From NCBI GenBank assembly GCA_003024785.1, contig PUQB01000069.1:276501-340500 (forward strand): a stretch of 64,000 bases of DNA, in the 5' to 3' direction. This DNA comes from Selaginella tamariscina (lineage: Eukaryota; Streptophyta; Lycopodiopsida; Selaginellales; Selaginellaceae). Below, piece by piece: positions 1 to 64,000 of this stretch. Below the pieces are notes generated by a model. That model saw only the letters and a program-made list of their open reading frames with translations, had not been told where the DNA came from and searched no databases. Each line of letters starts with the position of its first letter. The first letter of the stretch is position 1. The position numbers were made by a program, and so were the translations under genes.

Positions 1-284
1 AAAGGAATTCGTGAACTTACAGGAGTGGAAAGAGCCTACGGATGTGCTGAGGAACTGACATGAGGTGAATCCTGTCGAGGAGGAGTCTTCAACACTGATA
101 CAGGAACATGCACAGTCAATTCTGTAGCTTGTACTGCCTCAAACACTAAGGACGTATCCTGCACGGTGGAAGGGACAAGATTGATCTTGGCTGCCAGAAA
201 AAAAAACGTGAGCGTCCTAGACCTCCAGTCGATCTAAGGATTTGCAACCACGAACCATGGCATGCCCAAAATGATGGGAATCAA

Positions 285-599
285 TCAAGTCTTGATCAAG
301 TTGAAGGAAATCGAACAGTTGAATGCGCCATGACTGCAAGAGAGAGGTGTGATAGCATGGGTAACTACGCCAGAAGAAATCAGACGACCATCAGCCACCT
401 CTACAAGAACTGCACGCTTCAACTTCACCACAGGAATGCCATGCTGAGTTGCAAAAGTTTCATCCATGAAGCATGCATTTGCACCAGTGTTTAACAGGGC
501 AAACTCCTTGAGCTGTCGATTATTGAGACGAATGTGTACAGGAAACTTGAGTGATGGAATGGTATGAGAAGCACCAATGGAGCCTGCACCTACGTCCAA
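285..599 (-). pseudogene. Retropepsin-like fragment of the same Ty3 element
   Basis: Aspartic-protease segment read on the minus strand just after the gag knuckle. The active-site region reads LLNTGANACFMD, where a retropepsin normally has DTGA, so the catalytic aspartate is replaced by asparagine. A reading frame continues for only about 105 residues, and 1-284 has no long frame. The order gag then protease fits a Ty3 polyprotein whose pol lies outside the window. Probably inactive. Confidence 0.65.
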
Positions 600-1588
600 C
601 TTCGCAGCTCTTAAACAAAGTGGACATTGAAGGTTTTCAATTGAACTTCAGCTTCAACTTCACGCATCTTGAACTTTCTGGCTTTAATAGGACATTCTAC
701 CACCTTGTGTCCTGCTTTACCACAATACAAGCATAGGTTCTCACTGTGGCAACATTGCTTCTCAGTAGCGGAAAGTGAGCCACGCTTGGATTTCTCAACC
801 TCCATAGGAACTACTCCTGAAGGTGTTGCAGGAACATGTACCACAACTGCAGGATTGGCTTGCAGGAACTGCTGATGGGATCTTTCCTGACGATGTTCGA
901 ACAAACGGTTGTTGCAGCGAACGGCCTGTTGCATGATCTCCACTAATGTTTGGGCATCCAGTAACGTAAGGAGAAGGTCCTTCACGTCATCCTTCAACCC
1001 AAAATGGAAGTGTTCGATCAATGCAGTCTCGTCCCATGGAATGTTCGTGCAAAGTTGCTGAAATTCGGATGCATAGACGAAAGCTGGGCGGGATCCTTGT
1101 GTGAGCTTTCGTAACTTCGTGCATGCAGAACAGTACTTATCGGGATTTCCAAAGCAGGCTTCAAAGGCAGCCACGAAACCTTCAAAGTTTTTCATCAATG
1201 GGTCGTCACGCTCCAGCAAGGGGGCAACCCAAGCTCGTGGAAATCCATTTAATAAGGATGCCAAAAGGCCAACCTTTTGTGCATCAGTCGAGTAGCGGCA
1301 TGGTTGCATGCGAATCAAGAGCCGGATCTGATTCAGGAAACCTTAGAAATCGGCACAATTGCCACTGAACTTTTTCGGCATACTGATCTTCGGCTCCGAA
1401 GAAGAGTTCAGTGGAGAGGAAACCACAAATGCTTGAGAGAGAGCCTGCGCAACAGCCTTGGAGGATGCATTAGTAGCTGCATGCGCTACATTGGTGGAAC
1501 TTTGTAGATCTGTGACCACTTGGCACAAAGTGGCCAGCTCATGAAGCAACATTTGGTGCTCGCATTGAAAGTGCTCAAAATCGGCCAT
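600..1588 (-). pseudogene. Ty3/gypsy gag fragment
   Basis: Capsid/nucleocapsid region of a Ty3/gypsy-type LTR retrotransposon read on the minus strand. The putative start is at 1588. A short N-terminal block (1588-1343) is followed in another frame by the retrotrans_gag core (1318-about 800) and a CCHC zinc knuckle (CLYCGKAGHKVVEC) near 740-700. The change of frame around 1330 shows it is broken. It lies directly upstream of the protease fragment in the same orientation, so both belong to one element that leaves the window at its left edge. It is not the same family as the chromodomain elements further right, whose knuckle reads differently. Confidence 0.8.
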
Positions 1589-2004
1589 GATTTATGAAAG
1601 AAAAAAGAAGAGGAAAACGAAGGAGAAAAAACCAAGGAAAAAAAGTAACTGGGAATCGGAGAGCTATGAAAGGAGTTACTATCAAACTATCAAGCCACAA
1701 TCCAAGAACAAGGAAGTGAGCAAGATTCCGAGAACAAGGAAGCTTGACTCAGGAGCAGGACAAGGAGCAGGATAGGGAGCAAAACAGGAATTAGGAACCA
1801 GGAACAAGATAAGAGCAAGGGCAATGAACAAGAACAAGGAACAAGAATGATTGTAGAATGACTGGTGTTGATAGTAATTGATTGTATAACAATTAGGTTA
1901 AAGCTTTTATGCTCACAACTCCAAGAGCTAATCTGGTCATGAGCCTGATCTAATATGCTTAAAGATGATAAAACATATGAGTGTAAGCTTGCCTTCCTCT
2001 TTTT
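1589..2004. other. Untranslated stretch, A/G-rich
   Basis: No coding frame of note. The first 230 bases are strongly purine-rich on the plus strand (repeated GGAACAAG-like words). They lie upstream of the gag start at 1588 on the minus strand, so they may be the decayed leader of that element. No convincing LTR end or primer-binding site was found. Confidence 0.4.
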
Positions 2005-2012
2005 TGTATAAG

Positions 2013-2098
2013 ATATATCCTGTAGGCATATCCTGTAGGAATATCCCGTAGGTATATCCTGTAAGCATATCCTGTATCCCGTATTCTATATCTGGAAT
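2013..2098. repeat. Minisatellite of about 14-bp units
   Basis: Tandem imperfect units of the form ATATCCTGTAGG(C/A)AT repeat about six times (ATATCCTGTAGGCAT, ATCCTGTAGGAAT, ATCCCGTAGGTAT, ATCCTGTAAGCAT and so on). The array abuts the downstream end of the reverse-transcriptase relic. Its origin is unknown. Confidence 0.75.
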
Positions 2099-2099
2099 C

Positions 2100-2798
2100 C
2101 TGCATCTTGTATCAGGTAGTGACAATAGTTAAGATAAGTGATATCCTTGAATCCAAATACACACTTAGACCACTTCAACTTCAAACCAACTTCTCGCAAC
2201 CGATTTAAAACCTTACGTACATCATAAACATGCTCTTTCCACGTTCCTTCTGAATGGATCAAAACATTATTGAAAGTTGGCAATCACCTTTAGCATACCA
2301 CAAAAAACCTTGGAAAGTCATTGGAGCATGCTCAAATCGAAAGGCATCACCAAGAATTCATATAAGTTAAATAGTGTCCAAAAAGTAATATTGGGAATGT
2401 TCATATCAACCATTGAGATTTACCTCGAGATAAGATCTAACTTAGTGAACCAACGGGTCTACCCTAGTCGATCCAAAAGGTGGTAAACATTGGAATAGTC
2501 ACATCATTTAATGGGTCAATATTGAATTCTCCCATTCAGCTTCAAGATGAGGTTTGCACGTCCAAAGACTTCGAAACTTCTAAATAACACCCTTTTCAAA
2601 CATCTTTTTAACATTTGTCCACAAGATCTTGAACTTCTTCAGTGATCAATGTTGAATAAGTACCTTGATCGGCCTAGCATCCCTAATTAGAATAGGGTAA
2701 TGTGTTGCAATCTTGGCTTTATATGACAAGTCAAAGTTAAAAAGATTATTTTCATGTTTGAGTTGATCAATGCTTATATTACGATGATCATTTGAGGA
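2100..2798 (-). pseudogene. Old Ty3/gypsy reverse-transcriptase relic
   Basis: The minus strand encodes scattered RT pieces with many stops. The clearest piece (2283-2086) contains the typical sequence after the YxDD box: NVLIHSEGTWKEHVYDV, then a block ending KCVFGFKDITYL. Upstream pieces at 2800-2300 still match the RT fingers and palm in three frames (for example FEHAPMTFQ). The unbroken relation ends at 2798, where LTR C begins, so C inserted into this relic. It is much older than the elements to its right. Confidence 0.6.
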
Positions 2799-3222
2799 TG
2801 TTAGGATCGTAATTAGTCACATAGAAGATTCCTAGTTATATTTATTTCATGGGCGCATATAATGGGAAAAACATCAAAAAAGTATATATTGTGGAAAATG
2901 AGAGTCTGATGGAAATATAAAAGTACAAGTCACTATCGTAATATGAATGATTCACTATTGCAATACGATGTTTGAAACGGAGTATGGCATATCATGATAA
3001 GGATAAGGACTTACAGTAACTAAATGGATAAGGCTAAGAGGAAATTACAATAACTATTAGTACGGGACCAAGAGTACAAGTATAAATATACTAGACTAGG
3101 ATTAGGAAAGCATCCTGAGTATAATGTAATTTTGTACTATGTGCCGTGTACGGACATAATATAAGTTTCTTTTCACTCTCAATACAACTTTTTCTTGCTT
3201 GTCTTTCTACTTTGATGTACAC
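2799..3222 (-). mobile_element. LTR C, left part (interrupted solo-LTR-like sequence)
   Basis: Begins TGTTAGGA and is a diverged reverse-complement match to the solo LTR at 7125-7727 (shared blocks include CACAATATATATTG-like, TACGGGACC, the TATAAATA box region and CTCAATAC). It stops exactly where element A begins. The rest of the same LTR resumes at 21628 after A. C is therefore older than A and was split by it. No internal domain of the C element was found next to it, so it looks like a solo LTR. Confidence 0.75.
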
Positions 3223-4054
3223 TGTCAGAGTTTTTATCTGGTGCCACAAAAGCTGCTTGCCATGTGCCAACCTTGGAATCCCCTCTCTAGAAACCCCCAA
3301 AATCTGGTAAAGTAACATGTATTAGGAACCCAACCCTTAGGAACTTAAGCCACTAGCTAACCAAGTCCACAAACGAGGCTCACCTTGTGAATCAGGATAC
3401 GCAAACGAGCCAAGTTATAGGTGTCGTTCCTAGCTTGGCGTGGCTGAGGCGGCTGGAGCAAGGCCTTAAACACTAGTTCTGTGGAACATGGATTCGAGCA
3501 ACGCCTTTGAGTTTGCGAGCAGGTTCGGCCCAAGGAATTTGACAAAGGTGGGACGTACCCTTGTCGTGTGGAAATTTGGGCGGCACAACAGAGAGTTGTG
3601 CCTTGACAATGCAAGCTTAGCTTGCACCAATGGAGGTTAACAAGCTCTCTTTTGAACCCATGAAGCCTCACTACAATATTCTACCTTATTTATGAGTAAG
3701 TGGGCTGGCACGGAAATGCTAGCCTTTAGAGAAAAGAGATGCCTAACCTAACCCTAAACCTAACCCCTAGGGGGGGCGTGGGGTTAGGTCAACCCTAGGG
3801 GTGTCCCTAACCCTTATTTTTACAAACTATACTTTGCAAAAAACCCTAACTTGGAACGTCAAAACGGGGAAGAGTTTTCTGAATGAAAGTGCTAGCTTTG
3901 CCTAGAGTTTCTTGTAAATACCTAACGACACTCAGCCGGACCATCACTAAATACCCAAGTGCACTATACAGGTCTATTTCTACATCTAGGGTTCATTACA
4001 TAATCTAGTAGGTAACAACAATCAAACCCCAAAATAAAGGGTCGAGTCATGACA
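3223..4054 (-). mobile_element. 3' LTR of element A (minus-strand Ty3 chromovirus)
   Basis: The plus strand begins TGTCAGAG and ends about GACA. It is the diverged reverse complement of the B LTRs. It contains the common CCTAACCCTAAACCTAACCCCTAGG block and is followed by the complement of the polypurine tract (CACTCCCCGCCTTT, 4055 onward). Because A reads on the minus strand, this is its 3' LTR. Relative to B it has small deletions near 4045. Confidence 0.85.
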
Positions 4055-4429
4055 CACTCCCCGCCTTTAAAAATGTTAACGTCCTCGTTGACGTCTAACT
4101 CCAAGACTAGACTAGGTTAGGAAAATTAACTAAAAACTAACGCTAATCACTCTATGCGGAATTAACAAAAAGTTCACAAGTTTTATTACCTTCCTTACAT
4201 TACGCAAAGTCAAATACTTCAGAACTGTCGTTCACTAAGCGACAACTCAACTGTCGGAGGTACCATCGACGACAAGAAGTCATTTGGAGACCTTTTACAC
4301 GTCTGCAAAGTCTATCACACGACACAAACAATAAGTTACTTAATCTCTTTAAGTTAACTAGAATTTTATTGGAGGCCTCTAGTTAATATTGTCTATCAGC
4401 CCTTAGGTTTAAAAGAAATAAACCTTTAT
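4055..4429 (-). other. 3' untranslated region of element A
   Basis: Matches the segment between the chromodomain stop and the 3' LTR of element B (about 19602-19973) in reverse complement. It includes the polypurine tract next to the LTR. No coding content. Confidence 0.7.
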
Positions 4430-7120
4430 TTCTTAATCAGCTTGAGATCTTGCCTCAAACTCAGTCAGCAAATCCATAGCGTTCTACAGATTCTTTAATG
4501 GTTCTCATGTCGATTCGCATGCCAAATAACCCTTCCATTTGATGAGATACTCAAACTTACGTTTTCGCGGTCCATAAACCTTCCTTTTGCTCAATATGGA
4601 TTCAACTTCGTACTCTTCTCTTCACGAACTAACTCAAGAAGCGACATAAGTTTTCATATCTCTGCGGATGTTTCCCATCTTGGTGGAATGGTTCGAGTAA
4701 ATTGACATGAAACACATTGTGTATTATTCCCAACTCCGGAGGAAGATCTAAACCATAAGCCACTTTCCCTACTCGCTTCACCACCTTGTATGGACCTATG
4801 TAGTGCGATAGAAACTTCTTCGAAAGAGTCGTTGGAACCTTCAAGTTTCTGGTACTCAACAATATCATATCCCCAACCTGATACTCTACATCCCATCGAT
4901 GCTTATTGTACTACTGACAATACCTTTCTTGTGCTATAGCCATCTCTTGACGAGTAGCTTCCCATGTTCGATACAACTGTCTAGTGAACTCTGCTACAGA
5001 GGGAACTCGATTGACATCATCTTTTGGTAACATCATACTTTGAGGAATACCACCCTTATTCCCAGTTAACACTTCCATCGGACTACACCCGATCGTAGTG
5101 TCTGTCGAATTATTGTAACATATCTCAGCCATATCCAAGTGTTCAGCCCAATCAAGTTGATCACCTTGAACATAGCATCTGAGATAGTCCTCGACTTGTC
5201 AATTCACCCTCTTCGTTTAACCATCAGTTTGCGGATGGTAGGCTGTACTGAACTTCAGTATCGTACCAAACTGCTTAAACAACGTTCTCCAAAACTTGCC
5301 CGTAAATCGAGGATCCCGATCTGAGATCATCGTTTCTGGTAGCCCGCATACTCTTATGATTTCGTGGAAGAATAACTTTGCTGCTTGAATTGCACTCACT
5401 ATCTCTATAGTTGGAATGAAATGAACAACCTTTGAAAACTGATCGACTACCACCATGAGCGTGTTAAAACCACAAGATTTTAGCAATCCCATGATAAAGT
5501 CCAAAGTAACACTTTGAAATGGCCGCTTCGGAATTGGTACACACTAAACTTCCCAGCTCATTTTTGCGATCGATTCTTTACTTGTTGACATGTTGGGCAT
5601 GTTTTAACATATTTGGCAACATCGTCTATCATTCCCGGCCAATAGAATCCATATTACAACAAAGCCAACATCTTATGCCTTCCACCATGTCCTACCAAAG
5701 GAACGTCGTGATGCTCTCTTAAAGCCTCTCCCTCCATGTCCTTTCTAGAACATAGAGTCTCTTTTCTTTATAGTAAAGAACTCCATCCCATACAGCAAAG
5801 TGCGCCCGTTTGAGTTCATCTATTCAACTTTTTATTCCTGCTAGAACATTACCATCCTTTCATAATTGATGAACTTATTTCCTCTTTGCTACCAGGCTCA
5901 AAGCCTCCTTAGCAAACTCGTCCTAAGGATACACCGTCACAAATTCATTCACCAAAGTTGACACGGGTGCTGACATAATCCGAAGATGGCCCTTCCTACT
6001 GAGTGCATCAGCTACCACATTGTCCTTTCCTGCTCTATGTTTGATTTCAGGCTGAAATCATGCCAACTTCTGTTGCCATCTAGCATACTTCGGCGATAGC
6101 TTCGGCTGCGTTTCAAAATACCTTAGAGTTACACTATCTGTCCAAACCACAGTGCCATGACTTGGAAGATAATGACGCCAATACTCCAAGGAAGCAAACA
6201 ATAGCATACATCTTCTTTTCGTGAGTAGGCCATTGAGTTTGTGCGGCATCTAACTTCTTCGAGAAAAAGGACACTAGATGTCCTTTCTGTTGCAATACAC
6301 CACCAATTGCAAAGTCGAAAGCGTCACATTCTACTTCAAAGGGATCTTCAAAGATGGGCAATTGCAAAACTGGCTCAGAAGAGATAGCCTCTTTGAGTTT
6401 GACGAACGCACGTTGGCACTCTAGAGTCCAATGCCGTGAAATGTTTTTTGTAAGATCTGTCAATGGGGCCGCTATTTCTGAGTAACCATTTATGAATCTT
6501 CGGTAATACCCTGTCAGATCAAGAAATGATCTAACTTCATGCACGTCTTTAAATAGCTTGAATGGATGACTTGTAAGCTATGGATGACTTTAAAAGACGT
6601 ACATGAAGTTACAATTGGTGGATTGCAACTTTGTAATAGCTTGAATTTTCTTTGGATCCATGGCAACCTCCCCACCTGAGATCAAGTGTTCCAAGAAATC
6701 TATCTTAGTTTGACCAAATGCGCACTTGCTTTCTTTAGCATACAACTGGTTCTCTCTCAACCTCTGAAAAACTTTTTCTAAGTGTTCCACATGTTCTCAA
6801 TTGTCGAACTGAAAATCAGAATGTCATCAATATACACCACTACGAACTTGTCTAGATAGTCCTTAAACACATCATCCATCATTGTGCAAAAAATTACTGG
6901 AGCATTGCACAACCCGAATGGCAAGACTTAGAAACTCAAATGATCCATAACGTGTTCGAAAAGCAGTCTTCTCAATGTCATTCTCTGCTACCCGAATTTG
7001 ATGGTACCCCAATCTCAAGTCTATTCTTGAAAAATACTTTGCTTTCGATAGCCTATCAAATAAGTCGTCCACTCATGGAAGAGGATACTTATTTTTGATA
7101 GTTATCGCGTTCAGCGCTCA
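4430..7120 (-). pseudogene. Element A pol: RT, RNase H, integrase, chromodomain (decayed)
   Basis: Minus-strand reading, in order: the RT palm and thumb (about 7120-6590, with [14 protein letters not shown]), RNase H (about 6544-6000, [19 protein letters not shown] and [12 protein letters not shown]), the integrase HHCC and DDE core (about 5750-4911, MDFIMGLLKSCGFN, FSTAYHPQTDG, DMAEICYNNS), the integrase C-terminal part (4868-4629, SHYIGPYKVVKRVGKVAYGL) and a broken chromodomain (about 4620-4440). Frames are interrupted repeatedly by stops and indels. Aligned to element B it shows many transitions, so A is clearly older than B. The reading continues upstream beyond the solo-LTR insertion at 7125. 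Confidence 0.88.
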
Positions 7121-7124
7121 ATAG

Positions 7125-7727
7125 TGTTAACTTGTAAAATCCTACCCTCCGTACATAGGTAGGATTGCCGTCAATAAACCCATATTAAGGGTCTACCGGA
7201 ATAAGATAGAGACGTAATTAGACATCAGAAAGTCAGGAAAATGGTAAGGATGGCAAGGTGTATAGTAGGTAGCAATACTATGGATCCCGTCATAGTACTG
7301 GAAAGAAGATCATACTACATAACAGAAATACAAGTAAGAGATAGACGTATTGAGAGAGAAAGGAAACTTATATTATGTTCGCGCACGGCACATGGTACAA
7401 ATAACAGTATACTCAGGATGCCCTTCTAGTCCTAATCTGGTCTATTTATACCCGTACTCTAGGTCCCGTACTAGCAGTTACCACAACTGCCTCCTAACCT
7501 TATCCATTCAGTTACTGTAACTCCTTATCCTTATCCAAAAATGCCGTACTCCGCTGGTATCGTATTGCGGTGATGACCCGTATTGCGGTATTGCATCAGT
7601 AACTCGTACTCTGATATATCCTTCTCACTCTCGATTTTCCACAATATATATTGTTTTTGATATTTTCCCATTATATTGCCCATGAAATAACAAGAAATTC
7701 TATTCATGTCTAACTATGCTCCTAACA
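7125..7727 (+). mobile_element. Solo LTR of family C inserted in element A
   Basis: A 603-bp sequence starting TGTTAACTTG and ending GCTCCTAACA interrupts A's reverse transcriptase. The flanks read ATAG (7121-7124) and ATAG (7728-7731), and B shows the uninterrupted sequence at the homologous place, so the boundaries are secure. A 4-bp duplication is visible; it could be 5 bp with one changed base. The sequence has a promoter-like TATTTATA and no internal genes. It belongs to the same family as the interrupted LTR C that hosts element A. Confidence 0.85.
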
Positions 7728-7731
7728 ATAG

Positions 7732-7895
7732 TTCACACACATTCACATTGTACCATCCTTTTTTATTACAAACAAGATCGGTGCACCATACGGTGATCGA
7801 CTAGGTCGAATGTGTCCTCGACCAACTAATTCTGTCTATTATCTCTTCAATTCAATTAGATCTTGAGGATTCAACCGATATGGGGGCTCTTGCTG
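7732..7895 (-). pseudogene. Element A pol, RT N-terminal segment
   Basis: Reverse complement of B's segment at about 16826-16970. It corresponds to the RT fingers (the B version reads [20 protein letters not shown]). It lies between the solo LTR and the DNA transposon. The last three bases (CTG) are the left copy of that transposon's target duplication. Confidence 0.85.
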
Positions 7896-8943
7896 CACCG
7901 GAAAATGTAAAATAAACAAAGCAAAAAAACTATGCCTAATTTTATAAATACTAGGGTAAAATTTTTTTGACTAACATACTAGGGGAAGTACTAAGGGTCC
8001 AAGAACAAGGGTTGGTTTTTGGGTTTGTAACATGTATAAAATTATGTTATAATTAATTAAAATACAGTGAAAAAATATTTTATTTACTTTCTTATTTAGA
8101 TTATGTTTTTATTTCACCATGGCATATGTAGTTTGATAGTAAGTTATACTCTGTAACTAAATTAAAAATAATTTTTTACTTTGTAAATAAGGATAAAAGA
8201 AAAGATTTATTTAGTTAATATATCATAATAAAATTTATTTTAGTTTTGAATTATATCAAGAATGCACACCTATATATTATATTATACACACACACATACA
8301 TCCTCCATGCAAACTCAATAATTATGGCTTAACAAAAGATATTTCATTTTGAATTACATAATGTTTAACTTATGTGATATGTGTGTGTGAGAGAGAGAGA
8401 GACAAAAGAGGAGAGATGCATTATAAATTCTGCGATATATTGAAATGGTGTGCCTATGAATGTTTAATTCTGTATATGTGGATGTGTGTGTGTGTCTGTG
8501 GATGTTTATATGATGTGCGCATGTTGGTTTTTTATCTCTGAGTTTATAATGTGATTTAGTGGTTTAATATTTTAATTAAAAATTTGTGACTATGTGCATG
8601 GACACTAGCATGTGTTGAAGGTAAACACGTGTGTGTATATATACAAGCATGTGTGCATGCATAAATTCATCTCTCTTTGTCCCTTTCTACACATATATAA
8701 ATAATGTCTGTAAGATGTATAGACTCACATATTTAAATTATAATAGATATTTATGAAACTCTTAGTATATATATACATTATACAGTTATTGTTCTTCGCT
8801 ACTTATTTATAAAATATTACATGTAATACACGTAAGCTAACCTAAACAGGGGATCCTAAAATATGCTTTAGGGTTCTTTCTGTGAAGCGGCGGAGCGTGC
8901 TCCGCAGATCCGGCGGTATGGGTTTAGCTCTCCAAGATCAGGA

Positions 8944-9282
8944 ATGTCGACCGCTATTCAGGTATCCCAGTTCATAGGCACAAATCTGTCCCAGAGTCAG
9001 GGGATTTTGGGCTTTCCGAGGAAGTTCCATTCACACTCCGGGCTCAATGTGGCAATGCCAACAAGGATAAGCTGTGCAATGGGTGGTCCAAGGTCCATGG
9101 ACAGGCCCCGGAGAAGACCCAATTTCGATCGTCCCAGTGGGGAGAAACCGACCCCTCCCCCACCTCCGCCTCCGGAGCCACTCACTGGAGCGGTCAAGTA
9201 CAAGCTGTCCGAGTCCAGCACTCTTGTTATCTGGAAAGGGGATATAGGGCTCTGGTTCATCGATGGACAAACAGATGCAGTC
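8944..9282 (+). pseudogene. Captured first exon of a macro-domain (ADP-ribose-binding) gene
   Basis: The frame starts at 8944 with a serine/basic N-terminus resembling an organelle transit peptide, followed by a proline run (PPPPPPP) and then LSESSTLVIWKGDI and DGQTDAVV. The last two blocks match from memory the first strand and the start of the plant macro-domain (Appr-1''-p processing) fold, where the next residues are normally NAAN and a glycine-rich loop. The exon stops at a good donor (GTAAGT at 9283) right at that point. I found no exon with the NAAN or GGGG loop downstream, so the ADP-ribose pocket is missing. Most likely a captured gene fragment, not a working gene. Confidence 0.6.
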
Positions 9283-11186
9283 GTAAGTTTTTTGTTCTTC
9301 ACACACACACCCACACACACTGTATGTATGGACAGTTCAGACAGTTATAATTCCTGTCTATACATATAAGCAAATTATCATCTAAGTCTATATATGCATT
9401 TATACACGCAGACACAGACAGACATACACGTTTATAAGTCTAAAAAATTAGATTTGTGTGTGTGTCTATATATATTATAAAATGCTTGTCGGATCAGTGC
9501 TTTAGTCAGGTTGCATTCATGTATTTTTTCTTATTTAGCTTCCTAAGCTCGTACGGTATATATGCATTCTGTGTGCATGCGTGTGTATTTCGAATTTCGT
9601 ATGTGTTTAAGAAATTTGTATGTGTGTATGTTGTGAAGATTGCTAAATTATTATACAGCAGATTCCTTTGCACTACCTTGCTATCCCCAAGCTTCAAATC
9701 ACACTGCTTTCTCTCTCTGATCTATACATATACAGATACATTGTGTTCTCTGCATTGTGAGATAAGCTGTTGTATATTTAAGTATGCAAAATAAGTGTGT
9801 GTGTGTGATATTAATATTTTGCAGATTCCTCTGGATTATCTCGCTACAAGGCATCTGAACTTTTTCGGTATGAAGAATCACTCAAATGCAATATATATAA
9901 ATATACATTGTGTTGTGAGCGTGCATTGTGTGTATGATGTGGACGTGATAGAATTTCGTGTGTTTAGGACATAAAGTATATATATAATATGATTTTTTTT
10001 TGCTACCTTATTGAAGCCTCTTTCTGTTGTCATATATGCATATACATTGTGTTTGTGTGTGTATGTGATGCGTCAAAGATTAACATAATATGAATTTTTG
10101 TGCGTGCGTGCATGTGATAAATAAATATTCTGCTTTAAGTTATTTTTTTCGTTACAAGGAGCATTTGAGCTTCTATCTGTGTGTCTCTGTGCGTGTGTAT
10201 GTGTTGACTTTCGTTTATAAAGACAGAACTGGGTTCACATAAATATAAATTAGAACGTGTTTGTGTCTGTATGTGGGATGTGTTGCTAAATTGATATTGT
10301 GCAGATTCCTCTCCATTTCAAGATTGGGATGTGCTTTTACATATCCAGACTGCTAAATTGATATTGTTCAGATTCTTCTCCATTTCAAGCTTTTTCCGGT
10401 AAGCCGGCTTTATCTTTTTCCCATCGGATCATTGTGCGTGCGTGCTTGTTTGTATATATATAGAGAGAATACTTATAGTATAAATTATTATATACGTTTC
10501 ATTAATGTTAGGTTGTTCCTAGGGATAGGTACACGGGCTTGCTCCTGCCGGTGAGCGTATTTTGACATTGAATTAGGTAATAACAAAGCCCAATAGAGCC
10601 CTAAAGGATAATTTCAATCCAAGTGTTGCATATACATACTTAAGAATAAATACATAATGAATAAGAAATGCAATACTTACACATAGGCTTTGGTTAACAT
10701 CTTCTCGGATGATGTTTCACTTACTGCAATAATATTATAATAGCATATCTATTAACTGGTGAATCCTGGTTACATTAGTTTCTTTTCTTGCAGAGGCCTC
10801 GTTGATGCAGAACCTCACGCATGAAGAAACGCTTCCCGAAAGGTGGACTGTGTGAGAGAGAGAGAGGGGATTCACAGAGAGATCACCAGAAATCAATAAT
10901 GTTTATTATTTTTAATTTAATTAATGAAAGTTAAAAGAGTTTTAATTAAGTACAATTAAAATCAATAAATAAATTTAAAATTAAATAAAATAAATTATAT
11001 AAAAACAAACAAAAATTATTACTGTATAAACAAGGGTAAAAACAAAATAATATTATAAGGTATATTAACTATGTAAAAAAACAAACCAATGTTCGACCCC
11101 TAATATGTTAACTGCTTTTTACAAAAATAAAGGCTTGTTTTCTAGAGATGTTTTTTACCCTAAAAATGATAAAAACTAGGGGTTTG
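9283..11186 (+). other. Intron-like filler with repeated pseudo-exons
   Basis: AT-rich with GT-repeat runs. At least four acceptor-like places share the word CAGATTCCT or CAGATTCTT (near 9651, 9824, 10304, 10367), often preceded by GCTAAATT(G/A)ATAT. Each is followed by 20-50 bases resembling ATCTCGCTACAAGG or CTCCATTTCAAG, as if one short exon with its acceptor had been duplicated. A final acceptor at 10796 is followed by a 59-base frame ending in TGA (about 10797-10855, residues EASLMQNLTHEETLPERWTV). None could be assigned to a known protein. Confidence 0.4.
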
Positions 11187-11201
11187 CATTTTCCGGTGCT
11201 G

Positions 11202-12248
11202 GTGGAGACAAACCTGGCAAAATCTTTATCATGTGGTCCACATCTCGACGTAGAGGTAGCTCGGGCGGCAAGTCTACCAGTAACACACCCTTAAACATGT
11301 TAAGACTTAGATTCTTGACCATCTCCTATTTTGACTCTAACAATTTCCAAAACCATTACAAGAAATACACTTTCTCGATGTCTAACCGCCTTACGCAACT
11401 GAGTTAAGGTAAGAAACATAGGATTCCAATTCTTATCAATTAGCGTTTCCATTTTGACTGTTGTTTTTTCAATGTCCTCTTTATCAGCTGCAAACGTGAT
11501 TTGATTATCTTTGGAACCTCTCATTTCGACTACATATTTATGAAACCATTCCATACCCAAAATAAAGTCAAACCCCGTCATATTCAAGACAACTAAGTCT
11601 AGCTTAGCCTTCCAACCTTTGATTTGGACAGGAACTGCCCTTGCTATATTATTAGTATTTTGAGAACCTTTGCCAAAATTAAGCTTTATTTCACACATCT
11701 TATTACATTCAAATTTAATCGATGAGCTAGACTAGTCAATATAAAGTTATATGTTGCTCCAGTATTGATCATCATCATCGAACTTGGTCCCCTCGTATCC
11801 TTCCTGTCAAATATAGTAAAGGGTCAGTTTTGTCTTGAATAGCGAATAAGACAGGTTGTGTCTGGCACAACATTACCTTTTTTGATTCATCTTTTGGATC
11901 TTCAAGCATTTTCGGTTCAGCAACTTCTTCTACCATCGCCTTGAAATGACCTGACTGTTGTGAGGGTGCCCGACATTGTCTAGCGACATGACCAGGCTTG
12001 TTACAATTATAACATGTTAGAACCCCGCTGCTGATTTGAGGAGGGAGACTTTGAGCCGAGCCCTTGGCCTACTGAGGTGGTGGTAATGCTAACATTTTTG
12101 AAATCCAATGGGTCTTGATGTATCCAAAAACTTGGAATTGCTGATAAAGGGACTTGCACTTTGAATTGATGGTGGTTGATTTGGTCGCCTATCAAACCTT
12201 CTGAACCTAGACTTTGAAGGAAACCTCCTCGATTTAGGTTTTGCTTCC
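11202..12248 (-). pseudogene. Element A protease and gag C-terminal region
   Basis: Minus-strand homologue of B's 15740-16800. It contains the CCHC knuckle region (about 12010-11960), the protease region around 11780-11700, and an open stretch (11698-11300) whose blocks KLNFGKGSQNTNN and VVLNMTGFDFILGMEW match B closely. The protease active site falls in a broken frame. The upstream boundary at 12248/12249 is an inversion breakpoint and the downstream boundary is the DNA transposon. Confidence 0.85.
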
Positions 12249-13179
12249 TGTGTGTGAGTGTATAACCTGTGCAGGGTGTTTCCAACTTCATATTGGGAAT
12301 ATTCCAAGCATATTATTTGAGTGTTAAATTAGGGTTCAATACGATGAGCAAAAGAAAACAACCAAAGCTTGAGGTAGAGAGGGCTGTCGCAGAGGCTCAA
12401 AATGAGGAGATGGATGAGGCTGATCCAGGTTAACCCCCTAGAGTTAAACAACGACCTGGTTGGCGAGAAATAATGATGGATGCCCTAAATAAACTTCAAG
12501 GAGATGTTTTGGGGTTGAATGATTGAATTGATAATGTTGCCATTTGGATTCTGACTAATACTGAAGTGCCAGATGTTTCGCAACGAGACACACGGAAAAA
12601 GAAAAAGAAGCATGACTCAGAGTCAGGTTCCTTTGAATCAGATTCTTCGATGGAAGTAGGTGGTGGAGGTCCCAGTAAATTTAAACTGATAAAGCCTTCG
12701 AATTTTATGGGTTCAAAGGATTATAAGGTTTTGGATGATTGGTTGTATGATATGGAAAGCTATTTTGAGGCTGCTTCCGTGAAAAAGACAGAAAAGGTTG
12801 CATGTGCTAAGTAGTTTCTTAAAGGAGAAGTTAAGACTTGGTGGCGGATTGTTGAAGGTGAACGTGGATACTGAAATAGCTAGAAACACATGAAAAAGGA
12901 GATCAAAAAGCAGTATATACCAGATAACCTTGGTTTGCGATTGCATGCTGATCTGGCACTTTGTCAACAGGGAGTTCGGGGAAGTCCAATGGACCATGTT
13001 TATCGATTCGAAAGTGTATGGCGATTGATGCCAAATATGAGTGATGATGAAGCTCGAAGTTGCTTCATGGCTAGCTTGAATGAGAAGACGCGAAAGGAAA
13101 TCTTAAGGTACAGGAATTCAAGAGGTAGCTCAAAAGGTTGCTTATGGCATGTCTTTAGAAGACTTGTACAAAGGGGAGG
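12249..13179 (+). pseudogene. Inverted gag segment of element A
   Basis: This 931-bp piece reads on the plus strand although everything on both sides in element A reads on the minus strand. It starts with the leader words found in B at 14797 onward (TGTGCAGGGTGTTTCC), includes the gag start (ATGAGCAAAAG, near 12342), and gag frames at 12566-12814 and 12890-13179 that match B's gag. It ends at AAGGGGAGG, exactly where B continues with AAGC. The outer joins fit a simple in-place inversion. Premature stops (for example TAG near 12812) show it is dead. Confidence 0.85.
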
Positions 13180-13411
13180 TCAGCTTAAATCAGCATAAGA
13201 CTTTTGAACATACATAGAATCTCACGCCAACTCACTAAGCAAGTGTTCTCCGAAATTTGATAATTCACAAGATCAAACTCTCTACATAGAATACAGACAT
13301 GTCAACCGAAAGCGATAACGTATATCAAGAATTTAAAGTTATCTAAATACTGAAACACTCTACGACTTAAGGCAGTCCTACTGACCGCAAAGAACTTGCT
13401 TGGATACCAAT
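13180..13411 (-). other. Leader and primer-binding site of element A
   Basis: Reverse complement of B's leader (about 14565-14796). Next to the LTR it contains the complement of a decayed tRNA-iMet primer site (GCTTGGATACCAA, 13399-13411). Continuous with A's 5' LTR on the right and bounded by the inversion on the left. Confidence 0.8.
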
Positions 13412-13596
13412 TGTTAAAGTTTTTACCTGGTGCTACAAAGGCGGCTTGCCAGGTGCCAACCCTAGAATCCTTTTTCTAGAAACCCCACGGAATTTGGTAA
13501 AGTAACCTGTATTAGGAACCCAACCCTTAGGAACTTAAGCCCCTAGCTGACCAAGTCCATGAACGAGGCTCACCTTGTGAATTAGGATATGTGAAT
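13412..13596 (-). mobile_element. 5' LTR of element A, left part
   Basis: Starts TGTTAAAGTTTTTACC, the diverged reverse complement of the LTR end (GTAAAAACTCTGACA). The LTR is cut at 13596 by element B and resumes at 20929. The last five bases, TGAAT (13592-13596), are the left target duplication of B. Confidence 0.9.
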
Positions 13597-14564
13597 TGTC
13601 ATAGTTTTTACTATGACTCAACCCTTTACTTTGGGTTTGACTGTTGTTACCTACCGAGTTGTGTGACAAACCCTAGATGTAGTAGGAAACAGGCCCACTT
13701 AGTGCACTTGGGTATCTGGTGATGGTCCGGCCGGGTGTCATTAGGTATTTGCAGGAAACTCTAGGTGAAGCTAGAACTTACCTTCTAGAAACTCTCCCCC
13801 GGTTTGACGTAGGTTTTCCGTTAAATATAGCTTGTCAAAAAGGGTTAGGGACACCCCTAGGGTTGACCTAACCCTAGGGTTGCCCTAACCCCACGCCCTA
13901 ATACCCCCCCCTAGGGGTTAGGTTTAGGGTTAGGTTAGGACAACCATTTTCTCTAAGGGCTGGCATTTTTGTGCCAGCCCACTTACTCATTTAGGTAAAC
14001 AAGGGGGGGGGTTCCGTCACATAAATAAGGTAGAGTGTATGTAGTGAGGCTTCCTGGGTTCAAAAGAGAGCTCGTTAACTTCCTACCGGTGCAAGCTAAG
14101 CTTGTGTCGTCAAGGTGCAACCCTCTGTTGTGCCGCCCAAACTTCCACACGACAGGGGTACAACCCACCCTAGGGTTAGACTATCCTTATCGTTGGCAGG
14201 ATCTTGCCTTTGAGACAAGGGCACGTCACTTCCAAGGAGTTAGCCAGATTCCTTGGTCCGAAAACCTGCTCGCAAGCTCAAAGGTATTGCCCGAGTTCAC
14301 GTTCCGCAGAACTAGTGGTTGAGGCCTTGCTCCGGCCGCCTCAACCACGCCAAGCTAGGAACAACACCTATAACTCGGCTAGTCCGTGCATCCTGATTCA
14401 CAAGGTGAGTCTCGTTCGTGGACTTGGTCAGTTAGGGTTTAGTTCCTAAGGGTTGGGTTCCTAATACGGGTTACTTTACCAGATTCCGTGGGGTTTCCAG
14501 AGAGGGGATTCCAGGGTTGGCACCTGGCAAGCCGCCTTTGTGGCACCAGGTAAAAACTCTGACA
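13597..14564 (+). repeat. 5' LTR of element B
   Basis: 968 bp, beginning TGTCATAGTTTTTAC and ending GTAAAAACTCTGACA. Contains a telomere-like stretch (TTAGGTTTAGGGTTAGG around 13918-13938, and CCTAGGGTTGACCTAACCC near 13856). Compared with the 3' LTR it has about 14 extra bases near 14519-14535 and a few single-base indels. Confidence 0.95.
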
Positions 14565-14566
14565 AT

Positions 14567-14578
14567 TGGTATCGGAGC
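14567..14578 (+). other. Primer-binding site (tRNA-iMet type)
   Basis: TGGTATCGGAGC lies 2 bases after the 5' LTR. It matches the usual plant primer site for initiator methionine tRNA (TGGTATCAGAGC) with one change. Confidence 0.9.
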
Positions 14579-14888
14579 AAGTTCTCTGCGGTCAGTAGGA
14601 CTGCCTTAAGTCATAGGTGTTTCAATGTTTAGATAACTCTAAATTCTTGATTACTCTATTGCTTTCGGTTGACATGTCTGTATTCTGCGCAGAGAGTTTG
14701 ATCCTGTGAGTTGTCAAACTTCGGAGAACACTTGCTCAGTGAGTCGGCGTGAGATTCTAGGTATGTCCGAAAGTCTTATGCTAGTTTAAGCTGATGTGTG
14801 TGGGTGTACAACCTGTGCAGGGTGTTTCCAGTTCACATTGGGAATATTCCAAGCATATTCTCCGAGTGTTGAACTAGGGTTCAATACG

Positions 14889-16030
14889 ATGAGCAAGAAA
14901 GCAACCAGAGCCTGAGGCAGAGAGGGCTGTCGCAGAGGCTCAAAATGAGGAGATGGATGAGGCTGATCCAGGTCGACCCCCTAGGGTTAGACAACGACCT
15001 GGTTGGCGAGAAATAATGATGGATGCCCTAAAGAACTTCGAGGGGATGTTTTGGGGTTGAACGACCGAATCGATAATGTTGCCGTTCGGATTCCAACGAA
15101 TACGCAGTGCCGATGTTCCGCAACCAGACACACGGAAAAAGAAGAAGAAGCATGACTCAGAGTCAGGTTCCTCTGAATCAGATTCTTCGACGGAAGTAGT
15201 TGGTGGAGGTCCCAGTAAATTCAAACCGGTAAAGCCTTCGAATTTCATGGGTTCAAAGGATTACAAGGTTTTGGATGACTGGTTGTATGATATGGAAAGC
15301 TATTTCGAGGCTGCTTCCGTGAGAAAGACAGAAAAGGTTGCATGTGCCAAGCAGTTTCTTAAAGAAGAAGCTAAGACTTGGTGGCGAATTGTTGAAGGTG
15401 AACGTGGATACCGAAACAGCTGGAAGCACATGAAAAAGGAGATCAAAAAGCAGTATATGCCGGATGATCTCGGTTTGCGATTGCGTGCTGACCTGGCACT
15501 TTGTCAACAGGGTGTTCGGGGAAGTCCATGGACCACGTTTATCGATTCGAAAGTGTACGGCGATTGGTGCCAAATATGAGCGATGATGAAGCTCGAAGTT
15601 GCTTCATGGCTAGCTTGAATGAGAAAACGCGAAGGGAGATCTTAAGGTACAAGCCACAAGCTATCGGGAATGTCAAGAGGCAGCTCAAAAGGTTGCTTAT
15701 GGCATGTCGTTAGAAGACTTGTACAAAGGGGAGGAAGCAAAACCTAAACGAGGAGGTTTCTCCAAAGTCTGGGTTCAGAAGGTTTGATAGGAAGACCAGA
15801 TCAATCGCCATCAATTCGAAGTGCAAGTCCCTTTGTCGGCAGTTCCAAGTTTTCGGACACATCAAGACCCACCGGATTTCGGAAACCATTGGCGTTACCA
15901 CCTCCTCAGCAGACCAAAGGATCGGCTCCAAAGTCTGCTCCCCCGCGTTCCGCAGGCGGGGTCGTGAAATGTTATAATTGTAACAAGCCTGGTCATTTTG
16001 CTAAAGAGTGTCCGGCACCCTCACAACAAT
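14889..16030 (+). pseudogene. Element B gag (frame-disrupted)
   Basis: The ATG at 14889 matches the gag start in element A, but the frame hits a stop after eight codons because of a small deletion. The main gag core is open at 15076-15579 (lysine-rich KKKKK segment, then YKVLDDWLYDMESYFEAA and TWWRIVEGERG, typical of retrotrans_gag). It shifts frame near 15527 where one base is missing relative to A, continues to 15713, and is resumed by the gag C-terminal part with a CCHC knuckle (CYNCNKPGHFAKEC, 15970-16011). It would form the particle that packages the element's RNA. Confidence 0.85.
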
Positions 16031-19027
16031 CAGGACATTTCAAGGCGATGGTAGAAGAGGAAGTTGCTGAACCAGAAACGCTTGAAGATCCGGAAGATGA
16101 GTCAGAAGAGGTAATGTTGTGCCAGACACAACCTGCCTTATTCGCTATTCAAGACAAAACTGACCCTTTGCTATATTTGACAGGAAGGATACGAGGGGAC
16201 CGAGTCCGAATGATGATCGATACTGGAGCAACATACAACTTCATATCGACTAGTCTAGCTCGTCGATTGAATTTGGATGTAATAAAGATGTGTGAAATAA
16301 AGATCAATTTTGGCAAAGGTTCTCAAAATACTAATAATATAGCAAGGGCAGTTCCTGTCCAAATCAAAGATTGGAAGGCTAAGCTAGACTTAGTTGTCTT
16401 GAATATGACGGGGTTTGACTTTGTTCTGGGTATGGAATGGTTCCATAAACATGTAATCGAAATGAGGGGTTCCGGAGATAATCGAATCACGCTTGCAGCA
16501 GATAAAGAAGCCATTAGAAAAACGACGCTCAGAATGGAAACGCTAACTGATAAGGATTGGAATCCTATGTTCCTTACCTTGACTCAGTTGCGTAAAGCAG
16601 TTAGACATCGGGAACGTGTGTTTCTTGCAATGGTTTTGGATACTGGTGAAGTCAAAATAGGAGATGGTCAAGAACATGTTCCCGAACCTATTTTGGAAGT
16701 CTTGAACATGTTTAGGGATGTGTTACCGAAGATTTGCCGCCTGAGTTACCTCCACGTCGAGCTGTGGACCACAGAATAGAGGTTTTGCCGGGTTCGTCTC
16801 CACCGGCAAGAGCCCCATATCGGTTAATCCTCAAGAGTTGATTGAATTGAAGAGACAGCTGACGGAATTGATTGGTCGAGGACACATTCGACCTAGTCGA
16901 TCACCATATGGTGCACCGATCTTGTTTGTAATGAAAAAGGATGGTACGATGCGAATGTGTGTGGACTATCGAGCACTGAACGCGATAACTATCAAAAACA
17001 AGTATCCTCTTCCGCGAGTGGACGACTTGTTTGATAGACTATCAAAAGCAAAGTACTTTTCAAGAATAGACTTGAGGTCTGGGTACCATCAGATTCGGGT
17101 AGCAGAGAATGACATTGAGAAGACCGCTTTTCGAACGCGTTATGGATCATTTGAGTTTCTAGTCTTGCCATTCGGGTTGTGCAATGCTCCAGCAACTTTT
17201 TGCACAATGATGGATGATGTGTTTAGAGACTATCTAGACGAGTTCGTGGTGGTGTATATTGATGACATTCTGGTTTTCAGTTCGACAATTGAAGAACATG
17301 TGGAACACTTAGAAAAAGTGTTTCAGAGGTTGAGAGAGAACCAGTTGTATGCTAAAGAAAGCAAGTGCGCATTTGGTCAAACCAAGATAGATTTCTTGGG
17401 ACACTTGATCTCAGGTGGGGAGGTTGCCATGGACCCAAAGAAAATTCAAGCTATTACTGAGTGGATGACTTAAAAGACGTGCATGAAGTTAGATCATTTC
17501 TTGGTCTGACAGGGTATTACCGAAGATTCATAAAGGGTTACTCAGAAATAGCGGCCCCATTGACAGATCTTACGAAGAACATTCCATGGCATTGGACTCC
17601 AGAGTGCCAACGTGCATTCGTCAAACTCAAAGAGGCTATCTCTTCTGAGCCAGTTTTGCAGTTGCCCATCTTTGAAGATCCCTTTGAAGTAGAATGTGAC
17701 GCTTCCGACTTTGCAATTGGTGGTGTATTGCAACAAAAGGACATCCAGTGTCCTTTTCTCGAAGAAGTTAGATGCCGCGCAAACTCGATGGCCTACTCAC
17801 GAAAAGGAGATGTATGCTATTGTTGCTTCCTTGGAGTATTGGCGTCATTATCTTCCAAGTCATGGCACTGTGGTTTGGACAGATAGTGTAACTCTAAGGT
17901 ATTTTGAAACGCAGCCGAAGCTATCACCAAAGTATGCTAGATGGCAGCAGAAGTTGGCACGATTTCAGCCTGAAATCAGACATAAGGCGGGAAAGGACAA
18001 TGTGGTAGCTGATGCACTCAGTAGAAAGGGTCATCTTCGTATTATGTCAGCACCCGTGTCAACTTTGGTGGATGAATTTGTGACGGCGTATCCTCAGGAC
18101 AAGTTTGCCAAGGAAGCTTTGAGCCTGGTGGCAAAGAGGAAACAAGTTCATCAATTACGAAGAGATGGTAATATTCCAGCAGGAATAGAAAGTCGAATGG
18201 ATGCACTCAAACAGGCCCATTTTGCAGTACGAGATGGAGTTCTTTATTATAAAGAAAAGAGACTCTATGTTCCAGAAGGGACATGGAGGGAGAGGCTATT
18301 AAGAGAGCATCACGACGTTCCTTTGGCAGGGCATGGTGGAAGGCACAAGACGTTGGCTTTGTTGAAACAGGGATTCTATTGGCCGGGTATGATAGACGAT
18401 GTTGCCAAGTATGTCAAGACATGCCCCACATGTCAACAAGTGAAAAGTCGTTCGCAAAAACGAGCTGGGAAGTTACAATGTATACCGATTCCAGAGCGGC
18501 CATTTCAAAGTGTTACTTTGGACTTTATCATGGGATTGCCAAAATCTTGTGGTTTCAATGCTCTTATGGTGGTGGTCGATCGATTTTCAAAGGTTGCTCA
18601 TTTCATTCCAACTGTAGAGACAGTGAATGCAAAACAAGCAGCAAAGTTGTTCTTCCACGAAGTCGTAAGAGTGCGAGGGCTACCGGAAACGATGATCTCA
18701 GACCGGGATCCTCGATTTACTGGCAAGTTTTGGGGAACGTTGTTCAAGCAATTTGGGACGATGCTGAGGTTTAGTACGGCTTATCATCCACAAACGGATG
18801 GTCAGACGGAGAGGGTAAACCGACAAGTCGAGGACTATCTCAGATGCTATGTTCAAGGTGATCAACTTGATTGGGCTGAACACTTAGATATGGCTGAGAT
18901 ATGTTACAATAACTCGATGCACACTGCAATCGGATGTAGCCCGATGGAAGTGTTAACTGGGAATAAGGGTGGTATTCCTCAGAGTATGGTGTTACCGAAG
19001 ACGATAGCAATCGAGTTCCATCTGTAG
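15784..19027 (+). pseudogene. Element B protease-RT-RNase H-integrase (several frames)
   Basis: The protease active site DTGA lies at 16219-16230, followed by an open frame to 16779. After a frameshift, RT is open at 16838-17473 ([18 protein letters not shown], the LPFGLCNAP block, YIDDILVF at about 17255-17278). RT thumb and RNase H follow in shifted frames at 17461-17886 and 17696 onward. The last frame (17696-19027) contains the second half of RNase H, the integrase HHCC finger (HH...H and CPTC, about 18300-18450) and the DDE core (FIMGLPKSCGFNALMVVVDR, the second D near 18701, YHPQTDG...R). At least three frameshifts separate the domains. Normal function is reverse transcription and integration. 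Confidence 0.92.
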
Positions 19028-19602
19028 CAGAGTTCACGGGACAATTGTATCGAACATGGGAAGCTGCTCGTCAAGCGATGGCTGCAGCACAGGAAAGGTA
19101 TCGTCAGCAGTACGATAAACATCGACGGGATGTAGAGTATCAGGTTGGGGATATGGTATTGTTGAGTACCAAAAACCTGAGGTTCCAACGACTCTTTCGA
19201 GGAAGTTTCTATCGCACTACATAGGTCCATACAAGGTGGTGAAGCAAGTAGGGAAAGTGGCTTATGGTTAGATCTTCCTCCAGAGTTGGAACAATACACA
19301 ATGTGTTTCATGTCAGTTTACTCGAGCCATTCCACAAGGATGAGAAACATCCGGATAGATATCGTAGTTTACGTCCGCCGCCAGAATTAGTTGGTGAGGA
19401 AAAGAATTTGAAGTTGAGGCGATATTAAAGGAGGAACATTCATGGACGACGAAAACGTAAACGTGAATATCTTGTTAAGTGGAAAGGTTACCCGGCATGC
19501 GAGTCGACATGGGAACCATTGGAGAATCTGCAGAACGCGATGGAGGTAGTGAATGAGTTTGAGGCGAGGTCTCAAACTGTTGGTAATGATGATCAGAAAT
19601 AA
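19028..19602 (+). pseudogene. Element B integrase C-terminus and chromodomain
   Basis: After a frameshift near 19005 the integrase tail continues (DMVLLSTKN-like, then a block equivalent to A's HYIGPYKVVK). The end carries a chromodomain at about 19440-19575, recognisable by REYLVKWKGYP and ESTWEPLENL. Chromodomains in Ty3 elements steer integration toward modified histones. The stop is at about 19600. Confidence 0.85.
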
Positions 19603-19959
19603 AGTGAACTTTATTTCTTATTAACCAAGGGGCCGGCAACAACACTAACTAGAGGCCTCCAATATAAATTCTAGTTAACTAAAGAAATTAACCACTGTGT
19701 TGTGTGCGTCGGGTGACAGACTTTGCAGACGTGCAAAAGGTCTCCAGTGACTTCATGTCGCAGGTGGTGCCTCCGGCAGCTGGTCTACGACTCGTGAACG
19801 ACGGTTCTGAAGTACTTGGCTTCGCGTAATGCAAGGGGGGTAATAAAACTTGTGAACTTTTGGCTGACTCCGCATAGAGTGATATGTTAGTTTTGGTTAA
19901 TTTTTCTCTAACATTATCTAGTCTTGGAGTTAGACGTCAACGAGGACGTTGACATTTTC

Positions 19960-19973
19960 AAAGGCGGGGAGTG
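19960..19973 (+). other. Polypurine tract of element B
   Basis: AAAGGCGGGGAGTG lies directly before the 3' LTR, as expected for the plus-strand primer of reverse transcription. Confidence 0.85.
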
Positions 19974-20928
19974 TGTCATAGTTTTTACTATGACTCACCC
20001 TTTACTTTGGGGTTTGACTGTTGTTACCTACCGAGTTGTGTGACGAACCCTAGATGTAGTAGGAAACAGGCCCACTTAGTGCACTTGGGTATCTGGTGAT
20101 GGTCCGGCCGGGTGTCATTAGGTATTTGCAGGAAACTCTAGGTGAAGCTAGAACTTACCTTCTAGAAACTCTCCCCCGTTTGACGTAGGTTTTCGTTAAA
20201 TATAGCTTGTCAAAAAGGGTTAGGGACACCCCTAGGGTTGACCTAACCCTAGGGTTGCCCTAACCCCACGCCCTAATACCCCCCCCTAGGGGTTAGGTTT
20301 AGGGTTAGGTTAGGACAACCATTTTCTCTAAGGGCTGGCATTTTGTGCCAGCCCACTTACTCATTTAGGTAAACAGGGGGGGGGGTCCGTCACATAAATA
20401 AGGTAGAGTATATGTAGTGAGGCTTCCTGGGTTCAAAAGAGAGCTCGTTAACCTCCTACCGGTGCAAGCTAAGCTTGTGTCGTCAAGGTGCAACCCTCTG
20501 TTGTGCCGCCCAAACTTCCACACGACAGGGGTACAACCCACCCTAGGGTTAGACTATCCTTATCGTTGGCAGGATCTTGCCTTTGAGACAAGGGCACGTC
20601 ACTTCCAAGGAGTTAGCCAGATTCCTTGGTCCGAAAACCTGCTCGCAAGCTCAAAGGTATTGCCCGAGTTCACGTTCCGCAGAACTAGTGGTTGAGGCCT
20701 TGCTCCGGCCGCCTCAACCACGCCAAGCTAGGAACAACACCTATAACTCGGCCAGTCCGTGCATCCTGATTCACAAGGTGAGTCTCGTTCGTGGACTTGG
20801 TCAGTTAGGGTTTAGTTCCTAAGGGTTGGGTTCCTAATACGGGTTACTTTACCAGATTCCGTGGGGTTTCCAGAGAGGGGATTCCAGGGTTGGGCAAGCC
20901 TTTGTGGCACCAGGTAAAAACTCTGACA
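19974..20928 (+). repeat. 3' LTR of element B
   Basis: 955 bp, TGTCATAG...CTCTGACA, followed immediately by the right target duplication TGAAT. Near identical to the 5' LTR apart from short indels. Confidence 0.95.
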
Positions 20929-21627
20929 TGAATGAGCCGAGCTATAGGTGTCATTTCTAACTTGGCATGGTTGAGGCGGCTGGTCAACCACTAGTTCTGC
21001 ATAACGTGGACTCGGGCAACGCCTTTGAGTTTGCGAGCAGGTTTTCGGCCTAAGGAATTTGATGTACCCTTGTTTTGTGTAAGTTTGGGCGCACAACAAA
21101 GGATTGCATCTTGACGACACAAGCTTAGCTTGCACCGATAGGAGGTTAACGAGCTCTCTTTTGAACCCAGGAAGCCTCACTACATATACTCTACCTATTT
21201 ATGTGACGGAGCCCCACCCCCCCCTTGTTTTCCTACATGAGTAGTGGCTGGCACGGAAATGCCAACCCTTAAAGAAAAGAGATGCCTAACCTAACCCTAA
21301 ACCTAACCCCTAGGGGGGCATGGGGTTTGGGCAACCCTAGGGTTTGGTCAACCCTAGGGGTGTCCCTAACCCTTATTTGACAAGCTATACTTTGCAAAAA
21401 ACCCTAACCTAGAATGTCAAAACGAGGGAGAGTTTTTTAAATGGAAGTGCTAGCTTTGCCTAGAGTTTCTTGCAAATACTTAACGATACCTGACCGGACC
21501 ATCACTAAATACCCAAGTGCACTATGCGGGTATGTTTCCTCTACATTTAGGGTTCGTCACATAATCTAGTAAGTAACAACAGTCAAACCCCAAATTTAAG
21601 GGTCGAGTCATAATAAAAACTATGACA
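20929..21627 (-). mobile_element. 5' LTR of element A, right part
   Basis: Continues the reverse-complement LTR that stopped at 13596 (the first five bases are B's duplicated target) and ends AACTATGACA at 21627. Together with 13412-13596 it makes an LTR of about 880 bp. The five bases after it are TATAT; those before A's other end (3218-3222) are TACAC. This is compatible with an old 5-bp duplication changed by two C-to-T transitions. Confidence 0.88.
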
Positions 21628-21824
21628 TATATTATTCTTTTCTCAATAGTGTTGATCTGCAGTATTGCTACCTGCTACATACCTTGCCATCCTTACCCAT
21701 TCCTGACCTTCTAAAGTCTGACCTGTTTTCTATCCTAATTCCCTTATTCTAGTAGTCCCTTATTATGGAATTGTTAGTGGCGACCACTGTTATGATTTAG
21801 TGTTAGGATTTTATGTGTTCAACA
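21628..21824 (-). mobile_element. LTR C, right part
   Basis: Resumes the match to the reverse complement of the solo LTR at 7125-7727 (blocks GTATTGCTACCTGCTA, CCTTGCCATCCTTACC, AGGATTTTA) and ends in TTCAACA at 21824. Together with 2799-3222 it rebuilds a solo LTR of about 620 bp into which element A inserted. Flanks GAGGA (2794-2798) and AGGGA (21825-21829) are only loosely similar. Confidence 0.75.
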
Positions 21825-22216
21825 AGGGATTTAGAGAGGACATGAAGAAAAGATGGCAGATAATATAGGTGAAACAAAAATGATGGAAGCATAAGTAAAA
21901 GTAAATAAACGAAATGAAATAAAAGTAAAAAGAATGAAAGAAAAATGAGACAATGGAGACTTTTCATAGTCACATTTAACATAATTACAAGTTAACTAAT
22001 TTATACCAAAAATAATGTCAAAAGTTTAACTTTGGCACCAGTCACAAGGATTAAATCTCAAACTCAAACTCACGATCGTTCACACAACAACGATGTTTTT
22101 CATTCAGCAAATAAGCACGAGTGTGTTCGTTGCCATATATACAAAACAACATATATGAAACAATTATGTGGTGGGATAATAAGTTTTGAGGACGCAAGTC
22201 GTTAGATTGATAAACT
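21825..22216. other. Intergenic, no gene seen
   Basis: AT-rich sequence upstream of the first PPR gene, with runs of GAAA-like words on the plus strand (about 21840-21950). It may be the continuation of the old element that LTR C interrupted. It would also hold the PPR promoter, but no motif is convincing. Confidence 0.5.
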
Positions 22217-24886
22217 ATGGACAAGCGTTCCAGACTTTTCTTAATCAGAATTGGCAGAAGTGCAGTGTGCATCTTGAATGTGCACAGAGGATTCAAGAGC
22301 ACAGCGGCTCGAGACAAAAAGAGTGTCTTGGAGTTGGTACTTGCTCTACAAGCATGTAGCAAGGCAAGGGACTTGGAAGCTGGGAGAATGCTACATCTGG
22401 ATGCAGCTGCAGCCGGCCTTGATAACGATGACCGTGTAGCTGCTGCCCTGGTCACAATGTACAGTAAATGTCGAAGTATATCACTTGCGAGGGAGGCCTT
22501 TGATGGGATGACACATAAACATGTGGTTACATGGACCTGCCTCATTATGGGATACGTGGAAAATGGGGAGAGCTCGATAGCTCTGGATCTGTTTACCTGT
22601 ATGGACTGTCAGCCAACCCAAGTTACATATCTTGCTGCTCTCAAGGCATGTGCAGGCTTGAAGAAGTTGGAGAAGGTGATGGCCATTCATAGACAGGTCG
22701 AGGAGTGTGAATTTGATTCCAGCGTTGTGGTTGCAAGTGCTTTGGTCGACACGTATGGCAAATGCGGGAATATACGACTTGCTAGGGAGGCTTTTGACAA
22801 GATTGTCCGCAAAAATGCTGTTACATGGAACTCCCTCATTCTGGGATACGTGGAAAATGGAAAGAGCTTGGTGGCTCTCGATATGTTCACCAACATGGAC
22901 TGTGAACCAACTCATGTTACATATATCGCTGCACTCAAGGCATGTACAGCCTTGGCTAGTGAGAGAGTGTTGGAGAGGCAGACCGTTTTGGAGAAGGGCA
23001 TGGTCCTTCACAGGCAGGTAAGACACCATGGGTTTCATTCCAACATCATTGTAGCAACTAGTTTGGTGGACATGTACAGGAAATGCGGGAATATGCGACT
23101 TGCCAGGGATGTTTTCGACGGGATGGTTGATAAAACGGTTGTTACATGGAATTGTCTCATTCTGGGATACGGAGAGAATGGTCAAGGCGTGGCGGCTCTG
23201 GAGCTGTTTGCCAGCATGGACTGTGAACCAACCCAAGTTACATATCTTGCTGCACTCAGGGCATGCGCAAGCTTGGGCAGTGAAAGAAGGTCGGAGAGGC
23301 AGATTTTTGTGGAGAAGGGTATGGCCATTCATGAACAGGTTAAAGAGCGCTCATACGATTCCAACACTATTGTTTCAAACACACTGGTGGACATGTATTG
23401 CAAATGTGGAAACACAGCACGTGGCAGGGAGGTATTTGAGAGGATGGTCTATAAAGACGTTGTTACATGGACCTCCCTCATTCTCGGGTACGTGGGAAAC
23501 GGTGAGAGTGAGGTAGCTCTGGAGCTGTTCCTGGCCATGGACTGTGAACCAGACCTTGTTGCATACGTTGCGGTGCTCAAGGCATGTGCAGCATTAGCCC
23601 GAGAGAGAGAATCACAGAAGCAAATCGTTCTGGACAAGGGGATGCGTTTTCACGAACAGGTCAAGCAACATGGATTCGATTCCGACACTGTTGTTTCCAA
23701 CACGTTGCTGGACATGTATTGCAAATGCGGGAACATGGTACTTGCAAGGGAGGTTTTCCAGAGGATGGTTCAGAAAGATGTTGTTACATGGACCTGCCTC
23801 ATCTTGGGGTGTGCGGAAAATGGTGAGAGCGAGGTAGCTCTAGAGCTGTTCACAACCATGGACTGTGAACCAGACTGTCACACATATGTCGCCGTTCTTA
23901 AGGGATGTGCAGGTTTGGCCAGTGAGAGGGAGATTATTCTGGAAAGGGGCATGGCCATTCATGAACAGGTCAAAGAGCATGGACTAGATTCCAACGTTTC
24001 TGTGGCAAGTGCTTTGGTGGATATGTACAGCAGATGCAGAAATATGCAGCTTGCCAGTGAGGTTTTCGAGAGGATGGCCCGTAAACATGTTCATACATGG
24101 AATTGCCTGATTCTGGGATACGTGGAAATAGGGGAGTGCTCTGCGGCTGTAGACTTGTTTGCCAACATGAATTGTGAACCAACTCATGCTACATATCTTA
24201 CTTTGCTCAAGGCATGTCGGGCTCTAGCTGCACTGCCAGCCGGGCAAATGATTCATAGTACGATTTGCAAGCTTGGACTGGAAGAGGATGCTACCATTGC
24301 AACTGCCTTAGTGGACTTTTATAGCAGGTCTGGCTGCATGGCGGCTGCTGTAGAGATTTTTGATAGTATGCACTCTCCAAGCATTGTTTCCTGGACTGCG
24401 TTGCTATCAGGATATAGCCTGATTGGGGAGCCTTGTGAAGTGCTTAGTTTGGCAAAAGAGATTGAGGAAGCTGGTTTGCAAATGGATTCTGTCACATGGG
24501 TGTGTGTATTGACGGCCTGCAGCCATGCGGGTATGGTGGAGGAGGGTGAAATGTACTTTGAATCAATGAACAAGCATGGTATCAGGCCAACTCTGGAGCA
24601 TTATAACTGCAGGGTTGACATGCTGGGTAGAGCTAACAGGTTTGAGGAGGCATTTTCGGTTGTCAACGGCATGCCTTTCAAACCCGATGAAGTTACGTGG
24701 ATGACCCTGCTGGGAGCTTGTAGGAAATGGAAGAACGTGCAAGCCGGGAGAGTCGCTTTTGATGCGTTAGTGTGTTGCCAATCAAAAAGTGCAGGAGCTG
24801 CTGCCTATGTGATGATGGGCGACATCTATGGGAGCTTAGGAATGTGGCAGGATTGGAAACGAATGAAAGCACGCTTGGTAGTCTGA
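22217..24886 (+). CDS. PLS-class pentatricopeptide repeat protein, 889 aa
   Basis: Intronless gene for an organellar RNA-binding PPR protein. The start at 22217 gives a basic, hydrophobic N-terminus (MDKRSRLFLIRIGRS) that looks like a mitochondrial or plastid transit peptide. Seven modules follow, each with ALVDMYxKCGN and VVTWxxLILGYVENG signatures (roughly residues 95-700), so about 20 PPR motifs in PLS arrangement. The spacers between modules are longer and more variable than usual (ASERxxxERQ...EKGMAIHEQVK). The C-terminus has GMVEEGEMYFESM, LEHYN and PDEVTWMTLLGACRKW, and ends shortly after GDIYGSLGMWQDWKRMK, an E-like tail without a DYW deaminase. Proteins like this specify organelle RNA editing, splicing or stability sites; the target cannot be read from the sequence. 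A related gene lies at 52610. Confidence 0.93.
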   Translation: MDKRSRLFLIRIGRSAVCILNVHRGFKSTAARDKKSVLELVLALQACSKARDLEAGRMLHLDAAAAGLDNDDRVAAALVTMYSKCRSISLAREAFDGMTHKHVVTWTCLIMGYVENGESSIALDLFTCMDCQPTQVTYLAALKACAGLKKLEKVMAIHRQVEECEFDSSVVVASALVDTYGKCGNIRLAREAFDKIVRKNAVTWNSLILGYVENGKSLVALDMFTNMDCEPTHVTYIAALKACTALASERVLERQTVLEKGMVLHRQVRHHGFHSNIIVATSLVDMYRKCGNMRLARDVFDGMVDKTVVTWNCLILGYGENGQGVAALELFASMDCEPTQVTYLAALRACASLGSERRSERQIFVEKGMAIHEQVKERSYDSNTIVSNTLVDMYCKCGNTARGREVFERMVYKDVVTWTSLILGYVGNGESEVALELFLAMDCEPDLVAYVAVLKACAALARERESQKQIVLDKGMRFHEQVKQHGFDSDTVVSNTLLDMYCKCGNMVLAREVFQRMVQKDVVTWTCLILGCAENGESEVALELFTTMDCEPDCHTYVAVLKGCAGLASEREIILERGMAIHEQVKEHGLDSNVSVASALVDMYSRCRNMQLASEVFERMARKHVHTWNCLILGYVEIGECSAAVDLFANMNCEPTHATYLTLLKACRALAALPAGQMIHSTICKLGLEEDATIATALVDFYSRSGCMAAAVEIFDSMHSPSIVSWTALLSGYSLIGEPCEVLSLAKEIEEAGLQMDSVTWVCVLTACSHAGMVEEGEMYFESMNKHGIRPTLEHYNCRVDMLGRANRFEEAFSVVNGMPFKPDEVTWMTLLGACRKWKNVQAGRVAFDALVCCQSKSAGAAAYVMMGDIYGSLGMWQDWKRMKARLVV

Positions 24887-24978
24887 GAGACTAGTCACAA
24901 TGAATCATCAAGGGACGGAGAACTACATTCTCAAATGCTTGATCACGAGTGGTAGAATGTTAATCACGTGGATGAGGG

Positions 24979-27900
24979 ATGAGTACTTATCGCCATGACG
25001 TGGCACTCACACCCTGTAGGTCGCAAAAGCAGATGGGAAATGCTGTTCAAAAGCGGGCACGGCCGCCATGGCTACACTCCAACTTGTCGACAATCAGCAC
25101 AGAAAGCAAGCTTCCGAGGGCAATTCAGAAGATTCTGATAGCAAACAGAGGGGAAATTGCTTGTCGGATAATAAGAACAGCTAGGAGTCTTGGTATTACA
25201 ACTGTTGCGGTTTACAGTGAGGCTGATCAGAATTCACTCCACGTTCGGACTGCAGACGAGGCCGTTTGCATCGGACCAGCACCCGCACAACTCAGTTATT
25301 TGTCTACCTCTGCCGTCTTGGATGCTGCTCATCGCACTGGTGCAGATGTAAGTCTTACTTATTACTTAGGTGCAAATATACACCTACTGTTGGCGTGTGT
25401 TTGAGACACAAAATGGCAAACAGCTTACATAGTATGTTTTTCCTATTTCGAAAGCACTACACAATCCATGCGCAGGTATGGTTCTGAATAGTTTGCTTTG
25501 CTATGTAGGCAATACATCCAGGATATGGTTTTCTTTCTGAGAATGCAAAGTTTGCTCAGTCGTGCAATGGCTCTGGTATCGCATTCATTGGGCCTTCAGC
25601 GGCTGCAATCAGCCTCATGGGAGACAAGAGGTAACTATATTAGCGGGTGTATAGGAAGAATCACGCAGATGTGTTATTTTTTATTTATTAGTGCCTCTAA
25701 AAAGCTTATGAGCGCTGCTAATGTGCCTGTTGTACCTGGCTATCATGGAGATGATCAAAACCATCAACTTCTTCTTTCGGAAGCTAACAATATTGGATAT
25801 CCTATTCTCATTAAGCCTGTGCTAGGTGGTGGTGGAAAGGTCCATTACTTAGGAACTCTGTATTTACACAGTTATATTCATATATTGACCTGTATATATC
25901 TCGCTCATGTCAGGGAATGAGAATTGTGAAGAGTGAAGATGAGTTTTTGGACTGCTTGATGAGTGCCATACGTGAATCTCGTGCTGCATTTGGTGACACA
26001 AGGATGCTGATAGAAAAATACATTGCACAGCCTCGACACATTGAAGTGCAGGTATTATACAACACTATCTATTCTTTTTTAATAATATTCAGATTCATTC
26101 TTTATCAGATCTTTGGTGACAAACTTGGAAATGTTGTTCACCTGTTTGAGCGGGATTGTAGTGTTCAAAGGCGGCATCAAAAGATCATTGAGGAAGCACC
26201 TGCGGTGGGATTTGTCTCTCATTTGTTATAGAATCTACTGTGTATATCAGCACAGTGCTGTTATAATTGTGCATACATATAATTTAACAGTTACGTATAT
26301 CATTTATATTTTAATTTGTTATTGCAGCCACTTATGTCGGAGGAGTTTCGGCACTCAATAGGAGAGGCAGCAGTCAATGCCGCAAAGGTAGATGTTAGAA
26401 CCTGGTATTCAACTTTCTAAATGAGTTTTTAGATCTTATGTAGGCAGTAAACTATGAGAATGCTGGTACTGTGGAGTTCATTGTTGACACAACCACAGGC
26501 GAGTTTTTCTTCATGGAAATGAACACCCGATTACAGGTTTTAATTATAAAATATGCCACACAGCTTATTGTTAGTCCGATGTTCTTTAATGTTATCTGTA
26601 ATACAGGTTGAACATCCTGTTACGGAAATGATTACCCGTCAAGACTTGGTCGAATGGCAAATTCGTGTTGCCAATGGTGAAAGGCTTCCTCTTCAACAAA
26701 AGGAAATAACACTATCTGGTATCATATGTACATGTTCATAATACACCTATTTACAGATATATGTGTATGTTTTAAGTGTTTTATGTGATGATGTTATGAT
26801 GTAATATAACACTAAACACAGTGTAACATTATTTCCACTAGGCCATGCTTTGAGGCACGCGTATATGCTGAAAATGTTCCTAGAGGATTTCTACCGGCTG
26901 CTGGACAGCTGCATCACTATGTTCCCCAAGTACTTCACCAACTGGTAAACTGTTTATAACATTCAGTATCGTTTAATATATATAAACAACTTATACACTA
27001 TATAATTCAACATTTGCAGTTAGGATTGAAACAGGGTGGAGGAGAATGATGCTGTTAGTGTGCATTACGACCCAATGATCGCTAAACTGGTAGTATGGAG
27101 TAGTGACCGGAACCTTGCACTTACTAAGCTCCACTATTGTCTATCAAACTTTCAGGTTTACAATATATATTTTGTAATCTCTCTCTCTCTCTCTCTCTCT
27201 CTTACAGTGGTCTTTTATTCCAGGTTGCAGGACTCCCAACAAACATTCCTTTGCTGAAAAATCTTACAAAACATCCAGCATTTAGAAGAGGAGACGCATT
27301 TCATTGAGCATTTCAAAGAAGAATTGTTCCAAGAATCTGTGACTGATGTCAGCACATTTGCTGCTCTAGCTGCTGTTGGTATATGCATAAGAGACATGTA
27401 TACCTCTCGACAATCAGCTGGTAAATTTGTTTAGTAGTACTTTAGGGACGTGCCAGTATGCTAATTATATGAAGGTTTCTTTAGGTTCAGGCACACTATG
27501 GAAGTCGTCTTCAGGATTCCGTGTCAATCATGAATATACCAGGACTTTTTCCTTACAGTGGAACCCCGAGACAGAGGCTTTTCAGTGTGAGATTTTGAGC
27601 TTGCATGTCACATATTCCAAACACAATGAATTCTTAGCGAAGGTAACCTTGCTTACTGACTTATATTAGGTGATCTTTTTTGGCATTTTGTAGTTTCCAG
27701 GTAAACCAATACCAAATATTCATCTAAGGACAAAGTGGATATCCAACAAGGGTTGCTCAACTATGATAGAAATCGATGGTGTCTCATCTACTATACACTA
27801 TGCCTTGTATTTGCAGGTTCTTTGTTAAATTATGTCATGCCCTGTTTTTTTTTTTTTTACTCTTAATTACAGAAATCAGCGTATCACATACACGTTTGGA

Positions 27901-28276
27901 AGGAGGATACACACCAATATTTCACAATACCATTTCGAAACACTTGGCAGGTTGCACTTGATGAAAGCACACAGAGACATGAAGCAACCACTATAGTTAA
28001 GCCAGGAATTGTTGTTGCTCCAATGGCTGGATTAGTGGTCAAGGTCCTTGGAGGGATAAACCAAACTGTCAAGGTTGGTGACCCTCTCTTGGTCTTAGAA
28101 GCCATGAAAATGGAGGTAAATATTTCTCATGGCATATGTTATAAGTATATATTAAATGGGTCTGTTCACAGCATACTGTGAGAGCGCCTGTTTCCGGTGT
28201 TGTTACTGCAATTCATGTCGTTGCCGGCAAGCAAGTTACAGATGGTGCAGTTTTATACTGTATTACGGTTACATAA
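24979..28276 (+). CDS. MCCA: Methylcrotonoyl-CoA carboxylase alpha (biotin) subunit, 15 exons
   Basis: Biotin-containing subunit of mitochondrial 3-methylcrotonyl-CoA carboxylase in leucine breakdown. Exons as I read them: 24979-25347, 25509-25630, 25692-25839, 25914-26051, 26109-26204, 26328-26387, 26444-26536, 26607-26718, 26842-about 26943, 27020-27155, 27224-27420, 27485-27642, 27701-27816, 27873-28115, 28172-28276. A basic leader precedes [20 protein letters not shown] (biotin carboxylase start). Then [11 protein letters not shown], the ATP-grasp [38 protein letters not shown] and the biotin site EAMKME near the end. Frames break at exon 9 (one T short in CTTTGAG), exon 10 (one G short in AGGGTGG) and exon 11 (near 27290). 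No substitution stops were noticed. Either the assembly has indel errors or the gene is recently disabled. Confidence 0.9.
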
Positions 28277-28391
28277 CATGCCATCTGTATCGGGAAAATA
28301 TACAATGAGTGTTTGTTATTTTGTGCCGATGTGCCACGAGTAAGCAAAAATACCCATAAATATTAATCATATTTCCTTCAAAGTTGAGATG
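28277..28391. other. MCCA 3' flank
   Basis: Short AT-rich segment after the MCCA stop, probably its 3' untranslated region. A decayed copia element begins right after it. Confidence 0.4.
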
Positions 28392-31300
28392 AACAAGGAC
28401 CTTAATTAGGATCCTTGTGTGTCAGACCGTTGGATTACAAGAGATTCACCACGAGTCGATAGAAGATGTATAATATTGATTCTAAAAAAATATAATGATC
28501 AAACTTCTCATTTTATCACTTGGTATCGAAGCTACTTGGCCCATGCCATTTCTTTTCTGATCTTTTCTCTTGTTTCTCTTTTCTAATGACAAGCATCAAC
28601 AAGCTTGGCTTGGTCATGCTGCAAGGCATTTCCGTCGTGGAAGGAGCGAACGATATGTCCCATGGGTCTCGACTTTTGACCATGGAAAGAGCCTGGTCTA
28701 TGGTTTCCCTTGGAGGAGCTGCTTCAGATAGTGGAGCGAGCTCAGGATCCACTCTCCTTGCAGACAGATGACGCTGATGTTAGAGAAAATCGCGCCCTCA
28801 TGATTCTTTGGTTCAAATACTCTTCCGGGTTGATGGCACAGTTCTTGCACTGCCACTTTGGGAATCCATCTGTTGCTCAACTCAAGGCTTTGGAGGTTCG
28901 CATCCAGGTCATGCACTTCACTGGTGACTTCACTGCTCTTGTCAAATATACAAAGTTGCTCCACAGAGCTTCAAAACACCTCTCAAAGCTACAATGAAAG
29001 TTGCAAGATTCTTGCTCTTTGTAATTACTTTGATCCCATGTACAAGACCATCACCACCATGGTCTTCAACACGCACGTTCGCTCAAGTCGAGGAAATGTT
29101 GGAAATGCATCTCACCAAGTTGGACCTGATTAAGAACCGTCACAACGACGCCTCCCTTGTAGCTGTTGCCGAAGTCAATTTTGCAACAGGCTCCTCAGCT
29201 AGCTCCAAGAACTCCAACAACAATATTGGAGCGAGTTCATCCAAGAATCAAGGGGCACTTCCAAGAATTAGCGAGGATGACACCCCCGAAACGTTGCCAA
29301 CAGAATTCTCGTAGCCAGGAGGGCCATGTCAAGTGAGATTGTCCTCTCCTCAAACACCTCAGCAAATTCCTTATCTCTGATGGAATGATTGCAAATGCCC
29401 TAGAGGGGGATTCTCAGGGATCACAGTCGAATGGGGTAAATCCTGCTCTTGCTTCTCGTTCACCACTAACTCTTGATTCAGGATGTGAGAAACACCTGAT
29501 TCAAGATTGACAGAGCTTAAACCATGAGGAGGGAAAGTTGTGAGAGTAGGAGATGGCAACTTACTGCAAGTGGCCAAAAAGGGCAATGTATCTATTCAAG
29601 TTGGGAATGGAAAGTCTCTTAAGCTTTCAAATGCTTTGGCATGTTCCACAACTTGTCAAAATCTTGTCTCACTTGCAAGATTCTTCAATATTCTTTTCTT
29701 CCAAAGGCAATGTGACCTACTCAATGGAACCAAGAGTGCCCTGCAAATCCCCAGAAGCTATGAGATCCCTGAGCAACATGCTGCCTGCAACTGGTGTTTT
29801 TCTACACTTTGGCATGAGCGCTTGGGCCATGCTCTTCTACAAAAGGTACAAAAGCTACAACTACAAGATGGCTTTTCTTCACACCCTCTCTGTGACTTTG
29901 AACTTTGCCATGGCTGCCTTCTTGGCTAACAAATCCGCTCTCAATACCCAGCTTTCATATCCTGCTCCTCTGATCTACTACAGCTAGTCCACTTTGATCT
30001 TTGCAATCCCATGAGAGTTAGAGCCACTTCAGCAAAAGATATCTCATGACGTTTGTGGATGATTATAGCCAATGATGTCAAAGTCTATTTCCTTCACTCC
30101 AAAGATCAAAGCCCTAAATGCTTTTAGGGATTAATCTACACATGGCTTAGAATCAAATCGGGAGAAGGCTCAAGGTTTTGCGCAGCGATTTAGGAGGGGA
30201 GTACACCTCGCTAGCCTTTGAAAGCTTCTGCTCTCAAGAGGGGATCATCCACCAAACACACATGCTTGAGCACATCGCAGCAAAATGGAGTAGCAAAGTG
30301 CAAGCACTAGAGCATCATGAACACGGACCACTACTTGCACTCATCAAGTCTTCCTATGCATCTCTAGTCCACAGAGGTTAGGATTGCAATCCAAGTTCAA
30401 AACCTTCTCCCTCATTCTTCTTGACTTGATCACGTTCCAAAGGAGACTTGGAATCGTAAAAGGCAAAAGGTGACCAGGCTAAGGCACTTCAGATGCCTCG
30501 CCTTCATACGTCAAAATCCCAATGTTGGAGGTAAGTTGGCACCTCACAGTAAGCCAACATTCTTGGTCGGTGATGATGAGTGGATAGTTTATCATGATTG
30601 CCAAACCAACTCACCAGCAAAATCGACCAAAGTTTCACGTGCATAGGAGTTGAATGCTTGGCTCTGGAGGATGAGTTTGCCGAGGAGGGAAGGCCTACCG
30701 CTGACTTTGTAGCTGAGCTTGAGTTCACAAGGGAAGAACATGCTCAGCTTGATACACCCGCACTGGAACAACTAGCTCACCCTGCACCAATGGAGCTAAA
30801 CACACAACCAATGATACGACGAGCTCCGAAAGTTAATCGCCTGGCATGAGGACTTCCTTCCGATCCTTAGTTTCTCGAGCATGATCAATTAGGTAAACCA
30901 ACTCAGGTTCCCAAAACCAAGGCACTGCTAGTCACCCATCCGAAGGTTTCCACTCCCAACAACTTCTACGAGGCACAAAGCTCACTTGAACCCTAGGAGT
31001 GGATAAAAGCCATGCAGGACAAGCTTGACTCTCACCAAGTCAACCAAACCTTCACACTCGTGCCAGAGGAGCCACACCAACAAGTCATCGGAGGTCACTA
31101 GGTTTTCAAAAAGGTGTTGAACCTAGACAATAGCATCAAGTGCTTCAAGACTCGCTTCATTGCCAAAGGATTCTCTCAGGTGCTGGGACTACACTTTGAT
31201 AAAACCTTTTCTCTGACTGTCAAAGTTGCTAGTGTTCGAGTTCTCATGGCCTTCACTGCATAGTTTGAACTCACAGCACACCACCTCTACGTGAAAACGG

Positions 31301-32626
31301 CCTTTTAAACACTCCCTTAAAAGAGAAGATCTTCATGACACAACCAAAAGGATTAGAGGAAACAAGAGCTAATGGGGAGAAAATGGTCTGTGAGTTGCAA
31401 CGAGTAGTGTATAGCCTCAAGTAGGCGTCGAGAGAATGGTACATTGTGTCTCAACAACTTTCTCCATGAGTACAGCTTCACCAAGCTCAACTCCAATGAT
31501 AACCTCTATTAGAAGGGACCTCTGAGGGCTTCTTAGTCATTGCAATATATGTAGATGATTGTTTACTCGTCGGTAGTAATCAAAACCTCCTCCAACGTTA
31601 TAAGGAGCTCATGAGTCAACGGTATCAACTCTCAGATTTGGGACAAGTGTATCAAGGTAGAACAAGATGAAGCTGTTGGAAGGTCAAAAGCTTAGCCGAC
31701 CACAATACATCAACGAGCTGCTTGAACACTTCACATGACCAACTGCCAACCTGCTCCAACGTTGATGATCAGAGGTAGGAAATTAGTACTTGAAGGTACG
31801 CTTGCATTTAAAATCCAAGTATATATCGGTCCCTAGTTGGTGGTCTAAACCTAGCAAATACCACCTATATTGGAGTCCTCAGTCACTTCAACTCAAGTCT
31901 TCTCTAAGACCATTGACATGCTGCCAAGAGAGTGCTCAAGTTTATAGGGAACTCTTCACTTTGGTTTGCTTTACACTAGGAACAGTAAAGGTTTCGTGGT
32001 ACTTCAAGTGTTTACTGATGTTGATTGGGTCTAAAATCCGGATTCAGAGTCTCTACCACTCGAGTATGTTGCTTAATGAGTGGAGCCCCTATATCATGGT
32101 TAAGCTAGAAATAGACCTCAATGGCACTCTCCAACGCCGAAGTAGAGTACGTAGCCGCATCAACACTCGCAAAAGAAATAGTTTGGCTAAGGCATATGTT
32201 AGCTGAACTTCGACATCAGCAACACGATCCCACCCTAAGCTGTGACAACCAAAGCACGATTGTCAAGACAAAGAACCCGGTTCTTCACTCACGCAGCAAG
32301 CATATAGAGATCCACCACCACTTCATTTGCAAAAAGGTAGCGGATAAGGAGATAGTACTCAAATAAGTCCCTTTCTCTCAACAATTGGCTAATAGTTCAC
32401 CCAACCACTATCGGAGAGTGTTTCTTTAAGCTGAAATCTTGGTTAGGAATTTTAGCTTGAGGGGGAGTGTTAGGAATTGATTACTTTGAAATGCGATATG
32501 ATCCCTGGGTGTCAGACCATTGGGATGACATGAGATTCACCTAAAGGTGTACATAAAGGGTCAATAGAAAATGTATAGCATTGATTTTAAAAAAATATAA
32601 AGTTCGAACTTCTCATTTTCTCATTA
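28392..32626 (+). mobile_element. Decayed Ty1/copia element
   Basis: Plus-strand element with a damaged 5' LTR (about 28392-28518, ending CATTTTATCA) followed by a primer site TTGGTATCGAAGC (28520 onward), gag from about 28587 (MTSINKLGLVMLQGISV), a pre-integrase piece (WHERLGHALLQKVQKL, about 29800-29860), integrase traces (30178-30381), RT (about 31000-31620, CFKTRFIAKGFSQV and IYVDDCLLVGS), RNase H (32110-32366, AEVEYVAASTLAKEIVWLRHM) and a polypurine tract (GAGGGGGAG, about 32457-32467). The 3' LTR is about 32469-32626 (TGTTAGGAATTG...). Numerous stops and frameshifts. It sits immediately downstream of MCCA. Confidence 0.85.
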
Positions 32627-34604
32627 AAAACAAAGTGTGTCTTTTCGTTTTTAAGTTATATATTATATAGTTTAATTGAAATTAAATTATAAATTTAAAT
32701 ATTTTAATTTTAATTTAAATTAATAGTGAGATTTCATGGTTAAATGTCAATCCCATTAAAAAATAAATATTATATATTAAAACTATGTTTAGATGAATTC
32801 TTACGTTGTTGTACACGTGTTATTATTACTATATGTAGTGTTGCCACAAATTCACTCACGTTTAACCTGCCTTATTTAATTGATTGATTTTTCTTATATG
32901 ATATTTTATTTATAAACCACCAAAACATATTTAAGCTACCAAAATATGAAGATTCTTCAATAATATATAAATTCATTTTTAAACTTTATAAAAATTATTT
33001 TAAATTTATATAAAAAGAAAACAACTCAAAACTTAACTTGAGAACTTTCTCACGTGAATATGCAATACACAAATCACAAATAGTTGTTTATGAAGGTTTT
33101 CTGCATATTGTGGTAGTAGGCAAAAACTTGGCTCGCCTATAACATATGATAAAACATGAAACAAGTTAACTTACATATAAGTGTCATTTCTAATTTGATA
33201 TAGATGAAACTATTGAAGTAATAAGGCAACCATTAGATTAGTAAAATGAGAAAATGTTTTTTTAGGTGTGCAAATAAGTTATAATGGGAAATGTGTTTAA
33301 GTAGTGAAATGTCTACTTAGACAATGCCTTTTAAATGTGCAAAACTTGTTATAAGACCAAAGACTTAACTAGTGGAATATAATACCTTTTAAATGTGCAA
33401 ATAAGTTATAAGATAAAAGGAATTTAACTAACTCTTTAAATGTAGCATACTCAAATATAATAATGCAAATTTAACAACGATAAAGATAAACTAATTGTTA
33501 AAGTGTGACAGACTCACGAAGGGTATGCCTTGATTACACAAGTAAAATTTATGTTATTGGAGAGGAAGTATTGTTTTCTTTGAAACAATAATATGCTTGT
33601 ATATGTACTCTACTTAATAATTACAATAATGCCCTTTACTTTACTTATCAAAGAAAGAAAGTGCACTTACTCTACTTAATGTTTTCAATAAAGCCTATTT
33701 CTTTAGCAACAACCCTTTTGTATTTAGGTGTGAATTTTAATATACTAACTTGATTGGCTATGGATATAGGAAAACCCTAGGGTTATTCTTAATTAATTTA
33801 ACAAGGCAAGGAGTTAAAAGGTAAATTTTTATAAAAACGTTAAGAAATACAAAATTGATGAATCAAATAAAAGAACCAAATTTATTTAGTATATGTAATA
33901 TATTGCAGGCATCCTTTAACAAAGTTAAATTATTTAAAATTGTTATTTCAAACTCATTTACCTTATTAATTTTTCACTCCCAAAGTTAAAATGGAGTCAA
34001 CCCATTAAGTAGTGGCCCATAAGTTAATTCTTTACTTATATAATTTCATAAAACATTTATGACAAATAAAAGGAGTTGCTCTAATCAAGACACAGTATTT
34101 ATTGTGTTATTCCTTTTTAATTTATAATTTTATGAATTTCATGTTAAATGGCCTCCCCTAAATTAGTATGCAAACTCCCATGTCTTTCTTAGTTAACATG
34201 TCTTATATTCTCTATGCACTTGATTTTCATTAGATTTTATTAATAAGCTGCTTGCATTATATAATTACTTCCAATTAAGAATGAGGTCAAACAAGAATAA
34301 TTCAAAGTTACATAGCATAACTTATTTGTAACTATGTCATTTTGTTATATTTCTTTTATTTTTGTCATCTCTTCAATTGCAACAAGTAAACCTCATTGTT
34401 AGTAAACATATTAATAGTAATGCATCGTATAGCACCACATGTGTACCCTATGCCGGGGTTATATTGGAGATAAATACCTTTGACCATCGTTCACTTTCTA
34501 ATATTGATTAATTGATATTGATTATTGCTAAAGGTTAGTTAACCTGCATTGAAATATTATTAATCAAACATTAACAACACATGTCTAATGAGGTATTCAT
34601 TAAC
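32627..34604. other. AT-rich intergenic DNA, no gene seen
   Basis: About 2 kb of very AT-rich sequence with no open frame worth reporting. Some words recur (for example TTTTAAATGTGCAAA near 33330 and 33390, with AAGTTATAA nearby), suggesting a small local duplication. Confidence 0.6.
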
Positions 34605-34728
34605 GTTGACAAAACTCGATGACCAATATTAATTTTTAAATTCGTGTAAAACCTTAGTTTTAACCACGGAACTCGTTGACCAATATTAATCTTTAAATTC
34701 GTTTGAAACCTTAATTCTAACCATCGAG
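34605..34728. repeat. Two tandem 60-bp repeats at the MULE insertion site
   Basis: A unit beginning ACTCG(A/T)TGACCAATATTAAT and ending TAACCA occurs twice in tandem (about 34614-34673 and 34672-34728). A third, diverged copy occurs beyond the MULE at 42830-42900 (TTGTTAACTAATATT). The MULE inserted inside this small array. Confidence 0.6.
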
Positions 34729-34924
34729 GAGGATTAGCAAAAACCGGGCTTCGTACAACGGGCTTTTCGCATATTCTGGAATATCCAGGAATATTCTGTC
34801 AAATAAATGGGAATATTCTAGAATATTCTGCCAAGTAGATTTCTTTAACTTTCAATATAAAATGCCGACCAACAAGTGAAAACGCTAATTATTTGCCTAC
34901 TAGACTTTACTATACCGACTGGAC

Positions 34925-37900
34925 TTAAAAAGTCGCAGGTTCGACATTGCGCTTGCAATCAACTAATAACCGATGCACTTCTGCTGGAGTAAGGGTCCGC
35001 CTCTGTAAGAAGTAAGTAATCGTTGGGTCCAATCCAAGAACATGAGTGTACACAAAATACATGTGTTGGCAGGGGCGCCAGTTCTTGGCTTTCTGAAAAG
35101 TTGCACAAGTGCATGACGGAACAGTAGAAATTGTTACCTTAGCAAATTGCATGCCTGCAGAGACAATGAAGGCCTCAGTCTTCCCTCTTTGAACCACCTC
35201 CACGTTGTTGATCCGACCTTGAAGAATCTTTGCCTGGTTGTAATGTTTCTCATGTTCCTTGGACATTCTTGTTGGTGTTCGCACACTCCGTCCATGGTAT
35301 GTTGGTACTCTATGTGCTCCCTCTCCTCTTGGTGGTGATGGTGTTCGATCCATTCGGCTACTACTGCCGTCTACCATTTCTTCAAATCCCTCCAACTTGA
35401 ATCCTACTTTCAAAAGAGCTTCAACCTCATTTTCATTCAAGTTTGTTCCTTTTTGAACTGGCCAAACCTCTGGAACTTCTGGAATACTCTCAGGAGGAAT
35501 CCCTGCATATGGTCGTTTGAAGCAACAAGAATCGCGTGGGCAGAACCATAACATCTGATGAGTGAACTCAATGTTCCCAAATGCATTTGTATATTGCCGT
35601 CTACCGTGAAATCCTGGTGCTGGTACACGATGTGGATATCCTATGGGTCTGCCACACTTGCTGTTACCGTCCTGAGTGAGACCTAGACATTTCACCTGAC
35701 TTGCCTCCCCAATGCGTCTGATGGCCCACTGAGTCATCAACGTCTCTCTTTCAGTGACATTGACATCTTGAAACTTGAGTTTTTTCCTGCGTGCATTTGG
35801 GATGACTTGTTCTGCATATTGTGTGTCATGTCTATGTGTACGAAGCGCATCAATCCCATGGTCCCCAGTTGACGGTTGACGAACGGTTCGAACACGAACA
35901 TTTGTTGTAGAGGCAAACTCTAGACTTGCAAGATGCTCTTCATCACTAACAAGATTTGCAAAAGTTATTGGAGACACTGATTTTCCCGCTGAAAGTTTCT
36001 GCTGTGCACGTTTCAGAAGAGTTTCCATGGAAGGACCTGTGCCTGAATATCTCCCTTCAAATGATGCCTTGACCTTTGCACTTTGGAAAACAGCATCTGT
36101 TAAATCTAACATTGTTGCCTCCAACAAAGGAACACGCTTCGTCAGCCTTGCTCTTCGTGCTCTTGCATGAACAACTTCGGAGTTGTTAGTGGTAGGCACA
36201 TTCGCAACACCTCTTCTGTCAAGTCAATTATCTCTGTCATGGAAATATGATCTTCATGTCTTGCCCACCATGACAGCCATGTTTGCAAAGCGCTAACGTT
36301 ACTGGACCTGCCTTCCCAAAATGACTCCAACATTACTCGTCGTTCCAACTTATCTTGGTTGGTTAGTGCTGCAGGCCATGAGCGTGCAAGGTTCATGTGC
36401 TCCTCCCTGTGTTCCTCAAGTATCCACTTCTTTGTAACTTGACGCACTGACTGCATGTAATGGAACAAACAACTCCTTTCTCTTCCTCTCATCTTTGACC
36501 CATTGTTTAAAACTTGACGCAATGCTAACCAAATTGCACCTGACTCATCTGACATGACCCCGCAAAGTTCACATTATGAAGTCCTTGCTTGCTGCACACT
36601 TGAAGCATAGTGTTCAAAAATTTGATCACCGCCACACTATCCTCCCTGATCATGTCACCATAAGCAAGTGTCACCATCGACCTTAAACTACACAAACATA
36701 AGTGCATTATATTAGTAAGTATTTTAAAACATAGATATGTTAATACTTACAATGGATCATAGAGATGTATTCCCAGTGTACACCAATCATCAATACGATA
36801 TGTGTGGTCTAGCACCACCCACTGCTGTTCGAGATCACCTCCAGATTGACACCTTCTAATGTAGTCTATTCCGGATCCTGGCCGGCAACCGTCATTTTGA
36901 AGATTAAAGGCTGCTCTTCAGCTCCGTTGAGGTCCATTCCGGATATGTGGATAACATGTATGAATGGGATTGATAGCTTCTTCTTTAACTGCAGAAGTCC
37001 TTCGTAACCTTCTTTGAAACGAGTGTCTCTTGTTCTAGCCTGAGATATCCATTCTCTTGTTCTACAGTGGAAAGGTTAAGCATCTCCAAAAGGAAATAAT
37101 AATTTTTTGCTTACCGGTGGTGATTTGTGAGTGGTAGTAGATCTGACAGAACCTTGTCGTATGATACATCTCCAGAATCTGTTACCAGTTTTTCCAGAAT
37201 TTATTGCGTGCTGCTTGAAACTCTATGACACGTTGATTAGTTCTTGGGGTTGCAGCGACTACTTTGTTGATTGTCTCCTTAGCTCTGTCTTTAGAGACCA
37301 TGGATTCGGGTGGTCTACGTGGGTGTTGATGTTCTCCAAGATGGATGAAAAGCCTCGTGCATGTGATATCATCTGGAATTATGTAATATGCAACAACGGA
37401 GCATGTCTGCACTAGAAGGGGCTCATTGTTGCAATGCACACACTTCATTCCAAGCACTCTACCATCTGAAGATAACTAGACTTTATCAATGGTGCCCTTA
37501 AATTGGCAGTCATTTGCTTTCTTACTGAAGCTGATGAACGGACATGTTTCCTTTACGCATTTCATGTGGCCAATACATGAACTGCGACTAACACGAGCTG
37601 GAACATTCCAATGTGTGTGCAGTGTTGAGTCCAGTAATCACACCCATCCTTCTATTCATCCCTTTGTACTTGTCCTTCATTGTTTCGTGTGCTGGCAACT
37701 CGTAAATCACATTTCCGTTGCAATCTTCTGGGACCTCAGCAACTTGCTGAATCGATGACGAGACCACCAGTTGCTTCCCAATCCTACATCTCTAACTATT
37801 GCGAAGTATTGTTACCATAGAATTGTCCCGATCTGTTGTCTCCAACCGGAATAGCGGTCCTTTGGAAGGAAGAAGTGTGTAATACACAAAACTGCTAGCT

Positions 37901-38133
37901 CTTGCCCCTTCTGGTTTACCTCAACATTCGCAGCATCTCCACCAACAACAGACATCAAATGCAGCACTTTTAAAAGATTGCCAAGGTGGAATGTCAAATG
38001 CAGACCTGAGATCTGTTTCAAAGACAAATGCAATACCATCTTCATCTGCAGGGAAGTCCTTGTCAACACCATTGTAGCTGATTCTTGCCATGTAGCAAAA
38101 ATGGAACAAACAAAAGTTAAAATTCAAAGACAA
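34925..38133 (-). pseudogene. MULE transposase with Cys/His N-terminal domain and SWIM finger
   Basis: Minus-strand gene, about 3.2 kb, starting at 38133 (MARISYNGVDKDFPADEDG). An N-terminal Cys/His-rich region follows (about 37600-37380, CIGHMKC and KCVHC with LGEHQHP), probably a FLYWCH/WRKY-type DNA-binding finger. The transposase core shows DHTYRIDDW (first D, about 36800), MSDESG (second D, about 36550) and CLFHYMQSVRQ (about 36478), as in MULE DDE domains. The C-terminal part (36199-34925) has a SWIM motif CTCATFQKAKNWRPCQH near 35110-35060. Introns are visible at about 37115-37058 and 36770-36690. A frameshift occurs near 36195 and the 37800-37460 region contains stops. It would cut and move the element. 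Confidence 0.85.
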
Positions 38134-38587
38134 TGAACATATTACACACGATGGTTAATGTGTTTGTTTTAGTCATGAGGCAATCATTTCATTGACAAAT
38201 ATTAAAAATAATATTAATTGCGTGCGTTTTGGGTTGAAGAGTGAAATTAATTTACTGCGTCTGGGTAGGTTTTTGTAAATTAAAAAGTTTTACTATGTAC
38301 AAGTGGCGATCATGCATGCAATATGTTTACAGAAATTAGGTTGGTTTTTAATTGATTTAGGGCGGCTAGGGTTTTGCAATTAGGGCGGCTAGGGCAGCTA
38401 GGGCGGCTAGGTTTTCGTGGAGCAGGGGCGCATTTGGGGGCATAGCGTGGAGCAAATGTGGCTCCAGGGATTAATCACAATAGGCTTCCATTGAGGGGGT
38501 GAGTATTTTCTGATTTCTTCATGATCTGCTCATGATCTTTTTATGTCTGTTCATCTTTTTACATCTCTTCACAGTTGCAAGAAATCC

Positions 38588-38990
38588 GAGTCGGGCCTGC
38601 CGATTCGGACTGACTTCGTTGTCCGTCCCAGTCGGCAAGCCGACTGGGGTGGACTGTTCCAGATCCAGTCAACATTTTGATAGGGGTTGACTGTTCCAGC
38701 CCAGTCAGAAGCATTTTGACTAGGGTTGACTGTTCTAGTCCCACCTAGCATTTTGACTGGGCCTTGCTTCGTTCCAGTCCCAGACTGGGCCTCCCTTTGT
38801 TGCCAGTCCCAGTCGGCATGCCGACTGGACTACCTTTGATGCCAGTCCCAGTCGACATGCCGACTGGGACTCCCTTTGATGCCAGTCCCAGTCGGCATGC
38901 CGACTGGGCCTCCCTTTATTGCCAGTCCCAGTCGGCATGCCGACTGGGACTTACAACAACTGCTCTCTCAGTCGGCACGCCGACTGTGAG
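38588..38990. repeat. Array of 14-bp palindromes spaced 40 bp, between the divergent MULE genes
   Basis: The palindrome GTCGGCATGCCGAC (or a one-base variant) begins at 38812, 38851, 38891, 38931 and 38971, with a further copy at 38631. The five right-hand copies are spaced 39-40 bp, embedded in a unit CTCCCTTTGATGCCAGTCCC. To their left (38645-38760) are three diverged copies of a related unit containing TTGACTGTTCCAG and CATTTTGACT. The array occupies the intergenic space between the two MULE genes, where their promoters must be. It could be a binding array for one of the element's own proteins; that is inference. Confidence 0.85.
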
Positions 38991-39070
38991 GGCTAGTATG
39001 TTTTTTTAATATTTATTAAACATCTTTGAACATTTATTAGAGTTTTTTGTTAAACCTTATTGCTTTGTAG

Positions 39071-42000
39071 ATGCGCTCTTCACAACGTTTACAAGAAAAG
39101 AAGATGAAGGAGCCTACTGAGAGAGAAGCAGAAGCTAGAGCTGCAATTCAGAGAGGGCGTCAGGGTCGTGGGAAGGAAGTAGGAAGCTGGTTGTGGTTCT
39201 TTCAGCCCCCATGAACCCTATGTAGAACCTCCTTCTCATACACTACTTGAGGGCAAACAATCCCATTTTGACCCTAAGCACATGACCTTGCGAGTGCCTC
39301 ACGAAAAGGGCTCTTGCTAACATGTTTAGGTTGTTCAACCCTTGAATTGCGCGTGTGCGTGTTGACCTTTTTATACCCTACATTCTTTATACTGTATGTA
39401 TAACATATAAAATGTAGATATCCTCGTGCTCTCCTGACCAGTCCTGCTGGCTTGCCTGTTCAACTGGAGCATCACTTGAAGGTCCTTGTTCCTGAACCAA
39501 GAACAATCAGACTTTGTTGAAGAAGTTGAGGATGATGTCTTACCACAGGAGACACAGAGCAAACAGAAGACACACAAGCCTCATGCGCAGTGACTTTGTC
39601 GAGTGATGAAGAGGATGAACCAAGAACAAGAAAGAGACGACGCAAAGTTGCTGGAGATTCAGAGGCTGCTAAGAAGAAGAAGAAGGGTAAAGCAGAAGTG
39701 CCAGATAATGAGGAAGTTTACAACATTGCAGCCAGCATGCATTCGGAGAGTGCAGTGTGTCTTCTCGCGAAGATCACAATCCGAGAATATGGAGAGGCAC
39801 CGGATGTCCCTATTTGCCGAATTCTGGGAAATGAGCAGGTGCGGAGAGTCAATCCAGCGGATCTGGAATCTTTTGACTAGGAGTTTCAAGAAGGCAGTTA
39901 GTTATTTGCGCAACACCACTCAGTTCATCCTTCAAGTTGGGGACCCCATGACAGATGCAGATCTGGCAGCATTGAGAAGCGATGAAGCGATGTATGCTCA
40001 GCATTTGGCTTTTGAGGAGGAGCTTCAGTCTGACATGTTCCGGCAATGGGCACCAATGCTTTCGATGAAGAAGTTCATTTGTTGAGATGGTAATCACAGG
40101 CTAAAGGTGCTTCAGAAGCTGTACATAGAAGACACGAAAGATAAGAATCAGTGGGCAGTGAGAGTGCGTTCAGGCTTCATCCATGCTGGGGTCATGGATA
40201 ATCTTCAGCTTGTGACAATGTTTCAGCAAATTAATAGGTAAACATAGTGACCTCTAGATCATAGGATTAATTAACTTCGAGATTTTCAAATATGCAGTTC
40301 CTCCGCAACGGTAGTGCAAACCACACTGCCACATCTTCTGCTATCTGTGAAGACATGTTGCACAGTGAGGAGGGCACAGCGAAGATCTTGGCCAGGCTCA
40401 GTGACAAGGAACAAGATGACATAAGAAAGTGGAAGGAAAGCGCAACTAGACAACAAGCTTGGCATCCACTTCCGAATTTGATCTGTGCAAAGTTTTTTTT
40501 TGAGGTACCACGTCTCACACTTATATTACTTAGTTGATTACGTCTGTGAATTACAGAGTGAGATTGAGGATGATCTTGAGAAGGCTGCAAGGGCATCCAA
40601 AGGCAACAAATACCAAGAGCAACAACAGGTCTACATTAAGCATGACAAGCGCATGATGAAGATCTTAGCCATCATCGATCCTGCATTGGGTGAAGAGTGG
40701 TTCGACAAGGTAACCCAAATCACATGGAAACAATGCAGATGGATGGGGTTGGAAAAGCTGTACGCGCTGTCAAGGGCAAGAATTCCAAACGAGACGAGAA
40801 TCATGTACTTCAATAAACTGGTACGTCTCGATCTGAAGAGAGAGAAAGAGACACTTGGATTGTCGGGTGTTCAGGATAAGGAGTGGATAAGGTGGTTTAC
40901 TATCGATTTGTATTGGCGGGTGATCAGAGAGGAGGCAGTACAGATTCTCACGGGACTCATCGAGGATGGCGAGTGGAGCAGGCCGGTTACAGATTTCACG
41001 ACTTGGTATGATGAAGTGCGGGTAAAATGCAAGAACGTGATGTTCTAGCCATTCCATGAGTGTGTGAAGTTCACTTACTCCATAGAGCCGAAAGAGTTCC
41101 TCGAACACGAAGAGACAGCAAGAAGGATGATTTGGAGGTAAGGATGATCTTCTTGACATTGTTACATTCTGACACTACTATATGTTCATTACAGGTATGT
41201 CGCAGCGAGAAAGGTGCCTCACACACAGACTATGGTATTCTGGTCAGATTAGATGGAAGCACCACACATGTGGTCGAAGACAGATCTGGCCTGACAAAGT
41301 TCGAAACGTGTACACGTACCGTTCTGGCTTGATTATCCACCTGGGCAACCACCAACATGGGAGAAGGATCTCTACAATGAACACTCAAAAGATCTCCCAT
41401 GCATCTCATGGGATCCGGCAGAGGTCGACTTCATTAAGAAGACAAAGGCCAAGGCAAAGCGGCGTCAGCCTGTGCAGCAGTCAAAGAAGACCTCAGATAC
41501 AGTTGGCACCTCCACTACTCGCGATCCAGCTGCCTTCTTCAATTTATCTGAAGTGCTACCATCGCAGGGAACCATGGACATCAAGGATGACTTGGTCACA
41601 TTCGTCCCTTCACTTGCTACAACTCGAGGTGATAATTTCTTGGCGATTGATGACATCGAGGAGATGCAACAGGCCGTGCTCACGGATGAGAAGGAAGAGG
41701 AGGTTCCTGCCGCTAGACTGGTTCCTTATAGAAAAGTTCAGACACAGGTGGCCAGGTACCATACAGCTGACAACCAGACTCGCTACCAGCATATTGCGGG
41801 AGAATATGGTTTCAACTTGGTGATCTTCGACCTTCCAAATGGGACCTTGCCAGGAAATACAACGAGTGATACGCCATACCTCTACCTTGATCCAGTGAAG
41901 TTCGATGAAGCACTCCAGTTTGCAGGTATGCATATGGCTGCAAATGGTTGGTTGGTTGTGTTTGCTGCAGCAAACACCTGGGATCAAGTTGTCCGAGCTG

Positions 42001-42596
42001 CAAGTGTGGTGGACCTTCAACTTGCTGCAACGTACTACATCTACAGAGGGCGTGGTTGGGGCTACCGCAACAAGATGAAGGTACTTTTTTCTTTATTCAT
42101 GAAGTTCATTAATGATTTTTGATGTTTTAACAGGAGAGCATCCTGCTCCTTCTTGTCTTCCAAGATGCATCTAGAGGATTGCGCGATAATCCGCTGCGTT
42201 TGTCATCAACAATTCTTGTTGATAATCCTGAGCGGTTCCAAGAACCATGGTAGGCATTTCATTTCAACAATTTAAGTATTTACCATTATCTTCACATGCA
42301 GGATGGACTACCAACCGAAGAGCACTCGATTGATGCAGCTCGTGATAGAACGACTCACCCGGCCAGGTGATCTTATCTGGGATATAGGCAGTGGTACGGG
42401 GTCCTCAATGCTTGCAGCTATCGAGCTGGGGAGAAACATTGTTGGGACTGAGAAGAACCCTGAGCTCGGGAGAATTGCTATGAACAGGATTAAAGAGAAC
42501 ATCCAGCCAGAGGAAATCCCAACCCAACCAATAGCGACGTCAAGTAGGACTGGTGGTTCACGAATTGCAGCATTGCTCAATCGTAAGAAGAAGTGA
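39071..42596 (+). pseudogene. ParB-like / beta-class DNA methyltransferase gene carried by the MULE
   Basis: Spliced plus-strand gene. The start at 39071 (MRSSQRLQEKK) is tentative. A basic KRRRK/KKKKK region (about 39630-39690) resembles a nuclear-localisation signal. A ParB/sulfiredoxin-like segment follows, with ILQVGDPMTDADLAAL and DGNHRLKVLQKLY (39930-40125). A helical middle part has TWKQCRWMGLEKLYALSRAR. The C-terminal methyltransferase has catalytic motif IV as DLPN (41829-41840), then motif X and motif I (KSTRLMQLVIERLTRPGD, DIGSGTGSSMLAAIELGR, GTEKNPELG; 42312-42460). Motif IV before motif I is the beta order used by N6-adenine/N4-cytosine enzymes. Introns: 40238-40297, 40505-40556, 41138-41194, 42081-42133, 42250-42301. 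Broken by TGA at 40083 and TAG at 41046, both one C-to-T change from sense codons, and a frameshift near 39880. Confidence 0.8.
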
Positions 42597-42814
42597 CAAG
42601 TGTTGAATTGTACTCTTTGGTGTTGAAATTAAACTTTAATAATACAGTATAAACATGGCTATGATTTAAATATTTTTTTTGTTAATTGCCGACTGAGCCA
42701 AAATCCTAAATTCTAAGAATATTTAGGAATATTCTAAGAATATTCTGGTAGATTCTTTAGAATATTCCGGGTCCAAGCCCGGAAGCCCTCTTTTTGTCGG
42801 GACTCACCATCGAG

Positions 42815-43201
42815 GTGTTCATTAATGTTGACCAAACTTGTTAACTAATATTATTATTAAATTCGTGTGAAATCTTAAATTTAACCTTTGACCTATATTG
42901 ACTTTGAGTTTAGTCAAAAAGTTTAATTAGCTGTCCCTCTACTCTCTCAAAGTTGTTTCACAGCAAGTTAAACGGAGTTTGTCTTTATATTATTAAGGAC
43001 GTTTTTTATGTCTTTGAAGGCATTGCTTATAAAACAAGCACCACCAATAACAATAGCAATCTTAATAATCTTAGTCAGATCGATGACATGAAGCTCATAT
43101 GATAAAAGAACCATATCATGCTTGACCAGGGTTATAAATCCTAGTAACGAGAACATCAGTCATACACTAGCTTCCAATACTCTTTTTTTTTGTGTCAAAC
43201 A
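42815..43201. other. Intergenic, no gene seen
   Basis: AT-rich right flank of the MULE. Its first 90 bases are a diverged copy of the tandem unit seen left of the MULE. Nothing else recognisable. Confidence 0.5.
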
Positions 43202-43603
43202 TTAAACGAGTTGGAGTGGGTAACAAGACGTCCACAATCGGTTCTTGTCCTTGAACATGTCCGTGTAGCTCCTTGCGGTCCTCTGGATGAAGAAAACGAT
43301 CTGCAAAACAAATTCCAATTGTCAATAACGTTATTACTTACCTCCACGCGCTCAACACCATCCTCATCTTTCCATACTCTGTTGCTAATCCGTTGCCTTG
43401 CCGCTTAGGGAATCCGCAACCGTAGTGTCACGAAATGCACTGAAAGAGCAAACCTGGCTGTCATTCTGAACTCGACTCAGTGCCTTCCCAAAATTCTTGC
43501 ATCTTCAGAAACTTGTGAGGGACCAAAATGGTGAACTTACTCCTTCCTTAAAAACTGCATACGCAGCACCAGCAGCTACAGCCAGTGCCTTGAGTATTAC
43601 CAT
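43202..43603 (-). pseudogene. Small membrane-anchored protein, possibly COA1/TIM21-like, broken
   Basis: Minus-strand gene too fragmented for a single frame. The start at 43603 gives a short hydrophobic segment (LKALAVAAGAAYAVFKEG) ending at a donor (GTAAGT). A second exon near 43500 reads KNFGKALSRVQND, a third SNRVWKDEDGVERVE (about 43385-43340, then GTAAGT). The last exon, after a TTTGCAG acceptor near 43300, includes YTDMFKDKNRLW and stops at 43202. The order hydrophobic helix, GKAL...V..ND and a C-terminal strand-rich part recalls mitochondrial COA1/TIM21-type proteins, but this is from memory and weak. Frames conflict between exons, so indels are present. It faces the NTPase-nuclease gene across about 70 bp. 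Confidence 0.4.
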
Positions 43604-43673
43604 ATTCAAATTTCAGAATAAGTCAGAATATTCTAAGGTACCGTATTAGGGCAAACAATGTGGTGGGGAGGCC

Positions 43674-45627
43674 ATGGAGTCCGTGGAGGTGCACGCCGGG
43701 CACCGCGTTTTGAGGTTTGCGAGTGGAACTCCAGTGAGTGAGGTTCTGGATTTTGTGGCCAAGAAGATGGGTGTGACCAAGGAGCTGGTGTATGCGGAGA
43801 TGCAGGATGGAGAGGAAGCCATTGTTCTTGACAGCGGCAGCACTCTTCTTTCGGGTTGCAAGTACAACGTGGGATTCTTCAGGATGATATCGGGTGAACC
43901 CAATCGGACATTCGCAGCTGGGATTGCCGTGATACCAAGCTTGCACTACTATACCCCCCAACGTCGATGCTCTCGTCAGGGATCTCGTCAACCGCAAGTA
44001 CTGCGTCCTTGTTGGCCCCAGGCAGAGCGGCAAAACAACCTCGGCGCTGGTAGCCAGGGACCAGATCTCGTCCAGGGGAAACATATGCGTGGTCTACCTG
44101 GATGGAGTTGTTGGAAGCTCTAGCTGGGACGCAGCTCGGTTGTGGGCCTATCTGTGGGATAGTTTGCACTTCAAGTGCCCCAGCCTTTTCAGGGAGCGCA
44201 GCGCGGGTGAGACTTGCGTCGACGACATCCACTTCCGTTCCCTGTTTCTCAAGTCTCGCCTGCACACTCCGGTGACCATCATCCTGGATGAGGCGGATGC
44301 TCTTCTCAATCTTTCCGCAACCTGCCTGGATGAGTTTTTCCACGGGATAAGAGCTCTCAAGCAAGATGCGAACTCGTACAACCTGCACGGTTTTCTGCTG
44401 GTCGGGGTGGAAACTGTTCGTGACCTTCTAGAGGGTCAGTACGAAAGGCGCGTCGAACAATCCTTTCTACGTGGCCGTGTCTATGTTCCGGGCACGACGC
44501 CGAGCAGGCTCTCACCCTTCCCGCACGACCACGTCCTGCCGGCTCAAAGGTTCAGTGAGGAGGACGTTGTGCAGTTGCTCAGTCAGGCAGCGGCGGAGAG
44601 AAGAGACGCAAGGATTGATGTGCGAGAGATTGCGGTCTCGATCATCGAGTGGACCGGCGGCCACAAAGGTCTGGTTGGCACCTGTCTCTCCTATCTCGTC
44701 CAGGAGTGCTTGTGGAGTTTCAAGCAGTGGCTCAGCCACACTGAGTCGTATCGCTTCGGGACTTACGTGTTCGGCCAGGCAACGTATTCTCGGATTCTTG
44801 CGTTTCTCCTCCGGAAACAGAGTGCGGGTGATCCCAGAGCGTCCGAGTTTGTGCAGGAGCTCTTGTCTGTGGCAGAGAAGAGTGTCGATCCGGAGATGAT
44901 ATTCAAGCTGCGGGACTGGATAGCGCACGGGGTGATCGAGGTCGTGAGTGATGCTTCCGGTACCGGGGGCTGTGAGAATATCATCCCGCTACTGCGCACT
45001 GCCATGCTCCGGGCTTGTGTCAGCACCAGCTATAACGTGGATCCAGCTCCAGCTGGAGTTGTCCTGGACAGGAAATGGGTGATCCTCCAGGCTTTGGCGA
45101 CGTTGGATGGAGCGGCAATGACCCGATCAGAATGTTTGAAGGCGGACGGGAGTCCAGCAGAGTATGCTCAGCAGTTCCTCTTCATGGTCAGGGTGAAGTC
45201 GGTGCTGCAGCAGGCGTACCCCTCTGTCAAGGCTAAGGTGCTTCCGGAAGTGAGGGAAGTGGCTCAGGCGGGTGTCAAGAGAAGTCAGCTCCGCCTTGAC
45301 ACTCTTGTCCGGGACTCAGACAGTTTCTCCAAGTTCGGGTTTGAGCTGGTGGCCAACGGGGACGCTGCGAATGTGTCAGCGCATATACAGAAGGCAAAGA
45401 CGTATCACCGCCAGCACTCGGCTCAAGTCTATGTTATCAACTTCTGCATGGAGAAGGAGGATGAAGTGCTCGCGGTACCCGATCACGATGCTCTTGTTTT
45501 CATCTCTGTTAACTTCTGGCCGGTTAAAGGTGTGGCCAAGGTAACGTTCATGGAGCCAACTGGAGATACTGATGAAGTGGAGCTGACGCTTAAGAATTGG
45601 GATGGCACTGTCTCTTTCGTTTACTGA
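43674..45627 (+). pseudogene. Crinkler-like protein: ubiquitin-like header, P-loop NTPase, REase-type nuclease
   Basis: Intronless, GC-richer than its neighbours. The first frame (43674) encodes an about 85-residue beta-grasp-like header (MESVEVHAGHRVLRFASG). One extra base in a run of six Cs at 43954-43959 shifts the frame; the continuation is open to 45627. It contains a Walker A (GPRQSGKTT, about 44014-44040), Walker B (TIILDEADALL, about 44276), a helical NTPase C-part and a C-terminal segment with RLDTLVRD, FGFELVANG and IQKAKTYH, arranged like the E...(D/E)xK..Q core of restriction-type nucleases. This header-NTPase-nuclease order is that of Crinkler (CRN/CR) proteins, known as effectors or conflict nucleases in oomycetes, fungi and some plants. 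The cellular role here is unknown. The frameshift may be an assembly error. An alternative start at 44089 would lose the Walker A motif. Confidence 0.75.
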
Positions 45628-45889
45628 ACGAGTTTTTCATAATTTGCTGGTTGCTGGAGATCGAATAATAATACCCAGTGTATTAATTTATAGAGTTAGA
45701 TTCTTAATCTCGAAACAAAATGGTTATTGAGAAGTCAAGAAATATACACAAGCATGCGAATGAGATCAAAACCTGCCTAGCTTGTAGTTGAAATGAACCT
45801 GCAACACGTACCGCATCCCGTTTTAATACCTAAAACTTCATGTGATGATTCAAAATAACTACTGTTAATGGATTTTTCATACTTCTATT
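45628..45889. other. 3' flank of the Crinkler-like gene
   Basis: AT-rich, no frame. Probably the 3' untranslated region and spacer. Confidence 0.4.
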
Positions 45890-46160
45890 ATTACCGTTGT
45901 ACTGGAGAGACATGGCCGACGAGTAAGAAGTTGAATTCGGTTTTCCCACAGAGGAATCACCACTCCATCCGGCAAAGTCTTGGACTGGAGCTGTTCTTGC
46001 AACACCTTTAGTGCTGCAATTTGCAAATAAATAAATAAAAAGACACCAGTAAACGCAGGGATAATCTATGCACGCTCCCCTCAGTTGTTGCCTTGTATAT
46101 ACTTGTCAGCGTTGTAATCTGCATGAAAGAGCTCGTTCATCTCACCCAGTGCAACCTGCA
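45890..46160 (-). other. Possible pair of orphan exons
   Basis: On the minus strand two exon-like pieces can be joined: GEMNELFHADYNADKYIQ (about 46160-46095, after an acceptor TTGCAG) and ALKVLQEQLQSKTLPDGVV (about 46017-45900, after TTGCAG, ending near a GTAATA donor). The first piece would need a GC donor. The phases agree. I do not recognise the protein; it may be a gene fragment. Confidence 0.3.
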
Positions 46161-46717
46161 ATGCAAGACAATTCAATCTCAGAAAAAAAAAAAAGAAAAA
46201 AAAAAAAAGAAAAAGAAGAAGCAGTATGTGTGGTGAAACAGTAGATTGCACTCTTGGAAACCATGTCCGCGGAAGTTACTGTAAATCCCTACACTCAGTA
46301 AATATCTTCAGATTCTCTATCTTCTAAATAGGTGCGCCTTAGTTTTATAGAAGGCATATATAAATTACTCTTGCAACTGACATGAAGTTTTGCAGGGCTG
46401 GAAAACAATTTAAACAACGAAGCTGAAACTTTGGAGTAATAGGACATTAACTTACGTTTTTGCCAATTTCAAATGTTTGTTCGTTCAATGCTCCAAAACA
46501 CTGCGTAGCGCCCTCTCTCACAAAATCAATTTAAGTTTTTTTCTTGCATTAGTAAGATATTCACTGGACCCATTCAGCAACAAGCAAACTATGAAGAGAA
46601 TGATTATACTATGCGTGTCTTGTAGCAGCTGTTTGATTGGTAGGTGTATAGCGATTATTGATGAGGCTGTATACATAAGATTAAAGGAAAGGCTCTAGGA
46701 GGCTTTAGAAACTTGCA
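46161..46717. other. Intergenic with A-rich run
   Basis: Contains a run of A with scattered G (about 46181-46222). No convincing gene. Confidence 0.4.
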
Positions 46718-47600
46718 TTGTTAGGAATCGAGTACTCTGACATGCAATACGATCCTGGGGTGTCATGAGATCACCAGAGATTCACCTGAAGCTGTATATA
46801 AGGAATCTATAGAAGATGTATAGGATTGCTTTTAAGTAACAGAACGTTCTAGTTTTGATTTTCTAACTTGGTTTCCAATCGTTTCTCTTGTTTCTCTTCT
46901 CTAATGGTATGCATTAGCAATCTTAGCTTGGTGGTGCTGCAAGGCGTCTCCGTCCTCGAAGGAGCAGACGATATGTTCCTGGGTCAAGAACATGACCTGG
47001 CTTTTGATCATGGAAGGAGTCTGATCTGTGGTTTCCCCTGGAGGAGCTGCTTCGGACAGTGGAGCAAGCTCGGGATCCACTTTCCTCACAGATGATGAAC
47101 GCCACCGTTAGAGAAGATCGCACCCTCGTGATTCTTTGGTTCAAATTGGGGTGCGAGTTGATGGCATGAATGCCTGTGAGATCTGAGAGTTCTTGCACTG
47201 CTGCTTTGGGAATCCATCTGCTGCTCGACCCAAGGCTTTGGAGGCTCACATCCAGGCCATGCACTTCACCGGTGATTTCGTTGCTCTCATTGAGAATTTA
47301 CAAAGGAGTTCTTGATCAGGTCCAGCTTGGTGAGATGCACTTGGAACATTTCCTCGGCTTGAGTGGACGTGTGGGGCATGTTGAAGACCATGGTGGTGAT
47401 GGTCTCGTACATGGGATCAAAACAATCACAAAGACCAAGGATCTTGCCACTTTTGTACCAAACAACTCCAACAATTTCTTAGAGCTTGAGCATTTACAGT
47501 GAGCAACAACCTTTGGAGCAATCCTTAAAGTGCGAGCATTATTGAGAGGAAAAAGATATTACACTTTAGAGGAGCATGAGCGATGTCAAATTAAAAATGT
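46718..47600 (+). mobile_element. Copia LTR and gag fragment (same family as the 28.4-kb element)
   Basis: Begins TGTTAGGAATCG and runs through an LTR of about 150 bp (AGATGTATAG, GATTTTCTA), a degenerate primer site (TTGGTTTCCAATC) and a gag fragment from about 46904 (MVCISNLSLVVLQGVSVLEG). It matches the start of the 28.4-kb copia element. The gag is cut by indels and no pol follows. A truncated copy. Confidence 0.75.
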
Positions 47601-47900
47601 ACAACTTTGAACAAGATCATATATACATTGTCTTACTCAAAGGAGTTTTTATGAACCTCAATGTGCGATACTTCCTCGATTTTCCGAACTTCTAAGTGTA
47701 AGTTTTAAACAGCAAAATGACAACGAAAACCCCAAGAAAGGTTCAAATTTGTTCAGAATTAAATCACGGCCGCACCAAGATCAAACCTCAACCGAGGCGG
47801 ATAGTACGCGCTGCACAACGGCTCGCATTCGTGCTCACAAAGAACCCTAAAATAGGGGTCCAAACCCTAGTATATTGGAGCATCAGTTTATGTCTCAACA

Positions 47901-49370
47901 CTCCCCCATAAACTGGTGCTCAAAAGACTCCGAGGCCCCCTCGGAACAAAGCGAACTTGGTCGGGCCAGTGGTTTGGTGAGCACGTCTGCCACCATCTCA
48001 TCCGCAGAAGAATGAGCCACCTTCACCAAACCGCCTTCTACAAGCTCCCGAACATAATGAAACTGAATGAGCACATGCTTGGTCCGTCCATGATAGACGA
48101 GGTTCTTGCTCATAGCAATGTTACTCTGATTGTCACACCAGCTAAGCATGGGGGTTCATTGCACCTCTCCAAGCTCCTGTAAGAGTCCCCGCATCCATAT
48201 AAGCTCCTTGCATCCAGAAGTGAGGGCAATGTACTCAGCCTCTACAGATGAAAGGGCCACCACACTCTGCCTCTTGCTCCCCCACGCAATCGAGGCCTTG
48301 CACAATTCCAAAGAGTAGCCAGTGGTGGACCGAGCTCCTTTGTTTGTCCCCCAACTTGCATCAGTGTAAGTGACCAGCTGAGTGTCACGGCTTGAGAAGC
48401 ATAGGCCATGGTGAGGCGTTCCCTTTAGGTACCTGAGTACATGTTTGGCAACCTTCCAATGGCACAAACTTGGAGCAGATCCAAACTGGCTAAGTAGCAC
48501 AGTGGCATATGCTATGTCCGGTCTAGAGGAAGACGCCATAAACATCAAGCAACCTATGAGGCTGCGGTACAGAATTTCAGAATCACATATCTCTCCTCCC
48601 GTCTGAGGTGAGTTCGGATTGACAGCACCGACGAGCATGGGAGTTTCAACTGGACGGCAGTTCTGCATACCAAATCGAGAGAGAAGAGATTGCACATAGT
48701 GCTGCTGGTGAATCTTCAAAGTCCTAGCTTGCATATCCCACTCAATTTGTAGGCCCAAGAACGTCTTCACCTCTCCCATGTCCTTCATCCGAAACCATTG
48801 TGCCAAACTTGCTTTCAACCTGCCAATCTCGTCTTCATCACCTTCAGTGATGAGAAGATCATCCACATACAGGGCAACAATGATTTGTCCACGACCAACT
48901 CCTCACACATAGACATTGGAATCACTGTGTGTTCTCTGAAAGCCTTGTCGACGCAAAGCTTCATCAAACTTCTGGTACCACACCCGAGAAGCTTGCTTGA
49001 GACCATACAAGGCCTTGTTAAGGCGCCAAGCTCGAGCTGTGTCCCCATGCCCGGGAAAGCCTAGGGGAATACGCATGAAGGTCTCCTCATGCAAATCCCC
49101 ATGCAAGAACGTGGTCTTCACATCCATCTAGTGCACTTGCCACCTCCTGGCGTTAGCAAGTGCCAAGAGTGCACGGACACTAGGCAACTTCACCACAGGC
49201 GAAAATGTCTCCTCATAGTCAACTCCTCGCACCTGGGTGAAGCCTTTTGCCACGAGTCTAGCTTTGTGTTTGACATCCCCAGTCAGGGGATCTACTGTCC
49301 CTTTGAAGACCCACTTGTAGTCAACAAGTCGACGTTGGTGTGGGGCAGCACACTCCTTGAATGTGCAATT
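47901..49370 (-). pseudogene. Copia reverse transcriptase and RNase H
   Basis: Minus strand. RT is recognisable from about 49330 (ARGYTQ-like frame), MDVKTTFLHGDLHEETFM (49127 onward) and LYGLKQASRVWYQKFD, then DDLLITEGDEDEI (48866). RNase H follows at 48350-47930 (VALSSVEAEYIALTSGCKELIWMR, LSWCDNQSNIAMSKNL). A stop or frame change occurs at 49127, 48903/48866 and 48156. Otherwise well preserved. Confidence 0.88.
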
Positions 49371-49409
49371 CTACACTTGTGCATCCACTTTGTCCTGAAT
49401 GGCCCACTT

Positions 49410-50989
49410 TCACTCAAGAGACTCCGCTCCGGTCACCGCATCTTCAAAGGTGGAGGGAACCTTCTCATCCACAAACATGCACATCTCGGCTTCCTCATCA
49501 AGTAGAGAAGTGGCATCTTCCAATACCTTGCGAGAAGGCACTCTCGTGCGTGGTCTGTCTGGAGCTACCACAGGATCCGGCATGCCCCGCCGGCGAGGGA
49601 CATGAGGAGGCCGATCAACCTGCTGCTCAGGCTGTTTAGGTGCCAGCTGCTCATGGACATCAGCATCACCTTGATCACCTCGAGCATCACCTGGTAGTTG
49701 CTCCCCCAGGGCATCAAGGCCACGGTCTTCCCCTACGTCCTCAAAACCAACTGGGCTTAGGGGAGCCAACAAGTCATCGTCAATGAAGGAGTCCACAAGT
49801 TGTTCCGTGGAACGACACCATGTGAGGTCATCCTCAACAAACACCACATCTATGCTGATGATGGTGCATTTGTCCACCGGGTTCCATAGCCTGTATGCTT
49901 TCCGACGCCGTTCATCATCTTGTGCATAACCAACAAAAATCAACTTCTGGCTCTTGGGGTCCAGCTTCTTCCGCATCTGGTCAGGAATATGGGCATACGC
50001 TGTGCAACCAAACACCCTGAGATGGGATACATCAGGCTTCAGACCCGTCCATGCTTGCTTAGGTGTTTTGCCTTTCAATGCCACAGTTGGCAACCGGTTT
50101 TGAACATGCATGGCTGCCGTAATAGCCTCTTGCCAAAACTCCTTGCCCAAATGTGCATGAGCAAGAAGGTTGCGCGCTGCATTCACCAGTATCCAGTTCT
50201 TCCTCTCAGCCATGCCATTCTGTTGGGAGGTGTACCGGGTGGTGACGTGGTGTTGAATACCGACATTCCGACACAACTCTTGCATGGTGGAGTTAAGGTA
50301 TTCCTTATCACCGTCCGTGCGCAAGGCCATAAGCTTCTTGCCAACTTGAGTTTCCATCGCAGCTCTGTACACGCGGAAGGCCTCCACCATCTCATTTTTA
50401 CGACGTAGGAAGAAAAATTTGGTGAGGCGACTGAAGTCATCAATGAACGTAAGAACGTAATGTGCGCCAAAATGACTCGGGACGTCCATGGGCCCACACA
50501 GGTCAGAGTGTACCAGCTCCAAGAGCTCTGAAGAGAGTAGTGCTTTGAAGATCCAAAACTTCGGCGATGATGTTTGCCCAACACACATGATTCACAAAAT
50601 GCATGTGAAAAACCAGGCCTCAGATCCAACCCTTCCACCATGCAGTTGGACACAAGCTTGTGCAGTGCCTTGTGATTTGCATGACCCAACCGGCAATGCC
50701 ACAAATAGGCATCTGCACCAACGACGTTCTCAGCGGCTGCAGTAAGATGAGGGTGTGAGAGAATCTCATACAAGTTTCCACGCCGCCTGGCGTGGAGAAC
50801 TTTCCTCTTAGTCACACGGAAATCCAACTTGTTATATAAATCTGCACCATGACTAGTAAACACGATCGACTTCCCGTCGTCACACAACCTTGCCACCGAC
50901 ATAAGGTTTTTTTGCATGCCTGGGACGTGCAAGGCGTCTTTGAACATCATCTCCCCACCATCCTGAAGTGGGGTGTTAAAGTGCCTCAA
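49410..50989 (-). pseudogene. Copia GAG-pre-integrase and integrase
   Basis: The 50989-50590 part contains the pre-integrase HxxxC region (YLWHCRLGHANHKALHKL, CESCVLGKHHRRSF). The 50588-49410 frame holds the integrase core: VHSDLCGPMDVPS, TFIDDFSRLTKFFFL, ALRTDGDKEY, QNGMAERKNWILVN and the later VFGCTAYAHIPD block, followed by a charged, proline-rich linker. One frameshift near 50580 separates the two. It would integrate the copia cDNA. Confidence 0.9.
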
Positions 50990-51239
50990 CTAGCAATGTC
51001 CAATCAGGCATTGTTTCCCAACACCACACCACTACTCCTTTGAACTGGGATATACTGTTCAAACATTAACTTGTTATTAGTCATGAGGCTAGTACAACCT
51101 GAATCAAGCACCCAGGAGTGCATCTTCCCACTGCTCTCAGTATTGAGGGACTCCTCCACTACAAAGGACTCTTCTTCCCATTCACCTTCTTCACTTTCAA
51201 CACCGACATTAGCCTTCCCATCTACATGGGGGAAGTCCT

Positions 51240-52112
51240 TACCCCAGTGTCCAAACCCTCGGCATATCTTGCATTGGTCATGGCCAAGCCGACCTTCTCA
51301 TCCTCGACCCCTACGTCCTCGTGCACCCTTCTCCGGTTCCCCTTTGAAAGCTACTCGTCCACGTCCACCTTGGCCAGCCCAAGCATTGCCTGAACCGTGG
51401 GCTAGAGGCGGCAAGGGTGCAACAGCATCACGCCCAGCCAGCTCATGCTTGGGAACTCGTCACTTGGCATACATGACTTCATGCAAAGCATTAGTTTTGG
51501 CCTTCTCCTTGCGGAGCAAGGCTGTGGCCACAAGCTTGGCCACCACCGTTTCAAATGTGAGATTGTCCTCACGATTAAGAGCTTCGACATCCCTGTCCCA
51601 CTGAGTAGGGAGGGATCGGTAGAGCTTCACCTTTTGCATGGAATCCGGGATGATATGCTCGTCCCCTTGAGCAGCAAATTCAGCAAAGAGCTGACTCAGC
51701 TTGTTCGCATGCTCCTGCATGTCTCCATCTTCGTAGACACAAGCCTTAAGCTCCGAGTGGATCCGCATGACTTCCATATTGGTCTTTTTCCTGTAGGTGT
51801 CCGACAGCCACTTCCAAACTTCAGCAGGGAACTTGTCAGTATCCACCTTGAGCATAATCCCCAGGCTGAGGTAAATGCAAATGCAGCCCACGGCGTGCTT
51901 AGCTCGCACATTCCACTCTTGATGGATTCTAAGAGTCTCATTAGAGTCGCCCTCCGACGGCTCCGGGTCAGTCCCACGGACGATCCCAGAAACTCCTTTG
52001 ACACGAAGCCGAGTGTACAACAACTTCTTCCACAACAGAAAGTTCTGCCCCTTGAACACAAAGGTTTGCTCCCACACAAGTTTCCAAAGGAATCCTCACC
52101 AGATTCAGCCAT
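51240..52112 (-). pseudogene. Copia gag
   Basis: Starts at 52112 (MAESGEDSFGN). After an early frameshift the main gag frame is open at 52077-51460 (FKGQNFLLWKKLLYTRLR, EVWKWLSDTYRKKTNMEVM, UBN2/gag-type). A degenerate zinc knuckle near 51285-51240 reads CKICRGFGHWGKDF, with F in place of the last cysteine. It would form virus-like particles of the retroelement. Broken by frameshifts between 51460 and 51240. Confidence 0.85.
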
Positions 52113-52281
52113 GGCCTCCCACTAGGTTACATTACACATTGATCCTTACCAAATTCGGTCATGGTCTCCCACTAGGCTACATTACACATTGATCCTTACC
52201 AGATTCGGTCATGGCCTTCCACTAGGCTACATTACACATTGATCCTTACCACTAGGCTACATTACACATTGATCCTCGCCC
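52105..52281. repeat. Tandem 47-bp repeats in the copia leader
   Basis: The unit CCACTAGGCTACATTACACA and on (about 47 bp, with TTGATCCTTACCA and ATTCGGTCATGG) occurs three to four times, the last copy truncated. It lies between the primer site and the gag start of the copia element. Confidence 0.85.
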
Positions 52282-52609
52282 AGATTGGAAAAACTCCGAT
52301 ACCATGTTCAGAATTAAATCACGGCCGCACCAAGATCAAACCTCAACCCAGGCGGATAATACGTGCTGCACAACGGCTCGCATTCATGCTCACAAAGAAC
52401 CCTAAAACAAGGGTCCAAACCCTAGTATATTGGAGCATCAGTTTATGTCTCAACAAAATTGCAAATGCTTTGAAATGAATGTTTTTACCTTGTAACCATA
52501 GTTATATTAATTGAATCTTAAATAATAAAATAAATTAAACTCTTCAATTAGATTACAAGCAAATTTAAAAATAAATGAAGAATGCAGGAAGAAGAAAAAA
52601 GGAATCGTT

Positions 52610-54573
52610 ATGAAGGTAGGTCCTAAGAGATGGTTGCATTTACAAAGGAGTATTTCAGCTTTGGTGGCTGCTGCAAAACAATGTAGCAAGGTCAAGGACT
52701 TGGAAGCCGGGAAAAGAGTGCATTTGGATGCAGTTGCAGCCAAGCGTGAGAGGGATAAGTACGTAGCTGCAGCCCTGATCACAATGTATAGCAAATGTCG
52801 ATGTATGGCACTTGCCAAGGAGGTGTTCGATGGGGTGATCCTTAGAGATGTTGTTACATATAACTGCCTCATTCTGGGATACGTGGACAACGGCGAGAGT
52901 GCTGTGGCTCTGGAGCTGTTTCAGACCATGGACTGTGAACCAACCCATGTTACATATCTTGCTGCTCTCAAGGCATTGGCTAGTGAGACAGGCTCGGACA
53001 AGCAGATGGTCCTGGACAAGGCCATAAGCATTCAGAGACAGGTGACAAAACTCGGATTTGATTCCGAGGTTGCTGTGGCAACTGCTTTGGTGGACGTGTA
53101 TGGCAGATGTGGGAACATGCGATTTGCTAGGGAGGCTTTCGAGAAAATGAGCAGTAAAAGTGTTGTTACATGGAACTGCCTCATCTTGGGTTACGTAGAA
53201 AATGGGCACAACTCGGTGGCTCTGGACGTGTTCACCAGCATGGACTGCAAACCAAGCCATGTCACGTATCTTGGTGTACTCAAGGCGTGCGCCAGTGAGA
53301 GAGAGTCGGAGAGGCTTCACAAGCAGGTGAAAGAGCATGGATTCGATTCCAACACCCTTGTAGCAACTAGTTTGGTGGACATGTATAGCAGACTGAGGAA
53401 TATGCGACAGGCCAGGGACGTATTCCAGGGATGGTTCATAAAGACGTTGCTGCTTGGAACAGCCTAATGTTGGGATACGTGGAAAATGGGGAAAGCTCAG
53501 TGGCTCTGGAGCTGCTCCACAGCATGGACTGCGAGCCAAGCCATGTTACATATCTTATAGCGCTCAAGGCATTGGCCACCGAGAGAGAGCCAGTTCTGGA
53601 CAAGGGCAAGGCCATTCATAGACAGCTCAAGGAGCGTGGATTCGATTCCCACCTTGTCGTTTCCAACGCATTGGTGGCCATGTATAGCAAATGTGCAAAC
53701 ATGGCACTTGCCATGGAGGTTTTCCAGAGGATGACTCGTAAAGATGTTGTTTCATGGACGTCACTTATCCTGGGATACGTGGAAAATGGGGACAATTCAG
53801 TAGCCCTGGAGCTGTTTACAACAATGGACTGTGAACCAGACATGCTAACCTATCCTGCCGTTCTTAAGGCATGTGCGACTCTAGCAGCACTACCAGCTGG
53901 ACGAGTCATACACGCCACAGTTTGCAAGCGCGGACTGGAACAAGACGCTGCAATAGCAAGCGCCTTGGTGGACTTTTATGGCAGGTGTGGCTGCACCGCG
54001 GCCGCCGCAGAGGTTTTCAGTACTATTCACTCCCCGAACATAGTGTCCTGGACTGCACTAGTAGCAGGATACACCTCACTCGCGGACTCCTCTCGGGTGT
54101 TTGGTTTGGTGAAGGAGATACAAGAAGCTGGTATACACATGGATGCCATCACATTCGTCTGTATCTTGACAGCTTGTAGCCATGCGGGTATGGTAGAGGA
54201 GGGTGAGATGTACTTCGAATCGATGCACAAGCATGGCATAAGTCCAACCCTGGAACATCTCAACTGCATGATTGGCATGTTGGGCAGGGCTAACAGAATT
54301 GTGGAGGCATTTGCGATTGTCAACAGCATGCCTTTCAAAGCTGACAAAGTCACGTGGATGACGTTGCTAGTGGCGTGCAAGAAATGGAACAACGTGCAAG
54401 TGGGCAAGGTTGCATTTGATGCATTAGTGGCTAGCGACAGAAAATCTGCAGCAGCTGCTTATGTGATTATGCGTGACATCTATGGGAGTTTAGGAATGTG
54501 GCACGACCGGGAACGAATGGATGCTCAAAGAAAGATACATCAGGCTTCAGGAAGAACTTGGTGGTGCGGATAA
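52610..54573 (+). pseudogene. Second PLS-class PPR gene, one frameshift
   Basis: A paralogue of the 22.2-kb PPR gene. The first frame (52610-53467) begins MKVGPKRWLHLQRSIS, a basic possible transit peptide, and continues with two full modules (SVVTWNCLILGYVENG and similar). At about 53426 one base is missing in CCAGGGATGG relative to the expected codons, and the second frame (53431-54573) continues with three more modules and the same C-terminal region (GMVEEGEMYFESM, VTWMTLLVACKKWNN, DIYGSLGMWHD) before ending. No DYW domain. If the deletion is real the gene is dead; a single G in a G-run is also a typical assembly error. The copia element inserted about 150 bp upstream probably lies in or near its promoter. 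Confidence 0.88.
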
Positions 54574-54732
54574 AGAAAAAGAAATAGTTTATATGAAGTT
54601 TACATTTACTCAAGTGGTATATGAATAAGATAACGATACGTAACTGTTTAATGTTTATTTAATCGGTTTAGTTATATTACAAGTGAACCTGGTTTAACGT
54701 CTTGCTAATAGAGGTAACTGGAGGACAGCTCT

Positions 54733-56144
54733 TTAGAGAGCATGGACCGGGTCTCCACAGCACTCCGCGGGGGTGCTAGATCCTTCTCGTGCAATCGGTG
54801 CCCTTGAAGCCTCTGCATTTGCGATGTGAACACTTCCTCCAAAACCTGTACATAAATATATTACGAATACACACTCATTTGTAACGTATAGCCATAAAAA
54901 GAGAAATACTGTAAAAGAAAATTTACGAAACGAACTAGTACTTACGTCGAGAGCGTTTGAGGAAGATTTCGTGTTGGTCTCTTTGCGGTTCTCACCAAGG
55001 ACACGAAGGATGTCCTGCATTGTGACATTTCATTTCAGAATCGATAACATATACTTATCATACTGTGTGAGCCAGGTAAATGAAGAGACAGCATAAGCTA
55101 TTTACATAAATCTATAATATATCTAAATCTATATCCTGACGGATACTCTTAAACACACACATACCCGTGTCATTCGATCCCAATAACCTCTAACAACAGC
55201 CACAAAAACACGAGTTGTGAAGACTTCGTTGAGGTGTGCTATGGCGTCTTGCAATTGCGCTCTCAAATGTTGCATATCCCCTTCTCTCGTCTGCAATATT
55301 CTCTTCAATTTTGTGCTATGATGCATCCGCGACTGCATCAACGAAACATACAGTTGAAATATAATAAACAGCATACTGTTTGTGACTGTGCATACGTGCG
55401 TCAATGCGTAAAGACACTTACGTTTTCAGCCAACTTCTCAACTATGGCCTGCAGCAGGTTGCGATACTTGGTTCTAAGTGCCACAGTAACTTCACTCAAC
55501 CGTTCTCCAAAAGCAGGAACACCTATATACATCTATGTATCAGATATCATGAATATGAATCTCCAAGCAATTATATATACAACTATGTACCACTCTGGGC
55601 AGGAAGGCATGCAACCCAAGACCTCATCTGCATCTCCAGCTTCGGACGTAGAGTCTCCAACAGCCTCTCGATGGTGTTGAGAACCACACCAAGCTGGCAC
55701 ACGAAACACGGTTGATTTTATGTCTTGTGCACACATAGATAATATACTTTGTAGTAAATGTATATAACGATGCTAAATTCTGCAGTATATAATATGTATC
55801 TGCACACGCACACACAACACAACAGGCACGCGCATGTACACGCGCGCACACACACCTGGTTAGGGACGCTATACAGTGTCAAAGTCCTGCGGCCCGCAAG
55901 CTTCTGCATGTACACGGTCTTAAGCTTTTTGGTAACTGTCACGTCTTTCAAAGGCACAAGCACATCTGCATAATGTTTATCCAGGGCCGTAATCACTGCA
56001 ATCTCCACTTCTGCTATTGCCTGGATTAGAACAACCGTCAGACTTACGAAGAGCAAAAAATAATAGTAGACAAGCACCAATAAATGTAGCATTAGTCGCA
56101 CTAAATATCATCAATACCTTGCTGTAAGTCTTGTGTAATAAGGT

Positions 56145-56175
<31 letters not shown>

Positions 56176-56254
56176 CACAAATCCCCGCACGTACAGATGA
56201 TGAATAAGAAAAATCTATACAGATATAATATATTAAAGGATAAACAAATGGACG

Positions 56255-56285
<31 letters not shown>

Positions 56286-59200
56286 TGCACATGAGAGTGA
56301 TGTACCTTTTCCAGGACATATGTGTACTCCGGCCAGCGACTTACAACGACTTCGTACTCGTTAAGTGTCTCTTTCATTCTTTCATAGACTTCTTCGACGA
56401 ATGGTGCAGTGCATTGTTGTGTCGTTACACCGGCCAAACGTACCTGGATGTAAACTTAGATGCGTATTGGATATGTATGTGTGTGTATATTGTGTATTGC
56501 TATACATTAAACTAATTCCTGCACGACAAGGAAGAAGCACCTTATCAAGCTTGCAGCATTCCAACAGTTGAAGTCTTTTCTCTTGAATCCATAATAGAAT
56601 GTAAAGATGAAAGAGGTCTTTAGCATCCACACCACCCTTTACGGGCCTGCAAGGCAAGATTTTATTTATTTATTGGTTATATGCACCTATACCACACACA
56701 CACACGTTATGCCCCATGAAGCCAGCTCCCGCTGGAAATCAGCAGTCGCAATAAGCAAATCTGCCACCGATGGTGACGGGCTCGAGGGAGGCCAAGCAGC
56801 CAAGAACGCTTGTAGCCTGTTGCAAACCTCCACGTTGTAAATGCTACCGGTGATGTTGGGCAAATCTATTGAGCTGCAGCACAAGGACACCGTCCGCGTA
56901 AGTATACTGGCTGAGAACTCCACCCTCTCTCTCACAAGTTTCTTACCTTGGAAGCACCTTTGTTTATGAATATTAATGTCTGTTGAGATCTCAGTGCTTA
57001 CACCAATGCACAAGCTTTTCATTTTGGAGTATGCAGCTGATATTGATACTGAATCAACGAGAAAACCTTCAGTTGTGCTCCCAACTAGCTCATCTGTCTC
57101 TGCCATAAGCCTCTTGCATCTCCTCCTCGCTGCAGCCTATTACATAACAAGCATTACTGTTGAGCATTATTATAATGTTCAAACACGCGCACACAGCTAT
57201 ATCTAGACAAACTTATACATCTACATGGATAACTACAGAGACAGAAGATACGTAGTAATAAGACTTGCCTGGAAATATTGCCGAAGGGTTTCTTGAGCTT
57301 CCGGAGAGAGCATGTCATGGAGCAAGGCGAAGACTTGCACGGCAGGCACCAGGCTAGGAGCAGCAACCCCAGAAGGCGGTTGAAGCACTTCTGAGAAACC
57401 AGAAGGCGATGATTCATCTAATGACTTGTAGTTTTCAAACACAGAAGCCAGTAGCTGAAAAGTTTGCTCCTCCAGCTCTGCAAATATGCATTTCTACAAT
57501 CTAGAAGTGTCAGTGCTAGATTTTAATTAGATGATAACAAGATATATGTATACACACATATATAATATTTTGGCCTATCTATCTTAGGATAGATAGATAG
57601 TATAACTGAAATAGCCCCCGAATATATTAATACATAAAATATTAAATAGAACTTTTATGATAATATGTGATATTATCAAGTGAATACTTCACTTAGGAGT
57701 TTTATATATACACTTTTACAAGTATATATATGATGCATCACATTATATAGCAAAATTAAGTTTACCGCTAACTGATATCGTAAGATAGATTTGCAAAATT
57801 ATCTTCCTACCTCCTGCCGGCTCAGCTGGTTTGCATCTCTGGCGCTAACAATGGGAACAAGGAGCTCGTATATGAGCGACAAACAGTCCTCTGTGGGCGT
57901 TGCCACGTCCATAACGCACGCAAGGTATCTGTAAGTATTAGTTCAAATGCAATTAAGCAAGTAGTCTGGGTACGAGAAGGTATAAATATGCATACCTCAT
58001 TTTCGTGTAAACATCCGACACTCCATAACAAGCTGCAAAGTCGGAAAGTAACCATTCCCACGGTCCATGGAACCGCAAATTTCGCTTTCCAAACTGGTGT
58101 ACCTTCATAGCAGCGTCAAGAACTATGTCATAAGCAACCGTTTCTGCCACCACGCCGTACTGACACACAGAAAATGAACAGGTTACAGCAAGCATGTGTT
58201 TGTATGTACACGTAAAACCAACCTTTCCGGAATCTAGCTCGGAAGACATTGTATAACTAAGAAACAGCTGCACTTTCCCGACACATTGACGATCCGGCTC
58301 ACTGTAAATAGGCCACCATCTTACACGCTCATGCTGCAGACACCACAGCTTTGTTATCATTGCACTAAAAGATTATATAAGTACTGCTAACCGAATCGTC
58401 TGTAGCCGAGAGCTGTACATTTCCACGTCCAAGCAAGGTTCCTTTAGAATCAACAACTTCGACAAGTAGATCGTCCGCTGTGACCTCCGTGTGGCTATAA
58501 GGAAAACCAAGATGAATAGCAAATATCTAAAGTGCACCAGCTTGCTTACAAGACAGAAATATCCCCATGCCCAGGCTGTACTGTAACACCTTCATTTTCA
58601 GGAGAGCTCCTTAGCTTAAGCCGGCACAAGTAAGCATCTGCCAAACGCCACATCGTTAACGTTAGATAGAGTTGACATCAAATGTCTGTACATTATGTGT
58701 GTGGGAAGTACACGCATGTAAATGTAATTCACCTTGTGATGAATCTAAGAGAGTGGTGCTGCGCAATGTATTAACGCCAGCTTTGAGGAGACCGGAAACT
58801 TGTTTCATGTACTGAGCACCAGCGTTCAAGTAAGAGTTCCATGAAACGAGCTCGAATGTAGAGGCTGACGAGGTATGATCCGTATTCTCCTAACTGTGGA
58901 CCAGCCGGACCAACATCTTGAGTTAGAACGTACGAGTGTATTGACGTCGGGGAAAGTAGCGAATGATGGTAACTGGCATCCGGAAGGCATCCCCTTCGTC
59001 AACCTCACTTTACGAACTACCCAGGATACAAAGTGTGCAAATTAGAAGCAAACAATCTAGGTCTCGTATAGAACTCTTATAGCTATGCCACTAGAGATCA
59101 CAAATCTATAACTAGTGATCTAGTCTATTGTCCTACTGCATAACCATATAAGTATATTTCTATATGCATATAAAATAGCTACCGATGCAAATGTATACAT

Positions 59201-60199
59201 TCAATCCCCATACCCTTCATTACATTGCGGTATGTAAATGTATTAACACATATATACCTTGGACCTTCACTTTCCCCATATTAGTTTTAGACTTTGCACC
59301 AGAACCTGAGTCGGTATGATCAAGTGATGCATTTCTCGTTGATTCTTCCTGAGGCTGGAGAAGAACTTGTTGCAATCTGGAGAAAGCAGAAGTTTAGACT
59401 TAAGATTATTAGAAAGCAGTAAATTAACTGTGTTATACTGAATAAATAAAGTTTTAAAAATAGAAAAAAGATAGCAACTTGCCCGAAGCTTTGGCGGAGG
59501 AGAAGACATTCATCTCGTAAAAACTCCGAGCCGCCTCACTGCATCCTCTCGACCAGGCACACAGGCAAAGACGAACACAGGCCTCGTAGGCGATCACCGA
59601 ATGCCAGGCGGATTGACCACTGACAGACACGTGTAAGTGCTAGAAAGAAATGAAAAACAAAACAAAAGAGGGAGCAGAAGCAGACCTTAAAAAGAGCGTG
59701 TGAGTTTGTTTGGCCCTCTCCACATGTACATTGCCTCTCGTGGGAGCTGCTGACGGCGGCTCTACCTGCACCGACGACGAACCCGGATCCTGGCAGCTGA
59801 ATGACTTGACGTTAGAGGGCAAATCCCTGTCATGCTCGTCTGTGTCAGTGAAAGGCGGTGCAGTCGGTGGCAGCTCCGTTGCAGCAACAGCGGGCTCCTG
59901 AATTATAGAAACAATAAGTTACTTTGGTGTGTGAATCATGAGATTCAATGCCGTGGAAACAAGATAACGGAGCTCAGACGGATGCGCACAGATTATGTAT
60001 ATGATAAAAAAACATGAGAACCTGGAAAAGGAATGCCGAATGCATTCGAAAACTCTCTTCGGAAGAGGAAAGGGGAGAGGCAATATCGCGAGTGTAGATT
60101 TTCTCCGAGATGGAGCCGACACTCTCCTCGAGATCCTCGGACCTTGAGGACTGGAACAGTGACGAGGATTGGTGCAAATCTGGAGCCGCCATTCCCCAT
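54733..60199 (-). CDS. Large conserved plant protein (C2-like plus MUN/DUF810-like region), many short introns
   Basis: About 5.5-kb minus-strand gene; possible starts at 60199 or 60192, stop at 54733. Blocks in order: an acidic serine-rich N-terminus (DLEESVGSISEKI), a low-complexity segment (59898-59687), AWHSVIAYEACVRLCLCAWS and LLLRQSFG (about 59600-59480), a C2-like segment (LLVEVVDSKGTLLGRGNVQL, WWPIYSEPD..; 58490-58230), FAACYGVSDVYTKMR and MDVATPTEDCLSLIYELLVP (58060-57812), ENYKSLDESSPSG (57440), MAETDELVGSTTEGF (57106), LQAFLAAWPPSSPSP (56810), RWPEYTYVLEK (56340), LYSVPNQ (55870), LRTKYRNLLQAIVEK (55470) and DILRVLGENRKE (55010). These blocks match from memory a plant-specific family including Arabidopsis At4g24610/At5g65440, whose function I do not know. 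Introns hold CA/TG microsatellites. A few exon edges are uncertain. Confidence 0.8.
56143..56286. repeat. Facing (CA)n and (TG)n microsatellites in one intron
   Basis: A CACACA run (about 56143-56173) and a TGTGTG run (about 56255-56286) lie about 80 bp apart within an intron of the minus-strand gene. They are complementary, so the transcript could fold into a hairpin. Confidence 0.8.
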
Positions 60200-60475
60200 G
60201 ACTCTTGATCGTCCAGGCCCTGCAGAGGAAATGCAGCTATGAACGAAGAAATGCCTTCATTTCATGAGAGTTCACCGGATTTCGCTCTTACATACCTGCC
60301 GAATCCACTGCAGTGCGCTCTGATCGAGTCCCTCCGTGAACATCATCCCCATTGAAACCCTAGACAAGAACTCCAAGAACCCTAAGCCGCTTGTGAACGT
60401 TTCCCTGCATTTCAAAATGTCCGTACGTCCCTGTTTTAGGGCTCTTGTCCGTACACAGGGGTTTAAGCTAGGGCA
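60200..60475. promoter_or_regulatory. Shared 5' region of two head-to-head genes
   Basis: Only 276 bp separate the start of the minus-strand gene (60199) from the start of the plus-strand oxygenase-like gene (60476). The stretch is comparatively GC-balanced and must contain both 5' ends, so it is probably a bidirectional promoter. No TATA box is obvious. Confidence 0.5.
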
Positions 60476-62303
60476 TGGAGGAGTCGAGCATTGTTCGGAG
60501 TATCAACTCGGCGATCAAAAAGGGGCAATCCAAGCTTTGCTGTGGCGGATCTTTACCGATCCCCCCGCATGGAGTCCGAATCTGGTACTCCAAGGTCTGT
60601 ACTCTCTCCTTCTCTCTCTCTCTACATGACTCTGTGGTACCTGCAGGACGATGGAACGCAGGAACTCCTGCTGCTCCCTGTCGAACCATATGATGATGCC
60701 AGTATTGAGGCTTTGGTAGCTGTCACTTCCACCACCGGTAACATCATACATATATACGCTTGTATAAGTTTTAGTCTATTAGTCTATGTTGAAATGTCTA
60801 TGTGTGTATATAAAAATGAGCTTACTTTCTGGAGGATCCAGATGATCTCGTGCACGAACTTCTGCCACCGTCATTTGCAACCGGTCTGGATCTTGGTCAC
60901 TTCTTCATCCTGGACGAGATTCAGAAGCTGCTGGCACCGAGGGAAGTACTACGTGCCGAGATGCACAGGTTGATGATCATTGAAACAGGAGGAGCTTGGA
61001 AAATGTCATGTCCAGACGAGGGTGACTCAGGCATGCTCCTGATCAGCCTCCCCTTTAGCTACACGGGAGGAGACGTGGTGGTGACCAACACGAATGCAAG
61101 CAAAGCACAGACCTTCTCCTGGGGTTCACAGGAGCTCTGCTGGGCATCTATCTTCGTTCGCAATTGTTCCTCTGCTGGGCTTGAGATCAAAGAGGTGACA
61201 TCTGGGTACCAGCTTATGCTCGTGTACAAGCTGTACAGCTGTATGAACCACAACCAGGTTCTTGGTGTGAGCAACACACTTGTGGATCCTCACTCGTTTC
61301 TGCTCTACGATCTCCTTCTGGAAGCCAAGGGTTCCTCCAGCTTCTTTCCCAACGGCCAGTTACTTGGTTTTGCCTGTCAAGAGATGTATGAGCGGGTAAG
61401 AATGCATGTGTATGTCCAGAGCACCTTGATAATGTACGTCAACGTACAGGATGAGCTCCATAACAAGCTTGATGAAAAGGCTGGGCTTCTCAGAGGAGTC
61501 GATGCCATAATGTTTGCTGCCGCCAAAGCAGTAGGTTTCGACGTGGAGCTAAAACCAATATATCAAAATGGATCCTAGTATGTATATGCAAGTATATAGG
61601 ATACCTATATTTACTAACGGATATATGTATTATATACTTGCATACATTAGATACATGAACTGCATTTTGCATTGGGTGTATGCGTGTGTGTGTATGTACT
61701 TCTCTTTGTATCCATAGACCTGAACTTGCACGTGTGTATCTGCAGTACAGAGTTCCTGCACTTTTGTACGTAGGAAGGAGCGTTGGAGAAAAGCCCCCAA
61801 CATTTCTGGGGGAGTTTAACAAGGAATTTGACACGCTTGACGTGGATACATGTGGGACTGAGGAGCTTCCCACAGTACGAGAAGGGGTGAAAACAGACGT
61901 TGGGGTGAGCTGGTGTCTGAAGAACTTCTCTTGGCATTGTGGGCACTGTAAGACGCAGGAGGAGGTTGAATTGCCATGGTATTATTCTATTGCCTTGCTG
62001 GTTTCAGTGCCACGGCGGTCCCATAGGAAATCTGAGGTTGAGGATGAAGACATGCTTGCAGCTAAGAGGATGAGGATATACGAGAATGCCATCACTTACT
62101 GGTTCAAGAGAGCAGAAGATAAAGCCAGTCGCGAGATAGATTATGATTACAAGGCCGATGACAACGATGAAGAAGGAGACGAGGATGATGAAGAAGAAGA
62201 CGAGGACGAAGACGAAGATGAGGATGATGAACGAAACGTGTTGCCAAATGGGAATCTAACTGAGGAAGCAGAAGATGATGGAGAGGAGAAGAGAATATAT
62301 TGA
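60476..62303 (+). CDS. 2OG-Fe(II) oxygenase-like protein with acidic tail, ligands missing
   Basis: Exons as I read them: 60476-60594, 60647-60737, 60821-61395, 61450-about 61577, and a last exon ending at 62303 whose 5' edge is unclear (61699-61746). The core reads GDSGMLLISLPFSYTGGDVV, then WASIFVRNCSSAG and EVTSGYQLMLVYKL, the pattern of the large prolyl-4-hydroxylase-like 2OG dioxygenases found in fungi and plants. In that family the first block is followed by an iron-binding HxG and the second reads as D-C-E-H-E. Here they are TNTNASK and NCSSAG, so the usual iron ligands appear absent. The C-terminus has RKSEVEDED and a long D/E tail (62150-62290). It may be a non-catalytic relative. 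It shares its promoter region with the minus-strand gene. Confidence 0.75.
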
Positions 62304-63634
62304 ATAGGGAGCTTACCTACCTTCATTTAGTTAGATTATTACTTGTTACCAGATGAATCTTAGCGGGAAAAATGGTTGGTAACGTGGTTTATCTATTCTT
62401 TGGCATGATTAATAAAGAATCCATTATGCTAGGTGCTTGCCAATGTATATAATCAAGTGCAAGTAACAACATACAAAAGTCTACCCTTCAAGCATTTTGT
62501 TTATGTCACAAGACATGTATTTTAGCTTATGAAGGATACCAACATGATTGTTAGAACATCCACAATAATATAAAACAAGTGAACTTTTGTAAATCTAATC
62601 AAGCATGTGCCTATTTTAAATAGAAGCAAATGCAACTATGTTAGGTTTGAATGAGCCATCCAAATGAAGTTGTAATTTGAACATAGATTTGGTTAAATAT
62701 CGTGTTCTCTCTCTTTCTCTCTCTCACACACACACAAATGGATCCATTTTGAGCCACTTGAAAAGTTTCTTTTTCTTATAAAGAATGGATCTTTTCATGC
62801 GTTACCTCCCTCATCCAATGTTCTGCTTTTGGTGAAGCCAAAGCTTCTTGGAAGCTCTTAGGCTATTTAAGACATTAACTAGAGGGGGTATGAGGTTCCT
62901 TGCCACCCCTCAATTGTTAGGCATCCCTAGATAATGAACATTATGTACCTCAATTACTTGACCTTCTATACTTAACTACATTTGTAGTTAAGCTCGTTAA
63001 TAAAATATATGATCAACGGAGGCTTTGATTTCTCGACATTATTTTTTCTCAAGGTTCACGTGATTAACTGACAGTACTCATATAATTAATACGTAAATAA
63101 GCGCCACAATTTCTAGTGAAATTTTGATTACTTAACCTAAAAAACTACCCTTTAACCCTTAGCATAGAAGCTTATAGTGTGCATGGGTGAGTAGAAGAGC
63201 TGTATCAAAGCAATCGACCTAGTTTAGGGTTTTTGTTGTGCAATCTGCAATTTTGCACAAGCACATTCTTGACACTTGTGGTTATGCCATGGCTTGATTT
63301 GGAGTGATAACTCTAAACCTCGTCACTTGGGCTTTGAAGAGGCAAGTTGAACGTCACCATGTAGACAAAGGTGCATTAAGAGTTAAAAGCTAGTGAGATT
63401 GCAAAGTGCTATGAATTCATTTTCAAGAAGACATCTATGGGAAGAGTTGGTAAACAAGAAAGCATCTTGAGCTGGTGATAAAATCTATAGTTGGATTATC
63501 AAAGGTTGTGCAGAACTTTTATAAGTGTTTGCAACTACATTGTGACAAGAGTGGACTCTCAACTGTTGCTAGAATGAAGGTCCTAACTAAGCGGGGAACT
63601 AAGCAATGCTACCATATCTTATTTAACTATAAGT
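62304..63634. other. Intergenic, no gene seen
   Basis: AT-rich. A CT/CA microsatellite lies at about 62706-62738. Short frames only. The part after 63190 may belong to a decayed element. Confidence 0.5.
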
Positions 63635-63923
63635 GTTACATTCCACTCCTAAATTATAATTATCCATGGTAGGCCACCTCACTTAGAACCACACTTAACC
63701 AACTTGAGGTGATGGGTTCGGGAGGGTTTTTGTTAATTTGGTATGATGTTACTTAAATCCCATAAGTAAAGCATGTTCACGCTTGAATACAATTAGATTG
63801 GGTGATTTTCCATAATGAAAAGGGACTCCCATGATAGCACCTCATGTTGGTCAAGTGTGGGTTTAACAGTAGATGGGGTAGCCTACCATAGACAATTATA
63901 GTTTAGGAGTGGACTATAACATT
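63635..63923. repeat. LTR-like or MITE-like sequence with about 45-bp terminal inverted repeats
   Basis: The left end (TGTTACATTCCACTCCTAAA and on, through CCATGGTAGGCCACC) and the right end (GTAGCCTACCATAGACAATT through GGAGTGGACTATAACA) are imperfect inverted repeats of about 45 bp. The total is about 289 bp. The sequence after the right end (TTTAATATTAGAGCTAG) resembles a decayed tRNA-iMet primer site, so this may be an LTR whose element continues beyond 64000. Alternatively it is a MITE. Confidence 0.5.
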
Positions 63924-64000
63924 TAATATTAGAGCTAGTTTCTAGCTCGGGCTAAGTAATGTGATGGCTTAACTAGGGGCCATGAGAGTGAACCCAAGTG

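Follow-up and report, generated by a model that had tools for sequence, protein, structure and literature searches.

A two-gene DNA transposon of Selaginella tamariscina, with a methyltransferase-like gene and intergenic arrays of a half-site shared by two element families

Background

Transposon accessory genes that combine a ParB-like domain and a methyltransferase domain have been described in algae. In Ectocarpus, the accessory gene of Sola1-1_Ec32 encodes a 1,104-aa protein with a ParB-like domain and a predicted 4mC or 6mA methyltransferase domain, and its authors suggest, in the excerpted text of the report, that this protein binds and modifies its own transposon (PMC12477816). A 2011 study and Petroll et al. 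2025 are cited there for similar proteins in transposons of differing hosts, and giant EnSpm elements with accessory genes are reported from red algae (both as given in the excerpts of PMC12477816). Retrotransposons of dinoflagellates and, in one case, of charophytes, i.e. relatives of land plants, carry DNA methyltransferases (DNMTs) according to the excerpts of PMC5890265. Finally, VANC is a sequence-specific anti-silencing DNA-binding protein, which the excerpted text of PMC10398659 does not describe as a methyltransferase.

In this work, we focused on a 64,000-nucleotide stretch of the Selaginella tamariscina genome (assembly GCA_003024785.1, contig PUQB01000069.1, positions 276,501 to 340,500), hereafter the window, in which a first-pass annotation had proposed a Mutator-like transposon that had captured a methylase to mark its own DNA. 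We analysed the element, its copies, a diverged second family (family B) and the repeats lying between its two genes.

Results

Boundaries and transposase gene

The window contains a two-gene cut-and-paste DNA transposon, with the following boundaries and first gene:

34729-42805: DNA transposon with two divergent genes, delimited by an exact 9-bp duplication and imperfect inverted ends
34720-34728, no strand: left copy of the target-site duplication (ACCATCGAG), same letters as 42806-42814
42806-42814, no strand: right copy of the target-site duplication (ACCATCGAG), same letters as 34720-34728
34729-34790, plus strand: imperfect inverted repeat of the left terminus, its subterminal DNA rich in GAATATTC, recurring as a left end elsewhere
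42740-42805, minus strand: right imperfect terminal inverted repeat, from the end alignment and other copies
34925-38091, minus strand: transposase gene of several exons, from motifs and from homologues in another copy (L016) and in family B

The single element with a perfect 9-bp duplication and matching ends that had been annotated was confirmed: ACCATCGAG is exact on both sides and the ends align with gaps over about 60 bp (GAG..CAAAAA..GGGCTTC..CGGGCTT). The transposase, whose start codon was read at 38091-38089, displays the motifs DHTYRID, MSDESG, CLFH and a SWIM-like CxC..CxH in its translation. The motifs cited for a MULE transposase are thus present, but the profiles did not follow: the SWIM profile gave E-values of 0.011 and 0.026, both below its cut-off, and PF10551 (MULE transposase) gave no Pfam match at E <= 1, nor with the core segment at E <= 10. 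Because this PF10551 match is lacking, we designate the element as Mutator-like by anatomy only, its status as a MULE proper being unproven by profile; copies of the family have the 8-11 bp target duplications of MULEs and terminal inverted repeats, albeit imperfect ones.

Copies of the element and condition of the second gene

The element belongs to a large and young family (family A), with at least 140 genomic matches (the best 140 of 1,664 candidates scored). Among the first 20 stretches fetched, 16 held both gene regions between the same ends; the other four began at a contig end (L009 and L028), had been chosen too short (L010) or were truncated in their left part (L013). With two further full copies (L051 and L052), both gene regions were found in all 18 fetched stretches spanning both ends, five of them with internal deletions. 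Target duplications were perfect at 8-11 bp and different in sequence in 11 of 17 copies, had one or two mismatches in four and were absent from two. The occurrence of the element at numerous loci, flanked by differing target duplications, shows it not to be a chance arrangement. The same ends, gene pair and differing duplications speak against two unrelated elements lying side by side, or an assembly join, to which we give practically no credence; an initial idea of nested neighbours was dropped after this copy survey.

Ends lacking the methyltransferase gene, which the first-pass annotation had named as counter-evidence, were also looked for. Among 40 left ends listed, a listed methyltransferase exon follows at the expected spacing in 24, and two are located at contig ends; of the other 14, three were inspected, two of which carry the gene, while none was present in the 3 kb read at the third (C824), consistent with a simple deletion derivative.

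The second gene (gene 2) lies on the opposite strand to the transposase and is damaged in the window:

39071-42596, plus strand: methyltransferase-like gene, broken in the window copy, with six exons in other copies
39200-39499, no strand: rearrangement private to the window copy, by comparison with 20 copies

Where open in other copies, its exons have lengths of 959, 208, 581, 889, 116 and 295, a canonical TGCAG 3' splice site at exon 2 gives one continuous frame, and the protein comprises 1,014 residues in another copy. In the window copy, the full protein is precluded by in-frame stops and by the rearrangement, in which 39420-39499 (80 bp) is inverted and 39200-39419 (about 220 bp) is absent from the 20 compared copies. 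In no case among the 21 copies examined could the six exons be read from end to end without meeting a frame difference. Since several of the frame differences among near-identical copies sit in homopolymers, we take many of them to be long-read assembly errors, a reading that is unproven.

Captured gene pieces are often carried by Mutator-like elements, and gene 2 might be such a functionless passenger, as in Pack-MULEs; its broken state in the window and the frame differences would agree with this. Against it, 130 of the 140 exon-4 matches scored are stop-free, and 98 of the 150 last-exon matches listed are identical over 106 residues. The comparison with family B also argues against it, as this diverged family has kept the same gene pair in the same layout, within an 8-bp target duplication (TTACCATT). 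Between A and B, pS and pN are 0.844 and 0.297 for gene 2, and 0.793 and 0.257 for the transposase, which shows 50-81 % identity by segment. As synonymous sites are saturated while pN remains low, the gene pair is, judging from these substitutions, maintained under selection. We therefore regard a functionless passenger as very improbable. The one-off capture of a methylase suggested by the annotation does not hold either, both genes being common to two families with saturated synonymous sites; a decayed version of such a capture was abandoned after the same comparison.

In the whole genome, the best 150 of 739 candidates scored against PF01555 were all above the cut-off of this profile, and in the 20 copies whose surroundings were fully read (19 of family A, including that of the window, and one of family B) the methyltransferase domain was always linked to the transposase. 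Among copies, CpG transitions exceeded other C/G transitions about 3.6-fold on the methyltransferase side, the factor being about 1.7 on the transposase side, hinting that copies do receive 5mC, a point against the self-marking proposal discussed below.

ParB-like segment and methyltransferase domain of gene 2

Three parts of gene 2 were delimited:

39780-40110, plus strand: ParB-like segment, motif VPICRI..NEQVRRVNP..L..L, then DGNHRLKVLQKLY after an in-frame stop
41700-42080, plus strand: first half of the methyltransferase domain, with the motif-IV-like FNLVIFDLPN, from the A/B comparison and hhalign to phage phrog_67
42302-42596, plus strand: last exon, second half of the domain, with motif X and SAM-binding motif I (RPGDLIWDIGSGTGSS) up to the stop, from PF01555, phrog_67 and hhalign

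The annotated ParB-like segment retains its DGNHRL motif in the gene 2 translation and is 57 % identical over 177 residues between copy L019 and family B, but it matched no profile in Pfam, PHROGs, NCBIfam or a profile search of PDB sequences; 'ParB-like' is thus used here as a motif-based label only. Against phage proteins, a single match (E 2) to a primase was obtained, and the AlphaFold2 model built on a two-row alignment was unusable (mean pLDDT 36.7).

The last exon of the window (scored as 42276-42593) matches PF01555 (N6_N4_Mtase) with 39.6 bits and an E-value of 7.5e-10, the curated cut-off being 26.7 bits and the match being limited to profile positions 165-220, in agreement with the annotated beta-class amino-methyltransferase C-terminus. 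The methyltransferase domain of copy L019 matches phrog_67 at 4.2e-12, hhalign relates the last-exon half to five phage methylases with a probability of 97.1, and the best PDB matches are the beta-class methylases MboIIA (1.6e-4), CcrM (5.8e-4) and DpnA (6.1e-4). No full-length relative of gene 2 was found at E <= 1e-3 among 7,999 candidates scored, and none of the methyltransferase part at E <= 0.1 among 1,526 candidates; a profile combining A and B gave four matches among 8,000 candidates scored, the best being a 239-aa PF01555 protein (6.9e-4). For the first half of the domain, AlphaFold produced a poor model (single exon, two-row alignment, mean value 47.4), and Foldseek with these low-confidence exon models returned no match at E <= 0.001, results that weigh neither way.

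The DLPN put forward as motif IV-like lies correctly upstream of motifs X and I, but it departs from the canonical (D/N/S)PP(Y/F/W), being devoid of the second proline and of the aromatic residue normally required at this motif. It was present in every family-A and family-B copy whose translation was read, as was an intact motif I (DIGSGTGS) in the copies read of both families. As hhalign places the nearby LDPVKF, and not DLPN, opposite the DPAY of the phrog_67 methyltransferase, either DLPN or LDPVKF may form motif IV; with DLPN as motif IV, the domain may or may not be catalytic. Such a combination would suit a pseudo-methyltransferase, i.e. a SAM-binding, non-methylating regulator acting on the arrays described below by occupancy or recruitment, like VANC. 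Conversely, the exon with motifs X and I is the best conserved of gene 2 between A and B (72 % identity), beyond what a scaffold would apparently need. We hold this explanation, which overlaps the one that we prefer, to be less likely than not.

Half-site arrays

Repeats were found between the two genes and close to the right end:

38594-38989, no strand: intergenic tandem array of ~40-bp units with palindrome CCCAGTCGGCATGCCGACTGGG, proposed self-recognition sites
42687-42695, minus strand: single subterminal half-site, CAGTCGGCA, 118 bp from the right end

The window array includes six palindromes at one mismatch or fewer, for 0.01 expected at up to three mismatches. The half-site CAGTCGGCA occurs 10 times in the window element and 16 times in the family B stretch (9 and 15 times, respectively, in the intergenic region), and was not found in the 55,973 window bases outside the element. 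It is the sole nonamer repeated at least three times in both intergenic regions (among 21 such words in A and 100 in B), for about 0.016 shared words expected by chance, these statistics depending on one shared nonamer. As a control, the letters of B were recoded with its repeats kept, and no shared nonamer appeared in 22 of 23 recodings (one in the other); mononucleotide shuffles of B (200) were too lenient, as they destroy the repeats. When units were anchored on the left half of the palindrome, its right half was 98-100 % conserved per position (101 units), versus only 86-88 % for the first half with the opposite anchor (119 units). Positions -15, -6, -2 and 19, outside the 18-bp core, were also conserved between units (92-98 %). 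In both families the arrays are short-motif tandem repeats in noncoding DNA, resembling in this respect the VANC targets described in the excerpts of PMC10398659, a likeness that favours a regulator acting by occupancy.

From the sharing of this half-site by A and B, we infer self-recognition by the ParB/methyltransferase-like protein. The array binder could equally be the transposase, the half-sites then serving as transposase-binding and promoter elements while gene 2 has a different substrate or targets DNA elsewhere. Transposases commonly bind near element termini, where half-sites are indeed present: family B has them close to either end, and 14 of 16 family-A copies have one 115-134 bp inside the right end. 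However, the central array holds the majority of the sites (3-24 per copy), and close to the left end these 16 copies of family A gave no exact half-site; on the whole we consider this explanation rather unlikely.

Discussion

Self-marking is the most economical idea for these data. The accessory protein would begin with a charged leader, followed by a ParB-like segment for DNA interaction and a conserved middle region, and end in a SAM-binding beta-class amino-methyltransferase domain. It would recognise the half-site CAGTCGGCA, which occurs as single copies towards the ends and, in the stretch separating the divergent genes, as palindromes or inverted pairs. By methylating or occupying array DNA, it could allow element DNA to be told from host DNA; the mark or occupancy would protect the expression of both genes from host cytosine methylation and might also guide the transposase. 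That the gene 2 protein binds the arrays and methylates or occupies element DNA, with such an anti-silencing or guidance outcome, appears to us to fall just short of an even chance. The narrower version is more doubtful, i.e. a vascular-plant DNA transposon writing its own 6mA/4mC or variant mark at palindromic arrays between divergent genes, a self-label borne by the transposon in a parS/ParB-like layout, maintained in both of these deeply diverged families alongside a recent rise in copy number to well above one hundred. Enzymatic N6-adenine or N4-cytosine DNA methylation in vascular plants is a debated question, and at least 150 prokaryotic-type amino-methyltransferase domain matches (of 739 candidates) in one genome, together with candidate target sites, make it directly testable.

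Compared with known systems, the bacterial and phage beta-class amino-methyltransferases (MboIIA, CcrM, DpnA; phrog_67) likewise have the motif I region after the motif-IV half, but their motif IV is not DLPN. The retrotransposon DNMTs also represent mobile elements with their own DNA methyltransferase, although these are C5-cytosine enzymes within retrotransposons (excerpts of PMC5890265). VANDAL elements with VANC share with ours, likened by layout, an accessory gene and short-motif tandem repeats in noncoding element DNA (excerpts of PMC10398659). Sola1-1_Ec32 is compared here by description from the excerpted text of PMC12477816: its accessory gene is also opposite to the transposase strand and of similar size (1,104 aa vs 1,014 here), and a methyltransferase domain is present in both, the ParB-like segment of our element being indicated by motif. 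It is nevertheless a 21.5-kb element of the Sola1 superfamily in a brown alga, whereas ours is Mutator-like by anatomy, about 8 kb long and in a land plant, and two families with a common array site are a feature of the Selaginella element. ParB-methyltransferase transposon genes being known from algae, what is new here is apparently, as far as the excerpts extend, the Selaginella version, which brings these reports to a land plant and adds to them signs that both genes have been constrained over the long term, as well as a candidate recognition site common to the two families.

Structure of the element in the window

The first-pass annotation had described a single bounded transposon carrying its own DNA methyltransferase with a ParB-like segment, and its bounds were borne out by an exact duplication at both edges and imperfect inverted ends. 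The features are the following:

34720-34728 and 42806-42814: target-site duplication ACCATCGAG, exact
34729-42805: family-A element with imperfect inverted ends, one element
34925-38091, leftward (-): transposase gene, Mutator-like by anatomy
39071-42596, rightward (+): spliced methyltransferase-like gene (gene 2), broken in this copy

Gene 2 of the window contains in-frame stops, one immediately 5' of DGNHRL, and is additionally disrupted by a private rearrangement at 39200-39499, made up of an 80-bp inverted piece and ~220 bp absent from the 20 copies compared. Since an AT-rich repeat of 54-57 bp is found on both flanks (two units on the left, 34613-34723; one on the right, 42834-42887, 67%), the insertion site may lie within an older repeat.

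Copies in the genome

The eukaryotic assembly that holds the window (300,702,823 bases, 1,391 contigs) was searched for copies of this element (family A), the numbers obtained being lower bounds. A central exon of gene 2 gave at least 140 scored matches (1,664 candidates), 130 of 140 being stop-free over the matched part; the last exon gave at least 151, and 98 of the 150 listed were, by our own count, identical across all 106 residues. Twenty copies were fetched. Both gene regions were present in all 16 end-to-end copies, five of which (L012, L022, L023, L024 and L025) had lost internal pieces of the transposase or intergenic region; among the remaining four, L009 and L028 start at contig ends, the stretch chosen for L010 was too short and L013 is truncated on the left. 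These four were excluded from duplication scoring. Perfect duplications of 8-11 bp, differing in sequence, were found in 11 of the 17 copies scored at both ends (window counted) and duplications with 1-2 mismatches in four; none was found for L018 and L026, shifts of up to 6 bases being permitted.

With the left 200 bp as query, 40 left ends were listed among 215 candidates. By eye, and among the matches listed, 24 of them had a methyltransferase exon in the proper orientation at a distance of 5.7-8.4 kb, 14 had no such exon in that range and two were at contig ends. Three of the 14 were inspected: L051 and L052 proved to be full elements, and the left end on contig C824 showed no methyltransferase-gene match within the 3 kb read. 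The first-pass annotation's view of the gene as part of the element was upheld by the 16 end-to-end copies and by L051 and L052, which carry both genes between common ends; as to ends that may lack the gene, C824 is the one case among the three.

Family-A copies are young, as indicated by low rates of non-CpG C/G transitions relative to the majority base, i.e. 0.0024 per site on the transposase side (13 copies) and 0.0030 on the methyltransferase side (16 copies). CpG transitions amounted to 0.0042 and 0.0107 per site, respectively, in the same copies.

Gene 2 protein

In copy L019, gene 2 reads as six exons, which join into 1,014 residues; the frame is contradicted at one homopolymer, where exon 2 ends. 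None of the 21 copies examined had all six exons open without a frame difference. Length differences of 1-2 bases separate near-identical copies (L019, L015 and others), several in homopolymers; they are perhaps long-read assembly errors, so counts of intact copies are unreliable.

By similarity, the C-terminus is securely assigned to the beta-class amino-methyltransferases, of which it represents the C-terminal half, and the methyltransferase-domain part of the first-pass annotation was thereby confirmed: the last exon matched PF01555 (7.5e-10), the domain matched phrog_67 (4.2e-12) and aligned with five phage methylases (hhalign probability 97.1), and its best solved relatives were MboIIA, CcrM and DpnA. 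The upstream half occupies the expected position; its hydrophobic strand runs into D-L-P-N at the place where a DPPY would normally stand. The identity of DLPN as motif IV is uncertain, because hhalign against the phrog_67 phage enzyme (160 columns) placed LDPVKF opposite DPAY. The proposed ParB-like segment (VPICRI..N..VRRVNP..L..L...WDGNHRL..LQKLY) stood as a motif, with 57% identity between families A and B; as a ParB assignment it found no match in any profile library searched.

A second family and selection on the gene pair

Searching the genome with the PF01555 profile gave at least 150 scored matches (739 candidates) and led to a diverged second family with an equivalent gene pair (family B), first noticed adjoining copies L013 and L026. 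All eight stretches picked from these matches (L035-L042) had LDLPNE and DIGSGTGS in that domain. A full family-B element on contig C113 (L043, L042, L050) has the same layout as family A and an 8-bp duplication, TTACCATT. Identity between the families is 50-81% by segment for the transposase and 48-72% by exon for gene 2, and exon boundaries seem to fall at equivalent places, judged by reading frame.

Gene 2 is unlikely to be a passive captured gene. The main argument against this reading is that synonymous sites are saturated between A and B in gene 2 (pS 0.844) as in the transposase (pS 0.793), whereas pN is 0.297 and 0.257, respectively; the gene pair is thus older than the family split, and purifying selection on gene 2 has been about as strong as on the transposase.

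At L013:9114-9901 and L026:8559-9901, a family-B element stands tail-to-tail with family A at ~1 kb or less (2 of the 20 fetched copies; the search for B covered these two). This could reflect chance, given the copy number, or mutual targeting.

Intergenic arrays

Between its genes, family A has tandem units of ~40 bp, several bearing the palindrome CCCAGTCGGCATGCCGACTGGG. The 18-bp core occurs six times in the window at no more than 1 mismatch, against an expectation of 0.01 when as many as 3 mismatches are allowed, exact cores numbering 1 to 11 across 19 fetched copies. At the equivalent place, one family-B copy has 6.5 units of 137 bp, six with TGCCGACTGA...TCAGTCGGCA. The nonamer CAGTCGGCA (half-site), found nine times in the intergenic region of family A and 15 times in that of family B, is the sole nonamer to recur three or more times in each of the two regions; 0.016 shared words are expected by chance (21 words in A, 100 in B). 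When the letters of B were recoded with repeats preserved, 22 of 23 recodings shared no word and one shared a single word. The nonamer was not found in the 55,973 window bases outside the element.

Exact half-sites number 3-24 per copy in the central region (16 copies). With the left palindrome half as anchor (101 units), the right half was 98-100% conserved per position and flanking positions mostly 43-84%, four reaching 92-98%; with the opposite anchor (119 units), the left half was 86-88% conserved. In 14 of 16 family-A copies a lone site is located 115-134 bp in from the right end, and family B has such sites close to both of its ends. As the nonamer is shared at an equivalent place although coding synonymous sites are saturated, conserved protein-DNA recognition is suggested, with the gene 2 protein and the transposase as candidate binders.

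Plastid-like sequence in the host genome

Sequence resembling plastid psaA/psaB was observed inside large contigs at several places (L031 on C536, L032 on C605, and L033), with residues that would require C-to-U editing (counted in L031). The C536 psaA was closest to PDB 6l35, from Physcomitrella, with 67 differences over the first 468 aligned residues. In 15 of the 67, the genome has S/P/R/H where 6l35 has F/L/W/C/Y, and the reverse occurs in none, a bias that points to heavy C-to-U editing. PF00223 matches on contig C908 (9362-12171), within open frames of 6,283 and 55,104 aa, look like low-complexity or foreign sequence and not a plastid gene.

Proposed mechanism and related systems

The first-pass annotation proposed that the methyltransferase was captured to mark the element's own DNA. 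In the mechanism we propose, one promoter within the arrays would serve both the transposase and the accessory protein (gene 2). Recognition of the arrays would fall to the accessory protein, whose SAM-binding domain would either mark or occupy these sites and would thereby help the element to evade host cytosine methylation. The DLPN of the gene 2 protein speaks against simple marking. Precedents, by analogy, are VANC proteins, which PMC10398659 describes as binding tandem-repeat target regions in noncoding element DNA and causing the loss of silent marks, and retrotransposon DNMTs, which according to PMC5890265 are able to methylate CGs de novo.

Among the titles and abstract openings listed from open-licence literature, we found no land-plant or Mutator-like transposon with such a methyltransferase gene. 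Excerpts of a 2025 paper (PMC12730594) report transposon-borne TET/JBP enzymes in fungi and, in its introduction, mention SET genes in MuDR families. To the known ParB-methyltransferase genes of algal transposons, the present analysis adds the long-term constraint of the gene pair, together with a candidate target site common to both families.
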